A stretch of DNA of 64,000 nt from Leuctra nigra (lineage: Eukaryota; Arthropoda; Insecta; Plecoptera; Leuctridae). Each line of letters opens with the position of its first letter. Position 1 is the stretch's first letter. Of the stretch, positions 1-64,000 are shown one piece after another. A program made the translations under genes and the position numbers. Under the pieces are notes generated by a model. It worked only from the letters and a program-made list of their open reading frames with translations, had not been told where the DNA came from and searched no databases. The DNA is taken from NCBI GenBank assembly GCA_934045905.1, contig OW203770.1:372001-436000 (forward strand), written 5' to 3'.

Positions 1-563
1 AGACCAATATTGTCTCTTATTTTACAAAATTTCATCCCAATCAGTTAAGAACGTATGAAGTTATTGACATTTTTAATATCTGTCAGTAATGAAGTATCGA
101 AATGAATGTTTTTCAGTGCCAATTGAATTGATTCTGATTTGCTGAACCAGGTGCTTATAGGCTGTTCAATTTACGCTTACAACGCCGTTAGGGTGTAAAT
201 AAGCAGCACCATCCAGACCTTCCATCTGAATTCACACTTTGCCAACCTAAACTCTCCAAATAAAATCCGCTAACTTGAATGTGCCCCCTAGTTCTAGCTG
301 ATTTTCATTTTGTTGTGTTGGTGCTAGCGTAGTACATCATTTTCGTTGCCATCTTCACCATCATAATCATTGTACAGAAGATTTGAACAAACTGTAGATG
401 CAATTTTAAAGTTTCGATGAAAAGCATATACTTTTAAGTTGATATCATAATCAATTCAATATGGATGTATATGTTTTCTGTGCGTTGTGTACGCATTTCC
501 GGTTCGAGAATTTGCACGTACCCGTGCTCGCTCATCAACGCGTTACACTGAGCTTTTTCCTAG
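1..563 (-). mobile_element. Helitron-like family copy 1 (cut by window start)
   Basis: Ends AACGCGTTACACTGAGC...TTTTCCTAG followed by T. Family hallmark: a CGCTCA...TGAGCG stem around AACGCGTT, then TTTTCCTAG at the terminus; the other terminus is TTGAGCGAGCGNAGCGAGCG. A 238-bp dispersed repeat is inserted at 157-394. Confidence 0.6.
157..394. repeat. Dispersed 240-bp repeat, copy A
   Basis: Nearly identical to 60177-60414 (AGGCTGTTCAATTTACGC ... GAAGATTTGAACAAACTGTA). It interrupts a Helitron-like copy; the uninterrupted form is visible at 11313-11350. Confidence 0.8.
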
Positions 564-599
564 TTTATCTCTCGATGATGAACAAATGTAATAGTAAGT

Positions 600-915
600 A
601 AGTATAATAATGTTTAACGGCGCATCGACAGCGAGGTCATTTCGCGCACATTAAGATTGTGTTAACTTTGTGGAATTCTAGGGAGGACATTGGGAGGGGT
701 CGACCTAACGGGCCCGATCTGGGGGAGTCTGAAACTAGTGGGAAAGCCAGTTAGAATTGAGACAGACCGAGGGGATGGGGGGGGGGACCCGATTTCAGGG
801 GGATCACCATCTCTAGGCCCGAGGGGGAGGGCATGAGTAGGTCGACCCTGGCTGCTCTTTGTCTGAGCCTCACCACTGACCTGTCCGGCATGGGTAGCCC
901 TTACACGAGCATTTC
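600..915. repeat. Dispersed GC-rich repeat fragment
   Basis: Shares GTCGACCCTGGCTGCTCTTT and CACTGACCTGTCC...CATGGGTAG with 11560-11645. Contains G runs. Possible retrotransposon 3' remnant; no reading frame can be supported. Confidence 0.5.
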
Positions 916-1671
916 ATTAGACATACTATATGTTTATTCGAAAGGACTTAAAAATTATGTGAAATATGTTCCGAAGTTTACTTTTTAGTTCCTTAGTTCC
1001 TTTATAAACGGAGGAATTGAGTTACCCTAAAAGTTCCCCAAAAAGGAACTATAAAGTTACATATGACATTAGTGTGTGTGCACAATTTCAAATCGATCGG
1101 TTGAACGGTTTAACCTGGGCATTGCTGAGGAAACGAACAAAACAACAGGTAAAGATCCATTAAACCATTGACTACCGCTCAGTATGGGACTCGTGACTGC
1201 TATAGCTGCAGCACTGAATGCTTCCGCCGATGTCTGAGGCCGCACTACAAACCACGATTCTGGCAATATAAAGACATTATTATTAATTTTGTTCAATGCT
1301 ACAACATGCCTTCATATTTATAACATAGGCCTTAATTAAGCTTATTGTTGTGCTGCGTCAGCTTTCCGTGCAATCTTGGCCTATGTAAGACGATCTCAGC
1401 CGGACGAGTGAAGAATTTGACCTTGGTCTGTACGTAAGAATTCGGGGCGGTTCCGTTTGTCACTAGACATCGACGACAGATGACTTGGCCAGTCGCATGT
1501 CCCCACCCCCAGTGTACGTCAATGATTAAACCGTGTGTTCCATTATGTAAAGCGCCATCGCGTTCGCAACTCCATCTGTGTTACGAAGTGGTCAAATGAT
1601 AGATATGTCGTTGTCAAAGCATTCAACTGTCATCAATGTACTTACTATCCCAACAAATACAAGCATAAACA
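916..1671. other. No gene; short Helitron-family fragment
   Basis: 1040-1140 matches the interior of the Helitron-like family (ATTTCAAATCGATCGGTTGA). The remainder shows nothing recognisable. Confidence 0.4.
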
Positions 1672-2113
1672 GTTCTGATGTATTTAATGTATACGTTATT
1701 TATTGCGTATACCGATTATTTTATCATATTTGTAAAATATATGGAATCAAAAACTGTTATTCACATTAAATAATTATTTCAATGGGTTTGGTTTTTCCCA
1801 CTCGAGGAAAATCTTTTCTCATTGCAGTTGGTATTTATTAATATAAACCTGTTCTGAGCTGTTTAAATTCACATTAAACTAATGTTTACTATAATAAAGT
1901 AAAGGGCATGAGTATAAATGATAAATAAATTGATATGGGCATGATGATAAATTCACATTTAATAATAAACAGCTCAGAACAGGTTTATGTTATTTATCAA
2001 ACCCATTGAAATAATTATTTAATGTGAATAACAATTTTTGATTCCATATGTTTTAGAATAGTGATAAAATAATCGGTACACGCAATAAATAACGTATAAA
2101 TTAAATACATCAG
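1672..2113. repeat. Foldback element, arms about 200 bp
   Basis: CTGATGTATTTAAT...GCGTATACCGATTATTTTAT at the left is inverted at the right end (ATAAAATAATCGGTACACGC...ATTAAATACATCAG). Non-coding. Confidence 0.8.
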
Positions 2114-2129
2114 CAGTGCGATTGTATCT

Positions 2130-3948
2130 AGTGGAGCGGTCGCTCCACGCCAGCCAAGTCGTACGGCGCGCACACTCTCAAATAAAGGCTGGAGCAAACC
2201 CACTTTTACTGTAAGCATCAAAGTGGCATTTTCGGCCTACTGGATCTTAAAATTGGGAAATCTCACATTGTTGCGATATATCTTAATTTCGAGCTATGGC
2301 TCACCCTACAACATATACCAAATTTGGGAACAATAGGTTACGCCCTTTGCACGCTAGAGGGCCGTGAAAACAGTGTTTTAGGGCGGTTTTCATAATAATA
2401 ATCAGTAATAATCTCAGTAGTAGTAGTAGTAGGCTGGAGCTAAAATCCGGTAAACAGGCCACAGCCTAAACGGCTGAACCGATTGATCTCACATTTTTAC
2501 CACGTGTGCACTTTTGGCGTCTGATTTAACCTTCACCCCATGAATTTTTTGTGCCGCCATTTTGAAACCGGAAGTGACGTCATATCTCAACAACGGCTAG
2601 ACCGATTGGAACGAAAATAGCGCCAAACGATTCGGACGGTCATCTATATGGATAATCAATAGCAACAGACTAAAATTTATGTTAACGAAACCGGAAATGA
2701 CGTCATGAAATTTAATTCATCGATTGGCATTTCGGCAACAAATTTGATCCAATTATTTTGATATTTATGTAACGTATGTTCTTTTGTGATATTATTTGAC
2801 TTGATATAAAACCAACCGGAAGCCGCCATTTTGAAACCAGAAATGACATCATATCTTAATAACGTCTTAATAGATTTAAACGAAACCAACGCTAAACAAT
2901 TTAGACGGTCAACTTTATGTATTATCATCAATAATATTTGCAGTTTCCCATACTGAAACCGGAAATGACGTCACACATTTTAAAAATCGCACAAATTTAC
3001 ATTTTGATGCAATAAATATACTATTTGAGACTGCTTATAATAAAATGAAATCATGTTTAAATTATAATTCAAGAGGTCAGTGATTTCAGCAGCCATTTTG
3101 AAATCGGAAGAAACGACGTAATATCTCGAAAACTGGTTGACAGATCGGTATGAAACTAGTGCCAAACGATTCGGAAGGACATCTCTATGGAATAGGAACA
3201 GTCAAACTAGAATTTTCCTATTTATGAGGCCGGAAATGACGTCATTCAAATTTATAAATCATTATAATCCCCTCCTATACAATAAATACATATTCAGAAA
3301 GCTAAAAATGATACACATCATTTATAGTTATAAATTCTATGTGGCAGTGCAGAAAGTTCAGCGGCCATTTTGAAAACCGACGTGTTGCCATATCTCGGAA
3401 CTGGGTTGACCGATTGGAATGAAACCTTTGTTTTTTTCATGAGAATAACCAAATTGCAAAGGGTAATTTTTTTTAAAGGATTTAGTAATTGTTCATGTGA
3501 TATGTGTCACACGTAAGTTGTAAGAATAAACTAAAAAAAGTAGTGATATCCCCATAAAAAACACTCCGTGTAAAAATACCAGCCAAGTCTCTTCAACTTA
3601 AAAAAATAATGAAATCTAAAAATTCTGCACTGAAAAGTAGTGATATCAAAAAATTAGCCAAGTCAAAACTTTATTTGAAAATCAAAAAATACTTGGCGCA
3701 TCGTTTTTTTAGGGCATTATAGGTATACTATGTATATGTATATTTCATGTATAATTTATAATTGGCTTATACTTCCAAGCTATTTATGTACACGATGCGC
3801 CAAGTATTTTTTGATTTTCAAATAAAGTTTTGACTTGGCTAATTTTTTGATATCACTACTTTTCAGTGCAGAATTTTTAGATTTCATTATTTTTTTTAAG
3901 TTGAAGAGACTTGGCTGGTATTTTTACACGGAGTGTTTTTTATGGGGA
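2130..3948 (-). mobile_element. Composite element with ETS/CRE/YY1-like blocks, copy 1
   Basis: One end is the 18-base palindrome AGTGGAGCGGTCGCTCCAC next to CAGCCAAGTCGTA; the other is the foldback MITE at 3549-3948. Between them about seven degenerate blocks repeat ACCGGAAGTGACGTCAT or CCGCCATTTTGAAACCGG roughly every 135 bp. Other copies: 22881-24165 and 61186-63056. No coding frame is conserved. Confidence 0.75.
3549..3948. mobile_element. Foldback MITE with TA target duplication
   Basis: Terminal arms of about 160 bp start TCCCCATAAAAAACACTCCG and end with its reverse complement, flanked by TA on both sides. The interior is short and AT-rich. The TA duplication suggests Tc1/mariner-type mobilisation. 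Confidence 0.75.
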
Positions 3949-4182
3949 TAACTTCTTAGCCGAGATAATGGATCGTTATCGATACGAATTGATGAAAGTA
4001 ATTTAGCCTATCAGAAGGTAAAGCAATTCAAAGTGCTTAAAGTCGACTTCCTGAGATAAATAATGTAATTATATTTCATATTCTCGTAGCTTTTGCACAA
4101 TTCAAATGATTAACAATGATAATAATAGTTCACTTTCATCAATTGATATCGATAACGATCCATTCTCGGCTAAGAAAGTTAT
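3949..4182. mobile_element. Small foldback element
   Basis: Arms CTTAGCCGAGATAATGGATC and GATCCATTCTCGGCTAAG, extended by GTTATCGATA and its complement. It is directly adjacent to the preceding MITE. Confidence 0.7.
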
Positions 4183-4435
4183 ACATTCGCCCTGCAGAAC
4201 TGGTTTATTTTATTTACCAAACCTACACAAATCATTATTTAATATGAATAACAAATGAAGGGTACAAAAAAGAACGTTATAAATCACATTCTGATGAAAC
4301 TGAGATAAACGAAGTTTTACGTTGAAACTTGATCTATCTTTCATACAGATCGATATTTTAATTGCATTTTTAAATACTTTATGGCAATATTTTCTAAAAA
4401 CAGAGGGGAAATTCTGAAAGCTCATAAAAACACTA

Positions 4436-5315
4436 CTAGGAAAACGCTCTGGGTAACGCGTTGATGAGCGAGCACGGATACGCGCAACACCTCGAACAGA
4501 AATTCTGACTATCGAAAATGTCATTAAAAGCCAATCATTCTAGAATTTCGTCACAGACTTGTATAAAAATCTCAAAAAATTCCTTAAATATTGGTCCAAA
4601 TAACCATGCAAATTTTTAAGTTGATAGATTGAACCTTTATGACGGTTCCGTTTGAATTTTCAAAAATCCCAGGATCTCCTTCAAAAATATACCTGAGACC
4701 TCTCATTTGATATTAGTGTATCTACACAATATCAGATCGACTGTTGAACGGTCATTATCAGTTTCATTTGCGTTTGAAAGTTTCTGCTCTAACTACCTTG
4801 CCTTGAACTGAAGAGTCGAAGTCGCCGTGAATTTGACAGCCAACACGCAAAATGTCCGTAAAATGTCAATAACTTTTGGAATTAAACACAGATTAGTATG
4901 AAAGTTGTCAAAAATGCAGCTAATGTTGGTCCCAACCATCATGCGAAGTTATAAGTTGATCGTTCAATCGGTTCTAGTATAAATTTCAAAAAACACAGAA
5001 AATACGGTTTTAAATTTGAACCAATGGGAGGATTTGGCTGAAACTTTTTATGATTGGGTACAATGTTGGTTGAAATGACTCGTCAAAATTTCAAATTGAT
5101 CGGAACAACCAATCAAAAGATTTTTTTTTTAAATTTGAACCAATCACGGGATCCCGTTCAAAAACGATCCCAGGGATCTCATAGAGTACGTTAGTATGTG
5201 TACAAAATTTCAGGTCGATTGCTTGAGCGGTTTGACCTGGGCTGTGACCACAAAAAAAAACACACAGAGAAAGTGCCATAAGAGTACCGTGGTGACGCTC
5301 GCTACGCTCGCTCAA
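4436..5315 (-). mobile_element. Helitron-like family copy 2
   Basis: Runs from CTAGGAAAACGCTCTGGGTA to ACGCTCGCTACGCTCGCTCA in plus-strand reading; A precedes the CTAG end. No coding frame. Confidence 0.6.
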
Positions 5316-5432
5316 CAAGATTCCACATTACAAATATGGACTTCTAGCGTTCTTCCCCTGTACCCTTTAACTTTAATTCCATTTTATGAAATGTTCATTC
5401 TGTTTTATTTGTCTGTGAAATAATTCTAGAAA

Positions 5433-6624
5433 CTAGGAAAACGCTCAGTGTAACGCGTTGATGAGCGAGCACAGAACATGCAACATCCCCATAGTAACGA
5501 TGCACGACACGGCACAAGACGATTTTTTCTGCAATTTTTCAATCTCCATAATACTCTGGATGAATAACTGATCCATTGTGTCGTGAAGTCTTACCTACAT
5601 ACCTTCTCCAGAAATCTCTTTTGACATCCCATACTAAACTCTTAAAATAACAATTAATACTTGACTGATTGGTAGAGCCAAGATTATATGGTTTTATCAC
5701 TTTTAATCACGAAATTTTGCTTTAAATCTAACATTTTGTAAAATTTCTATTTTGTGATTTTATTTTATCTGTGTTGATTAACATAAAACAAAGAGAAATT
5801 ATATCTTAAAACCATCAAAACACGAAATTGCCAATATTTAAAACGAAATTTAGGCAATTTTAAAACCATATAATCTTGGCTCATATTGATTGGGCTTACA
5901 ATATGTAAAATTTAATATTAAGTTGGTCTTGATGACCATGCAATCAGAAGACATTATTTAAACTAAACCAAGTAGAGGATTTGGCCTTCGTACTGCATCC
6001 GATTTTATGCGCTAGCTTAAAAATGCTTTCATTTTACTGTACATTGTGGATAGCTTGGCTGATCTACAGGCCTTGCCTTGGAACAGAAGCTTAAAGAAGG
6101 CAGGGATGACCATTTAGTATAAATTTTTCAAGATTATGGAATAAAATGACCTTAAAATGACAAAACTTTTGAAAATAACGACAGATTAGACTGAAAATTG
6201 GCAAAAATACCTAAAATGTTGGTACCAATGACCACGCGAAGTTTTAGGTTGATCGGTCAATTTGTTCTAGTTTAAATGTAAAAAATCACATGAAAAATGG
6301 TTTTAAATTTAAACCAATAGGAGGATTTGGCTAAAACTTTTTATGATTGGGTACAATGTTTGTTGCAATGTTTTTGCTAAATTTCAAATTGATCGAAGCA
6401 ACCAATCGAAAGATAATTTTTTTTAAATTTGAACCAATCACGGGAGCCCGTTCAAAAACGATCCCAGGGACCGCATAGAGTATGTTAGTATGTGTACAAA
6501 ATTTCAGATCGACTGCTTGAGCGGTTTAACCTGGGCTGTGACCAAAAAAAAAATAAACATACAAACAAACACACAGAGAAAGCGCCATAAGAGTACCGTG
6601 GTGACGCTCGCTACGCTCGCTCAA
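5433..6624 (-). mobile_element. Helitron-like family copy 3
   Basis: Same termini as the other copies and nearly full length (about 1 kb without its insertion). Interrupted by a small foldback element at 5673-5886. Confidence 0.6.
5673..5886. mobile_element. Foldback element with 7-bp target duplication
   Basis: Arms GAGCCAAGATTATATGGTTT and AAAACCATATAATCTTGGCTC (shortened), flanked by TGATTGG at 5666-5672 and 5887-5893. The uninterrupted family sequence is seen at 28950-28975 in reverse orientation. Confidence 0.75.
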
Positions 6625-7145
6625 TAAACAGAGTTGTGACTTATCTAGAAACAATTATCTCGATATTTATCTACGTAATTATTTTGTATCTATTATCTTA
6701 TCTAGATAATTAAATAATTGGATATCTTTATATTTATCTAGATAAAAATATGGTTATCTATTGGCAATTATCTAGATAAGAAATATAAAATTCAAAATGT
6801 ATTTGTGTGTATGAACATGGACGAACCTCAAATGTCAGATGATATGAAAAAGGAAAATCACCTTCACAAAGTCACATTAGTTGGCTTGTTTTGATGGCCC
6901 CAATTTTAAAAAACTTAAGTTACAAATTTAGGATTTGAAAAAAATTGGGGGACAGTAGGTAGTATTGGTAAAAAAATTATCTATTATCTATTACAATTAT
7001 ATAGATAATAATTTTTTATATTTATCTATTATCTAGATGATTTCTTGGAAATGTATCTATTATCTTATCTAGATAATTTTTTGGCATGTTAATATTTTTA
7101 TCTAGATAAAAATAAAATTATCTAATCACACACTGGAAATAAATG
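6625..7145. repeat. AT-rich minisatellite based on ATCTAGATAA
   Basis: Many imperfect copies of TATCTAGATAAT with TTATCTATTATCTAG variants, split by a unique stretch at 6790-6960. Confidence 0.85.
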
Positions 7146-7204
7146 ATAAAATAATCGGTAAACGCAATAAAATAACGAATAAATTCAAACAACAATCACG
7201 AAGT

Positions 7205-7210
7205 TTTATT
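7205..7210 (-). terminator. Polyadenylation signal of the LU gene
   Basis: AATAAA on the minus strand, 26 bases after the stop codon, giving a very short 3' UTR. Confidence 0.6.
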
Positions 7211-7236
7211 TCTACAAACACTTCAACAGTAATATG

Positions 7237-7450
7237 TTACGCATTAATGACGCACACCAGGGTCGCCACCATCACGGATATATGCCCTACAGTCGCTGAA
7301 GCAGCTTGGCCTTTAGGCGGAGGTCCTGGGCGATCGTCGTACGTCTCCAACTCCCCCTTTGCTCCCCCACCCGCTGGTCCATTACACTTGTCAGCCACGC
7401 AGCAGTCCTTATCCCCAGTCTTGCAGGCGTTGCTGGCCACTCCACAGCCC
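7237..7450 (-). CDS. LU gene exon 5, end of LU2 and GPI signal
   Basis: Acceptor TTGCTACAG; the first base completes Trp, then GCGVASNACK, DKDCCVADKCN, a low-complexity Gly/Pro-rich spacer and a hydrophobic tail ending VCVINA and TAA (7237-7239). A small-residue region before a C-terminal hydrophobic stretch fits a GPI-attachment signal; the attachment residue itself cannot be fixed by eye. Confidence 0.85.
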
Positions 7451-7569
7451 CTGTAGCAATGTCATAGTACATGTCAGCAAGGCGTCCACAGGGGGGCTGG
7501 CCCCCTGCCTGGATGTCAGGAAAATATTATCTTTTGTAGTGTTTAAATTTATTTTTATTTTGTAAACAA

Positions 7570-7601
<32 letters not shown>

Positions 7602-10600
7602 CCTCGCCCACGCGAATGCTTTTGCCTATCCCGTAGTGTTAAATTTTAGAAAATTGTGAATTTTAACAAAATACACCTCATAAGGTCTCACAATTGATTT
7701 CAAAGTGTCATACAACCAAAAAATGTTCTGCGGGCAGGGTGGTGGCCGCCCCCCCCCCCCCCCTCCCTCCCCCACCTCATAACGTGGTGGAAATAGTTTT
7801 CCTTGTCCTCGATTTCGCCAAATTTGGACAATGCCCTTTCTCAAATATGTAAGTGATTCAATCGTCCTAAGCAGCAATTAGAATTTAATTGTTCTGTTAA
7901 TATTTGATCTTTATACAAAACATGATTAAATATTACAAAGTTGTGTTCTGTGTTTCGATATTTGTTTCAATTCAAATGCCAATTTATCTCAAATTGTCCA
8001 ATTGTAGTTGGGAAAATAGAACAGATTCTAAACCAAGATTTCCAAGATGTTGATTTTTTTCTACTCTTACAAGTTACAGTAGTGAAATTGGGCAATTCCA
8101 ATCTGCAAATGTGAATTGACCAATGTAGATCTCCTCCCACCACTACGTCATAAAACAAAAGTCAATGTTTGGTCACAACCAAAGAGCTTGTATACACAAC
8201 AAATTGAACACATGATATTATTAGAATAATGTTGAATTCGTACAGAATTTAACAGTTTTACAATCAACAAATTGCCGTTAATAATAGTATTGCTTTAAGC
8301 TATCTACTTGAATATTGTTCAGTCTTAATTAACTTCTCATAAGAGAGGAAGGGCCTTTTTAAGTTGACGAAACTATCCAGTGACAGACGCCATTAAAAAG
8401 TAAAACGCTTTGGCAACATAGCTGGCAAAATATAATTTGTTTCGTTGTAGCATCTGTAATAATTGTCCAGCAAATCATCAAACATGATTTATATGATTTA
8501 AATATATTGATTGTACTATTTCAAGTGATAAATTAAACTAGATTAAACACGTGTGAGCTATTTCTTTGATCTTTCTGAATTTCATTTGTTTGAATGAAAA
8601 ATTGTTTTTTCTAAAAACCCTGGAGTTACCATGGTAATACTTTTGTCTTTCATAAGGCAACGCCCACCTACATTGGTCAATTGCCCAACTTGAATATTAC
8701 ACAGTGTTATGGACGTAACGAACGGGAAACGCACTGTTTTTCAAAGTCAAGGGTACAGAGGAAGAACGTTATTGGTAAGTCCATTTTTCAAGAAATTAAT
8801 TAGTGATTTTTATGAACTTTCAGAATATTCTCTCGGCGTTTAGAAACCATTGCCACAAAGTCTTATAAACGCAATTTAAGTATCGATTTGTATGGAAGAT
8901 AGATACAAGTTTCGACATAAATCATCGTTTATCTCAGTTTCATCCGAATGTGACTTATACCGTGCTTTCCCTGTACCCTTCGAGTGTCTTTTGTATTTAT
9001 TTTTTCTTCACACTAACAGAATTTTCAAATACAATACTACAGATAAGGGCCGGTTTTACAAGGCAACTTGTTGCATAGTGTGATGTTCTGTCTTTGTTAT
9101 AGCAGCGTATTTCTCACCACGTTGGTTTGGTGAAGCGACAGTCCTTGACGTCTGCGGGACAGGGTTTCAGCTCTGCCCCGACCGGACATGGCTGGACAGC
9201 ATCATCAGCTCTCTTCTTCTTCACATTCCCAGCCTCCTCGATGTTGCACGCGTAGCACTGGAAGCCCTCTGCCTTCCCACCAGCTCTGTCGGCCATGACG
9301 CCTACATTGCAGGGAGCGTCGGCCACCTGTGGCGCGCAGCAAGTGTCCTTGGGCTTGGCAGTGTCTGAGCATGCGCCGTCAACACCTGCTGTCACACCGT
9401 CGCCCCCACAGCCCCTGGACATTACGGGGAATACATTATACTAGGAAAACGCTCAGTGTAACTCGTTGATGAGCGAGCACGGGTACGTGCAAATTCTCCA
9501 ACAGGAAATGCGTACACAACGTACATAAAACATGTACATTCATATTGAAACTTGAAAATAACATCTAAGCACCCTGGTACATAAAGCAAATCAGATTCAA
9601 TTCAATTGGCACTGGAAAACATTCATTTCGATACTTTATTTCTGACAGATACTAAAAATGTCAATAAGTTCATACGTTCTTAACTGAGTGGGATGAAAAT
9701 GTGTAAAATAAGAGACAATGTTGGTCTTAAACCATGCAAAATATGAGTTTGATCAGATACCTATCTTGAAGACCATTTTCATTTTTCAACCTATCAGGAG
9801 ATATTTATTTTACCAATGAACCAATGAACGAATTTAAAAAATATTACGGTCTTCAAACATAAAAGGTTGTCTCTACATGTGTGCAAAATTTCAGATCGAT
9901 CGGTGAAACGGTGCGACCTGTGTATCGGTTAATAGCAGAAAAAACAGAGGTCCATGCCAAAAGATCCAAAAGGAGTCGCTCGCTTCGCTCGCACAATTAT
10001 TATTACTTATTATTTAAATTCAGAACATCTAAACTGTATCATAATCTACCAGCTAATATTAGGTAACAGAATGATTTTCTTATTTTCAAATCTCGAATTA
10101 CATTTTTTGTTCTGAGTTTACGCTACTTTATAGTTCTATTACAACGCCTATTTTAATTTATATTTAATTAATTTTTATTTTAGAGCTAGTAGTGGGGCAC
10201 TTGTGCTATGGGGGATTGTCCTATTCCCACTACCAGCAATACACTGTATACTTTTGCTGTTTTTTAAATAAATATAATAATCATACATCACAGCACACCA
10301 TTAAATTAGTAAATTAGTGTGGCCTCACTTCAATGTTCTACCTTTGAAGAACTTGAATACAAATTCAATTCAATAATCTGCTATAAACTCGACAGTTGGC
10401 CTTCAGCGGTAAGCCGGATCTAATTTACAAAGTAATTTTCCCTCTGTCAATTGTCACCTTTAGGTTATTTATTGTGGTGTGTAATTTAAAAACGCTTGAA
10501 TAACATAAATGTTGATAATTAGGTACTTCTTCTAAATTAAACACACGTTTCCTCAGATGTAAACCCATTTTATTTCATCTGATAGCTATCAAAGGTGTTC

Positions 10601-13600
10601 TTTGTATTTTGTAGGACAGTTTGTCTGCGGCACCTATAATTGTATGATGTGAAGTATTTGTCTCTGGTGTTAAATTAAGCGAGCGGAGCGAGCGTCTCCA
10701 CTTGAAACTTATGGCACAAATCTCTGTTTTTTTTTGTTTTTTTTGTGTATTTGTGCTTTTTGCATTAAATTTTAAACGAAGTAACGGATCTGGCCAATTT
10801 TTGGTACAAAAGATGCATTACTATCCGTAGCAGAAGGCTATTGATTTCCAGAAAAATCGATCCATTAATTTCATCGGAAACTTGATTAGTAGTTAGTAGT
10901 ACTTGGCTGGCTTGGCAATATGAAAGAAACGTCAAATCTGTGTGCCAATAAAACTGGAATCGGTTGACCGATCATCACTAAATTTTGCATTGTCATTGGC
11001 ACCAGTATTAAGTGTATTTTGACTAATCTTTAATGAACTTCAAGCGTAATAGACATTTTACTGATATGTGTATGCTTAAATTAAAATGGCCTGTAGCCAC
11101 ACCACCGTTTACCTATCAAATGGTCTCATATAAATCTGATCCAACTCATATTTTGCATGATCATTAAGACCAACATTGTCTCTAATTTTACAAATTTTCA
11201 GCCCAATCAGTCAAGAACGTATGAACTTATAGACATTTTTAATAGCTGTCAGATATGAAGTATCGAAATTATTGTTTTCCAGTGCCAATTGAATTGAATC
11301 TGATTTGCTATATGTACCAGGGTGCGTAGATGCTATTTTCAAGTTTCGATGAAAAGCATATTATACTTTTAAGTTGATTGAGTGCGATCATATTTCAATT
11401 CAATATGGATGTATATGTTTTTGTGCGTTGTGTACGCATTTCCGGTTCGAGAATTTGCACGTATCCGTGCTCGCTCATCAACGCGGTACACTGAGCGTTT
11501 TCCTAGTTATCTTACGAATAATATCACATTGGGAACCCACTTGGGGGAGGGGGGGGGATTCGAGGGAGGGCATGAGTAGGACGACCCTGGCTGCTCTTTG
11601 TCTGGACCTCACCACTGACCTGTCCAGCATGGGTAGTCCTTACACATGAGCATATGCTCGCCGGCGTAGCTACAGTGGATCATTGGCCAACACAAACCCC
11701 AGTCGAGGTGTTACTAATGGGGTAAAGTTGAACTTCTTTCCAGAAAATACCTACTTCATTGTATCCTACGGTAGATGAAAAATACTTGTTGTTACAATGT
11801 TGTATGTAAGTGATTCTGGTATGCTAAACGTAATTTTGTATGGCGATGGGGGGGGGGGGGGGGGAGGATCCCTCCAATCCCCCTCTTCCTACGCGCCTGT
11901 GTATGTGGCATGGCTTTCATTTCAAATACTGGTTCCCTAGATTGCATAACCCTCGCTCAATGACCGAGCAATTACCTTTCCTCTGCGTTGACGAAGCAAG
12001 CCACGACTTGATCTGTCAAACACTCTTTATACAATGTCGTGGGCGGCGACTCTTTAGAGCAGTCGTCAGCAGCCGTGCCGTCGCCTTTCTTGCACTGGAG
12101 GCATTTGATCTGCAATACAAGTACCATGACATTAAGTGAGTCTCTCACAGGTGTTTCTGAAGGATTCGGCGATATAAAAACCATACCGATTAAGGCCCCT
12201 GCATATCACGTGACTTTTTCAACCAAAATGCTAAAAATGTTCACTTGGAAGGGTTCAGTTTAGTCCGTATTGTCCCTCATCAGATAAGTTAGGACACATC
12301 TGTTGGAACTAATCTACGCAGAAAAGAACTGCGAAAATAACATATTAGATGATTTTACTTCCTTGCAGTGGCGTGCCGACCTATGTAAATTTGGCGCAAA
12401 TGCGCCGGAATTTTTTGGGGGTGGGTGGGTGGGTACCTGACCGGGGTGGTGGTGCTGAAGGTAGTTTGGAGGATCGCAAAGGAACCAACATGAAATGCGT
12501 TCAATTAATGTTAATGAAGATGTTTGGATCAGAAAGAATATGGCCTAGAAGCACTTATTACAAAGGTTTATATCCCCTAAACACTGGAGTGTCCAGCAAT
12601 CTAGGAATGTTCAGGTGATGGATGATGCAGCTCCCTGCTCCAACTGTTGAGGTTTAGTCATGTGAAAGTAAATAGATACAGTTATTGTAATACGTATAAC
12701 ACGTTGGCACCTAAATTGATGACCAAAATGCTATTTGCTGGGCGAAATTAAAAAATGCATGTGCTTATTTATCTATATTGCAAATTTCTCACACGTCCGT
12801 CAATTCATACATCAAAATCAAATTATACTTTTAAAAAATATCGCTGAGCGGCATTATTATGGTAGACATTTCCTCACAAAAAATAATTTTTGACTACGTT
12901 TTTTCATTTCTTTCAATATATTTAAAGATAATGAACATTGATTTTTATTTAATATGCACCAAAATAATTTGTAACCTCTTCAAAGGGGTCTGGAATTAAA
13001 AAATTTCGCTGTGCGGCATTATTTTCATGGCATTTGCCAAATAAAATTATTTTTTTCTGGTCTGTTTCCCGTTATTAATTTATACACACTAAAATTATTT
13101 TTAACCTCTCTTAAAGGTCTAAAATTCAAAAAATTTCGCTGCGCGGCATTATTGTCATGACATTTTTGTATATAAAATTAATGCTTTATGGTATGTTTCC
13201 CGTTATTTTAAACACACCAAAATAATGTTAATATCTCTTAAGAGGGTTAAAATTTAAAACTTTTCCTTGCGCGGCATTATTTTCATGTCCTTTTCCAAAT
13301 AAAATTAATTTTTCTGGTCTGTTTCTTGTTATTTTATGCACACTAAAATTATTTTTAACCTCTCTTAGGGCCGGTCTTTCAATACTTTGCTAAAGACTCA
13401 ATTAGCTGTTACCAGTTAGTTAGTACAAAACTCTGTCATTCAATTGGTTGTTGCCATGACAATACAGTCCTAATCAACCACTTAAATGTTAGCAGCGCGG
13501 CATTATTTTTATGACATTTTTTCAACTGAAATAATTTTTTCTTGTCCTTTTCCCGTTATTTTATACATATTAAAATAATTTTTTATCTCTCCTAAGACGG

Positions 13601-16600
13601 CTAAAATTCAAAAATTTCGCTGCGCGGCATTATTTTCATGTCTTTTCCAAATAAAATATTTTTTTTGGTCTGTTTCTCGTTATTTTTAACACTTCTAACT
13701 CTCTTAAAGGTCTAAATTCAAAAATTTCTCTGCGCGGCATTGTTTTCATGACATTTTCTAACTGAAATAAATGTTTTCTTGTCTTTTTCCCGTTATTTTA
13801 TACATATTAAAATAATTTTTAACCTCTCCTAAGAGGGCCAAAATTAAAAAATTTCGCTGCGCGGCATTATTTTCATGTCTTTTTCCAAATAAAATAAATT
13901 TTTCTGGTCTGTTTCTCGTTATTTTTAACACTTCTAACTCTCTTAAAGGTCTAAATTCAAAAATTTCTCTGCGCGGCATTGTTTTCATGACATTTTCTAA
14001 CTTAAATAAATGTTTTCTTGTCTTTTTCCCGTTATTTTATACATATTAAAATAATTTTTAACCTCTCCTAAGAGGGCCAAAATTCAAAAATTTCGCTGCG
14101 CGGCATTATTTTCGTGACTTTTTCTAAATAAAATTAATTTTTCTGGTCTGTTTCCTACTAACGAGTATTTTATAAACACTACAATTAGGTACCTCTCTTA
14201 AAGGTCTAAAATTCAAAAATTTCGCTGCGCGGCTATATTTTTATGACTTTTTTCAACTAAAATTAATTTTGGCATGTCTGTTTCCCTTTATTTTGTACAC
14301 AACCTCTGGCCTGAAATTCAAAAATTTCGCTGCGCACTTACTTCCCGGGGCAATACTCATTTTCTAGCACAATCGCTTGACAGGTTCAAGCCTAACGCCT
14401 GGAAGGGGTGGGTGTGTCCAGGCGCGTAGGAATAGGGGGGAAAGGGGGGAACGGACCCCCCCCTGTCTGGAGCCTGACCCCCCCCCTGCCAGAGATCCTG
14501 ACCCCCCCTGCTAGAGATCCTGAACACACCCGATATTCACAAATGTTGATTAATTGTTGCACAGAATGCACAGATTTGCTCCATTATGTGGTTGAATTCT
14601 CAAAATTTTCTCAAGTTTTGCAAAACTAATTAAACAGAGTTATTATCTAATTAGACAACTCATTTACTTATGTGTCCAACATGATCATCCTCATGAATCA
14701 AATTAAATAATTACAAGTTAAACTAATAGATTCCAAAACACATACAGATTTTTCTCATTGATTGCTTATTGCTGTTGCTCTTGCAACCTTTTTCAAAGAT
14801 CGATTCCAAAATCAATTCATAATCGATTCTCTTTCACTAGAATTCAAGTATTTCCCTGTGGGGCCAGGATTTTGTCAAATAACAAAATTTTGTCTCTTGT
14901 ATCCCCAAGAATATTGCATATAGGACACACTTTAAAAGATGCCAAAGAAGAGCTCGAATTCGATTCTTTTTTTATCAAGATTTTTGAGAAGAATAGCTTA
15001 AAATTCGATTATTTTGTATCAAAAATTCAAAAAAGGCCCTGCGGGGCCTAACTGGGGGTGAGTTTCCCAGACCCCTTGTAGCAGTGAACTATATCTTTTC
15101 TTGACATCCATCGATCGCCTATAATTTTGACCCCCCCTGTCAAAATAAAGTTCCTACGCGCCTGGGTGTGTCGCTGTGAACCGAAATGCGCCAAATGTTT
15201 TGGAGGTTCGGCACGCCACTGCTTCCTTGCACCTAAATATTCTCAAATCAAGACCTGAAGTTGAAGGGAATCCTACGAGTTGCCAAGAACAGCAAACATT
15301 ACTATAATAAAAGGGCACATATGCATCACAAACCTGACACAATGTTGTCGTCAAAACATGCGCTCTTTCTTCATCTTTCCAACGAAATATTGAGATATTA
15401 ATTATAGCCACTATTATGAATGTATTGTTTAAAACTAGGAAAACGCTCGGTGTAACGCGTTGATGAGCGAGCACCGACACGCACGACATCGCCAATCATA
15501 GCACGATCCATTCAATCAAAGATAACTAACTATACATTATTTATTACCAATTTTCCTTGCAACTTTTCATAAACATTCTGGATCAATTAAATAACAGATT
15601 ATTGTATAATGATATTTTTCCATCAATCTCTTTGGACAGATATTCAAACACTTAAAACAGCAAAAATTCTGTAAATTCTTGACCGATTGGGCTGGAAATG
15701 TGTAAAATATGATGCTATCTAGTCAAAACGTTGTTTTCATAACTGTGAAACACAATCCATATCGTAAAATAAATTATTTTAGTTAAGGTACTATACCTAT
15801 GTATATGAAATACCTACATTACATTTTGACTACTTTATGTATTGCAATATGATCTACTAATAACAGAATCTGTTTTACATTGATATTGAGAATAGCCATC
15901 TATAAACTTTGCTTTGCTACATAGAGCAACCCCGAATGCAGTGGAATTTCTGTTTTGAAATGTCATTTCTGACAGTTTTTAAAACTGTCAATAAGTGCAT
16001 CTATGTTCTTGACTGGTAGGGCTGAAAATTTGTAAAATAAGAGACAGTGTTGGTCTGAACGACCATGCAAAATATGAGTTTGATTGATCAGATTAATCGA
16101 AGACCATTTGATAGGTCAAATGGTGGTGTGGCTATAGGCCGTTTTAAATTAAGTATACAAATGTCAGTAAAATGTCTATTACTCTTGAAGCTCATTACAG
16201 ATTTGTAAAAAATCACTTATAATGCTGGTACACATAACCTTGCAAAATTTGGTGATGATCGGTCAAACTATTGCAGTTATATACACAGAGTTTCCTTCAT
16301 CCCCATTGCCAAGCTAACTATAACTACACATCAAGTTTCCGATGCAACCAATGGAGCGAACTTTCTGAAAATCATTTTGACCATAACGAGAATAGTAATT
16401 TAAGTTGTGTGAAAAAATTGGCCTGATCCATTACTTCGTTTGGCAGAAGACGCCAAATGCACAATAAACACACACAAAAAAAAAAACAGAGATTCGAGCC
16501 ATAAGTTTCAAGTGGAGACGCTCGCTCCGCTCGCTTAATAACAGCACATGGTTTTGACAACTTTCAAAAGCGTACGGATACACAAGATTTTCATTTTTTT

Positions 16601-19600
16601 ATTATTAAATCACTGCAAAAATAAATAATATTGACATGGCAGTGGTGACGGTTTGTTCCGTTGGAGGTGCTGGTGGCCCTGATAAGGGCCGTTCGCGACG
16701 TCAACCGCCAGAAGATGAAAGAAGTACATCCTTCGAAACGTCGCGAACGGCCCTTATCAGGGCCACCAGCACCTCCAACGGAACAAACCGTCACCACTGC
16801 CATGTCATTACAAGATGGTTCCGGAAACGTCCACGACATCAAATAATATTGACTTCATAATTCGTCTTGGATTACTCAACATGAACGATGTAAGGTATGT
16901 ACTCATAGGTAACTATGTCTTTTGATCGGATGTAGAGAAATAAAGTCACGTGATATGCAATGGCCTTAAAGTGGTGCAGCGCGAGCGATTTTGCCGCTTG
17001 TTGCAGACACTTTTTTGGATACGATTGGAGACAAAATGTGTTGACGAAATGATTTGACATTTCAATTATGATTAAATAAACTAGGAAAACGCTCTGTGTG
17101 ACGCGTTGATGAGCGAGCACGGATACACGCAACACCTCGAACCGAAATTATGTCAATCGAAAATGGCATTAAAAGCCAATAATTCTTAAATTTCGTCACA
17201 GACTTATCTAGTGGAGCGGTCGCTCCACCCAGCCAAGTTTAAATATCTCCAAAATCTCCAAAAATATTGGTCCCAATAACCTTGCTAAGTTTTAAGTTGA
17301 TCGATTAAACCTTTATGATTGAACGGTTCCTTGATAATTTTCAAAAATCACAGGATCTCGTTCAAAAAATATACCTGGGACCACTCATATGATATGATAT
17401 TAGTGTGTACACAATATCAGATCAATCTGTTGAACGGTCATTATTAGTTTCATTTCGTTTGAAACTTTCTGCTCTAACTACCTTGCCTTGAACTGAAGAT
17501 TCGAAGTCGCCGTGAATTTGACAGCCAACAAGCAAAATGTCCCTAGAATTACAAAAACTTTTGAAAATAACGACAGATTAGACTGGAAATTGGCAAAAAT
17601 ATCTTTAATGTTGGTACCAATGACCATGCAAAGTTTTTAGTTGGTCGGTCAATCGGTTCTAGTTTAAATTTCAAAAATCACAGGAAAAATGGTTTTAAAT
17701 TTAAACCAATGGGAGAATTTTGCTGAAACTTTTTATGATTGGGTAAAATGTTGGTTGCAATGACTTTGCTAAATTTCAAATTGAGCAGAGCAACCAATCG
17801 AAAGATATTTTTTTTTAAACTTGAACCAATCACAGGAGCCCGTTCAAAAACGATCCCAGGGACCGCATACATTACGTTAGCATATGTGCAAAGTTTCAGA
17901 TCGATTGAATTTGCGGTTTAACCTGGGCTGTGCGGACAAAAAAAAAAAAAAAAAAAAAAAACACACAGAGAAAGTGCCATAAGAGTACCGTGGTGACGCT
18001 CGCTACGCTCGCTCAATAAAATACAAACTAAGGGTCATCACTTGATACATTTTTTATTTTTTGTGTCAATTAGATATAATTAGTTGATTTTTGGTGAAAA
18101 AATGTATTTTTTCTTGTCTGGCTGGGTGCCGAATGAAATTTCATTTAAAAAATGTACCAGTGATAACCCTAAGATTTGAGTTCAATTATTTACGGATTTG
18201 GTCCCCAATCGTATCGGAAATTTCTTAGTTTTTAGCGTTTTTTTTTAATAACCGGCGCCTAAGAAGCAATCAAGAAGCAAAAATTAAAAAGTATTACCAA
18301 TATACAATCAGACTGATAATGTGAACATCCTGTAAAAGTTACACTCACTTTTGAAACAATTTATCTCTCTCAATTTTCTAAAACGGCCGAGCGCTTGCAA
18401 CAATTTGTAATACTAGGAAAACGCCCTGAGTAACGCGTTGATGAGCGAGCACTGATACGCGCAATACCTCGAACCGAAATTCTGTTTATCGAAAATGTCC
18501 ATAAAGCCAATAATTCTTGAATTTCGTCACAGACTTATATGAAAATCTCCAACAATTCCTAACATATTGGTCCCAATAACCACGCAAAGTTTTAAGTTGA
18601 TCGATTGAACCTATGATTGAACGATTCCTTGTTAATTTACAAAAATCACAGGATCTCGTTCAAAAAATATTTAAACGGTCATATCAGTTTCATATTAATA
18701 TACGTTTGAAAGTTTCTGATCTAACAACCTTGAAGTGAAGATCCGAAGATGCCGTGAAATGTGAAATTCGAGAAATATGGCAGCCAACACGCAAAATATC
18801 CGTAAACTGTCAATAACTGTTGAATTTAAACACAGTTTAGTCTGAAAATTGTCAAAAATACAGATAATGTTGGACCCGATGACCATGCAAATTTTTAAGT
18901 TGATCGGTCAAACGGTTCTGGTATAAATTTCAAAAAGCACATGAAATATTTTTTTAAATTTTAACTAATGGGACGATTTGGATGAAAATTCGTAAAATAA
19001 GAGACAATGTTGGTCTTAATGACCATGCAAAATATAAGGTTGATCACATTTGTCGAAGATTATTTTCATTTTTCAGCCTATCAGGAGATGTTTATTTAAA
19101 TTTTAACCAATCAATGAATTTCAAAAAAAAATTGGGTCAGCAAACCGAGAAGGTTGTCTCTACATGTGTGCAAAATTTCAGGTCGATCGGTGAAACTGTG
19201 CGATTTCTATTGCTCCATTTAGCAGACAAAAACAAAAACAAAAAAATAAAAAATAAATACAGGTCCGTGTCAAAAGAGTCAAAAGGAGACGCTCGCTTCG
19301 CTCGCTCAATGAGGTTCATGTCTAAAAAAACTTTTTTTTTATATAGAATAGAGGTTATGTGTAAATGTAAAAATATTGTGTACGACAATGAATGCGTTCT
19401 AGAAGCTAGCAAATATTTTATAACCGAAAAAAATATTGAGTGATTCTCATAAAATGCGACACACAAATTAGTACACTTTCGTTTTTAAGGTAATGTAGTG
19501 GACCTTATTTAAAAGCCAAGGAAATATAGTGTACAATCTTACCTCCCCCCCTCCCCCACACACACTCAAAATAAAGTTCCTACGAGCATGTGAATTGAAA

Positions 19601-20522
19601 TTCGTAACACTTGCCATTAGGGCGAGGATGTTTAGGACATATCCTTTATAAACTTTTGTTCAGACAAGTCTAAAAATGACACATAAATATGTTTAAGTGT
19701 TCCTGATTTCAAAAATATGTGTTTCTGAAAATGCATTTTTCTAATTTTTTATGTATTCAGTCCTGACTTGCTATTTTAATGTCCTTTTGTCCTTTTTTTT
19801 AAATTATTGTGAAAAAACTGAAATGCTTGTTGCAAGTTACAACAATTTTATGAACTTTGGTCTAGACCACAATTCATAAAATTTCCATCCCCCATTTGGA
19901 TGGCCATCAACAATTGACACTTGACACATTGATATTTCATACAATAATTTAAGATAATTTTAATATATTTTCCAAGTCCAACTCCTAAACCGATAAATCG
20001 AAAATGTTGACGAATATTAGATAACATAACATTACATTGGTCCTTTTTCGGGACTTTGTGGTTCTTTTTAAACAGTTTTAAGGTACAATTTGCCTGCCTT
20101 TTGACAACTCTACCTTGGCTCCATCAACAGCGAGCTGCGCCATGAAGACAGCAAGTAGCAAGATCAGCGCATTCTTCCACATCTGAACACAACAATATGT
20201 TACATTACACAGCGATCATGTATCTTGGCTCGACAACTCTAATGGGAGATTAGCACTCGACTCGAAGTAAAATTAAATGAATCACACCAGGCTTTAAAAT
20301 GAACTATTGTTTGTAGTGTTGTAAATGAATTTCAAAGTGTGTTATCTTTCTGTCTTACAAACATGAGTAGGATCTTCTTTAGTTCCAAATCATGGCAGTT
20401 CTCTAACTCTGAGTATTTCCATGAAGAACTAACTTGTTTCACACTGATTAAGGATTTGATGATTTACAACTGAAATCCATAATAATGTGTTAAATACTTA
20501 CGTAATAGGTCGTTGACTCCAT
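7237..20522 (-). CDS. Two-domain Ly6/uPAR (LU) protein with GPI-type tail (whole gene)
   Basis: Predicted join on the minus strand: 20522-20502, 20182-20114, 12109-11976, 9414-9118, 7450-7237; 244 residues, or 237 if translation starts at the second exon. All junctions are GT-AG and phase-consistent. Seen: a hydrophobic signal peptide (ALILLLAVFMAQLAV), a first LU domain (CLQC ... GCGG ... DTCCAP ... PCN), a second (FQCYAC ... WGCG ... DCCVADKCN), a Gly/Pro-rich linker and a hydrophobic C-terminal tail (VGHISVMVATLVCVINA). The CC-x(n)-CN ending is diagnostic of LU folds. Such proteins are normally exported and GPI-anchored at the cell surface; insect members modulate channels or septate junctions. 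The partner here is unknown. Confidence 0.88.
7490..7880. repeat. Poly(A) tract and hAT-like remnant in LU intron
   Basis: A run of about 29 A at 7572-7600, then 7625-7880 related to the CCCTGCGGGGC family (AATTGATTTCAAAGTGTCA, long C run). Degraded, with no intact ends. Confidence 0.45.
7881..9117. other. LU intron, nothing recognised
   Basis: AT-rich. A weak inverted similarity joins 8090-8150 and 8660-8700 (GGTCAATTGCCCAA), perhaps an old foldback. Nothing else supported. Confidence 0.35.
9118..9414 (-). CDS. LU gene exon 4, end of LU1 and start of LU2
   Basis: Acceptor TGTCCAG; the first base completes Arg, then GCGGDG. It holds the DTCCAP and APCN end of the first LU domain and FQCYAC opening the second. 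It ends FTKPT plus two bases of Trp at donor CGTG|GTGAGA. The acceptor's pyrimidine tract is weak, and a Helitron-like element begins only 27 bases upstream of it (9441), close enough to have replaced the branch-point region. Confidence 0.85.
9441..9995 (-). mobile_element. Helitron-like family copy 4 (short)
   Basis: CTAGGAAAACGCTCAGTGTA to GTCGCTCGCTTCGCTCGC, with A before CTAG. It starts 27 bases upstream of the acceptor of LU exon 4. Confidence 0.6.
9996..10290 (+). mobile_element. Possible LINE 3' end fragment
   Basis: The plus strand reads KFRTSKLYHNLPANIR then, with stops, FKSRITFF, resembling the xLWNxLPxxIR ... FKxxLxxFL tail of LINE polymerases. It is followed by AT-rich sequence and AAATAAATATAATAATCAT. 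It starts exactly where a Helitron-like copy ends. Confidence 0.35.
10675..11506 (+). mobile_element. Helitron-like family copy 5
   Basis: Begins TTAAGCGAGCGGAGCGAGCG and ends CTGAGCGTTTTCCTAG followed by T. The preceding 10291-10674 shows nothing recognisable. Confidence 0.6.
11507..11970. repeat. Repeat remnants in LU intron
   Basis: 11560-11645 is the second copy of the GTCGACCCTGGCTGC-type fragment (here GACGACCCTGGCTGC). A G run lies at 11848-11866 and a hAT-like scrap (CCTACGCGCCTG) at 11889-11900. Confidence 0.4.
11976..12109 (-). CDS. LU gene exon 3, first LU domain
   Basis: Starts after acceptor TTGTATTGCAG with IKCLQCKKGDG and ends VNAEE plus two bases of an Arg codon at donor AAAG|GTAATT. 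It supplies five cysteines of the first LU domain, including the C-x2-C pair that begins the fold. Confidence 0.85.
12840..14335. repeat. Tandem array, unit about 130 bp, ~11 copies
   Basis: Each unit contains AAAATTTCGCTGCGCGGCAT, TATTTTCATGACATTTT, TTCTGGTCTGTTTCCCGTTA and AACCTCTCTTAAAGGTCTA. One unit is interrupted at about 13370-13495 by a GGGCCGGTCTTTCAATACTT foldback remnant also seen at 32215-32265 and 46145-46260. Confidence 0.9.
14419..15164. mobile_element. Nested hAT-like element, CAGGCGCGTAGGAA termini
   Basis: Ends CAGGCGCGTAGGAA and TTCCTACGCGCCTG, with GGTGTGTC duplicated at 14411-14418 and 15165-15172. G/C runs lie just inside the ends, and a CCCTGCGGGGC motif near 15037. 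It is inserted in the larger element at 12366-15221. Confidence 0.88.
15435..16538 (-). mobile_element. Helitron-like family copy 6
   Basis: CTAGGAAAACGCTCGGTGTA to AGACGCTCGCTCCGCTCGCT in plus reading, with A before CTAG. Confidence 0.6.
16633..16806. repeat. Inverted repeat with coding-like right arm
   Basis: Arms of about 70 bp (GACATGGCAGTGGTGACGGT and complement) around a 35-bp centre. The right arm read on the plus strand gives VNRQKMKEVHP, SGPPAPPTEQTVTTAM and SLQDGSGNVHDIK then TAA, resembling a protein C-terminus, but no splice site or homologue could be established. Confidence 0.6.
17081..18016 (-). mobile_element. Helitron-like family copy 7
   Basis: CTAGGAAAACGCTCTGTGTG to ACGCTCGCTACGCTCGCTCA. 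It carries a 30-base insertion at about 17214-17243 that is only the palindromic terminus of the composite element (AGTGGAGCGGTCGCTCCAC), absent from copy 8. Confidence 0.6.
18017..18412. repeat. Companion block beside Helitron-like copies
   Basis: Matches 27806-28160 in reverse orientation (AAAACGGCCGAGCGCTTG; ACATCCTGTAAAAGTTACAC). In both places it abuts the TTGAGCGAGCG end of a Helitron-like copy, so the two move or were duplicated as one unit. Confidence 0.65.
18413..19309 (-). mobile_element. Helitron-like family copy 8
   Basis: CTAGGAAAACGCCCTGAGTA to ACGCTCGCTTCGCTCGCTCA, with A before CTAG. A 153-codon open frame at 18982-19443 runs through the repeat and out of it; it is not a gene. 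Confidence 0.6.
19310..20113. other. LU intron, mostly unrecognised
   Basis: 19540-19585 is the right end of a CAGGCGCGTAGGAA-type hAT-like element (CAAAATAAAGTTCCTACG). Nothing else was recognised. Confidence 0.4.
20114..20182 (-). CDS. LU gene exon 2, signal peptide
   Basis: Encodes MWKNALILLLAVFMAQLAVD plus GAK, a classic signal peptide: one Lys, then a hydrophobic core, with cleavage likely after VDG. The acceptor TTGTGTTCAG sits directly before the ATG and the donor is AAG|GTAGAG. The exon ends in phase 0. It is 8 kb from exon 3, separated by many mobile elements. Confidence 0.8.
20502..20522 (-). CDS. LU gene exon 1 with possible start codon
   Basis: Seven codons (MESTTYY) end at a consensus donor TTAC|GTAAGT (20502/20501). 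They join in frame to exon 2, which begins with its own ATG. A TGA lies six bases upstream of this ATG in the same frame, so the protein cannot extend further. Either ATG leaves a usable signal peptide; neither has a strong initiation context. The 5' end of the exon and the promoter were not located. Confidence 0.55.
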
Positions 20523-21925
20523 GTATCAGGAAAATCCGTCAAAATTAACCACCGAATAATTTCTTAACACACGTTTAACAACAGATTAATGTATTCATCC
20601 AGAGCCATGCCATCTAGTTCAGTCACGGCAGACTTGAATCAAAGAAGTCAGACCAGTCAAGGTCTCTAGAAGTTTCATCACGTAACAATATATCGTCAAC
20701 ATAATATGTCACAGACGTAACATACACATACATGTATATATTCAGTACATTATATTGAATAAAATAATTACTTATAATATGCAACACAGTCAAATTGTAT
20801 TCTATTTTGACTATTTTTATGTCCCTGATCTGGGTTGCGATTGTACAACTATTTCAATTGCTGGCGGAATAGCAATCTATAAAGCTTATGGGAAAATCTC
20901 ATTGCTAACGAAATTGCTACCGCTTCGACTTATAGAATCTCAACAATCTGTTTTTTACACATGTACATGATGTACAAACGCAGTTGGCATACATACAGAA
21001 AAATGAATGATAGGAATACTTAGAAACTAATAAAGAAATCAGGGTCTTTTACTTCCAGGCATACAATTTTTTGTATTTAATTATTGATAGAAATTACCGG
21101 GCTTAGAAAACAAGTGTTGAATTTCGGAACAAGTGCGAAAAAACTCGAAAGAATGAAAGTAATTGGTTTGTGGGAAGATTACATGCAAATGGTTATTGAT
21201 AATAGTAAAAATGTTAATAAAGCAAAAATAAGTAAGTGTAATGGACCAATGGTGATGGGAGGAGCATAATAGTTCTCTTTACTCACACTAGAGCAGCACG
21301 GTCCAGAGTGGGAGAGAGAACCAATCAAACGTGTGGGGTAAAGAGACCAGACCTACATTTCCCCCGCCCCACCCGGGGGAAGTGTAGGTCTGGTATGTTT
21401 AGCATTGCTGTCACAGCCTTCTTGACGGTCACGGCCCACATCCTTCTGTCATCTGTTTTATTCGTGATGTCACATAGCAAGATAATGACTAGTGGTCCAT
21501 TACATTACATAATGATGTTTTTTTGTCGCACAAGAAATACAAACATATACATAAATGCAACATAAAGAATTCCTAAGCTCTAGAGGAGCTTATCAGTAGG
21601 GTGAACAAAAGAAAATGCAACAATCACATAATTGCATCTGAGAGATAAGGTACATAAACATTAAACAATAAGTAATAACTAGACATGTCAAATCCAGGTC
21701 AAAACCGTTGCGATCAAAACGATACTTATACACAATTTTGTTGTGGGAAATATAAATACTAAAATATTACAATGGTGGTTATTAAAAGCCAATCTGTAAC
21801 TTCTCTTTTCATTTCACTGATAATTATGATGATCCTAACGATAGCGCAGCCATCCAGAAGAGCAATACAAGTGATTAAGATTTCATGATTTTCAGTTTTC
21901 ATGATGACATTTTGTTCTACAATGA
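20523..21925. other. Upstream of LU gene; promoter not located
   Basis: Should contain the LU promoter and transcription start; no clear TATA box was seen. Holds a GC-rich hairpin at 21348-21396 (ACCAGACCTACATTTCCCCC and complement). Confidence 0.35.
21084..21269 (+). CDS. Unrecognised short open frame, possibly a coding fragment
   Basis: Sixty-one codons of balanced composition (LNFGTSAKKLERMKVIGLWE, DYMQMVIDNSKNV) ending TAA. It lies outside the obvious repeats, so it may be an old coding fragment, but there is no family match I recognise and no convincing splice sites. It could be chance. Confidence 0.15.
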   Translation: MIEITGLRKQVLNFGTSAKKLERMKVIGLWEDYMQMVIDNSKNVNKAKISKCNGPMVMGGA

Positions 21926-22612
21926 TTGAGCGAGCGAAGCGAGCGTCTCCTTTTGGCTCTTTTAGCACGGACCTCTGTTTTTTTTTTTTTGTTTGTTTGT
22001 CTGTCGTCTGCTCGTATACAGGTCGCACCGTTTATCCGATCGAGCTGAAATTTTGCACACATATCCAGACCAAATATAATATGAGATTTGCTGACCCCAA
22101 TTTTTTTGAAATTCCCTGATTGGTTCAAATTTTAAAAAAATTATCTTTCGATTGGTTGGTCCGATCAATTTGAAATTTAGCATAATCATTTCAACCAACA
22201 TTGTACCCAATCATAAAAAGTTTCAGCCAAATCCTCCTATTGGTTAAAATTTAAAACCATCTTTCATGTGTTTTTTGAAATTTAAACTAGAACCGATTGA
22301 ACGATCTACTTATAACTTCGCATGATGGTTGGGACCAACATTAGCTGCATTTTTGACAATTTTCCGACTAATCTGTGTTTAAATCCAAAAGTTATTGACA
22401 TTTGACGGACATTTTGCGTGTTGGCTGTTAAACTCACGGCGACTTCGACTCTTCAGTTCAAGGCAAGGTAGTTAGAGCAGAAACTTTCAAACGCATAATA
22501 TGAAACTGATAATGACCGTTCAACAGTCGATCTGATCATGGAGTTATAATTTGGTTAATTATAACTCCATGATCTGATATTGTGTAGACACACTAATATC
22601 TTATGAAAGTAG
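21926..22612 (+). mobile_element. Helitron-like family copy 9 (CTAG end missing)
   Basis: Begins TTGAGCGAGCGAAGCGAGCG and runs through the family interior, then is lost near 22612. A small perfect hairpin (TGGAGTTATAATT...AATTATAACTCCA) sits at 22539-22572. Confidence 0.55.
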
Positions 22613-22880
22613 TACATTGCACCATAGAGATTCATATACTTACAGAGAGGGGCAAGTAGATAGCCAGCCTTGGTATGATGCGATGTACATTGTCAGGGTA
22701 GATCTGAGCATGCTCAGCCACCATCTTGGAGATTATTTCAAAAATTACTTTAAAAATGGCACCCCCCTCGATTGTAATGTTGTTGGCAAGAGACTTGAAT
22801 GATACTTTGTACTAACCTTCAGTGCATACTTCACAGTAACAAACAACACAGAACAAATAAATGTACAGTAAAAACAAGAA

Positions 22881-24165
22881 CCATAAAAAACACTCCGTGT
22901 AAAAATACCAGCCAAGTCTCTTCAACTAAAAAAATATACGAAATCTAAAAATTCAGCACTGAAAAGTAGTGATATCAAAAAATTGGCCAAGTCAAAACTT
23001 TTCAAAAAATTCTTTGCGCATCGTGCATATAAATAGTATAGAAGTATAACGGAAATCAAATATACTCATCTATGCACTAAAAAAACGATGCGCCAAGTAT
23101 TTTTTGAAAAGTTTTGACTTGGCCAATTTTTTGATATCACTACTTTTCAGTGCTGAATTTTTAGATTTCGTATATTTTTTTAGTTGAAGAGACTTGGCTG
23201 GTATTTTTACACGGAGTGTTTTTTATGGGGATATCACTCCTTTTTTCAGTTTATTCTTACAACTTGTAACACATACATATTGTGGCACCAAAGACTACAA
23301 TTCCTTTAAAAAATACGCCTTTGTGATTTGGTTGCTAAGAAAAGTTGTGCTTGTTACTATGTATATGCTATAAATAATATGCTATGAAGTAGAGCGAAAG
23401 TTTCGTTCCAATTGGTCCAGCCGTTCTCGAGTTATGGCATCACTTCCGGTTTTCAAAATGGCGCATGATATCACTGCCACATAAAATTTGTGTCTATAAA
23501 ATGTTATGTAACATTATAAACCTTCTGAATATGTACCTAGTTATTGTTATAAGAGATGATTTTAAGATTTGGCATTTTTATGTCGTCATTTCCGGTTTCG
23601 GTAATAGTACATGTCAATTTCGACTATTGATATTTGATAAAGATGACCGTCCGAATTGTTTGGCGCTAGTTTCGTCCTGATCGGTCCATCAGTTTTTGAG
23701 ATATGACGTAACTTCCGGTTTCAAAATGGCGGCACAAAAAATTTGTAGGGGCAAGGTATCATCAGACGCCAAAAGTGCACATGTGGTAAAAATGTCAGAT
23801 CGATCGGTTCAGCCGTTTAGGCTGTGGCCCTGTCAACAGTGTTTCCTGATATCATCATCATCTTCATCATCAGAATCAGAAAGTGATGTAATTTCACGTT
23901 TTTCACGGCCCTCTAGCTCGCAAACGGCATAACCTGTTGTTCTCAAATTTGGTATATGGGGTTGGGTGGGCCATAGCTCGAAATTAAGATATTTCGCAAC
24001 AATGTGAGATTTTCCAATTTTAAGATCCAGTAGGCCGAAAATGCCATGTTGTTGCTTACAGTAAAAGTGTTTGGTCTGCTCCTCAGTTTATTAGGCATTT
24101 ACGGTATGTTGAGTGAGTGTGAGTGTACAGTACGACTTGGCTGGGTGGAGCGACCGCTCCACTAG
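22881..24165 (+). mobile_element. Composite element with ETS/CRE/YY1-like blocks, copy 2
   Basis: Foldback MITE part 22881-23231 (CCATAAAAAACACTCCG and complement), then blocks ACTTCCGGTTTTCAAAATGG (23441), CGTCATTTCCGG (23583), AACTTCCGGTTTCAAAATGG (23709), ending TTGGCTGGGTGGAGCGACCG plus CTCCACT. Confidence 0.75.
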
Positions 24166-25348
24166 ATATAATATTGTAATAGTCTTCTGATTCAAGTTAA
24201 AAACGTGTTTCTAGTAAGTTTAAAATTTGACAGCTCAAAGTAATTTTTTCACTGCCTTCCGAATTAATTTTCCATTTCAGTGGCAGTGAATTATTAAATA
24301 TCTCCAATATGGAGAAAAAGGATCTTTCAAAATTAGTCAAGCATTAACCAGTAGTTACCCCTCTCTGTAATATATCTCTATGATTGCACGCTTTAGGTCA
24401 AGGTCATTATAGTGCTGGCTTCTGATAGGAGTTAGATTAGACGAGATAAATGAAGAACAGAGGCGGGCTTCCAAACTCATCGCTTTGCAAAGAGCATTGA
24501 CATTTATAAACTAAATGCAGGAGAAGAATTACTTTTTACAGACATTTACTTTTCGGAAAGATCGACAGCCATTTGCATAATGCATTTGAATTATGTAATT
24601 TGCATAGTCTTAACTTTCTGTTCATATTTTTAATTAACAAAATAATCATAAGAATTGACAGACCTCAAATGTAGAATGCCTGAAGTCCGATATCGGGTTA
24701 CACAAATTTGGAATGATGTAATCAATTCTGTCAATTGCAGTTTGACAGTGTTGCCAAATGACATGTTTTAATATTATGATTGAATGAAGGCAGTTTCTAA
24801 CTTCAAGAATTATTTAAATACCGACACATACGGCCTTCTACTTCTGAGTTATTAACTTGATTATCAAATCAAAAGTGATTGACATTTCTCTTGAAATTAC
24901 TTATTAAAACATTTAGATTAGGAAGTAATTTTATTTCAATAGCCAATGTAAATCCGGTTTGAATTCCCTCCGACCGACTGGGTATTTTCCTGGGTTTAAG
25001 TCGAGAGGCAAATGTTGGGAAGGTTCCGCCTAATATGCCTTGACTGCCTCCTTCCCACCGTATATCCTTACAGAGGTGCGATATAAATATATGCATTGCT
25101 GCGTTCTTACAGTCAAGTAGTTATATTTATTTATGATCCAAACAGATCATAGTGTTTAAGCTTTGGTTTACAATTGACACAATTATGCGTCTTCCATCTC
25201 TAGTGTGAGCTCTGATAATTTCATTGATAATAACAAGGATTGATTGTCAAGGAACGATGACCAGCAGCCAATCCGTTTTGTTTAAATAGGAACCGTTTTT
25301 AGTTGGTTTGAGTGCTCGCAGTTGCTATGCAGATTTCCGCGCATTGGC
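24166..25348. other. Intergenic, nothing recognised
   Basis: AT-rich single-copy-looking sequence. 25190-25260 matches the interior of the 61702-61918 foldback in inverse orientation (CAAGGATTGATTGTCAAGGA), so it is an element remnant. Confidence 0.4.
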
Positions 25349-26015
25349 CAGGCGCGTAGGAATAGGGGGGGGGGGGGAAACGGACCCCCTGTCTGGAGCC
25401 TTACCCCCCCTGCCAGAGATCCTGACCCCCCCCCCCTGCCATAGATCCTGAACACCCTCAGATATTCACAAATGTTGATTAAGAGATGCACAGATTGCAA
25501 AAATTTGCTTCATTATGAGGTTGAATTCTCAAAATGTTTTTAAGTTTTGCAAAACTAATTGAACAGAGGTATTATCCAATGAGACAACCCATTTACTCAA
25601 TTGTCCAACATGATCATCCTCATGAACAATTACACGTTAAACTATTTAATACCAAAACACATACAGACTTTTCTTATAGCTTATTGCTGTTGCTCTTGCA
25701 ACCTTTTTCAAAGGTAGGTATAATTCCAAAATCGATTCTCTTTTACTAGAATTCAAAAATTTCTCTGCGGGCCTTTGGGGATTTTATTAAAATAACAAAA
25801 TTTTCAATTTGTCTAAAGTTTCCCCAAGAATATTGCATAATATCACAAATTTTAAATCTTAAAATTCAAAAATTCTTTTGTATCAAAAATTCAAAAAAGC
25901 TGCCATGCGGGGCTAACTGGGGGGCGAGCCCTCCAGACCTCCTTGTAGCGGCGAACTACTTTTCCTAACAACCATCTACCCCGATAATTTGACCCCCCTC
26001 TCAAAATAAAGTTCC
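25349..26015. mobile_element. hAT-like element, right end degraded
   Basis: Same family as 14419-15164: CAGGCGCGTAGGAATAGGGG start, G and C runs, GCCATGCGGGGC near 25903, CAAAATAAAGTTCCTA at the right, where the terminus is lost. Confidence 0.7.
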
Positions 26016-26220
26016 TAAAATTCGTTTACGTTTAGAATAGCAAGCCATAATGGCGGTCGTGTACTATTGTTACAGTCAAGCGAACGTGTACCTACACATG
26101 TAAATATCAATACAATATTCAAATGTTTATGTATAATACCACTGTAGATAAAAAATAAATCAATATTATTGAATAGTATTGAATATTTATAATATTTTTT
26201 ACTATTAAACATGCGGTGAC
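26010..26220. mobile_element. Foldback-type MITE family, copy 1
   Basis: TTCGTTTACGTTTAGAATAGCAAGC and CATAATGGCGGTCGTGTAC blocks recur at 29250-29480, 46458-46725 and 49258-49580. Related copies share AAAAATAAATCAATATTAT. Confidence 0.6.
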
Positions 26221-26742
26221 GTAAACCAGCTAGCGCGCGTTAGCAGTGGCGGAATGAAACCGCGTTTTTTGCATTCTTATCATTGTGCCTTTCCTAATCG
26301 AATATGTTAAGTATACCCGGCCTTTAACGTGAACGAACGCGGCTGGCATTGGCCGTCATCTTGCATGTTGCGCGCGCATTCAACGCAGTGGGCTGAATAC
26401 CAGCTGTGTGTGTGATGTCATTTAGTCAGCCTCGCCTCGGTGTTGCAAGCAGAGCGTTGAGCGAGACAATGCGTTAGATCAGAACACTAGATTGTTAGTT
26501 TATACGTGTGTTCGTTTAGTCAAGTATGACTTAGTTTACATACGTGTGTTAGTAATGTATATTTTGTCAAGGAAGACTTATTTTAATCCTGATTAGATAA
26601 AAGACAAACTTATGGTGTTGTTCCTTGGTAAATTTTTATTTTGTTTGTTTCGTGAGTTAGTTTACATAGGTGACGTGTGTTCATAATTTGTAGACTTGGT
26701 GAAGTGAACCGACGTTATGCAGCTCACTTGTGATTAATAAGA
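26220..26742 (+). promoter_or_regulatory. Possible promoter and untranslated first exon
   Basis: A locally GC- and CpG-richer block (26220-26470, with GCGCGC runs) sits among AT-rich repeats. It is followed by sequence ending GAAT|GTAAGT at 26742/26743, a strong donor. The exon at 33433 needs an upstream untranslated exon on this strand, and this is the best candidate seen. No coding content and no clear TATA box. The link is inference. Confidence 0.25.
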
Positions 26743-27805
26743 ATGTAAGTAAATAACATAATCACATTTAAACGTAGTGATATAAAAGTATTCTTCAAGA
26801 CATAGACACGTGACCCGACAATGTTCTCTTTGAGATTCTTCCCAGATATCTTCACTCTATTTTACCGAGAAACGTAGATATGTTTTTTTTTTAACTAAGT
26901 GTTACTGGATTTATGTAATTTTCAAGAAAATCAATAAAATTCATCCATTTTTAATTATCATATAAGGAAAACAGTAATTGTACTAGAAAAATAATTAAAA
27001 TACAGGGCGCATATAGCCTATAGGCTACTATCTTCAAAACCAAACAAAAGTGAGCCTTCTTCACAAAATGTACAACCCTGTTCTGATGTTAAGCAGTCGA
27101 CCGATGTGCGAAATTGGCGATTTGGAGAAAATAGGGATTAAAAATGAAGATTTAAAGTTTAACTTTCAACCAGGTCAGGTTTTGGACTCAGAAAACCTAT
27201 AAGTAAAAAAAACTAAAAAAAATCTTTTCGTAACTTATAATTTCAAAATTATGAAATGTGAAATGAATGTGTTGATGTGTGTGTGATTATGAATTATTGA
27301 AATGTAATACAAGATTCCATTGCAATGTTCTGCTAACTTTATCGGGACATAGTCAAACCGGGCATTATTCAAAAATATTATTTCAATTTTACAAATTATG
27401 GTCCATCAGGTTTGAATGCATGTGATTGCAAACTGTAAAAAATAGACACGCTGCATTTTTAAATAAATATTTTATACAAAATAAATAAAATAAATAATTT
27501 TTTGATATTGTATTTTTTGATAAAAAGAAAAATTAAGCATTAACTGCCTTGGCCAATTCTTTAATAACATGTTATTTTCTGTTCTAAACTTGTAGATTCC
27601 TCCTATAGGTACATAGTTATTTATTTTTGTCCACAAGTGTTTTATTATGATAGTTTACTGAGTTGTTTCGATGTTTCCCGAGGCAAATGATGGGAAGGTT
27701 CGCTACAGACCGCCTCCTACCCACCGTCTATTCCTCACCATCATCTCCCAATCATCATTCATAATCATTTATCAGCCTAGCTGCAGAACAGTGCGACGTT
27801 AAGGT
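26743..27805. other. AT-rich stretch, nothing recognised
   Basis: No coding frame, inverted repeat or repeat family could be assigned. Confidence 0.35.
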
Positions 27806-28160
27806 GCTACAAGCGCTCGGCCGTTTTAGAAAATTGAGAGAGATAATGTTTCATAAGTGAGTGTAACTTTTACAGGATGTTCACATGATCAGTCTGATTG
27901 TATATTAGTAGCACTTTTTCATGTTTGCTTCTTGCATTGTTAATTAGGCGCTGGTTATTCAACAAAACCGCGCAAAACTATGAAATTTGCGATACGATTG
28001 GAGACCAAACCCGTGAACCAATTGATCTCAGATTATAACCATGATTAGATAAAAGACAAACTTAGAGTTATCACTTGGAATATTTTTTAAAAATTACATT
28101 TCATACGGCACCCAGCGAGACGAGAAAATATACCATTTTTCACACTAAATCAACTAATTA
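27806..28160. repeat. Companion block, inverted copy
   Basis: Reverse-orientation copy of 18017-18412, again abutting a Helitron-like TTGAGCGAGCG end. Confidence 0.65.
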
Positions 28161-29186
28161 TTGAGCGAGCGTGGCGAGCGTCACCACGGTACTCTTATGG
28201 CACTTTCTCTGTGGGTTTTTTTTTTTTTTTGTCTGCACAGCCCAGGTTAAACCGCACATTCAATCGATCTGAAACTTTGCACACATGCTAACGTAATCTA
28301 TGCGGTCCCTGGGATCGTTTTTGAACGGGCTCCTGTGATTGGTTCAAGTTTAAAAAAAATTATCTTTCGATTGGTTGCTCCGATCAATTTGAAATTTAGC
28401 AAAAACATTGCAACCAACATTGTACCCAATCATAAAAAGTTTCAGCTAAATCTTTCCATTGGTTAAAATTTAAAACCATTTTTCGTGTGATTTTTGAAAT
28501 TTAAACTAGAACAGATTGACCGATCAACTTAAAACTTCGTATGATCAATGGTACCAACATTTTAGGTATTTTTTTCCAATTTTCAGTCTTATCTGTCGTT
28601 ATTTTCAAAAGTTTTGTCATTTTAAGGACATTTTATTCCATAATCTTGAAAAATGTATACTAAATTGCCATCCCTGCCTTCTTTAAGCTTCTTCTCCAAG
28701 GCAAGGCCTGTAGAGCAGCCAAGCTATCCACAATCTATCCACAGTCATGCACAGTCTATCCACAATTTACAGTAAAATTAAAGAATTTTTGAGCTAGCGC
28801 ATATCAAATCGGATGTAGTACGAAGGCCAAATCCTCTAATTGGTTTTAAGTTTAAATAATTCTTCTGATTGGTCGACAATCAAAATGTTCCTATTAAAAT
28901 TTTGCATGGCGATCATGACCAACATTGTCTAAAATTTTACACATTGTAAGCCCAATCATTCAAGTATTAATTGTCAATGTACGAATTTAGTATGGGTTGT
29001 CAAAAGAGTTTTCTGGAAAAAGTATGTAGGTAAGTCACGACACAATGGATCATTCATACAGAGTATTTATATGGAGATTGGAAAGTTGCAAAGAAAATCG
29101 TCTTTTCTGCCGTGCCGTTTATCGTGACTGGGGATGTTGCATGTTCTGTGCTCGCTCATCAACGCGTTACACTGAGCGTTTTCCTA
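28161..29186 (+). mobile_element. Helitron-like family copy 10
   Basis: Begins TTGAGCGAGCGTGGCGAGCG and ends ACTGAGCGTTTTCCTAG followed by T. One of the more complete copies, about 1 kb. Confidence 0.6.
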
Positions 29187-29244
29187 GTTACTAATTAACG
29201 AAGTAAAAAAATGTCCCAAGTAATAACCCTAAGTTTTTAACTTC

Positions 29245-29480
29245 TATCTAAAGTTCGTTCACGTTTAGAATATCAAGGCCGTGTAGATACTACTGTAGTT
29301 AGCGAACAATTGTTAAATATGTATAAGTCGACTGTAGATAAAAATAAATCAATTTTATAAAATTTTTCTACTATTTTCTACTATTAAAAGTTGTGTTTTT
29401 CACATAATTTATAAAATTTCAATAATACAAAGAAGAACGTCTTGCCATTGACAGGGCAGTGTTCATATGAACGACCAATG
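29245..29480. mobile_element. Foldback-type MITE family, copy 2
   Basis: AAAGTTCGTTCACGTTTAGAAT start, GTAGATAAAAATAAATCAAT interior, CTTGCCATTGACAGGGCAGT near the end. The remainder to 30319 is AT-rich and unassigned, with a G run at 29660. Confidence 0.55.
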
Positions 29481-30319
29481 AACGACGTGATCGACTAAAA
29501 CGTCAGAAATATTCTCATTTCTCATCCTCCTTCCCTATTCTTCATCATTCATCCGTCACCATTAGCAACTGTGCGTCGTTAAACACTCCTAAGCAGCTGC
29601 TGTGTTCGACCTTGAAGACTTATCACTTGTAGAAGGCGGATGTGTGATTGCTGACCACATGGGGGGGGGGGGGGGAGGGGTTAAATGTCAGCCAAATCTG
29701 TGCAACTTTCAGTTTCATCGTGCAATCAGTGTAACATGCACTCAGAGAAATCTATTACAAATTTAAAAATATACCAGAAAAACAATTTACAAATCAAATA
29801 AAGTCTAGTAAAAATAGAGTTGATTAAATGACTAATCAAAACATAATATTATCATCTGAATTTGAAAATAAGCTGCCAGTTTTAAAAATTAACAAAATGA
29901 GTAAAATCACGAGAAATTATACACAAAGAATATAAATATAAATAATGAAAATTGAATATTATAAAAGTAATGAAACTTCATACAACTCACTTACTTACTT
30001 TATAACAAAATATGTCCATGAAAAGTTCAACAAAGAAAGGGAATATTTGAAAATAATCCAAGTCTTTCAAAAATAATGTTTTAAAAACATTATTGTTAGA
30101 GCCATTCAAAAATGTTTAAATCAGACCCGCGTATTATATTCTAATGCCCTTACCTTCTACTATTACCTGCCATTATACTACAAAAATCCCCAACATATGT
30201 AACTGGATTTACAGATAAAAAATGTTTTATAAATTTGATGATTTGAAAATGCTTGATGACACTTTTCAGTTATTGTAATTCTAGTTGTGTGTGCTGTGGA
30301 TTTTTGTAGTAAGTATCAT

Positions 30320-30914
30320 CATAGGCGTGCGCAGGAGAAATCATTAGGGGGGGGGGGGGGGGGCCAAAATGGGCGCCGGAGGATTAATGACAGGGGGGGG
30401 GGAGAGACCAAGGGGAAAAAATTGCCACGGGTTGCCCCGCAGGGCGTTTTTTGGTTTTTGGACACTTTGAAATCAATTTTGAGACGATCTGAGGAGCATA
30501 TTCTTTACAAATTCATAAGTTTTTAGTATTTTGACACTTCAAAATGAATTTGAGACGTTTTAAGGTGCATTTTGTTCCCAACATTTTATTTTTTCACGAC
30601 ATATAAATATAGATATGAAAATAAGGTCATACATATTAGAGCAAATTTGAGGCATATTGAAAAAAAATTAGAGGAAAAACCTCGAAATTCATGAAAAAAT
30701 CGTGTTTTTGGATGATACTTTATAGGCATTGTTTTCCAAAATATTGTGTTTTTGAGCAACTCCAGTCTGCCCCGCAGGGAGATTTTTTTGTTTAAACCCT
30801 TTTAAAACAAAATGTTGACACTCTTAGGACCACATTTTATAATTTTTTTGTTTGAGGCTGACCTATTAGGGGGGCCAAGGCCCCCCCGGCCCCCCCCCCG
30901 TGCGCACGCCTATG
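30320..30914. mobile_element. hAT-like element, CATAGGCGTGCGCA termini, 8-bp duplication
   Basis: Ends CATAGGCGTGCGCA and TGCGCACGCCTATG, flanked by AGTATCAT at 30312-30319 and 30915-30922. The interior has two C-rich CCCCGCAGGG motifs. Non-coding. Confidence 0.88.
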
Positions 30915-31256
30915 AGTATCATTACTTGTACTTCATTTAGTATATAAAACAAATTTTCACTACCATTCCAGTCATATTAAAACGATTTAAAACAGCATTT
31001 CTACGCCATTTCAACCTCTAATTTTCCAAAATTTTCGCCGCCGGCGGCTGGGGTTCACGCCCCAGATCCCTTTTTGTTGACGATAATTTCTTTTCTGGCG
31101 TGACCTCCTTGCCCCCCCTAACTTTGAAAAGGTTCTTACGCCACTGTGCCAGGAAAGATGTTTCATCAACTCTATGATACCCTGATATCTAGATCGGAAG
31201 CTGCACTAGGATAAACATAGTTGTAAGGTCAATGAGTTGAAACATTGAGGTCACAT

Positions 31257-32270
31257 CATAGGCGTGCGCACGGGGGGGGGGGGGGGGGGGGGGGGCGGGG
31301 GCGAAAATTTTTCTGGCAAAGACTTCGTAAATGGGACGTAAATTGACTGAGACAAAAACTCTAATAACTTACTTATTTATACAAATATAACTCTACTTTT
31401 GAAGTGTAGTGTGTTCTGACAGCTATTACATCAGTAAATTAGGGATAAAATAACAGTAAATGGTCTATTTCGAATTAAAAAATCGAACATTTTTTACTCC
31501 AGAGGGTTTTCACGACCCCAATTTCATCCCAGAACTATCGTGAATGACATTTGAAAACATAATCTAGTTGGATCAACCATTTATTTCACTTCAAAAATGT
31601 AAAAACTGAAATTTTATAAAAATAATTTTTTCTCGCCATTTACGAAGTCTTTGCCAGAAAAATATTCGCTGCCGGGGGGACCTTGGCCCCCCCCCCCCCC
31701 CCCCCCTAATGCGTCATCTTCAACTAAAAAATTATAAAATGTGGTCCTCATAGTGTCAAAATTTTGTTTTAAATGGGCTTAAACAAAAAAAATCTCCCTG
31801 CGGGGCAGACTGGAGTTGCTCAAATCACTGGACTCAAGTACTGGGTTGATCAAAAACACAACATTTTGGAAAACAATGCCTATAAAGTACCATCCAAAAA
31901 TACGATTTTTCATGAATTTCCAGGTTTTTCCCATAAAAATGTCTTTATAATATGCCTCAAAATTGCTCTAATATATGATGTATGACTTTCAGAGAATATT
32001 TTCTCGGGGGCTTAACGCTCCCGAACACCCTTTTATATCAATTTATATTTTTATGTCGTGAAAAAAAGTTTTGGGAACAAAATGGTGCCCAAAATACTAA
32101 AACGCTCTGCCGGACCAGGTTTTGGGGCATGCCCCCTCACCTTATTGTAGTGAAAAGGTGTGTAAAATTTAAAAAAAAATGGAAAGAAAATGCTCCTCAG
32201 AATGTCTTAAATTGTTAAGAGCTAATTGAGACTTTAGCAGAGTATTGAAAGACCGGGCCTAAGGAATATT
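31257..32270. mobile_element. Same hAT-like family, right end lost, with nested foldback
   Basis: Left terminus CATAGGCGTGCGCACGGGG. An inserted foldback (about 31311-31665) has arms TCTGGCAAAGACTTCGTAAA and complement. After it the family interior resumes (CTCCCTGCGGGGCAGACTGG). It ends in a CAGAGTATTGAAAGACCGGG foldback remnant; no right terminus. Confidence 0.7.
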
Positions 32271-33432
32271 TCTGAGTAAAAATGAAGTCGATTACTTAAT
32301 AACGACTCGACTAAAGCAGTTTTAATAAAATTGATGTTTTTGTATTTAAATGAATATGATTGGAAAACAATGAATGCGATCAAGCTGATTTTTTTTGAGT
32401 TGCACAAAACATTGCCAAAAAACTAAAAAATATTGAAAGTTAAAATTTCCTTCACATTTTCAAGTGAAAAATTAATTGGTGATTTTGACAAAACACTTGA
32501 TAAAAAAAAATGGCGGCCCAAAATTTGGTAAACTTTCGTTTATGAGTTATGTGGGTAGACCTCAATAATATTGTAAAAAAACATTTTTAGAAACAATTAG
32601 TTTGAGGTGAAATGATAAAGTGACTAGAAAGTGATCTATTGAATTAATGCTACTGAGGATCGCATATCTGTTGGCACGTTTTTGGCGAAACAGATTACAC
32701 CCTTTTAAATGTTTAAGGTACACTTAAAAACAGAAAATTTTATAAAATATAATTTTTTTAAATTTTTATTTATTTAAATAGCTGGGTTATTTCTGTTTCA
32801 TCTCATTCTTTTAGTATGAATATATCTATAATAGTTATTTTAAAAAAATGATACGTAAGACGAAAATTCCTATCAATTTGACTGCTTTGACTGCTTGTAT
32901 CTCAGAACTGTATTTTACAGCGTTTTTTGAAGTTTCAAAATGTGATCTCTCTGGATGCATAGCAGCCTATCAACTTGATTGTTGTTTCTTTAGGTAGATT
33001 ATAACATACTCTTTTATTTGAACTAGAATTATAAAATAAGTGTTAACAGGGTATTTTTTTATGAAGTGTTGAAAATAATTTATATTGTTCTAATTAAAAA
33101 AAAAATTATAATATTTTTTTTTAAATATTTATTCTAGTCTAATTCATTGACCAATGACCATGTACCTACCTCCATACAAAAAAGGGTGCCTCAGACCAAC
33201 CGTGACTTCTGAATTACGTTTTGAATAAACACCACTTTTTCCATTGTTAAAAATTCCCAACAATGAATTTTATTTTTTAATTCCATATTTCTTTTAATTT
33301 TGTAACAGGGAACATGCAGACAAAAATGTGGCATTCTAAGTACAAAATTGCAAAAAAAATATTCAAGTGTATCATTCATGTCATGACTCAAGTCTAATAC
33401 AATTTGGATTTCTCATACTTGTTGTTCTGCAG
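32271..33432. other. AT-rich stretch upstream of the first coding exon
   Basis: Several stretches of A or T; nothing recognised before the pyrimidine-rich acceptor at 33415-33432. Confidence 0.35.
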
Positions 33433-33447
33433 GGTTTTGAAGCGAAG

Positions 33448-33515
33448 ATGACGGAGCCGAAAAGCAGCAGAGACGTAGAGAATGAAGAACCATCTTCATC
33501 GGGTTCGACTTCGAG
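33448..33515 (+). CDS. NACHT-ankyrin gene, first coding exon
   Basis: A good acceptor (pyrimidine-rich tract ending TTCTGCAG, 33432) is followed by a 15-base leader, an ATG at 33448 and 22 codons rich in Ser, Glu and Pro (MTEPKSSRDVENEE...). The exon ends TCGAG|GTACGT at 33515/33516 after two bases of a codon. The large exon at 40253 supplies exactly one base, making Arg and continuing into a serine run. The acceptor implies an untranslated exon further upstream. Linking it to the 40-kb exon rests on phase and continuity only; the intron between them is 6.7 kb. Confidence 0.55.
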
Positions 33516-36500
33516 GTACGTCATGCAGTGCTCTGCGAGGTAATCGGCAGATAAAGCCGTTACAATCACATTTCTTGTAATGTGAAGTGGGGCCGTGAAA
33601 GATGACAATTCGTTTTACACTTATCTAGTCGGGCGCTAGCTCGACGCTGCCAAGCACCGCTCTAATACAACGTGCGAGCTACTACCAGACTTATACTGCA
33701 AGCGCTTCGGGCCCGATTTCGGGGTGTCAGTACGCATGCAAGCATTTAGAAATGAAAGTTGAAAACCATGGTTATCGGGTATATTTAGCCACCTGACAAC
33801 ACCTAACCAAATATCAAAGTGCTGCGATCATCCCTTCGGGGTGAATTTTGGGCCTCAAACATGCAAGGATTGACTTTCATGTTAGTTAGTTAGTTAGTTA
33901 GGCACGGTCAATTTGTTTGCCCCTCTCCACAGGCTGAACGGTTTGTCCTAGAGAGTTGAAATTTGGCAGAGACATAGAGTCATATTTATAGCAGTGCCCT
34001 TTGAAAGAAAATCTGAAACATTTTGACCGGAAGTGAAGTTATTACAATTTTAAATTTAAAATATTTTAAAAGTCAAACGGGTCCATCGAGAGTTTTGAAA
34101 TTTGGCAACAATAAAGACAATGTATTGCTAGACACTCCACTTCAAGAAAAATCAATAAATTTAAACCGGAAGTGGGAAAATTATCAATATTTACGTTCCG
34201 CCCTTCTTCTTTGATACACTAAACAGCGGCTCTAATTCCCATCGGACTGATAGCTCATGTTAGGAAGGCAGCTGGCTTCGACATCTGCATAACACGTTCG
34301 ATTCCCGATCCCGGAAAACTTTTTTTTTCATATATTATTTTTTAATTTGTATAAGCGATGATACCTTCATGGATATATATTCAAATGAGACTACCAATGG
34401 ATGCTGTGAAGATCATCAATAGACCGAAACATCGCAATCGCGGCACGCCAGTTGCCATCGTGAACACTGAAGATATCAGGGAATCAGGAATTGCGCACGT
34501 CGTTTTACGCTCTACCTTTCTTCTTTGATATACTACACAGGTTTATATTTCAGTGTGGCGAATTGGCTCGGTCACATGAGGCAAGTGACTTCGATCACGG
34601 CGTTGCCGGGTTCGATCCCCGTAACAAACGTTTTATTTTTTATCTTTTTATTTACTTAAAAAATGTTTAACCTTCTTGTGTATATATTCAAAATGTTAAT
34701 CCGAATACATTCAACGATTACATAGCTACTCTTTTTAATATTATACTCATTGGACTCTAGTAATGATTGTCAATGTACACGTTGTACGTAAAGTTGTGCA
34801 ATAAAACAATTCGTGGTCATGCTAATCAACAGAATCTTGGTGGCTCAGTTACTAAACTAGAAACCACACAAAAAAGGTTCCATTACTGGGTGCATAAGGT
34901 TGTCACAGCTTTTAATTTCTCCGAATTATTTAATTATGTAAAATTCAGTTAATTAAGTAAATAGTAAAATTCAGTGAAGGCTCCATAACTAATATTCAGA
35001 GTATTAGGTGTTTACAACTTTTCATTTGTCACACTTATTTAATTATTTAAAATAGAGTTAATTTGTCAATATTGGTGGCTCAACAAGAAACAAGAACAAC
35101 ACGAAACAAGAAACCACACAAAAAGGCTCCATTACGTGCATCCATTACGTGATCACAACTTTAAGTTTCTAAAATAAATTTAATTATTTTAATTATGCAA
35201 ATTTGTCGATCTTGATGGTTCAGATACGAAACAAGAAACCACACAAAATGGCTCCATTACTAGGTTTATTAGGTGTTTACAACTTAGTAAAAATTATTTC
35301 ATTATTTCAGATGTTGTAATCTGTCAATCTTAGAAGCTCGGTTACAATAAACAAGAAACTACACTAAATGGTCCATGATAATTAATGGAAATCTGTGGGT
35401 ATGAGAGATTTAAATTTCATTTCATCATCCAACAATGCTTACGTTAAAAAGTTAGAATAATAAAACGCTTTTAAATTGTCATGATTTATTTCCAAACTGT
35501 GAGTCAAAGTCTCATCAAGTGACATTGTTTAATGGAAATAAATGAAACTGAAACTGATGTTCCTCCTAATCTGACACTAATAAAATAAACATTGGTTTTG
35601 ATGCGAACGTTATATACGAAAGTGGTCTGGCTTGTTTACATCGGCAATACAATAATATTCTTCAAGTATCTAGGCAATAGCACGAAGTTGTTTCCTGGTT
35701 TGAAAATATGAAAATATTATCTTCCACAGCAACATCACAAAACAATATAATAATCACTAAATAAGATCAGTGGACTAATTAAAATGCAAGCTCGATAACT
35801 GTTTACAAGTACCTATAGAAGAAGACAACAATACTAAATGGACATCGATCGTATTTGCCATGAACAAACAAATGTAAACATTAAGTTGACCTGACAGGGA
35901 GAGGCAGAGAGGTGGAGATGCCAGGTATAGGCCGGCCCATGCTATCCGTGTACATAGGCGAGTAAGGCGGGTAGCGTAAATTTCATCACCCGTCATACTC
36001 CTTCCCACCAGCACTATAAACACCAGGTGGCTCAGCTAGTTAATCTTAACTAAGTTCCTTTTAAGTTACATTGCCTTCCAAAAACCATCCGGATTTTATT
36101 TAAAATGTGTTGTAAACATCTGTAAGCCTGCACGCTTTACCAATTGAGTTTATACTTCGGAACTTTGACATAAAAGAGTGAACATGGGAGAATTTAAAAA
36201 TGAGGAAACGCATTTGCAATCATCTTTCGTGTACCTTTCAGTTTACCTAGTGGCGACAAATACGCGTTTTACGAGATGAACGCACAAATTCCGGTTTACA
36301 CCGGAACAATACACCTACAATTTACGTTATTCACATGACTCAAAGCTGTGAACTTTTAACAAATTATAATTTGATATAACTCAAATTCAACCAAAAGAAA
36401 TGGACCCTTTCGTTATACTAACTTCGGAACTATTGAAATAAAAACAGAAAACTTTAGACAAGAAGTGACGTTGTTGGCGTTAACTGTAATGATAGGTAAC

Positions 36501-39500
36501 ACTTAATGATCAGTGAAAGCTGCTATAAACTTATACCCCATATGACATGTTGTACAAAAACAAAAACTTGTAAAAAAAAACTGCCAAGCACCTTCCCACT
36601 TAAAACAATTGAGATCTAAAAGAAGGGCCAAGCAATAATATATTGTTTAAACATTTTCGCACTTAAAATTCGTGAAATCATTTCGCCCAGTTACTGCCGC
36701 CAAGCACAACACTAAAAACCTAATGTTGTGTCCAAATTTGAAGAATACAATCTAAGTGAACCATCATTGTAAATTTAACAAAATTATAAAAATTAAAAAC
36801 GACTTCAAAATAAATTTAAAATTGAAATTAAAAAAATTAAAAATAAAGCTTGGCGCATTGAATTTGCACCGACCATATTGTAGACTTCCTCTATCTTCTT
36901 CCTACTTTCTGTCTTTCTTCGGCTCCTGTATCGTCATCTTCTTTCTTATGTTGCCTTCTTCTTGACACAATGCGCCTAGCTTTATTTTTAATTTTTTTAA
37001 TTTCAATTTTAAATTTATTTTGAAGTCGTTTTTAATTTTTATAATTTTGTTAAATTTACAATGATGGTTCACTTAGATTGTATTCTTCAAATTTGGACAC
37101 AACATTAGGTTTTTAGTGTTGTGCTTGGCGGCAGTAACTGGGCGAAATGATTTCACGAATTTTAAGTGCGAAAATGTTTAAACAATATATTATTGCTTGG
37201 CCCTTCTTTTAGATCTCAATTGTTTTAAGTGGGAAGGTGCTTGGCAGTTTTTTTTACAATATTAGGTACTTAGGACACTGTAATTAGATTTGTATGATGT
37301 TTTTAGTTAGAATATATGCTATTCTACACAGGGACCCGAACCGGAACCGGAACCGGAACCTAGAACCGGTATGAACCTTTATAATTTCGGAACCAGAACC
37401 GGAACCGGAACCGTTATACATTTTTCACAAAGAACCGGAACCGGAACCCGAACCTTTATAATCAATTAGGTTCTTAAAGGTTCTTAAAGGTTCTTTAAGG
37501 TTCCTTCTTTTAATGAAAAATCATGTATATCACTTGGATATAATATTATTCACAAAGTTGTATAAAGTTTATTTTTTGAAAAAAAATTCAAAATGTATTT
37601 TTTGTAGTAATTTTTAATGCTTGATAAGAAATAATAATTCTTCATTTGCAAACACTGCTCGAGTTTTCAATTTTTGAATCTGACTACTGCGATGAGAACT
37701 GCATTGCCGACAATTTGAATATTATAGCTCAGGAAAAATGAATGTTTACGTTGTCTTATGGAGAAATTTGCAGCCACTATACTGTCTCCTCTGATATTTA
37801 CTCTGCGCACCATCCTGTGAATTTTATACAGACACTGCCTACACCTGTGCTTGCATTCATAGGAAAATCCAAATCCAATAATTCCATTAAATTTGACATT
37901 GGTAATTTACTGAAGTTTTATAATATATAGTTTGATTTAAAATTTTAGAACCGGAACCGGAACCCGGAACCTTTATGCAGGAACCGGAACCGAACCTTTA
38001 AGAATATTTGTTTCAGAACCGGAACCGGAACCCGAACCTTTATAAAATAAAATTGTGGAACCGGAACCGGAACCCGAACCTTTATTCATAAAGGTTCGGG
38101 TCCCTGATTACATTACAGTTGTTATTACACCTTCCATCAGCTTCAATCTTCACAAATACATCGCTTATTATGCGTTTTAAACATTGATGACATGTCACAT
38201 AGAACTTGAACTCATTACAGTCTTTAAATAAGTTTTAATGAGTTTAAATTACCAATTTAGGAATTAATATCCTTTGGTAGTCTGTTGTACTCTCAAATAC
38301 ATTTAAAAATTTAAATTACAGTGTCCTAGGTGCATAATATCATTGAAAAACGAATTGTCATCTTTCTCGGCCTTTCACAGTTGCCCATTTCTTGCAGGCA
38401 GTGATGATTTCAGACATATTATTCGGGGGGGGGGGGGGGGGCTAATGCAAAGCTGGGGTGCAAAATGTAATCTGGAGAGGGGGGTGGGTGTACCCAAACG
38501 TAGTCCGCTTAGGAACTACTTTCATCATGGGGGGGGGGGGGGGGGGGATTGCGACAGTCAGGAGGGGGGTCTGGGGGGCAAAGCTCCCAGCCTTAGCCCC
38601 GCAGGGCGTTATTTAGAATAATTAAACCAGTTAAAAGTGATTCTGGGGCTTTAAAATGCACAAACCGAAGCAAAAAAACTCTTTTTGGAATATAAACATT
38701 TTAAAATCGATTCTGGGATGCTCTCAAATTACAAATTCTCAAATTACAGCAAAAGCTCACTATTTTTCGTTTTAATGAAAACATAATTCAAGAATTTTGT
38801 TTCTATAAAAGTACCTTCTCGGGTAATATACATAGGTATTAGTAGGTAGACATCTAAAATACTTTATTTCTGGATATGGATCATGTTTCACAGTTATATT
38901 TAAACAACGTTTCGATATGGTTTCGTCTAGATACATATCATATTTTACACATTTCCAGCCCAATCGGTCAAGAATTTACATACTTATTGCTATTTTAAGG
39001 CCGGTCATATATTTTTTCCCGCCAAAAGCGATTTGAAGCGGTTTTCGAGCGAAATACAAAATATAAACGACTATATTTAACAAACGGTTATGAAAATCGA
39101 AAAAGCAAGACCGAGGTGACATGTATTGAACCTTTATCTACATTTTCATCGCTTCTGTCATAACTTTGCTCCTACTATGTGGTCAGTATGTGTCGGGCAC
39201 GAAAACACTATAAGTAAATATACGGAGTGTTATCGTGCCCGACACATACTGACCACATAGTAGGAGCAAAGTTATGACAGAAGCGATGAAAATGTATATA
39301 AAGGTTCAATACATGTCACCTCGGTCTTGCTTTTTCGATATTCTTAACCGTTTGTTAAATATAGGTATTTATATTTTGTATTTCGCTCGAAAACCGCTCC
39401 AAATCGCTTTTGGCGGAAAAAAATATATTACCGCCCTTAAGTGTTTTGAATATCTGTCCAAAGAGATTGATGGACAAGTATAACATTTATGGTATTGGTC

Positions 39501-42500
39501 TGTATTATTGTTCCAGAGTGTTTATGGAAGTTGTAAGGAAATTTGGTAATAATGTAGTAAGTTTTCTTTGATTTAATGGATCGGGCTCGATTGGCGATGT
39601 CGTGCGAATCGGTGCTCGCTCATCAACGCGTTACACGGAGCGTTTTCCTAGTTTAGAGAATCTTAACTCGATATATTTTCTGGGACGTGCCTGTTTTACG
39701 CACCTATCACAGGATCCCGTTCAAAAGCTAGACACGAGACTGCTCTTATGACATTTTCAGATCGATTGGTTGAATTGTTTGCCATTGCAGGCGAATACAC
39801 AGAAAAACAAACCAGGGAGTAGGGACCGAGAAGAACCGTTATTTTTATAGGAACCGGAACCCTTATTAATATTAAATATTATTTGGGTTCTATAATTGAG
39901 CCTGGGTTCTTTAAATATTTAATTGCATTGATTTTTTAATTCATTGCTTTTCAAAATCTGAAATGATTTACTACCATTTACAGTTTTTCAAATAAATAAA
40001 CACCGAGTCAAATTAATGTTAGACATTTCTAAGCAAGTAAGTTCCCAAAAGTCGATTAAAAAAATTATTAATTGATTATTGTCTAAATTTGATGGAACCG
40101 ATTAGAACCCTTATGGAACCCAAATGGAACCGGAACCGTTATTCACTTGGGTTCCAGTCCCTGAAACAAACAAAAGATCGCACACAGAGGAAGAGTTGTA
40201 AGATCAGCGGTGACGCTCGCTCAGTATTTGTGATGTTTCTGTCTGTACTCAGGTCTTCTTCCAGCGTCATGAAATACGAGAAGACGCCCGGGACATCCGG
40301 CATACTAGGTCAGCAGTTTGAATACAAGATGGCGGCACTCGTGTTCCTGCGCGGAGTAAATCAGACATCTGGCTTGTACATGGGGACAAATGTCGCCGGC
40401 GCCGGAGCCTTTGATGACGTGGTATTTAAATACAAACATGATCCAGAGTTCCGGACCCTCTTCGTACAGTTCAAACATAATGAACCAGGAAACTTGATTA
40501 TTAAACTTGAGCAGCTTCTCAAACCATCTGGTGACTTCAGCATGTATAAATACTACAAGTCTTGGTGTGAAGTGGCGATGAAGGTAGAAAGTGAGGAAGG
40601 AAAGACACAGGGACTCTTTGGTAATAACTTCAGTAAATGTGAATTCCTTATTTTCACGAACGGCAAGATTGACAGGTCGTTGACTTCAGAAAGTCCTCAG
40701 AGAAATTATAGCAACACAGCTACATATTCATGCGCAACAAACAAGGATTATCCGCAATGTTATGCTTCTTACCTCAATGAAACAACAGTGAACAAGATCA
40801 AAGGTGCATGCGAGGAGCTGATGAGGAAATACAAAGATCTGAAAGATGATTCAACAGTTGTGAAGAAGAATGCCACGGAAAAGGATATGGAAGAAAACAA
40901 TGAGAAGAATCGGAAGGCAAAAGAACTGAAAGCTTGCATAAGGAAATACCCGGTTGAAGAGTTTCTGCAAAGTCTTCAATGGTTTACAGAGCAAGCTTCT
41001 GAGAAGGATCTGGTATCTCTCATTGAAGAAGAGATAAAGACAGCCATGGGGACAAGCGAGAAGGACACAGAGATGATTGCCAAGACTTTCGTAGAGAAGA
41101 TCAAACTTTGGTGGGAAAAAAATGAAAAAGAAAAGGACATAAAAAATGAAAAAGAAAAAGACATAAAAAATGAAAATGCGAAAGGAAAACAACAGGAAAA
41201 GGTAAAAGTAACATCAGATATTCTCACCGAGACTTCTCAGTTGTGGGAAGACATTGTTATCTCGCGGCTTAACTTGATGAATGAAGAGAAGAGGAAGGAG
41301 AAGGAAGCGTTGAACATCAACTTCACTGACCAAGAGATCAACTCATTCAACCAATCACTGTCCAGCAATGTGATTAACGTGACGTCACCACATTTCAAGT
41401 TAACTGGCGTTAAGATAAGTCAGTTGTTAGAGAAGAATCATGACAATAAGTACATCTTCATGACACAAGCATCTCTGTTGTCGAGGAAATCCGAGGTTCT
41501 GTGTTTGTGGCAGAGTGTGTGGTGTGACGTGTTGGTGGTAGAGTGCAGCACTGTCACTCAGTCACTTGTTGATGAGATAACCAGAGTCTCGCCAGGCAAG
41601 AAGCTGATTCTCCTCTCAGAGTCTGCGTTGCCAGGCTACCAACCACTCCAGGATGAGTTCAACTGGAACCAGCTGGAGGCGACGTCACAGAAGATGATTC
41701 TGGAGAAGAAAGTTGACTTCCAGGGGCGTGAAGTCAGCCTCGAGTCTGTGGTGGGGGAAAAGTGTTCACATTCTCTTGTCACTCAAGTACTTTCTCCCGA
41801 CACCAAGCTGTCATTCGGCAAGAAGATCCTTGACAATATCTCGTATTACATCCCTCGGAGCTTGCAGAGGTCAGATTATGTCAAAAAGGAAATCTTGAGT
41901 TCAATAGGTGATTATGTTATCATCAGCAATGTTAAAGAACAAGATGTCACCAGCTTGGAGGATTCTTACGGCATTAAGTTGAAGAAGCTGGATGAAAATC
42001 AAGACAATGTTTCTCATCGCTTCTACTGGACTGACAACACTTTCAACGCCGATACGTTCACAAGATTCTGTCAGAAGATTCCCGACAAGAATGTGCATTG
42101 GCTGTCAGTGGACCAGGACAATGATGTGTATTGGAAGCAATCATTCAACAACATGGATTGCATCAAGGAACACATTGACAAGAGTAAGAAGAGAATAATC
42201 ACTGCTGAAGACTTGAAAGACATTGTGAATGAGCGAGTTGTTCTCGTGGCTGCTGAACCTGGGATGGGTAAATCCACTTTCCTCAACAATGTGGTTCAAG
42301 TAGCTAAGAATGATGACAACTCTCTCTATGCAATTAGACTTGACTTAAATAATGTTACAAGACATCTGAAAGAACACGCAGAGTTGTATTTCACAGACCA
42401 ACAAAACATTACAAATTTCTTAATAGAAGAAGCTCGCAATTGTGACCTAGATGATGAAATTCTCCGATCACGATTGACACAGACAGGAACCGTCAATGTG

Positions 42501-45321
42501 TATTTAGACGGATATGACGAGATAAGTCCGTATTACAATGACAAAGTCACCAATATGATCAAGAGCATGATGAAACTGAAAGTTGGACAGATTTGGCTGA
42601 CATCTAGAAATGTAATGCGAGATCGTTTGGAAAGCGAACTTGCTTCAATCTGTTACTCAATGAAGCCATTCACTGATGAAGATCAAGTTAGTTTCCTTGT
42701 CAAGTTGTGGAACGTGAAATATTCAATCCAGATCGATGATACATCAAAAGAATTTGCTCAGAATCTTCTAAAAAAGGCTTCTGAATCATTCAGTGATAGA
42801 GACAGAGAGTTCACGGGGATTCCCCTGCAGTGCATGATGCTGGGAGAGGTGTTTGCTGAAGATGTTACAAGAGGGGATCTTAATCTTCCAAACAGGCTGG
42901 ATTTACTGCAGTTGTTTGAAACATTTGTATTTGAGAAAATTAATATACTTAATGAAGTCAAACTTCAAATTGACACCTCGAAACCGAGCCAAATTGAGAA
43001 CATTGGTCGAGAAAAAATGGAAATGATGGGAAGACACTCGAACGCAGCAATATTGGTGCTTCTCTCAGACAAAGAAATAGATATGCTAAAAGTAAACAAA
43101 AACGAAATATCAACCAAAGCTGAGAAGATTTTATCAGTTGGGAAAGAATATACTGGATTGATTGATGGAATGACCGACGGCGATCCAAGTTTCATCCATC
43201 GATGTTTCGCTGAGTACTTCCTGGCTTGGTGGCTGTCAGAGAACATATTGTCGAGCACTGATTTCATCGCACAGAAGCTGTTTGAACCTCGCTTTGTAAT
43301 CGTCCGCCAGTTCTTCGACCGACTTCTTGCGAGAGATTGTCCGTTGCACAACGCAGTGTTGAGCGCTGACAGAGAACAAGTTGAAGCCCTGCTGACATCT
43401 GGCGCTGACGTGAACCAGCTTGACAAGAGCCGCAGATCAGCACTCCATCTGGTGGTAGATTACTGCGACACTGACAGGGATATGCACTCTAGTCACTCTA
43501 AACTTGGTTTTCACGAGACAGCTGAAGCTAGCACCATGCAGTTGCTTCTAACTTATAATGCTGACGTCAACCTGACAGACAAAATACTGCAGGGAACTCC
43601 CGTGAGGTATGCAGACATAAGCAAGTTGTGGGGCAAAGTGGAACATCTCCTGAAGAACAAAGCAAACACTGATGGTTTGGTGGAGCTGAGAAAACTGATA
43701 AACACAGTGAAGAAGGAAGAAGATGCCATTGATCAAGGTAATTATCATGATGTGGGTAATTTTGTTAATCAAGATTATTACCCAAACTTAATTGTGTAAT
43801 TTTGGCTCAAGAAATAAATTACCCTTTTTTGGGTTATTTGGCTAATCTATTTAATTACTTTGACTCGGGTAATTTGGCTAGTCAAGGTAATCCCACACTT
43901 GGGTAATTTGGATCAACAAAGGAAATTACCCGGTTTTGGGTTATTTGGCTTATCTAATTAATTACTTTCACTTGGGTATTTTGGTTAATCAAGGTAATAA
44001 CCCACACTTGGGTAATTTGGCTTAACAAAGGTAATTGCCCTGACTTAAGAAATTTAACTAATCAAGTATTTATTACTAATCAAGGTAATTACCATGTTTT
44101 GGGTAATTTAGCTAATCAAGGTTATTACCAAGACTTAGGTAATTAGGCTAATTATAAGGTAGGTAATTAACTTGGTTTGAGTATTTTGTAACAAAATAAC
44201 CCTGAATCGGTAGGCCCCTGAACCCTGGGTACGTAATTACCCTGAATTTGTTTATTTGACATATTGTTGTCATTTCCCTGATTTTAGTGTTCAGTCTTTT
44301 CAATGTGTTTTTCTTGACTTGCTTTATATCTTCTATTCAAGGTTATTCCACTAGAGCAAAGGATGTGCCTAAGCGAAGAATACGCGATGCACGTTCTACT
44401 TTGTTTTCACTTGTTGCGCGCGGGTGTTTTCATATCCTGCAGTTCGCTGTGGATGAATGTGGATTAGAAGTAAACACGCGCCTGATAGACAGGAATGACA
44501 ATACAAGTTATCTTCTGCACGCCGCTGCTAAGAGTGGTCGTGAGGACTCTGTGAAGTTCTTGCTGAAGAGAGGAGCTGACATGATGCTACGCGGTGGGAA
44601 TTGGGAGATGCTACCCATACACGAGGCAGCAGAAGCAGGTAGTACCAACATAATGCCACTTCTCATTGAGTCAGGAATCAATGTCAAGGACAAGTTCATG
44701 CAGCGCACTCTCTTGCATTATGCAGCTGAGTCAGGACATCTCGACACAGTCAAGTGGCTGGTTGATGCAGGGGCTGAAGTAGACGCTAAGAATAAAGACA
44801 ATGAGACGCCTTTGCATTGGGCTGTGAGGAACAAACATGTAGAAGTCGCCAAGTATCTGATCGAGAAAGGAGCTGATGTGAAATCTAAGAACAGTTATGA
44901 CGTCACTCCCTTGCATTATGCAGCTAAGTCAGGGGAAATTAACACTGTCATGTTGCTCTTAAATGAAGGCGCAGAAGTAGACGCTAAGACATTGGGCAAT
45001 AAGACGCCTTTGCATTTGTTCTGCGAGTGGAAAAAACAAGTAGAAGTCGCCAAGTATCTGATCGAGGTCGGAGCTGATGTGAATGTTAAGGACAGTTATG
45101 ACGTCACTCCCTTGCATTATGCAGCTAAGTCAGGAGAAATTAACACTGTCATGTTGTTGTTAAATGAAGGCGCAGAAGTAGACGCTAAGACATTGGGCAA
45201 TAAGACGCCTTTGCATTTGTTCTGCGAGTGGAAAAAACATGTAGAAGTTGCCAAATATCTGATCGAGGCTGGAGCTGATGTGAATGCTAAGGACAGTTAT
45301 GACGTCACTCCCTTGCATTAA
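33448..45321 (+). CDS. NLR-like protein: nuclease-like domain, NACHT NTPase, ankyrin repeats (whole gene)
   Basis: Predicted join 33448-33515, 40253-43737, 44288-45321, about 1528 residues. Both introns have GT-AG ends and the phases agree (2 then 1), so the frame stays open throughout. Domains in order: a PD-(D/E)XK-like N-terminus (about residues 39-100: E46, D77/D78, Q95-x-K97), a lysine/glutamate-rich linker (about 225-355), an unrecognised region (about 390-650), NACHT (Walker A EPGMGKST near 690-698, Walker B LDGYDE near 774-779), a C-terminal NACHT helix FIHRCFAEYFLAWWL near 1002, then ankyrin repeats from about 1050. Known family logic: STAND NTPases bind a ligand through their repeats, oligomerise and activate the N-terminal effector. 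A role in immune sensing is inference. The TAA at 45319 may be a true end, an allele or a sequence error. Confidence 0.8.
34230..34335 (+). repeat. tRNA-like module 1 in first NACHT-gene intron
   Basis: TGATAGCTCATGTTAGGAAG (box A-like) and ACGTTCGATTCCCGATCC (box B-like), about 45 bases apart, followed by a T run. It resembles a tRNA-derived SINE head or decayed tRNA; no clean cloverleaf was found. Confidence 0.4.
34550..34640 (+). repeat. tRNA-like module 2, about 310 bp downstream
   Basis: GGCGAATTGGCTCGGTCAC (box A-like) and CCGGGTTCGATCCCCGTAAC (strong box B), followed by a T-rich stretch. Preceded, like module 1, by CTTCTTTGATA(T/C)ACTA(C/A)ACAG, so the two are tandem units of one repeat. 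Confidence 0.45.
34825..35385. repeat. Degenerate tandem repeat, unit roughly 125-180 bp
   Basis: AAACAAGAAACCACACAAAA, GGCTCCATTAC, GTTTACAACTTTT and TTAATTATTTAATTATG blocks recur about four times. 35386-36567 after it shows nothing recognised. Confidence 0.7.
36568..37255. mobile_element. Near-perfect foldback element, arms about 285 bp
   Basis: Left arm from ACTGCCAAGCACCTTCCCAC to TAAAGCTTGGCGCATTG is matched almost base for base by the inverted right arm (CAATGCGCCTAGCTTTA to GTGGGAAGGTGCTTGGCAGT), around a 110-bp pyrimidine-rich centre. The arm identity implies recent origin. Confidence 0.9.
37329..38106. mobile_element. hAT-like element built of GGAACC repeats
   Basis: Ends CAGGGACCCGAACC and GGTTCGGGTCCCTG. 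Subterminal arrays of GAACCGGAACCGGAACC surround an AT-rich core. The flanking octamers ATTCTACA and ATTACATT do not match, so the target duplication is unproven. Same family as 39813-40163. Confidence 0.75.
38400..38770. repeat. G-run remnants of hAT-like elements
   Basis: Two long G runs (38425-38440, 38530-38547), TAGGAACTACTTTCATCATG as in the 54775 element, and CCCCGCAGGGCG at 38598. No intact termini. Confidence 0.5.
38995..39440. mobile_element. Foldback MITE (GGCCGGTCATA family), copy 1
   Basis: TTAAGGCCGGTCATATATTT to ACCGCCCTTAA with arms of about 200 bp (TGACATGTATTGAACCTTTA; GTGGTCAGTATGTGTCGGGC). TTAA at both boundaries. Confidence 0.85.
39575..40250. mobile_element. Helitron-like fragments flanking exon 2
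   Basis: 39600-39651 is a CTAG end (CTGAGCG-type, here CGGAGCGTTTTCCTAG). 39700-39812 and 40164-40225 are an interior and opposite end in the other orientation (GTGACGCTCGCTCAG), split by a hAT-like insertion. The remnant reaches to within about 30 bases of the exon acceptor. Confidence 0.6.
39813..40163. mobile_element. Small hAT-like element with exact 8-bp duplication
   Basis: CAGGGAGTAGGGACCGAGAA start and GGTTCCAGTCCCTG end; AAACAAAC at 39805-39812 and 40164-40171. GGAACC-rich like 37329-38106. Its right part supplies the spurious upstream codons of the big open frame. Confidence 0.82.
40253..43737 (+). CDS. NACHT-ankyrin gene, main exon
   Basis: This is the longest coding exon in the window (1161 complete codons plus split codons). 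The acceptor is CTGTACTCAG at 40252 and the donor CAAG|GTAATT at 43737. It holds the nuclease-like region (G-x-Q-F-E-x-K then FDDVVF then FVQFKH), a lysine-rich stretch with a duplicated EKEKDIKN unit (41127-41170), the NACHT domain and three weak ankyrin repeats (from about 43330). The open frame extends upstream to 40089, but those codons lie in a hAT-like element and a Helitron-like fragment, so they are not counted. If the 33.4-kb exon does not belong here, the likely start is the ATG at 40269. Confidence 0.9.
43738..44287 (+). repeat. Short intron made of a splice-donor-like minisatellite
   Basis: The intron is an imperfect tandem array of units of the form GGGTAATTTGGCTAATCAAGG followed by TAATTACC. 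Each unit recreates a CAAGGTAAT sequence like the real donor at 43737 (for example near 43884, 43990, 44082). Its first 20 codons stay open by chance, giving a false C-terminus if the intron is retained. Confidence 0.75.
44288..45321 (+). CDS. NACHT-ankyrin gene, ankyrin exon ending at an in-frame TAA
   Basis: The acceptor CTGATTTTAG ends at 44287; exon start 44288 fits the phase-1 donor at 43737 (44357 also fits). After about 50 non-ankyrin residues come about eight 33-residue ankyrin repeats with the TPLHxAAxxG and (V/I)xxLLxxGAxV signatures. Two adjacent units of 201 bp (44891-45091 and 45092-45292) are nearly identical, a recent duplication. The third unit stops at TAA (45319-45321), where sister copies read TAT in the same position. 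Ankyrin arrays usually bind proteins; the ligand is unknown. Confidence 0.8.
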
Positions 45322-45573
45322 GCAGCTATGAGAGGACATCTCGACACAGTCAAGTGGCTGGTTTATGCAGGGGCTGAAGTAGACGCTAAGGACTGGCGCA
45401 ATGAGACGCCTTTGCATCGGGCTGTGGGGAACAAACATGTAGAAGTTGCCAAGTATCTGGTCGAGGCTGGAGCTGACCAGCACTGCGCTGATAGTGAAGG
45501 AAATACACCAGCAAGTCTAGCTCAAGATTTAGGTCCTGAGTTCATCGAGTGGCTCTCTACTAACAACAAGTAA
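45322..45573 (+). pseudogene. Ankyrin tail beyond the stop, still open in frame
   Basis: The frame continues for 83 codons after the TAA with two further ankyrin repeats (GHLDTVKWLV, ETPLHRAV) and a degenerate capping repeat ending at a TAA at 45571-45573. No frameshift is present. Either this is the genuine C-terminus and the TAA is an error or polymorphism, or it has been lost very recently. There is an ATG at 45328, but independent translation from it is unlikely. Confidence 0.6.
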
Positions 45574-46457
45574 AAGATGCACGAGAATCTGAATGAAAGT
45601 GATCAAGGTGTGGTGCATTTCCTGTTAGATATTTCATTTCAAATTGTTCATCTTTCAAAATAAGATTGAACTAGCAATTCAATGTAAGACAAATTCAGTT
45701 CAAATGATGGAAAATATTGCTGAAGACATTGCAAAGTTTCAGCTTGATTGAGGTAATATAATTGTTTAACCATTCAGAAGAGTTCTTAATTTTCACTTTC
45801 AAACAGTCAGAGGAGCGTTTGAAATCTTTCATTTCACCAGACATATTATGCTGCTTACATAGAATCAAATGTCAGCTTTATCAGAGGAACAGTTTGCTTT
45901 CAACGTGTTATTTCAGCTTGATCAGGGAATTGATGTAAATGCACTGCACCTTGAGCCAGCTATCAGAGTCAAAGTGTGTAAATATTGTTGTCTTCCGGAT
46001 TAAATAGAGAGCTATATATTTGTATTTGTAAATAACACAACTACTTTTAATATGGAATGTACAGTGACATTCAGAAGTTGATGTCAACACGGGGATGTGG
46101 AAAACAACTTCTGTGTGTCACTGTACATAACTGATGTTCATAGGACCACTTTTTCAATGCTCTGCTAGATTTTAAACAGTTGATTAGGACTATATTGTCA
46201 TGGCAACAACCAATGACATTCCTTGAATGACGTTTAAACTTAACTACTGGTTTAGCAGACCAGATTGTTAATTAATATGGCTTGTAGGATTCTTGAAACA
46301 TAATATATCAGAATTTGTTATATTTTGATTGCGACTAAATATGAATGTTTGATTTCCTATTATTCTAATCAGCAGTTAAGTTGGCTGGAGCGATCTGTTT
46401 TCATTCCTGGCGAAGGATAAGAAGACTCAAATTCTGTTTGGTTCTGTATAATACTTA
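45574..46457. other. Downstream of NACHT-ankyrin gene; 3' UTR not delimited
   Basis: A hairpin at 46065-46124 (GTACAGTGACATTCAGAAGT and complement, with mismatches) and a foldback remnant at 46145-46260 (TTGATTAGGACTATATTGTC). No unambiguous AATAAA. Confidence 0.4.
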
Positions 46458-47797
46458 AAGTTCGTTTACTGTTAGAATATTTCTGTCGTTTTCGTCGTTC
46501 AAGTGAACATTGCCCTGTCAATGGCAAGACTTTCTTCTTTGTATTATTGAAATTGTATAAATTATGTCAAATACACAAGTTTTTATAGTAGATAATATTT
46601 CAAAAATTCAATAAAATTGATTTGTTTTTATCTACAGTCCTATTATAGTTACATATTTGTTGATTATTATATTGATATTTACATGTACAGTGGTACACGA
46701 CCGCCATTACGGATCATTAAGCTGGGTCCACATAGGCCGTTTTTCCGTTTTGCGTTTTCCGTTTTTACTCATTAAACATCTCCGTTTTTAGTAGGACTGT
46801 CCACATAGAGCGTTTTGCGTTTTGCGTCTTCTACAAAAACTTTTTTAAGCACCTTGATCCCCGCCTGGTTAAACCTTTACTTTTGAGATGTCAGGAGGCC
46901 GTGGAAAACAAAAAAATGTTCTTTCAACATTATTTATATCTGTCAGTGACAGTTTGTGAGTATTTAGATGGGCTAATTTTCTTCTCAAGTATGTTATTTT
47001 AAAATAATGCATCTAGTGTTAGATCGGCCATGTTATTTGACCATGTGACGTAGTCGTACGTGATTGGTTATTAAAAGTTTTACGTCACTTCCGCCGTGCG
47101 TCTTTTTTAAAATCCTCGTTGAAGTTTATGCGGCGCGGCAAGGATAAAATCCGCGTGCGGCGGGCTTGTGATTGGTCAAGAGAGAAAAACGGAAAACGCA
47201 AAACGGAAAAACGGCCTATGTGGACCCAGCTTTAAGCTGGGTCCACATAGGCCGTTTTTCCGTTTTCCGTTTTTTGGTCAAGAGAGAAAAACGGAAAACG
47301 CAATTTTTTTCTCTTGACCAATCACAAGCCCGCCGCACGCGGATTTTATCCTCGCCGCGCCGCATAAACTTCAACGAGGATTTTAAAAAAGACGCACGGC
47401 GGAAGTGACGTAAAACCTTTAATAACCTATCACGTACGACTACGCCACATGATCAAATAACATGGCCGATCTAACACTAGATACATTATTTTAAAATTAC
47501 ATACCTGGGAAGAATATTAGCCCATCTAAATACTACAAACTGTCACAGACAGATATAAATAACGTTGAATGAAATTTTTTTATTTCCACGGCCTCCTGAC
47601 ATCTCGAATGTAAAGTTTAAAGAAGACGGGGATCAAGGTGCTTACAAACGTTTTTGTAGAAGACGCAAAACGCAAAACGTTCTATGTGGACAGTCATACA
47701 AAAAACGTCGATATTTAATTAGTAAAAACGGAAAACGCAAAACGGAAAAACGGTCTATGTGGACCCAGCTTTATTCTTACCGTGAACGAACTTTACT
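46458..47797. mobile_element. MITE copy 3 split by a pair of Harbinger-like elements
   Basis: AAAGTTCGTTTACTGTTAGA at the left and TTCTTACCGTGAACGAACTT at 47775-47796 are the two ends of the MITE seen intact at 49258-49580. Between them lie two back-to-back elements (46727-47234 and 47232-47773). Confidence 0.75.
46727..47773. mobile_element. Two inverted copies of an AAGCTGGGTCCACATAGG element
   Basis: Each copy starts TTAAGCTGGGTCCACATAGG and ends CTATGTGGACCCAGCTTTA, with TTA at all three boundaries (46727, 47232, 47771), as in PIF/Harbinger. The interiors (GCCGCACGCGGATTTTATCC) are in opposite orientation, so the pair forms one giant palindrome. Subterminal ACGGAAAACGCAAAACGG repeats. 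Confidence 0.8.
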
Positions 47798-48446
47798 AAT
47801 GTGTCAATGTTTATATGAAACTCGGAGTTTAAATCCATAACTAACCTCACATAACTTTAACGTAATGTTTTTTACATTACTTTTAATCTGCTGACACATG
47901 AGTAGGCTATTTAAGAGGCCAAATCTTGCAGCAAATCTTTGAACTTGTTGTCGTTTATTCCTCGTAATCAGGAAGTAAAACCCGGCTCTAAACTTATAGG
48001 AATACATTTAAGTTTATTTTAATTGACTTCGTGCCAACAACGTTACCAAATTCATTATGAATATTTTATTGTTACCATTATTGAAAATAATAATAATAAT
48101 ATTTATTACTAATTTTGACGAATTGTGAATATTTCATAATTCTAGATTACATTTTGTCAGAAGTGTTGATTATTGTTGGATGTTACGAATGTTTATAAAT
48201 CTGTGTTGAACTATAAGTTGACAGCTCGGCAACAATGCTCGATGCTTCGATGCCGGCCAATCACGGCCAAGCACATATGTTTATCTTTCAAGGTCGGCGC
48301 TTCGACCTGTAAACATACCTTTAGGATTTAAGAGATATTTTAGCTTTAAGTTTTATATCTTTATACTGTTTGTACTGTGTAATACCTAGAATGTGTATAT
48401 AAAACTGAGAGTATGAAATCAAATTTCAAATAGATTAAATTTTTCA
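47798..48446. other. AT-rich, nothing recognised
   Basis: A TAA-type microsatellite at about 48086-48110; no coding signal. Confidence 0.4.
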
Positions 48447-48843
48447 ACTTAAGACGGCTTGGTAGTGAGCGTGGCCTTGACGAGTTTTTTAATCGATTTT
48501 TATCAATATCTTTTTCCAGTGTAATTGTTAACAAAATAGGGCTATGGACGTGAATTCAGAACAGTTCAATGAAAATAATTTCATAGTTTGGAATAAGCCA
48601 TTAGTTTTATTGTGTCCTACAGGTGTTTAGAACCCGAAAATTACTAAATTTTCGGGTTCTAAACACCTGTAGGAAAAAGTAAATCAAATAAACCATTACA
48701 AGCTATGGAATTATTTTCATTGAACTGTTCTGAATTCACGTCCATAGCCCAATTTTGTTAACAATTACACTGGAAAAAGATATTGATAAAAATCGATTAA
48801 AAAACTCTTCGAGGTCAAACTCACTACCCAGCCGTCTTAAGAG
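48447..48843. mobile_element. Foldback element, CTTAAGACGGC termini
   Basis: Arms of about 190 bp (AATTGTTAACAAAATAGGGC, TGGACGTGAATTCAGAACAG, GTGTTTAGAACCCGAAAATT) meet at a perfect centre near 48645. TTAA at both boundaries. Confidence 0.88.
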
Positions 48844-49257
48844 CAATACATGGTAAATTACAAGATAGTTAATTTGTAAATTACAGAGCAGGCCTCTGGT
48901 TGTTGAAGAGATCAAATATAATATGTTCTATAAGAAATAAACTTGGTACTTCACTGACTTTTCGTCTTCTCAAGTCAGAACACCGGCCATATTCCTGTCA
49001 TTCACTGATATCTTCAGTTATCTTTTTATTAGGTACCACATTCTTTCGCGATTCCTACAGTCAAATTGTAGTTCGTTTCATTTCTATTTACTTTCTTATT
49101 TGGTATTTGTAAAATTCAGACTAAACTGATCTACAATTTTGAGTGACAAAATTTGTAATGTCGAATTAACTACAAATAAACTTGCATTTTATGATGAATT
49201 TTTCAATAACTCTTCAAAGTGTTCAAAGTGTCTTTGTTTCCCCATTTTACAGTAGGT

Positions 49258-49580
49258 AAACTTCGTTCACGATAAGAATATCACTGACGTTTTAGTCGAT
49301 CACGTCGTTCATTGGTCAGTCACTTGAACACTGCCCTGTCAATGGCAAGACTTTCTTCTTTGTATTATTGAAATTGTATAAATTATGTCAAATACACAAT
49401 TTTTAATAGTAGTAAATATTATAAAAATTCAATAAAATTGATTTATTTTTATCTACAGCCGTATTATACACATCTTTTGATTATTATATTGATATTTACA
49501 TGTTTAGGTATACGTTCACTTGACTACGGTAGTACACGCCGCCATTACGGCTTGCTATTCTAATCGTGAATGAACTTTAG
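49258..49580. mobile_element. Foldback-type MITE family, copy 4 (intact)
   Basis: AACTTCGTTCACGATAAGAATA to ATTCTAATCGTGAATGAACTT, with AGGTA near both flanks. The 48844-49257 stretch before it has nothing recognised. Confidence 0.75.
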
Positions 49581-50587
49581 GTATACCGGGTGGCGCAAAA
49601 AAATCACCCTGATTGAGAGGTCACTATATCGAAACTATTATAGATAGGATTCTGAAATTTGTACACATATTAGAAAACATACCAACATTTAATATGTGCA
49701 AGTTTAAAACACATTACTATTGTAGGAAAAAAGTTACACAGCTGTTAAAATTTAGTTGTCAAAAAATTGATTATACGGAGCCCAAAAAGCGCGCGTCCAG
49801 AAACTTCCATTGGCCGGGACGCCGATTCTTATAAACTACGTACGATATCAAGCTGAAAAATTCAAATTATATTCAAAATAGATGAAGATCGATTGTGTAC
49901 AAATTTCAATCAATATCAGTATATGGAACGAAAGTGATTGAATCTTGAAGTTGAGCGTAAAATCAGAATATGTGGATTATTTCTAAACTTTTATTTCACC
50001 TGTTATAAAAGTGATTTTTTCCCACTATTCTGTTTTCAAGCTCAGAAGTCAGTAGAATTTTAAATTGACTCGACAACCATAACATTATTCATATGAGATT
50101 TCACAATCAAATATCAACAAATCATCTGAGAACCTGCATTGGAATGAATGGTTTTGAAACTGTCGTACAGAAACAATGTATTCACTAACATCTCGACCTA
50201 ACATATCTCGTCATTATTGCAAGAAAGTAGCTACTAACAGAAGTTGCAAGAGATCTAAACTACATGCAAAGTCATTCTCCAATCAAGCGGTGACCAAACA
50301 TTCGGCAAACAGAAATGTGACTTAAACATCTCAACATGGCCAAAATAAATAGCAGATCATTCCTGACATTTATATAAAAATAAATATATTTTTTATAAAA
50401 ATAAAAAAAAATCCTGTACTGGGGACAGTTTTCATTGTTTTCTCGGACACCACAAATGGATAGGCGATTCAATTTGCTCCAAATGCATCTCAAGTTCGTG
50501 TGAAGCTCCTGTGAGAATTAGTATTTTCCAGGAGCTCCACACCATAACAGAGTATACATTGGAACAAAACATTCATTCAAAGAAGAC
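49581..50587. other. Intergenic; one dispersed-repeat scrap
   Basis: 49581-49640 (ACCGGGTGGCGCAAAAAAATC) looks like a dispersed-element end. The rest shows no coding or repeat signal. Confidence 0.35.
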
Positions 50588-50752
50588 TTAAGCCCCATTT
50601 ACACGGTGCAATTTCTTGAACAACTTCTGTGCCACAGAGGTTCTGCTCGTGCGCAGTATCACTTTTGAGATGATAAAGGAAATCTGCACATGTGCAGAAC
50701 TTCTGTGACACAGAAGTTGTTCAAGAAATTGCACCGTGTAAATGGGGCTTAA
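50588..50752. mobile_element. Short MITE with TTA boundaries
   Basis: 165 bp, ends TTAAGCCCCATTTACACGGT and complement; arms of about 55 bp. The terminus style fits PIF/Harbinger MITEs. Confidence 0.85.
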
Positions 50753-50802
50753 AGATTGTTCAAACTTGATAAAACCAACAAAAAAGGAAATTTACTAGGT
50801 AC

Positions 50803-51324
50803 TAGAGGTCGGATTCGGGTAATGTTTTGTACCCGGGTACCCGCTTTAATTACCCGGGTAATTACCCGGGTAATAAATAACTTTAAAAAAAATTAAAAAA
50901 AAATTATTGTTTTTATTTTTTTTTGAAAATGTTTTGATATTTGTTGAATTGAGCCCGCCGCCCTATCCGTGTCCTTGGGGAGAGATACACAACGTCCATA
51001 CAATGGAAGGTTGAACACAATGCATCCCCTCCATCAATAATCCATCCTCAACTCACCAGCATTCTCATGAAATTACTAACAATGAATTTACAAACCAATT
51101 ATTGGTTGGGATTGTTAGGATTTGGGAAATATGAATAAATATTAAATTCAGTTTATATAACTATAAACAATGCAGCTGGTGATTAAGTGGCAGCATTCGC
51201 ATATAATGCAAACAAACCTAATAACTCAAAAAAATAATTTTTTTTTTTTTTTTTTTTGATACTTAAGTACCCGCCATTGTACCCGGGTACCCGGTTTGTA
51301 CCCGGGTACCCTAACTGACCTCTA
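50803..51324. mobile_element. hAT-like element with exact 8-bp duplication
   Basis: Ends TAGAGGTCGGATTCGGGTA and TACCCTAACTGACCTCTA; CTAGGTAC duplicated at 50795-50802 and 51325-51332. Subterminal TACCCGGGTAC repeats flank a non-coding core. Confidence 0.85.
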
Positions 51325-51626
51325 CTAGGTACCTTTTAATTTCGTCACCCTCCGATACTTTCACCTCATTCCACCACACATTTCCCCTGGTATGCACGGA
51401 TCTCTTTCGTTTTGGCATTCAATATGATCATAGAAGAAAATATTTATTTTGGCAAATAAAACATCTCAAAAACTTGCACAATATTTGATAGTCATATATT
51501 ATCATACAAAAATCTGCTTCCCAACTCATCCCAAAAATGAAATGTACATTTTTACAGGTCTACATACTGACATTATAACTCACTAAAGGGTTAATATTAC
51601 CTTACAGACAGATATTTTTATTTTCT

Positions 51627-52109
51627 AAAGGCTAGGCCACAATTGTCGTAATGCATAATGTTTAGCAGAAATGGATGATAGGGTTTATGTGATATGGGCT
51701 ACAATATGTTATAGTGATTAGTGTTTAGTCACAGTGGTATAAGAATTGAATAAAATTCATTTCTTACAACAAAACCTTACGACAAGCCAATCAGAATAGA
51801 CTACTACTACTGCTGCGCGCCGTGGAGAAATTCAGAACTTGTAACTACAGTTAAAATTGCAGATAAGTGGCAGATTAATATTAAACTATATGAAATAAGT
51901 AACTTACGAACTTTTATATCAGATTTTTGTGTCAAATGAAAGCCTGTAAAACTTCAGGAGGCTCTGGAAATTACATGCATTTTGTAGTGCAACTAGCGCT
52001 CCTGCAGTTGAAATAAGACCCTATTGTGGCCCTCCTTACACATTAGACATTAAGCACTAAACACTAAACCTTAAACATTAAGCATTACGACAATTGTGGC
52101 CTAGCCTTT
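51627..52109. mobile_element. MITE, AAAGGCTAGGCCACAATTG termini
   Basis: Terminal inverted repeats of 28 bases (AAAGGCTAGGCCACAATTGT...). The subterminal motifs AATGTTTAG and TTAAACATTAAGC also pair. Confidence 0.8.
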
Positions 52110-52170
52110 ACTAACCTACTTCTGCAGAAATTGATCGTCAAACAACACAAGGTTTGTATTTCATACCTAA

Positions 52171-53537
52171 CTAGGAAAACGCTCAGTGTAACGCGTTGAT
52201 GAGCGAGCACGAGTACGTGCAAATTCACGAACCGGAAATGCGTACACAACGCCCAGAAAACATATACATCCATATTGAATTGATTATGATATCAACTTAT
52301 ATGATGATATGCTTTTCATCGAAACTTTAAAATAGCATCGAAGCAAATCAGAATCAATTCAATTGGCACTGGAAAACATTCATTTCGATACTTCATTACT
52401 GACAGATATTAAAAATGTCAATAAGTTCATACGTTCTTAACTGATTGGGATGAAATTTTGTAAAATAAGAGACAATGTTGGTCTTAATGATCATGCAAAA
52501 TATGAGTTTGATCACAATTATCGAAGACCGTTTTCATTTTTCAGCCTATCAGGCATAGGCGTGCGCACGGGGGGGGGGGGGGGGGGGGGGGCCGGGGGGC
52601 CTTGGCCCCCCCTAATGGCTCAGCCTCAACTAAAAAATTATAAAATGTGGTCCTCATTGTGTCAAAATTTTGTTTTAAAAGGGTTTAAACAAAAAAATCT
52701 CCCTGCGGGGCATACTGGAGTTGCTCAACTCACTGGAATCAAGTACTAGGTTGATCAAAAACACAATATTTTGGAAAACAATGTCTATAAAGTACCTTCC
52801 AAAAACACGATTTTTTCATGAATTTCTAGGTTTTTCCCCTAAAAATTTCTTTTTAATATATTTTGGGGCATGACCCCTCACCTTATTGTAGTGAAAATGT
52901 GTGTAAAATTAAAAAAAAAAAAAAATTGTAAAAAATGCTTGTCAGAACGTCTCAAAATTGATTTCAAAGTGTCAAAAAACCAAAAAATGCCCTGCGGGGC
53001 AAGGTGGGGGGCAAGCCCCACACCCCCCTTCACCCGTGGCAATTTTTTTTCCTTAGACTTTACCCCCCTCTCATTAATCCCTGCCGGCGTCCATGTTGGC
53101 CCCCCCTAATGATTTATCCTGCGCACGCCTATGCTATCAGGAGATATTTATTGAAATTTTAACCAATAAATGGATTTCAAAAAAATTACGTTCTTGAAAC
53201 AGAAAAGGTTGTCTCTACATGTGTGCAAAATTTCAGCTCGATCGAAGAAAAACTGACCTGTATAGCCAAAATATGAGTTTGATCAGTTTTATCGAAGACC
53301 ATTGTCATTTTTCAACCTACCATCAGATGTTTATTTAAATTTTAACCAAAGGATGGATTTCAAAAAATTTTGGGGTCTGCAAACAGAAAAGGTTGTCTCC
53401 ACATGAGTGCAAAATTTCAGCTCGATCGAAGAAAAACTCTGATCTTTATATCGTCAGGTAACAGAAAAAAAAATAAAAAAAAATAAAGATGTCCGTGCCA
53501 AAAGAGCCGAAAGGAGACGCTCGCTTCGCTCGCTCAA
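52171..53537 (-). mobile_element. Helitron-like family copy 12
   Basis: CTAGGAAAACGCTCAGTGTA to ACGCTCGCTTCGCTCGCTCA, with A before CTAG. It contains the hAT-like insertion 52554-53133 and an internal partial duplication (AAAATATGAGTTTGATCA at 52497 and 53269). Confidence 0.62.
52554..53133. mobile_element. hAT-like element, filled site with known empty site
   Basis: Ends CATAGGCGTGCGCACGGG and TGCGCACGCCTATG; CTATCAGG at 52546-52553 and 53134-53141. Copy 8 of the Helitron-like family shows the uninterrupted CTATCAGGAGATGTT at 19079-19093. Confidence 0.9.
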
Positions 53538-53811
53538 CAAAGATGGCTTAGGAAAATAAGGGAAACAAAGTTGATTGTATGTTTATATTATATATTTATA
53601 AATTCAACAATAATGTTAGACTGTGTATAAAAACTTATCAAAATGAAAAACACGAAGAATAATTACAATAGACACGATTAGCATTACAAATATATCTCAA
53701 TTCTGGGAAGACTTTCATTCCAGTATATCGTTTATTAACAACAATAAACCTCATAAATCATGTCGTAAATGTGTGACAATTATCAATACACTCAAATTAC
53801 TAGAGTTAGGG

Positions 53812-54149
53812 CCGGTCATATATTTTTTCCCGCCAACGGTCGGTTTGGAGCGGTTTTAGAGGGAAATACGAAATATTAATTGCCATATTCGGCAATCGGT
53901 TATGAATATGGAAAAAGCAAGACTTAGTGACATGTATTGAACCTTTATCTACATTTTCTTCGCTTACTTTCATAACTTTTCTCCTTCTATATGGTCAGAA
54001 CACTCTAAAACAAACACCGAAACACCTCAGTCTTGCTTTTTCGATATTCAAAACCGTTTGTCATTAATGTAGTCATTTATATTTCGTATTTCCCTCTAAA
54101 ACCGATCCAAACCGACCGTTGGCGGGAAAAATGTCTGACTGGCCTTAAG
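53812..54149. mobile_element. Foldback MITE (GGCCGGTCATA family), copy 2
   Basis: TTAGGGCCGGTCATATATTT to TGGCCTTA; homologous to 38995-39440 but with shorter, more diverged arms. Confidence 0.75.
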
Positions 54150-54309
54150 AAGAAGGACAAACAGCAAGACATCTGCCATTCCTCAGAATGTGTTCCATGT
54201 ATTTGGGAATATAAACTTTAAACAGGGAAGTTGCAGTGATATATTTGCTCTTTATGAACATCGTTATAAAAGTCTGTTATAAAAGACAACATTAAACATT
54301 ATCAAGTGA

Positions 54310-54440
54310 GCTCTGATTTTCAAAAAATGTCAAATGCAGTACCGTGATCCTAATATCTATTTATGTAATTCAACAATAAACATAAATAGATATTAAGATC
54401 ATGGAACTGCAAGTGACATTTTTTGAAAAGCAGAGCTATA
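54310..54440. repeat. Small inverted repeat
   Basis: CTGATTTTCAAAAAATGTCA, TAATATCTATTTATGT and their complements; centre near 54373. The remaining 54441-54774 has nothing recognised. Confidence 0.7.
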
Positions 54441-54774
54441 ACTAGATAATTTATAATGTTGTCTATTGAAATCAAAGATTTTTAAATATGAAAAACTTTG
54501 TACTAATTAGAATCAAAAGAGTTAAACGACACAAAAAGAGCAAATCTTTATCTCCAACTTCCAACTCTTCAAGGTCACAATGTCGGTCTCAAGCGTTGAA
54601 CTCTTTCGATATCAACTGAACGACCTTCGACCCGATGACACAAGAGATTATTCCTCATCGAGTTTAGTGACTTTATGATTCTTCATCGAATTCAAATCAT
54701 AGCCGAGGATTTGGTTTGACATTTTGATTAGCAGGTTACGTAAACACAGAAAGTGACTCACATAGTTTTAAGCT

Positions 54775-55752
54775 CAGGCGCGTAGGAACTACTTTCATCA
54801 TGGGGGGGGGTGGGAGGGGGGGGGGGGGGGGGCAGGAAGTTTTATAGACTTTAAACTAGGGGTGTGCGAATCCATAATATTTCGAATCGAATTGGATTCG
54901 GATTCGATTCGTCAGACGAATCCAGATTCTGAAATATCAAACCCATTCAAATCCTATCAAACCTAGATGTCAATCCTTGATTTTCCCGCGAAATTTGAAT
55001 TTCAAAGTTCTTCAATGCTACCAACTTTCCATAGCGGAACTCACTAAGAGGTAATACAGCACTACCAACCATTGAAGCTGAATATAACCAGCCCAACCCA
55101 TCAATTGCCGCCATTTTCGTGATCATAAATTCGTAAATATTCGTCAGTAACATGGTAAATAATCATCTCAGTTTTGTTTTTAAATTGATTCAAACTAATC
55201 ATCCACCATAAATATAATCTCCACATTTTATGTGACTGGTATAATAGAAATTGACATCATTTTGATGTATGGGAGTCAACCATTTCACCTGAATTACCTA
55301 CCTAACCATACTTTGATATTTCGATTTTTCCTTTCAGAGAAATTTGATTAAATAAATTAAGATTCGGATTTGGGTTCGGATTCGCGAACCTTTCAAGATT
55401 CGATTCGAGATTCGGATTCGAATTAAAAAACCTGGATTCGCACATCCCTACTTTAAACCATTTAAAATTGATTCTGGGGCTCAAAAATGCACAAACTGGA
55501 GCAATTAAAAAAACTCCAAATGTTGCTCCGCAGGTCATGTTTTGAATATAAACATGTTTAAATCGATGCTGGGATTCTAAACAGTTCAAATTACAACAAA
55601 CGAGTCCATATTTTAGCCCCGTAGGGTGGTTTTTTAGAATTTAAACAGTTTTGAAGCAATTCTCAGACACTAATGGTGAATGGGGGGTCGGCCTGCTCAA
55701 GTGGGGGGGGGGGGGGGGGGGGGAAGGATAATCCCCCCTTCCTACGCGCCTG
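54775..55752. mobile_element. CAGGCGCGTAGGAA hAT-like element carrying a nested one
   Basis: Ends CAGGCGCGTAGGAACTAC and CTTCCTACGCGCCTG. The flanking octamers TTTAAGCT and TTTCAACA do not match. Contains the nested element 54858-55450, a CCCCGTAGGG motif and G runs. Confidence 0.75.
54858..55450. mobile_element. Nested hAT-like element, TAGGGGTGTGCGAATCC termini
   Basis: Ends TAGGGGTGTGCGAATCC and GGATTCGCACATCCCTA with CTTTAAAC at 54850-54857 and 55451-55458. Subterminal GATTCG repeats. Confidence 0.88.
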
Positions 55753-55794
55753 TTTCAACAGGTGGATTTCAGGCTGAGAAGAGATTCGTGAATT

Positions 55795-56035
55795 TTTTCA
55801 AATATTTTGGAAACAATAACAGATTTTTTTAACCATTTTGGAAAAAATCGACAGATTTTTTCAACCATTTTGGAAAAAATGTACAAATTTTTTCAAACAT
55901 TTTGGAAAAAAATTACAGATTTTTTCAACCATTTTGGAAAAAATGTACAAATTTTTTCAACCATTTTGGAAAAAAATTACAGAATTTTTCAACCATTTTG
56001 GAAAAAATCAACAGATTTTTTCAGCCATTTTTGAC
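55795..56035. repeat. 32-bp tandem repeat after the ephexin stop codon side
   Basis: About eight units ATTTTTTCAACCATTTTGGA plus AAAAAATNNACA. Related units occur at 57190-57254 and 58739-58945, on both sides of the hAT-like insertion. Three overlapping open frames are a by-product of the period. Confidence 0.88.
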
Positions 56036-56114
56036 CAAAATTCGAAAAAGAAGCAGTGTTTGTCTCATCTCATGTCAATGTCACTATGGAGGTTGAACAT
56101 CTCCTGTGAATGTT

Positions 56115-56281
56115 TCACTTGGTTCTTCGCTGATTGTCAATGAAAGTGCCGGACAGAGCGAGCAGTCTGTAGCGCTGCTTGAGGTTCCTCGCGCGGACGT
56201 GGGCGGAGAATATCTCCTGCGTGTGATTGGCCGGGAACCAGCCGCTCTCTCCGTCCCGAAGCCTCTCTCCGTAGTACCAAC
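56115..56281 (-). CDS. Ephexin last exon, SH3 end and C-terminus
   Basis: Acceptor GTTGCTATCAG; starts GWYYGERLRDGESGWFP, the n-Src/distal-loop and WFP part of an SH3 domain, and then a basic helix-like tail (ARNLKQRYRLLALSG) and TGA. No canonical AATAAA was seen close downstream; the following sequence is a 32-bp tandem repeat. Confidence 0.88.
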
Positions 56282-59200
56282 CTGATAGCAACAAACATGC
56301 GTTAACTACATTTATCAGTTACATCACTTCAGGGACAAGAACATGAAATATTGACAAATAATGATGTTAGTGGGTTTTTGCTGTTAGTGAGTTTTTGCTG
56401 TTAAGAAGTTTTTGCTGTTAGCAAGATTTTTACTGTTAGTGAATTTTTGCTGTTAGTGAATTTTTATTGTTAGTGAGTTTTTGCTGTGAGTTCTTACTGT
56501 TAGTGAGGTTTTGCTGTTATTGAGTTCTTGCTGGTAGTGAGTTTTTACTGTTAGTGAGTTTTTGCTGTTAATACATTTTTGATGATAGTGACTTCTTGCT
56601 GTTAGTGAGTTCTTGCTGCTAGTGACTTCTTGCTGTTAGTGACTTCTTGCTGTTAGTGACTTCTGTCGTTAGTGACTTCTGTCGTTAGTGAGTTCTGTCT
56701 GTTAGTGAGTTCTGGCTGTTAGTGAGTTCTGTCTGTTAGTGAGTTCTGTCTGTTAGTGAGTTCTTGCTGTTAGTGAGTTCTGTCTGTTAGTGAGTTCTTG
56801 CTGTTAGTGACTTCTCGCTGTTAGTGAGTTTTGCTGTTAGTGACTTCTGTCTGTTAGTGACTTCTGGCTGTTAGTGAGTTTTTGCTGTTAGTGACTTTAT
56901 GCTGTTAGTTACTTCTGTCTGTTAGTGACTTCTGTCTGTTAGTGAGTCCTCACCGTCGGCCAGCTTGCGCAATACGTTGACGACGTCCGCCTGGTCGAGG
57001 GCGAGCTCGTCGGGCTGCGCTGCGGTGAAGGAATGAGTGGCCGCGACCTGCGGACAATCCCACTGCTCGTAGACGCTCTCGTCGGGGTTGTCGGAGGCGG
57101 GCTGTTGGACGGCAGACAGCCAGCGCTGCCGGTCAGACTCCAGCGCGCAAGACACAACCTACAAGATGAGACAAACACTAAGCGTTTTTTATTTTTTTTT
57201 CAAAAAATGGCAGAAATTTTATTATTTTTTTTTTCCCAAATAGTTGAAAAAATCCAGGGTTGGGTCAGTAGAATATTCCGCGTAGAAAATGGGTATTCTA
57301 CGCGTATATTCTACCGTAGAATATGTAATGTAGAATATTGATGTAGATGACATATTCTACACGTAGAATATTATTTTTAAGAAAAACATTGATTTGGATT
57401 ATAATGATCATTCTATTGATTTGTTTTCAATATAACAGCATTTTACTTTACTATGAGTACCTAGTACATAGTGATGTAATATTACCGGGAATTTATTGGG
57501 AATATACTACAGGGATGAGTAAACAATTTATAAGAGAAATCATTATTAAAGCATGTTTATGTTATGAGATGAAAATTCAAAACAACGCCCTGCGGGGAAA
57601 CAATTAGAATGTTGTTTGATTGAGTTGTTCATTTTCAAGTCCCAGAATCACGTCTTAGAAATTGTTGAAATTCTTTAAAAAACGCCCTGCGGGGCAACAT
57701 CAAGAGGGGGGGGGGGGGCTTCGTTCAAATAGCAGAATAAACTAGTAATTCAATTGATTATTTTTGGTGTATTATTTTATGATTGATTGCATGCTGTGGC
57801 TCGCATTATTATCTAATTTATAAATTTTTCGGAAATTGGCTCCGTCACCAAAAAAGGTTACCGACCCCTGTCATAAGATATCAAGAAAATTAGTGACAAA
57901 AAAGAGAATACTAAAAGGTAATGAGTAATGACATACCACAAAATAAGAACATTTATCATTTTAATTTATAATGAAAAAGTAAATTCCCGATTTGGGGAAT
58001 ATTCCCCAAATTTGCTCGGGAATATTCCCGGGAATCTGGGAATATTCCCGCTGGGCATCACTACTAGTACATAACAACTCTACCAAATTGTTGATACGAG
58101 AGGACCAACTACAATTTCTTACTTCTAAATTTAATATTAACATAAAAACGCAAAGTGATACTCAATCATCTCATTCGGACTTTGGTAGTTGCTTGCTGTA
58201 ATGCTGGATGCTGTAATCTAGATTCAATTATCCAAACATGAAGAATATGCAGTATGCACACACGTAGAAATTACATTCGATTCTACATGGTTTTCTTCAA
58301 TTAGAAATTATTTTGAAATGTTTTTTTAATTTCAATTTTTTACAATCTTGCTAATGGCTTTTCCTGCAATATATTCAAATCATCGTGTGTTCCCTATTGT
58401 AGATATAGGGGAAGTGTGCTATGAATGGGCTTATTAAAATTACGAGGTAGGATTGCTCTCTAATTTGCCAAAATTAAGGATGTGGCCGTTCCATACAAGA
58501 TAGAATATGAGTAGAATAAATAGAAAAGATTTGAACTCAACCTCTCTAAAGATAAGTTGAAAATAGGGCAACTAAAAAAGTAAAATAATATATTTTGGTT
58601 TATGCTAACTTTCCAAATTTTTCCACTGGCACTTAAAAAAAATATTCTACAATAATATTCTACATATTCTACATATTCTACGTGTTACTCTACGTGTATG
58701 TAGAAAATTAATATTCTACGCGTAATGACCCAACCCTGAAAAAATCTGATGATTTTTTCCAAAACTGTTGAAAAGATTTGACATGAGATTTTCTCGGCCA
58801 TTTTGGGAAAAATCAACAGATCTTTTCAACCATTTTGGAAAAAATAGTCAGATTTTTTCAACTATTTTTGAAAAAATTATCAGATTTTTTCAATCATCTT
58901 GGACAAAATTGTCTGATTTTTTTCGGCCATTTTGGAAAAAATTGCCAGACGTAAATCGTAGACGCTCTCGTCGGGGTTGTCGGAGGCCAGCGCAGAAGAC
59001 AACCGATGACACCAACGTATGTCATTAGATGAGACAAATAGCTTCATACAGCTCTCCTCGCTGTAATCATTAGGCTACGTATTACACCGTGGCGACCAAA
59101 CTAATCAACGTATCAGGCTGGAAGTTTCACAGATTATAAACAACATACCAAGGTTGGATTTGTGACAGTTTCAATAAAATAACTCTTGTAGAACAAATGT

Positions 59201-62200
59201 TACAGCTCTTTGAATTTGGTTGTCAATAAATCGATTAAAGGGAGTTAAAAAAAACACACAATGGACGAGCCACCGCTGTGAATTGTGATGATACCTATGA
59301 TCAAATCAGGCTGAAAATTTCACAGATTATAAACAACATAACAAGGTTCGATTTGTGAAAGTTTCAAAAACCTAACTTTTGTCTGAGAAAAGTTACAGCT
59401 GTTTGAATTTACCTATTGATAGAAATCGATTAAAAAAACCTTTGTATTCAGATAGCTGGACAATGCGTTGAAGATTGTCATATCACGTTGATGTACGTAC
59501 CATCTCTACAGTCTTGTTGTCGTGGTTACCGAGCAGAGTGAGCAGCATGGGATTGCGTCCCGCGTCGGCCTGCATCTTGACCGGTAGAGACGAGACAGCC
59601 TCCGTGCTGAGCTGGACCAGGTTGCGTGGACAGTAGTCGGTCACAGAGTAGCTCTCCTCGCTGCAGACATTAGAGCACGTATTACATCGCTGTCATCAGA
59701 CTGATCAACGTATCAAGCTGGAAGTTGCATAGAATATAAACAACATACTAAGGTTGGATTTGTGAAAGTTTCAAAACCATATCATTTGTAGGAGAAAAGT
59801 TACAGCTGTTAGAAGTTGGGTGTCAATAAATTGTTTATGTGGAGCTAAAAAAAATCATACAAGGGTCGAGCTATCATTGTGACCAAACGAATTAACAGAT
59901 CAAGCTGAAAGTTTTACAGAAAATAAACAACATAATAAGGTTTGATTTGTGAAAGTTTCAAAAACATAAAGTTTGTAGAAAAGGAGTTACAGCTCTTAGG
60001 ATTTGGTTGTCGAAATAGAGCTCAAAACAATCGCACAATGGGCGAGACATTCTGTGACAAAACTACAATACAAATCAGGCTAAAAATTTCACACAATATA
60101 AATAACACACTAAGGTTTAATATGGGAAAGTTTCAAAAACATAACTTATGTAGAAAGAAAGTACTTAAATAGTATAGGCTGTTCAATTTACGCTTACAAC
60201 GCCGTTTGGGTGTAATAACTAAGCAGCACCATCCAGACCTTCCATCTGAATTCACACTTTGCCAACCTAAACTCTTGAAATAAAATCCGCTAACTTGAAT
60301 GTGCCACCTAGTTCTAGCTGATTTTCATTTTGTAGTGTTGGTTCTAGCGTAGTACATCATTTTCGTTGCCATCTTCACCACCATAATCATTGTACAGAAG
60401 ATTTGAACAAACTGTAAGTACTAGTTAATAAGTTTTATTGACAACTTTGGGACATAATAATCCAGTTTACAGGACTAATATTAATTACTACATTTGACAG
60501 TTTCCTACAATTAATACTATCTAATAAACTATTAAATTTTCTCCAGCTTAGCGAGTCATTCATTTCTGACTTTAGAAGGTTGTTCCACAGTCGGGTGGCT
60601 CTGCCCAAATAGAGAATAGCGGTCAACACTTTTGGAGGATCTCTTCAAGTTGATCTTCCGGTGGTCAGTACGGCTGATGTAATGATCCTCGTCCATCCAC
60701 CCAAGTTACAGCTGTTAGAATTTGGATGTCGTAAAAAGAGGTAAAAAATCACACAATGGACGGCTATCGGTGTGACAAAACTATTGCACAATTCAAGCTG
60801 AAAATTTCACAGAATGTAAACAACATACCGAGGTATAATTTGTGAAAGTTTCAAAAAACATAACTTTCGTAGAAAAAAGTTACAGCTGTTAGAATATAGT
60901 TTCAAAAAAATATAGTCTGAAAAATCGAATATGTGGATCTCAAAAAAATAGTCAAAGGCCGAGGGATCGTTTTGAGGAAAATACTGAACGAATCTGACTA
61001 AAATGTTCACAGAATATAAAAAATATAACAAGGATTGATTTGTGTGAGTTTCAAAAACATTACTTTTGTAGCAGAAAAGGTACAGCAGTTAGAAATTGGT
61101 TGTCGTAAGAGTTAAAAAAAACACAATGTACAAGACAGTGCTGTGACAAAACTACTGAACGAATCAAGCTTAAAATAATACAGAACCCATAAAAAACACT
61201 CCGTGTAAAAATACCAGCCAATTCTCTTCAACTATAAAAAAATAGAAGAAATCTAAAAATTCAGCACTGAAAAGTATAGTGATATCAAAAAATGGGCCAA
61301 GTCAAAACTTAATTTTAGAAACCAAAATATACTTGGCGCATCGTTTTTAAGGGCATTACTATAGGTATATTATATATATATATATATTTAATACCAACTG
61401 CAAATTGAAAAGATTTGCCTACTGTGGGGATCGAACCCACGTCCCTGAATTGCCGGTCCAGTGCTCTAACCACTAAGCTAAGCAGGCTATTCAATCTGCA
61501 GTGCAGATTGAATCTCCACTGCAGATTGAATAGCCTGCTTAGCTTAGTGGTTAGAGCACTGGACCGGCAATTCAGGGACGTGGGTTCGATCCCCACAAGG
61601 CAAATCTTTTCAATTTGCAGTTGGTATTAAATATCATCACCCTCTCTGAGGTCATCAGAAAAAACCATGTTAGTCATATATATAATATATTATATATTCA
61701 GGTACACTCCCCCAAATAATAAACGGTACTTGGTACAAAACGTATTGGCTGCTGGGCCGGTTCCTTGACAATCAATCCTTGTTCTTATCAATGAAATCAG
61801 AGCTCACCTAAAAGAGTTAGATAATGCGTTAGAACTGACTTCATGGGATGATGCCATCAAACATTAATCAGTCAATTCATTTTCTTTCGAGTACCGTTTA
61901 TTATTTGGGGGAGTGTACATTTGATTTTTGACATATACTTCTATACTATTTATACACGATGCGCCAAGTATATTTTGGTTTCTAAAATTAAGTTGTGACT
62001 TGGCCCATTTTTTGATATCACTACTTTTCAGTGCTGAATTTTTAGATTTCTTCTATTTTTTTATAGTTGAAGAGACTTGGCTGGCATTTTTACACGAAGT
62101 GTTTTTTATGGGGATATCACTCATTTTTTTAGTTTATTTACATAACTTGTAACACATATCGGAGCAACAATGACTAATTCCTTTAAAAAAATAAGCTATT

Positions 62201-63456
62201 TCCGAATAGTTACTATGAAAAATTGTGTATGGTGCTAAATATAAGCTTAAAGTGATATTCCACGTAGATTTGTGAAAGCATCGTTCCAATCGGTCCAGCC
62301 GTTTTCGATATATGGCATCTCTTCCGGTTTTCAAAATGGCGGCTGAAATCACTGCCACCTAGAATTTACTTATATAAATGTTTTGTATCATTATAAGCCT
62401 TCTGAATATGTAGTTAATGTAGTAAGAGGTGATTTAAGTCGGATTCTTAATTTTTATGACGTCATTTCCGGTTTCGGTAATAGCACACTTCTTTTTAGAT
62501 TATTGATGTTCCATAAAGATGACCGTCTGAATCATTTGGCTCTAGTTTCATTCCGATCGGTCCAGTCGGTTTCGAGATATCACGTCACTTCCGGTTTCAA
62601 AATGGCGGCTTCCGGTTGGTTTTATAAAAAGGCACCTCAGACGCCAAAAGTGCACATGTGGTAAAAATTTCAGATCGATCGGCTCAGCCGTTTAGGCTGT
62701 GGCGGTGATAGCGGTGTTTCCTGATATCTGAATCATCATCATCATCTAAAGAAGAAGAAGAAGAAGAAGATGAAAGTGATGTAATTTCACTGTTTTCACG
62801 GCCCTCTAGCTCGCAAATGGCATAACCTATTGTTCCAAAATTTGGTATATGGGGTGGGGTGGGCCATAGCTCGAAATTAAGATATTTCACAACAATGTGA
62901 GATTTTCCATTGTTAAGATCCAGTAGGCCGAAAATGCCATGTTGTTGCTTACAGTAAAAGTGTTTGGTCTGCTCCTCAGTTTATTAGGCATTTACGGTAT
63001 GTTGAGTGAGTGTGAGTGTATAGTACGACTTGGCTGGGTGGAGCGACCGCTCCACTGGATATCAAAAACATACTAAGGTTTGATTTGTGAAGGTTTGAAA
63101 AACATTACTTTTGTAGAAGTAAAGTTCCAGGTTGTTGAAAACTCGATTAAATGTACCTCACAATTGAACACACAATGAGCGATGTAAAAGCCTCACCTCT
63201 TCTTCTTGGCGATGAGCAACAGGTCGGTGAAGAGGAACACGTGGATCTGAGTGCGCGTGAACTTGCGTCCGAACGTCATCTTCTCCTCGCCGCGCCACGT
63301 GAGCTGCGTCATCTCTCCGGACCGGACCAGCCATCGGGCAGAGGAGATGACCGCCACGGGTTTGACACCACGAGTGAAGTCCAGGCGTTGTGAGAGGATC
63401 AGCATTTCCTCCATACGCTCCATACGCCGCGCCCCTTCGTTGCATTCCTTCACAAC
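56115..63456 (-). CDS. Ephexin-family RhoGEF, C-terminal half (DH end, PH, SH3)
   Basis: Predicted join on the minus strand: 63456-63197, 59660-59501, 57158-56954, 56281-56115 (TGA 56115-56117). Phases agree at every junction. It encodes the last DH helix (VVKECNEGARRMERMEEM), a PH domain (SARWLVRSGEM, VFLFTDLLLIAKKKSEESYS, ESDRQRWLSAV) and an SH3 domain (ATHSFTAAQPDELALDQADV, GWYYGERLRDGESGWFP). This is the domain order of ephexins (Drosophila Exn; vertebrate ARHGEF5, NGEF, ARHGEF16, 19 and 26), which load GTP onto Rho GTPases at the membrane. The N-terminus and most of the DH domain lie beyond the right edge. Four duplicated or inserted repeat blocks occupy its introns. Confidence 0.9.
56345..56953. 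repeat. About 30 copies of an 18-20 bp minisatellite at a splice donor
   Basis: Plus-strand unit GTTAGTGAGTTCTTGCT (variants TTCTGTCT, ACTTCTGTC). On the gene strand it reads ACTCACTAACAG..., continuous with the donor GTGAGGACTCACTAACAG. It fills nearly the whole intron between the last two ephexin exons. Confidence 0.9.
56954..57158 (-). CDS. Ephexin exon, PH C-terminal helix and first half of SH3
   Basis: Acceptor CATCTTGTAG, donor GACG|GTGAGG, 205 bases. It contains the PH C-terminal helix (ALESDRQRWLSAV with its conserved Trp), an acidic linker and the SH3 opening ALxF-type strand (ATHSFTAAQPDELALDQADV). A minisatellite begins immediately at the donor. Confidence 0.9.
57255..58738. mobile_element. 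1.48-kb hAT-like element in ephexin intron, exact 8-bp duplication
   Basis: Ends CAGGGTTGGGTCA and TGACCCAACCCTG; AAAAAATC at 57247-57254 and 58739-58746. Subterminal TAGAATATTCTACGCG palindromic repeats. Contains the nested element 57469-58063. Confidence 0.88.
57469..58063. mobile_element. Nested hAT-like element, TAGTGATG termini
   Basis: Ends TAGTGATGTAATATTACCGG and GGGCATCACTA; CTAGTACA at 57461-57468 and 58064-58071. Subterminal GGGAATATTCCC repeats and two CGCCCTGCGGGG motifs (57587, 57681). Confidence 0.85.
58957..59040 (-). pseudogene. Decayed duplicate of the PH/SH3 exon start
   Basis: A 30-base block beginning CGTAGACGCTCTCGTCGGGG is identical to 57068-57097 in the real exon. 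A gap follows, then CCAGCGC and a diverged GATGAGACAAA acceptor-side flank. The SH3-coding part is missing, so it cannot substitute for the exon. It abuts the same 32-bp TTTTGGAAAAAAT repeats that flank the real gene end. Confidence 0.7.
59045..59130 (-). pseudogene. Decayed duplicate of the mid-PH exon start
   Basis: AGCTCTCCTCGCTG followed by diverged ACATTAG...CGTATTACA sequence and ATCAACGTATCA...GCTGGAAG repeats what flanks the real acceptor at 59650-59725. Only the first few codons and the intron side are duplicated (offset about 600 bp). The acceptor is damaged: CTGCAG became CTGTAA in plus-strand reading. Confidence 0.65.
59501..59660 (-). CDS. Ephexin exon, middle of PH domain
   Basis: Acceptor AATGTCTGCAG, donor GATG|GTACGT, 160 bases. 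It reads (S)EESYSVTDYCPRNLVQL, then SSLPVKMQADAGRNPMLLTL and LLGNHDNKTVEM. The KKKSEESY junction matches the ephexin PH core closely. Ends in phase 0. Confidence 0.88.
60177..60414. repeat. Dispersed 240-bp repeat, copy B
   Basis: Second copy of the 157-394 repeat in the same orientation, abutting the LINE fragment at 60415. Confidence 0.8.
60415..60705 (-). mobile_element. Non-LTR retrotransposon (LINE) 3' end fragment
   Basis: The minus strand reads a C-terminal reverse-transcriptase tail motif of the type RTDHRKINLKRS ... YLGRATRLWNNLLKSEM ... SWRKFNSLLDS, typical of CR1/jockey-like LINEs, with at least one frame break. Truncated at the 5' side and with no poly(A) tract. Confidence 0.55.
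61416..61487 (-). tRNA. tRNA-like gene, anticodon position reads GGC (Ala?)
   Basis: 72 bases fold as a tRNA: acceptor GCCTGCT paired with AGTAGGC (one G-U), D arm GCTTAGTGGTTAGAGC (box A), anticodon stem CTGGA/TTCAG with loop CCGGCAA, T arm GTGGGTTCGATCCCCAC (box B) and discriminator A. Position 33 is C instead of the near-universal U, so function and isotype are doubtful. It forms the left arm of a palindrome. Confidence 0.6.
61533..61602 (+). tRNA. Inverted second tRNA copy, two bases short (pseudo-tRNA)
   Basis: Identical to the 61416-61487 copy except that two bases (GT) are missing from the 3' acceptor strand, so the acceptor stem is broken. The shared 5' flank (CTGCAGATTGAATA) and 3' flank (AAATCTTTTCAATTTGCAGT) show that the whole block was duplicated in inverted orientation. 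Confidence 0.6.
61702..61918. mobile_element. Small foldback element, GTACACTCCCCCAAATAATA ends
   Basis: 28-base perfect terminal inverted repeats. The interior (GACAATCAATCCTTG) is also found at 25230-25250. Confidence 0.8.
63197..63456 (-). CDS. Ephexin exon, end of DH and start of PH
   Basis: Acceptor GTATTCCCCCAG, donor AAGAG|GTGAGG, 260 bases. It reads VVKECNEGARRMER, LDFTRGVKPVAVISSARWL, EKMTFGRKF, HVFLFTDLLLIAKKK and ends with two bases of the serine codon completed by the next exon. Confidence 0.9.
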
Positions 63457-64000
63457 CTGGGGGAATACAAAGATGATATTGTACTTTTATAGGTAAACAA
63501 AAGATGTATTTGAATTTAAAAAAATAAAATTTTTGGATCATGTTCGTAACATTTGTGGTTTGATTTTTAGGATCATTTAGTCAAATATTTGACCGAGAAA
63601 GTGTCTGGAAATAGTAAAAGTCCTCAATTATTAGTCGATATTTCCTCAATTCGCCCCATGCGCCGAGCTCATTTCGTTGCATTCCTTCACAACCTGCCAA
63701 AACAAAGGTTTATTATTTTACTTTTATAGGTAAACAACAGACACTTTATCATTTTTACACATTTGTTACTTCATGTACTTAATATTTGTGGCTTGTTTTG
63801 GGTGTCGTTTTGTCCAAATTTGACTGAAAAAGTATGTATTCTTTATTGTCAACAGGGCCGAAGCCCCACAAGTGCAATATAATAAAAACATGAGGACATA
63901 ACAACAGCAAAAACAAAACGATGAAAACAAATTATGTACAACTAAATCGGTTCTGTATAAAAACATGTGTCACAAGTGTCTGAAAAATGCTCACATATTA
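63457..64000. other. Ephexin intron to window edge
   Basis: Contains the duplicated exon start (63640-63750). 63840-63945 (CAACAGGGCCGAAGCCCCAC) resembles a dispersed-element tail. No further exon was identified before the edge. Confidence 0.4.
63640..63750 (-). pseudogene. Decayed duplicate of the DH/PH exon start
   Basis: About 235 bp upstream of the real exon 5' end, the block TTCGTTGCATTCCTTCACAA recurs together with the following intron segment (ACTTTTATAGGTAAACAA) and a further ATTTGTGG...TTTGAC block (63550-63605 against 63775-63830). A tandem duplication captured the splice acceptor and the first codons; the rest of the exon is absent. Confidence 0.7.

Follow-up and report, generated by a model that had tools for sequence, protein, structure and literature searches.

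A gene in the window, by which we mean the whole 64,000-nucleotide stretch analyzed here, is predicted to encode an NLR-like switch protein in which a Cap4-type nuclease effector sits on an animal NLR-type core, works by a logic resembling that of bacterial Avs proteins, and belongs to a family whose modules are exchanged between copies; on the combined weight of structure models, sequence comparison and analogy we put the probability of this reading at roughly 0.6. The earlier note had described a single gene, which turns out to be one member of a very large family in the same genome, and this family is large, mostly intact and NLR-like. Nuclease activity, sensing and an immune role are what we infer for its members, and the significance of the finding lies in the joining of a bacterial-type nuclease effector to an animal-NLR-type core across a large family, in most of which purifying selection acts on the nuclease core.

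The predicted three-exon model (33448-33515 / 40253-43737 / 44342-45321) has GT-AG introns, remains in frame and encodes 1510 aa ordered as nuclease-like domain, alpha/beta linker, NACHT and ankyrins (Table 1). Judged from the sequence, a start at 33448 is plausible, with the short exon 33448-33515 ending in a GT donor and joining in phase 2 and in frame to the acceptor at 40252/40253; acceptor-like sites just 5' of the main exon were also seen by eye in several paralogues, e.g. L007, L015, L022 and L028. All motifs quoted in the earlier note do lie within a single plus-strand open frame, 40041-43799, of 1252 codons with the nuclease and NACHT motifs intact (starts: GQQFEYK 40308, FDDVVF 40410, FVQFKH 40461, EPGMGKST 42255, LDGYDE 42504, FAEYFLAWWL 43206), and the earlier note's NACHT and ankyrin assignments are upheld by Pfam.

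Table 1. Features of the window copy, in window coordinates; residue counts refer to the 83 loci of the conservation set.
Feature	Position	Strand	Details
Predicted coding exon 1, starts MTEPKSSRDVENEEPSSSGSTS	33448..33515	+	Phase-2 donor GTACGT; predicted from sequence
Main coding exon, spanning the nuclease-like domain, the alpha/beta linker, the NACHT and the initial ankyrins	40253..43737	+	
DUF4297/Cap4-type PD-(D/E)XK nuclease-like module, core about 40308-40700	40269..41177	+	AF2 model, PDB comparison, PADLOC profiles
Predicted catalytic Glu (GQQFE)	40320..40322	+	E in 82/83 loci
Predicted catalytic Asp, second D of FDD	40416..40418	+	D in 83/83 loci
Predicted catalytic Q-x-K	40467..40475	+	Q in 82/83, K in 81/83 loci
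Alpha/beta linker module	41205..41702	+	Model blocks 321-500, pLDDT 81-93; history weakly tied to neighbors
NACHT ATPase; Walker A 42255-42278, Walker B DGxDE 42504-42521	42234..42704	+	Pfam PF05729, E 6.5e-7
Helical/winged-helix part of NLR-type STAND core, with FAEYFLAWWL motif	42705..43310	+	Approximate limits
Intron 2, GT..AG	43738..44341	+	Many TTGGGTAATT-like repeats
Last coding exon, ankyrin repeats	44342..45318	+	Pfam Ank, E 7.1e-68, 8 stretches
In-frame TAA within ankyrin array	45319..45321	+	
Ankyrin frame still open past TAA	45322..45573	+	83 aa

The coding frame does not run to 45573 as had been supposed, being stopped by an in-frame TAA inside the ankyrin array, at a place (45319) where two adjacent repeat copies have TAT by eye. 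More than ten ankyrin repeats, the number originally claimed, can be had only with the part beyond the TAA included; up to the TAA, Pfam recognizes eight stretches in the last exon and one in the main exon. This stop, along with the in-frame stops that interrupt matched pieces at 5 of the 40 scored loci described below, could mark the window copy as a decaying pseudogene, with the other copies alone being active; its nuclease and NACHT exon, however, is open over its 1252 codons with the motifs intact and the TAA removes the last 83 codons only, and we regard decay as very unlikely. By eye, the short repeats found throughout intron 2 resemble splice donors. Elsewhere in the window the minus strand holds an exon-like stretch (56955-57160), whose translation we take to resemble an ephexin-type RhoGEF in its PH-SH3 part. 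The interval 61416-61602 contains a minus-strand tRNA-Ala (GGC) and, after a further 45 bases, a plus-strand Rfam tRNA match not reported by ARAGORN.

The proposed DUF4297/Cap4-type nuclease identity of the N terminus is borne out by its predicted fold. Structure models built on few sequences (11 and 10), compared with the PDB, point to an alpha-beta-beta-beta-alpha-beta core with the helical extension of the DUF4297/Cap4 family (TM-scores of only 0.23-0.47 in the top three Foldseek rows), and the closest solved nucleases are effectors from anti-phage systems. PADLOC gave weak matches for the window's N-terminal domain alone (E 0.0032 and 0.018), while its Cap4-type and LmuA models match a minority of family members with best E values of about 1.5e-4 to 4e-3; the SAVED_PDDEXK model aligned to the window member only at model positions 14-105 of 483, and models of unrelated proteins (Cas11a, Cmr5, GajA and others) were hit by a few members as well. 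For the N-terminal domain, Pfam and NCBIfam scans yielded no convincing match (in Pfam, none to nuclease families with E allowed to reach 1) and a PDB sequence search none of note; PADLOC scans of the whole main exon and of five whole homologues returned ankyrin, ATPase or other models and no nuclease model. Assignment from sequence alone failed; the basis for calling the domain a nuclease is its predicted fold together with the matches that PADLOC gave when the domain was scanned by itself. No CARD, PYD or death-fold N terminus was matched in Pfam, a nuclease fold being predicted instead.

The predicted catalytic residues carry further weight. Across 83 loci of the same genome, E, D, Q and K rank within the top seven best-kept of 130 columns (median column conservation 0.54), indicating that the motif reflects more than chance; N28, F23 and K7 are kept as well as these four, and the first D of FDD and the H after QxK are found in 79/83 and 77/83 copies, respectively. 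The set joins the window copy with 22 near loci and 60 others taken roughly by score from the listed matches of the N-terminal search described below, with motifs not a criterion; the about 45 of 128 N-terminal loci outside it included short rows, near-duplicates and the lowest-scoring ones, and L005 was excluded for a frame broken between its N-terminal part and the rest, its N-terminal piece having E, FDD and QLKH. Four of the 83 copies depart from the motif: E is replaced by K in L031, Q by V in L007, and K by Q in L030 and by T in L032. In a 46-row cross-species alignment D37 and Q54 never vary, and at least 90% of rows keep E and K. The expectation that relatives would retain E, D and QxK holds for the paralogues and most arthropod homologues and fails for the weevil protein P0004, which lacks the Glu; the sequences of P0002 and P0015 start at or after its position.

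Animal NLRs signal mostly via adaptors, and the replacement of K in L030 and L032, of Q in L007 and of E in L031 and P0004 would suit a domain that has kept the nuclease fold as a nucleic-acid-binding or signaling platform and not as an enzyme, with downstream partners doing the killing as for animal NLRs. The placement of all four residues among the seven best-kept columns and the cross-species invariance of D and Q argue against such a platform, which we consider unlikely.

Downstream of this domain, the core is of the animal-NLR type: a NACHT whose Walker A and B motifs are intact is followed by a winged-helix core, Pfam PF05729 scores 29.8 bits against a cut-off of 26.7, all of the 23 loci compared retain the NACHT key residues, and animal NLRs gave the best fit to the NACHT part in one comparison. 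A profile of the pre-ankyrin region found nothing below E 0.16 among PDB sequences, with rabbit NOD2 as the top row. The alpha/beta linker module is kept across the family.

A main-exon search of the whole genome (536 Mb, 144 contigs), in which 40 of 367 candidates were scored, returned 90 matched pieces forming 40 loci on eleven contigs, all with an N-terminal match except C12:26035130. A second search, with the first 300 residues and 131 of 199 candidates scored, gave 174 matches; among the 150 listed are 128 N-terminal loci (matches starting by residue 30, 7 of them short and ending before residue 120) on 13 contigs. Copies also form local clusters, at C9 153,990-820,670 and C11 20.21-20.26 Mb, the former a loose one near the start of C9 with members at about 154, 314, 412 (the window copy), 558, 760 and 820 kb. 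In the same assembly COX1 turns up on C144, as a second, full-length COX1-like copy (L089, G000:C13:51651552-51652892) on a contig of 51.7 Mb, and as further fragments; L089 and the fragments are either nuclear mitochondrial insertions or misassembly. The COX1 copy that was translated stays open under the invertebrate mitochondrial code, and it is from this gene and the homologues that we take the genome to be that of an arthropod.

The nuclease core appears to be mostly under purifying selection: among the pairs listed, its dN/dS is 0.11, 0.26 and 0.29 in the three nearest by NACHT dS, and higher, at 0.41, between the window copy and its closest paralogue (figures from 25 of 95 pairs under the dS limit). 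Several of the listed pairs have a core dS that is saturated or nearly so, yet a linker and NACHT dS of 0.15-0.3. DNA identity between the window copy and L007 is 29-72% up to about residue 300 (counted from GQQ). It climbs to 83-98% in the windows covering 301 to about 850, drops to 57-76% in those that follow, and then recovers to 92%. Over 23 loci, pairwise identity in the core tracks that of residues 126-290 (rho 0.65), whereas against residues 300-465, residues 466-630, the NACHT and the part following it rho is 0.02, 0.08, 0.11 and 0.09, values reached in 203, 111, 44 and 94 of 500 permutations, respectively. Ties are also weak between residues 126-290 and the later parts (rho 0.17-0.31) and between residues 300-465 and 466-630 (0.26), while segments from residue 466 onward agree with one another (0.81-0.87). 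Identity saturation could lower rho, but it does not account for the sharp break between the window copy and L007, which favors exchange between copies. On these sequence comparisons the histories of nuclease core and NACHT are largely unlinked, and nuclease, linker and NACHT modules have probably been exchanged among dispersed copies by gene conversion or recombination.

Such apparent exchange, and the closeness of some copies along a chromosome arm in the C9 and C11 clusters, could also be expected of an active nuclease with an internal target, such as transposons or damaged nuclear DNA, that polices the genome rather than pathogens. The anti-phage service of the nearest solved nucleases speaks against this, as does the combination of NACHT and repeats, which is typical of pathogen sensing, and we judge an internal target quite unlikely.

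The same domain is present in other arthropods, in proteins of cockroaches (Periplaneta P0001; Blattella P0013 and P0014), Daphnia (P0005-P0007) and the weevil Cylas (P0004), with P0002, P0009, P0015 and P0016 as further homologues; the searches scored about 8000 candidates, and more species than these may carry it. In P0004 the motif Glu is replaced by Q, and Blattella P0014 keeps Q and K, but as QLKY. An OTU protease-like domain lies ahead of the nuclease-like domain in P0004. P0009 is without the nuclease motif, by a narrow pattern and by reading of the sequence, and is a possible effector swap; by eye, its linker and NACHT are kept and the nuclease is replaced by ankyrin-like sequence and a HELTH metallopeptidase-like motif. 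The narrow pattern found no nuclease motif in P0003, P0008 and P0010-P0012, though it is blind to the QAKH variant seen in P0004-P0007 too. P0016, which aligns to 9% of the query at 31% identity, resembles the window family in an N-terminal domain that has E, FDD and QVKH but differs in having NB-ARC and TPR where the family has NACHT and ankyrins. Its NB-ARC-TPR part matches bacterial plasmid proteins, and since the 8 matches listed of 190 begin at residue 284 or later, they are silent on the source of the nuclease.

Nucleases of the Cap4/DUF4297 type are best known from bacteria, and the gene could in principle come from a bacterium or symbiont whose DNA was wrongly assembled into an animal contig. 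The GT-AG introns and the 40 scored loci dispersed over eleven contigs, which bear out the earlier note's dismissal of contamination, as well as the 30.8 Mb length of the contig and the homologues named by NCBI as insect and Daphnia, lead us to reject this origin as having a negligible chance. Searches reaching close relatives found no prokaryotic or viral relative in viral contigs (155 stretches, one pattern), no close prokaryotic relative in genome contigs (353 stretches, one pattern; with P0016, 13 stretches) and none in plasmids. A bacterial-type effector on an animal-NLR-type chassis, occurring in insects and Daphnia, would fit either an old acquisition or repeated transfer.

We propose that the ankyrins would bind a ligand from a pathogen or from damage, that binding would free the ADP-bound NACHT, and that the NACHT might then oligomerize and gather the nuclease domains, which could then cleave the nucleic acid (most likely double-stranded DNA) of either the invader or the host cell. 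This scheme would place bacterial Avs logic on an animal NLR chassis, and module swaps between copies would aid diversification of the repertoire. Arthropods are often called poor in NLRs. We give even odds to the broader proposal that some of them hold an "animal Avs" repertoire of more than 100 NLR-like receptors acting directly through Cap4 nucleases, without adaptors and with module swapping. If active, the family would give arthropod intracellular immunity a nuclease arm that acts directly, and would offer a testable case of effector passage between bacterial and animal immunity.

The window protein differs from the animal NLRs NLRP3, NOD2 and NLRC4 at both ends, with a nuclease-like N terminus where these have CARD, PYD or death-fold domains and C-terminal ankyrins where they have leucine-rich repeats, and it is for the latter difference that we call it NLR-like. 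What has so far linked animal NLRs to the anti-phage STAND proteins of bacteria is the ATPase, their effectors being different. We know of no report of nuclease, NACHT and ankyrins combined in an animal protein, and no earlier description was found among the papers listed from the literature searched, which took in few subscription papers; each part is already of a known kind, and it is the combination in animals that may be new. Shrimp LvNLRC is a crustacean NACHT protein, in which respect it is like the window family (PMC12370184). Among bacterial systems, the nuclease parts of CBASS Cap4, Lamassu LmuA, HerA-DUF4297 and Hachiman share their fold with the modeled window domain in VIA-align comparisons, CBASS Cap4 differing in its SAVED sensor, which Pfam and PADLOC scans did not match in the window's main exon. 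The overall layout finds its counterpart in bacterial Avs (Avs3, PDB 8dgc), in which an N-terminal effector, a STAND core and C-terminal repeats follow one another as they do here.
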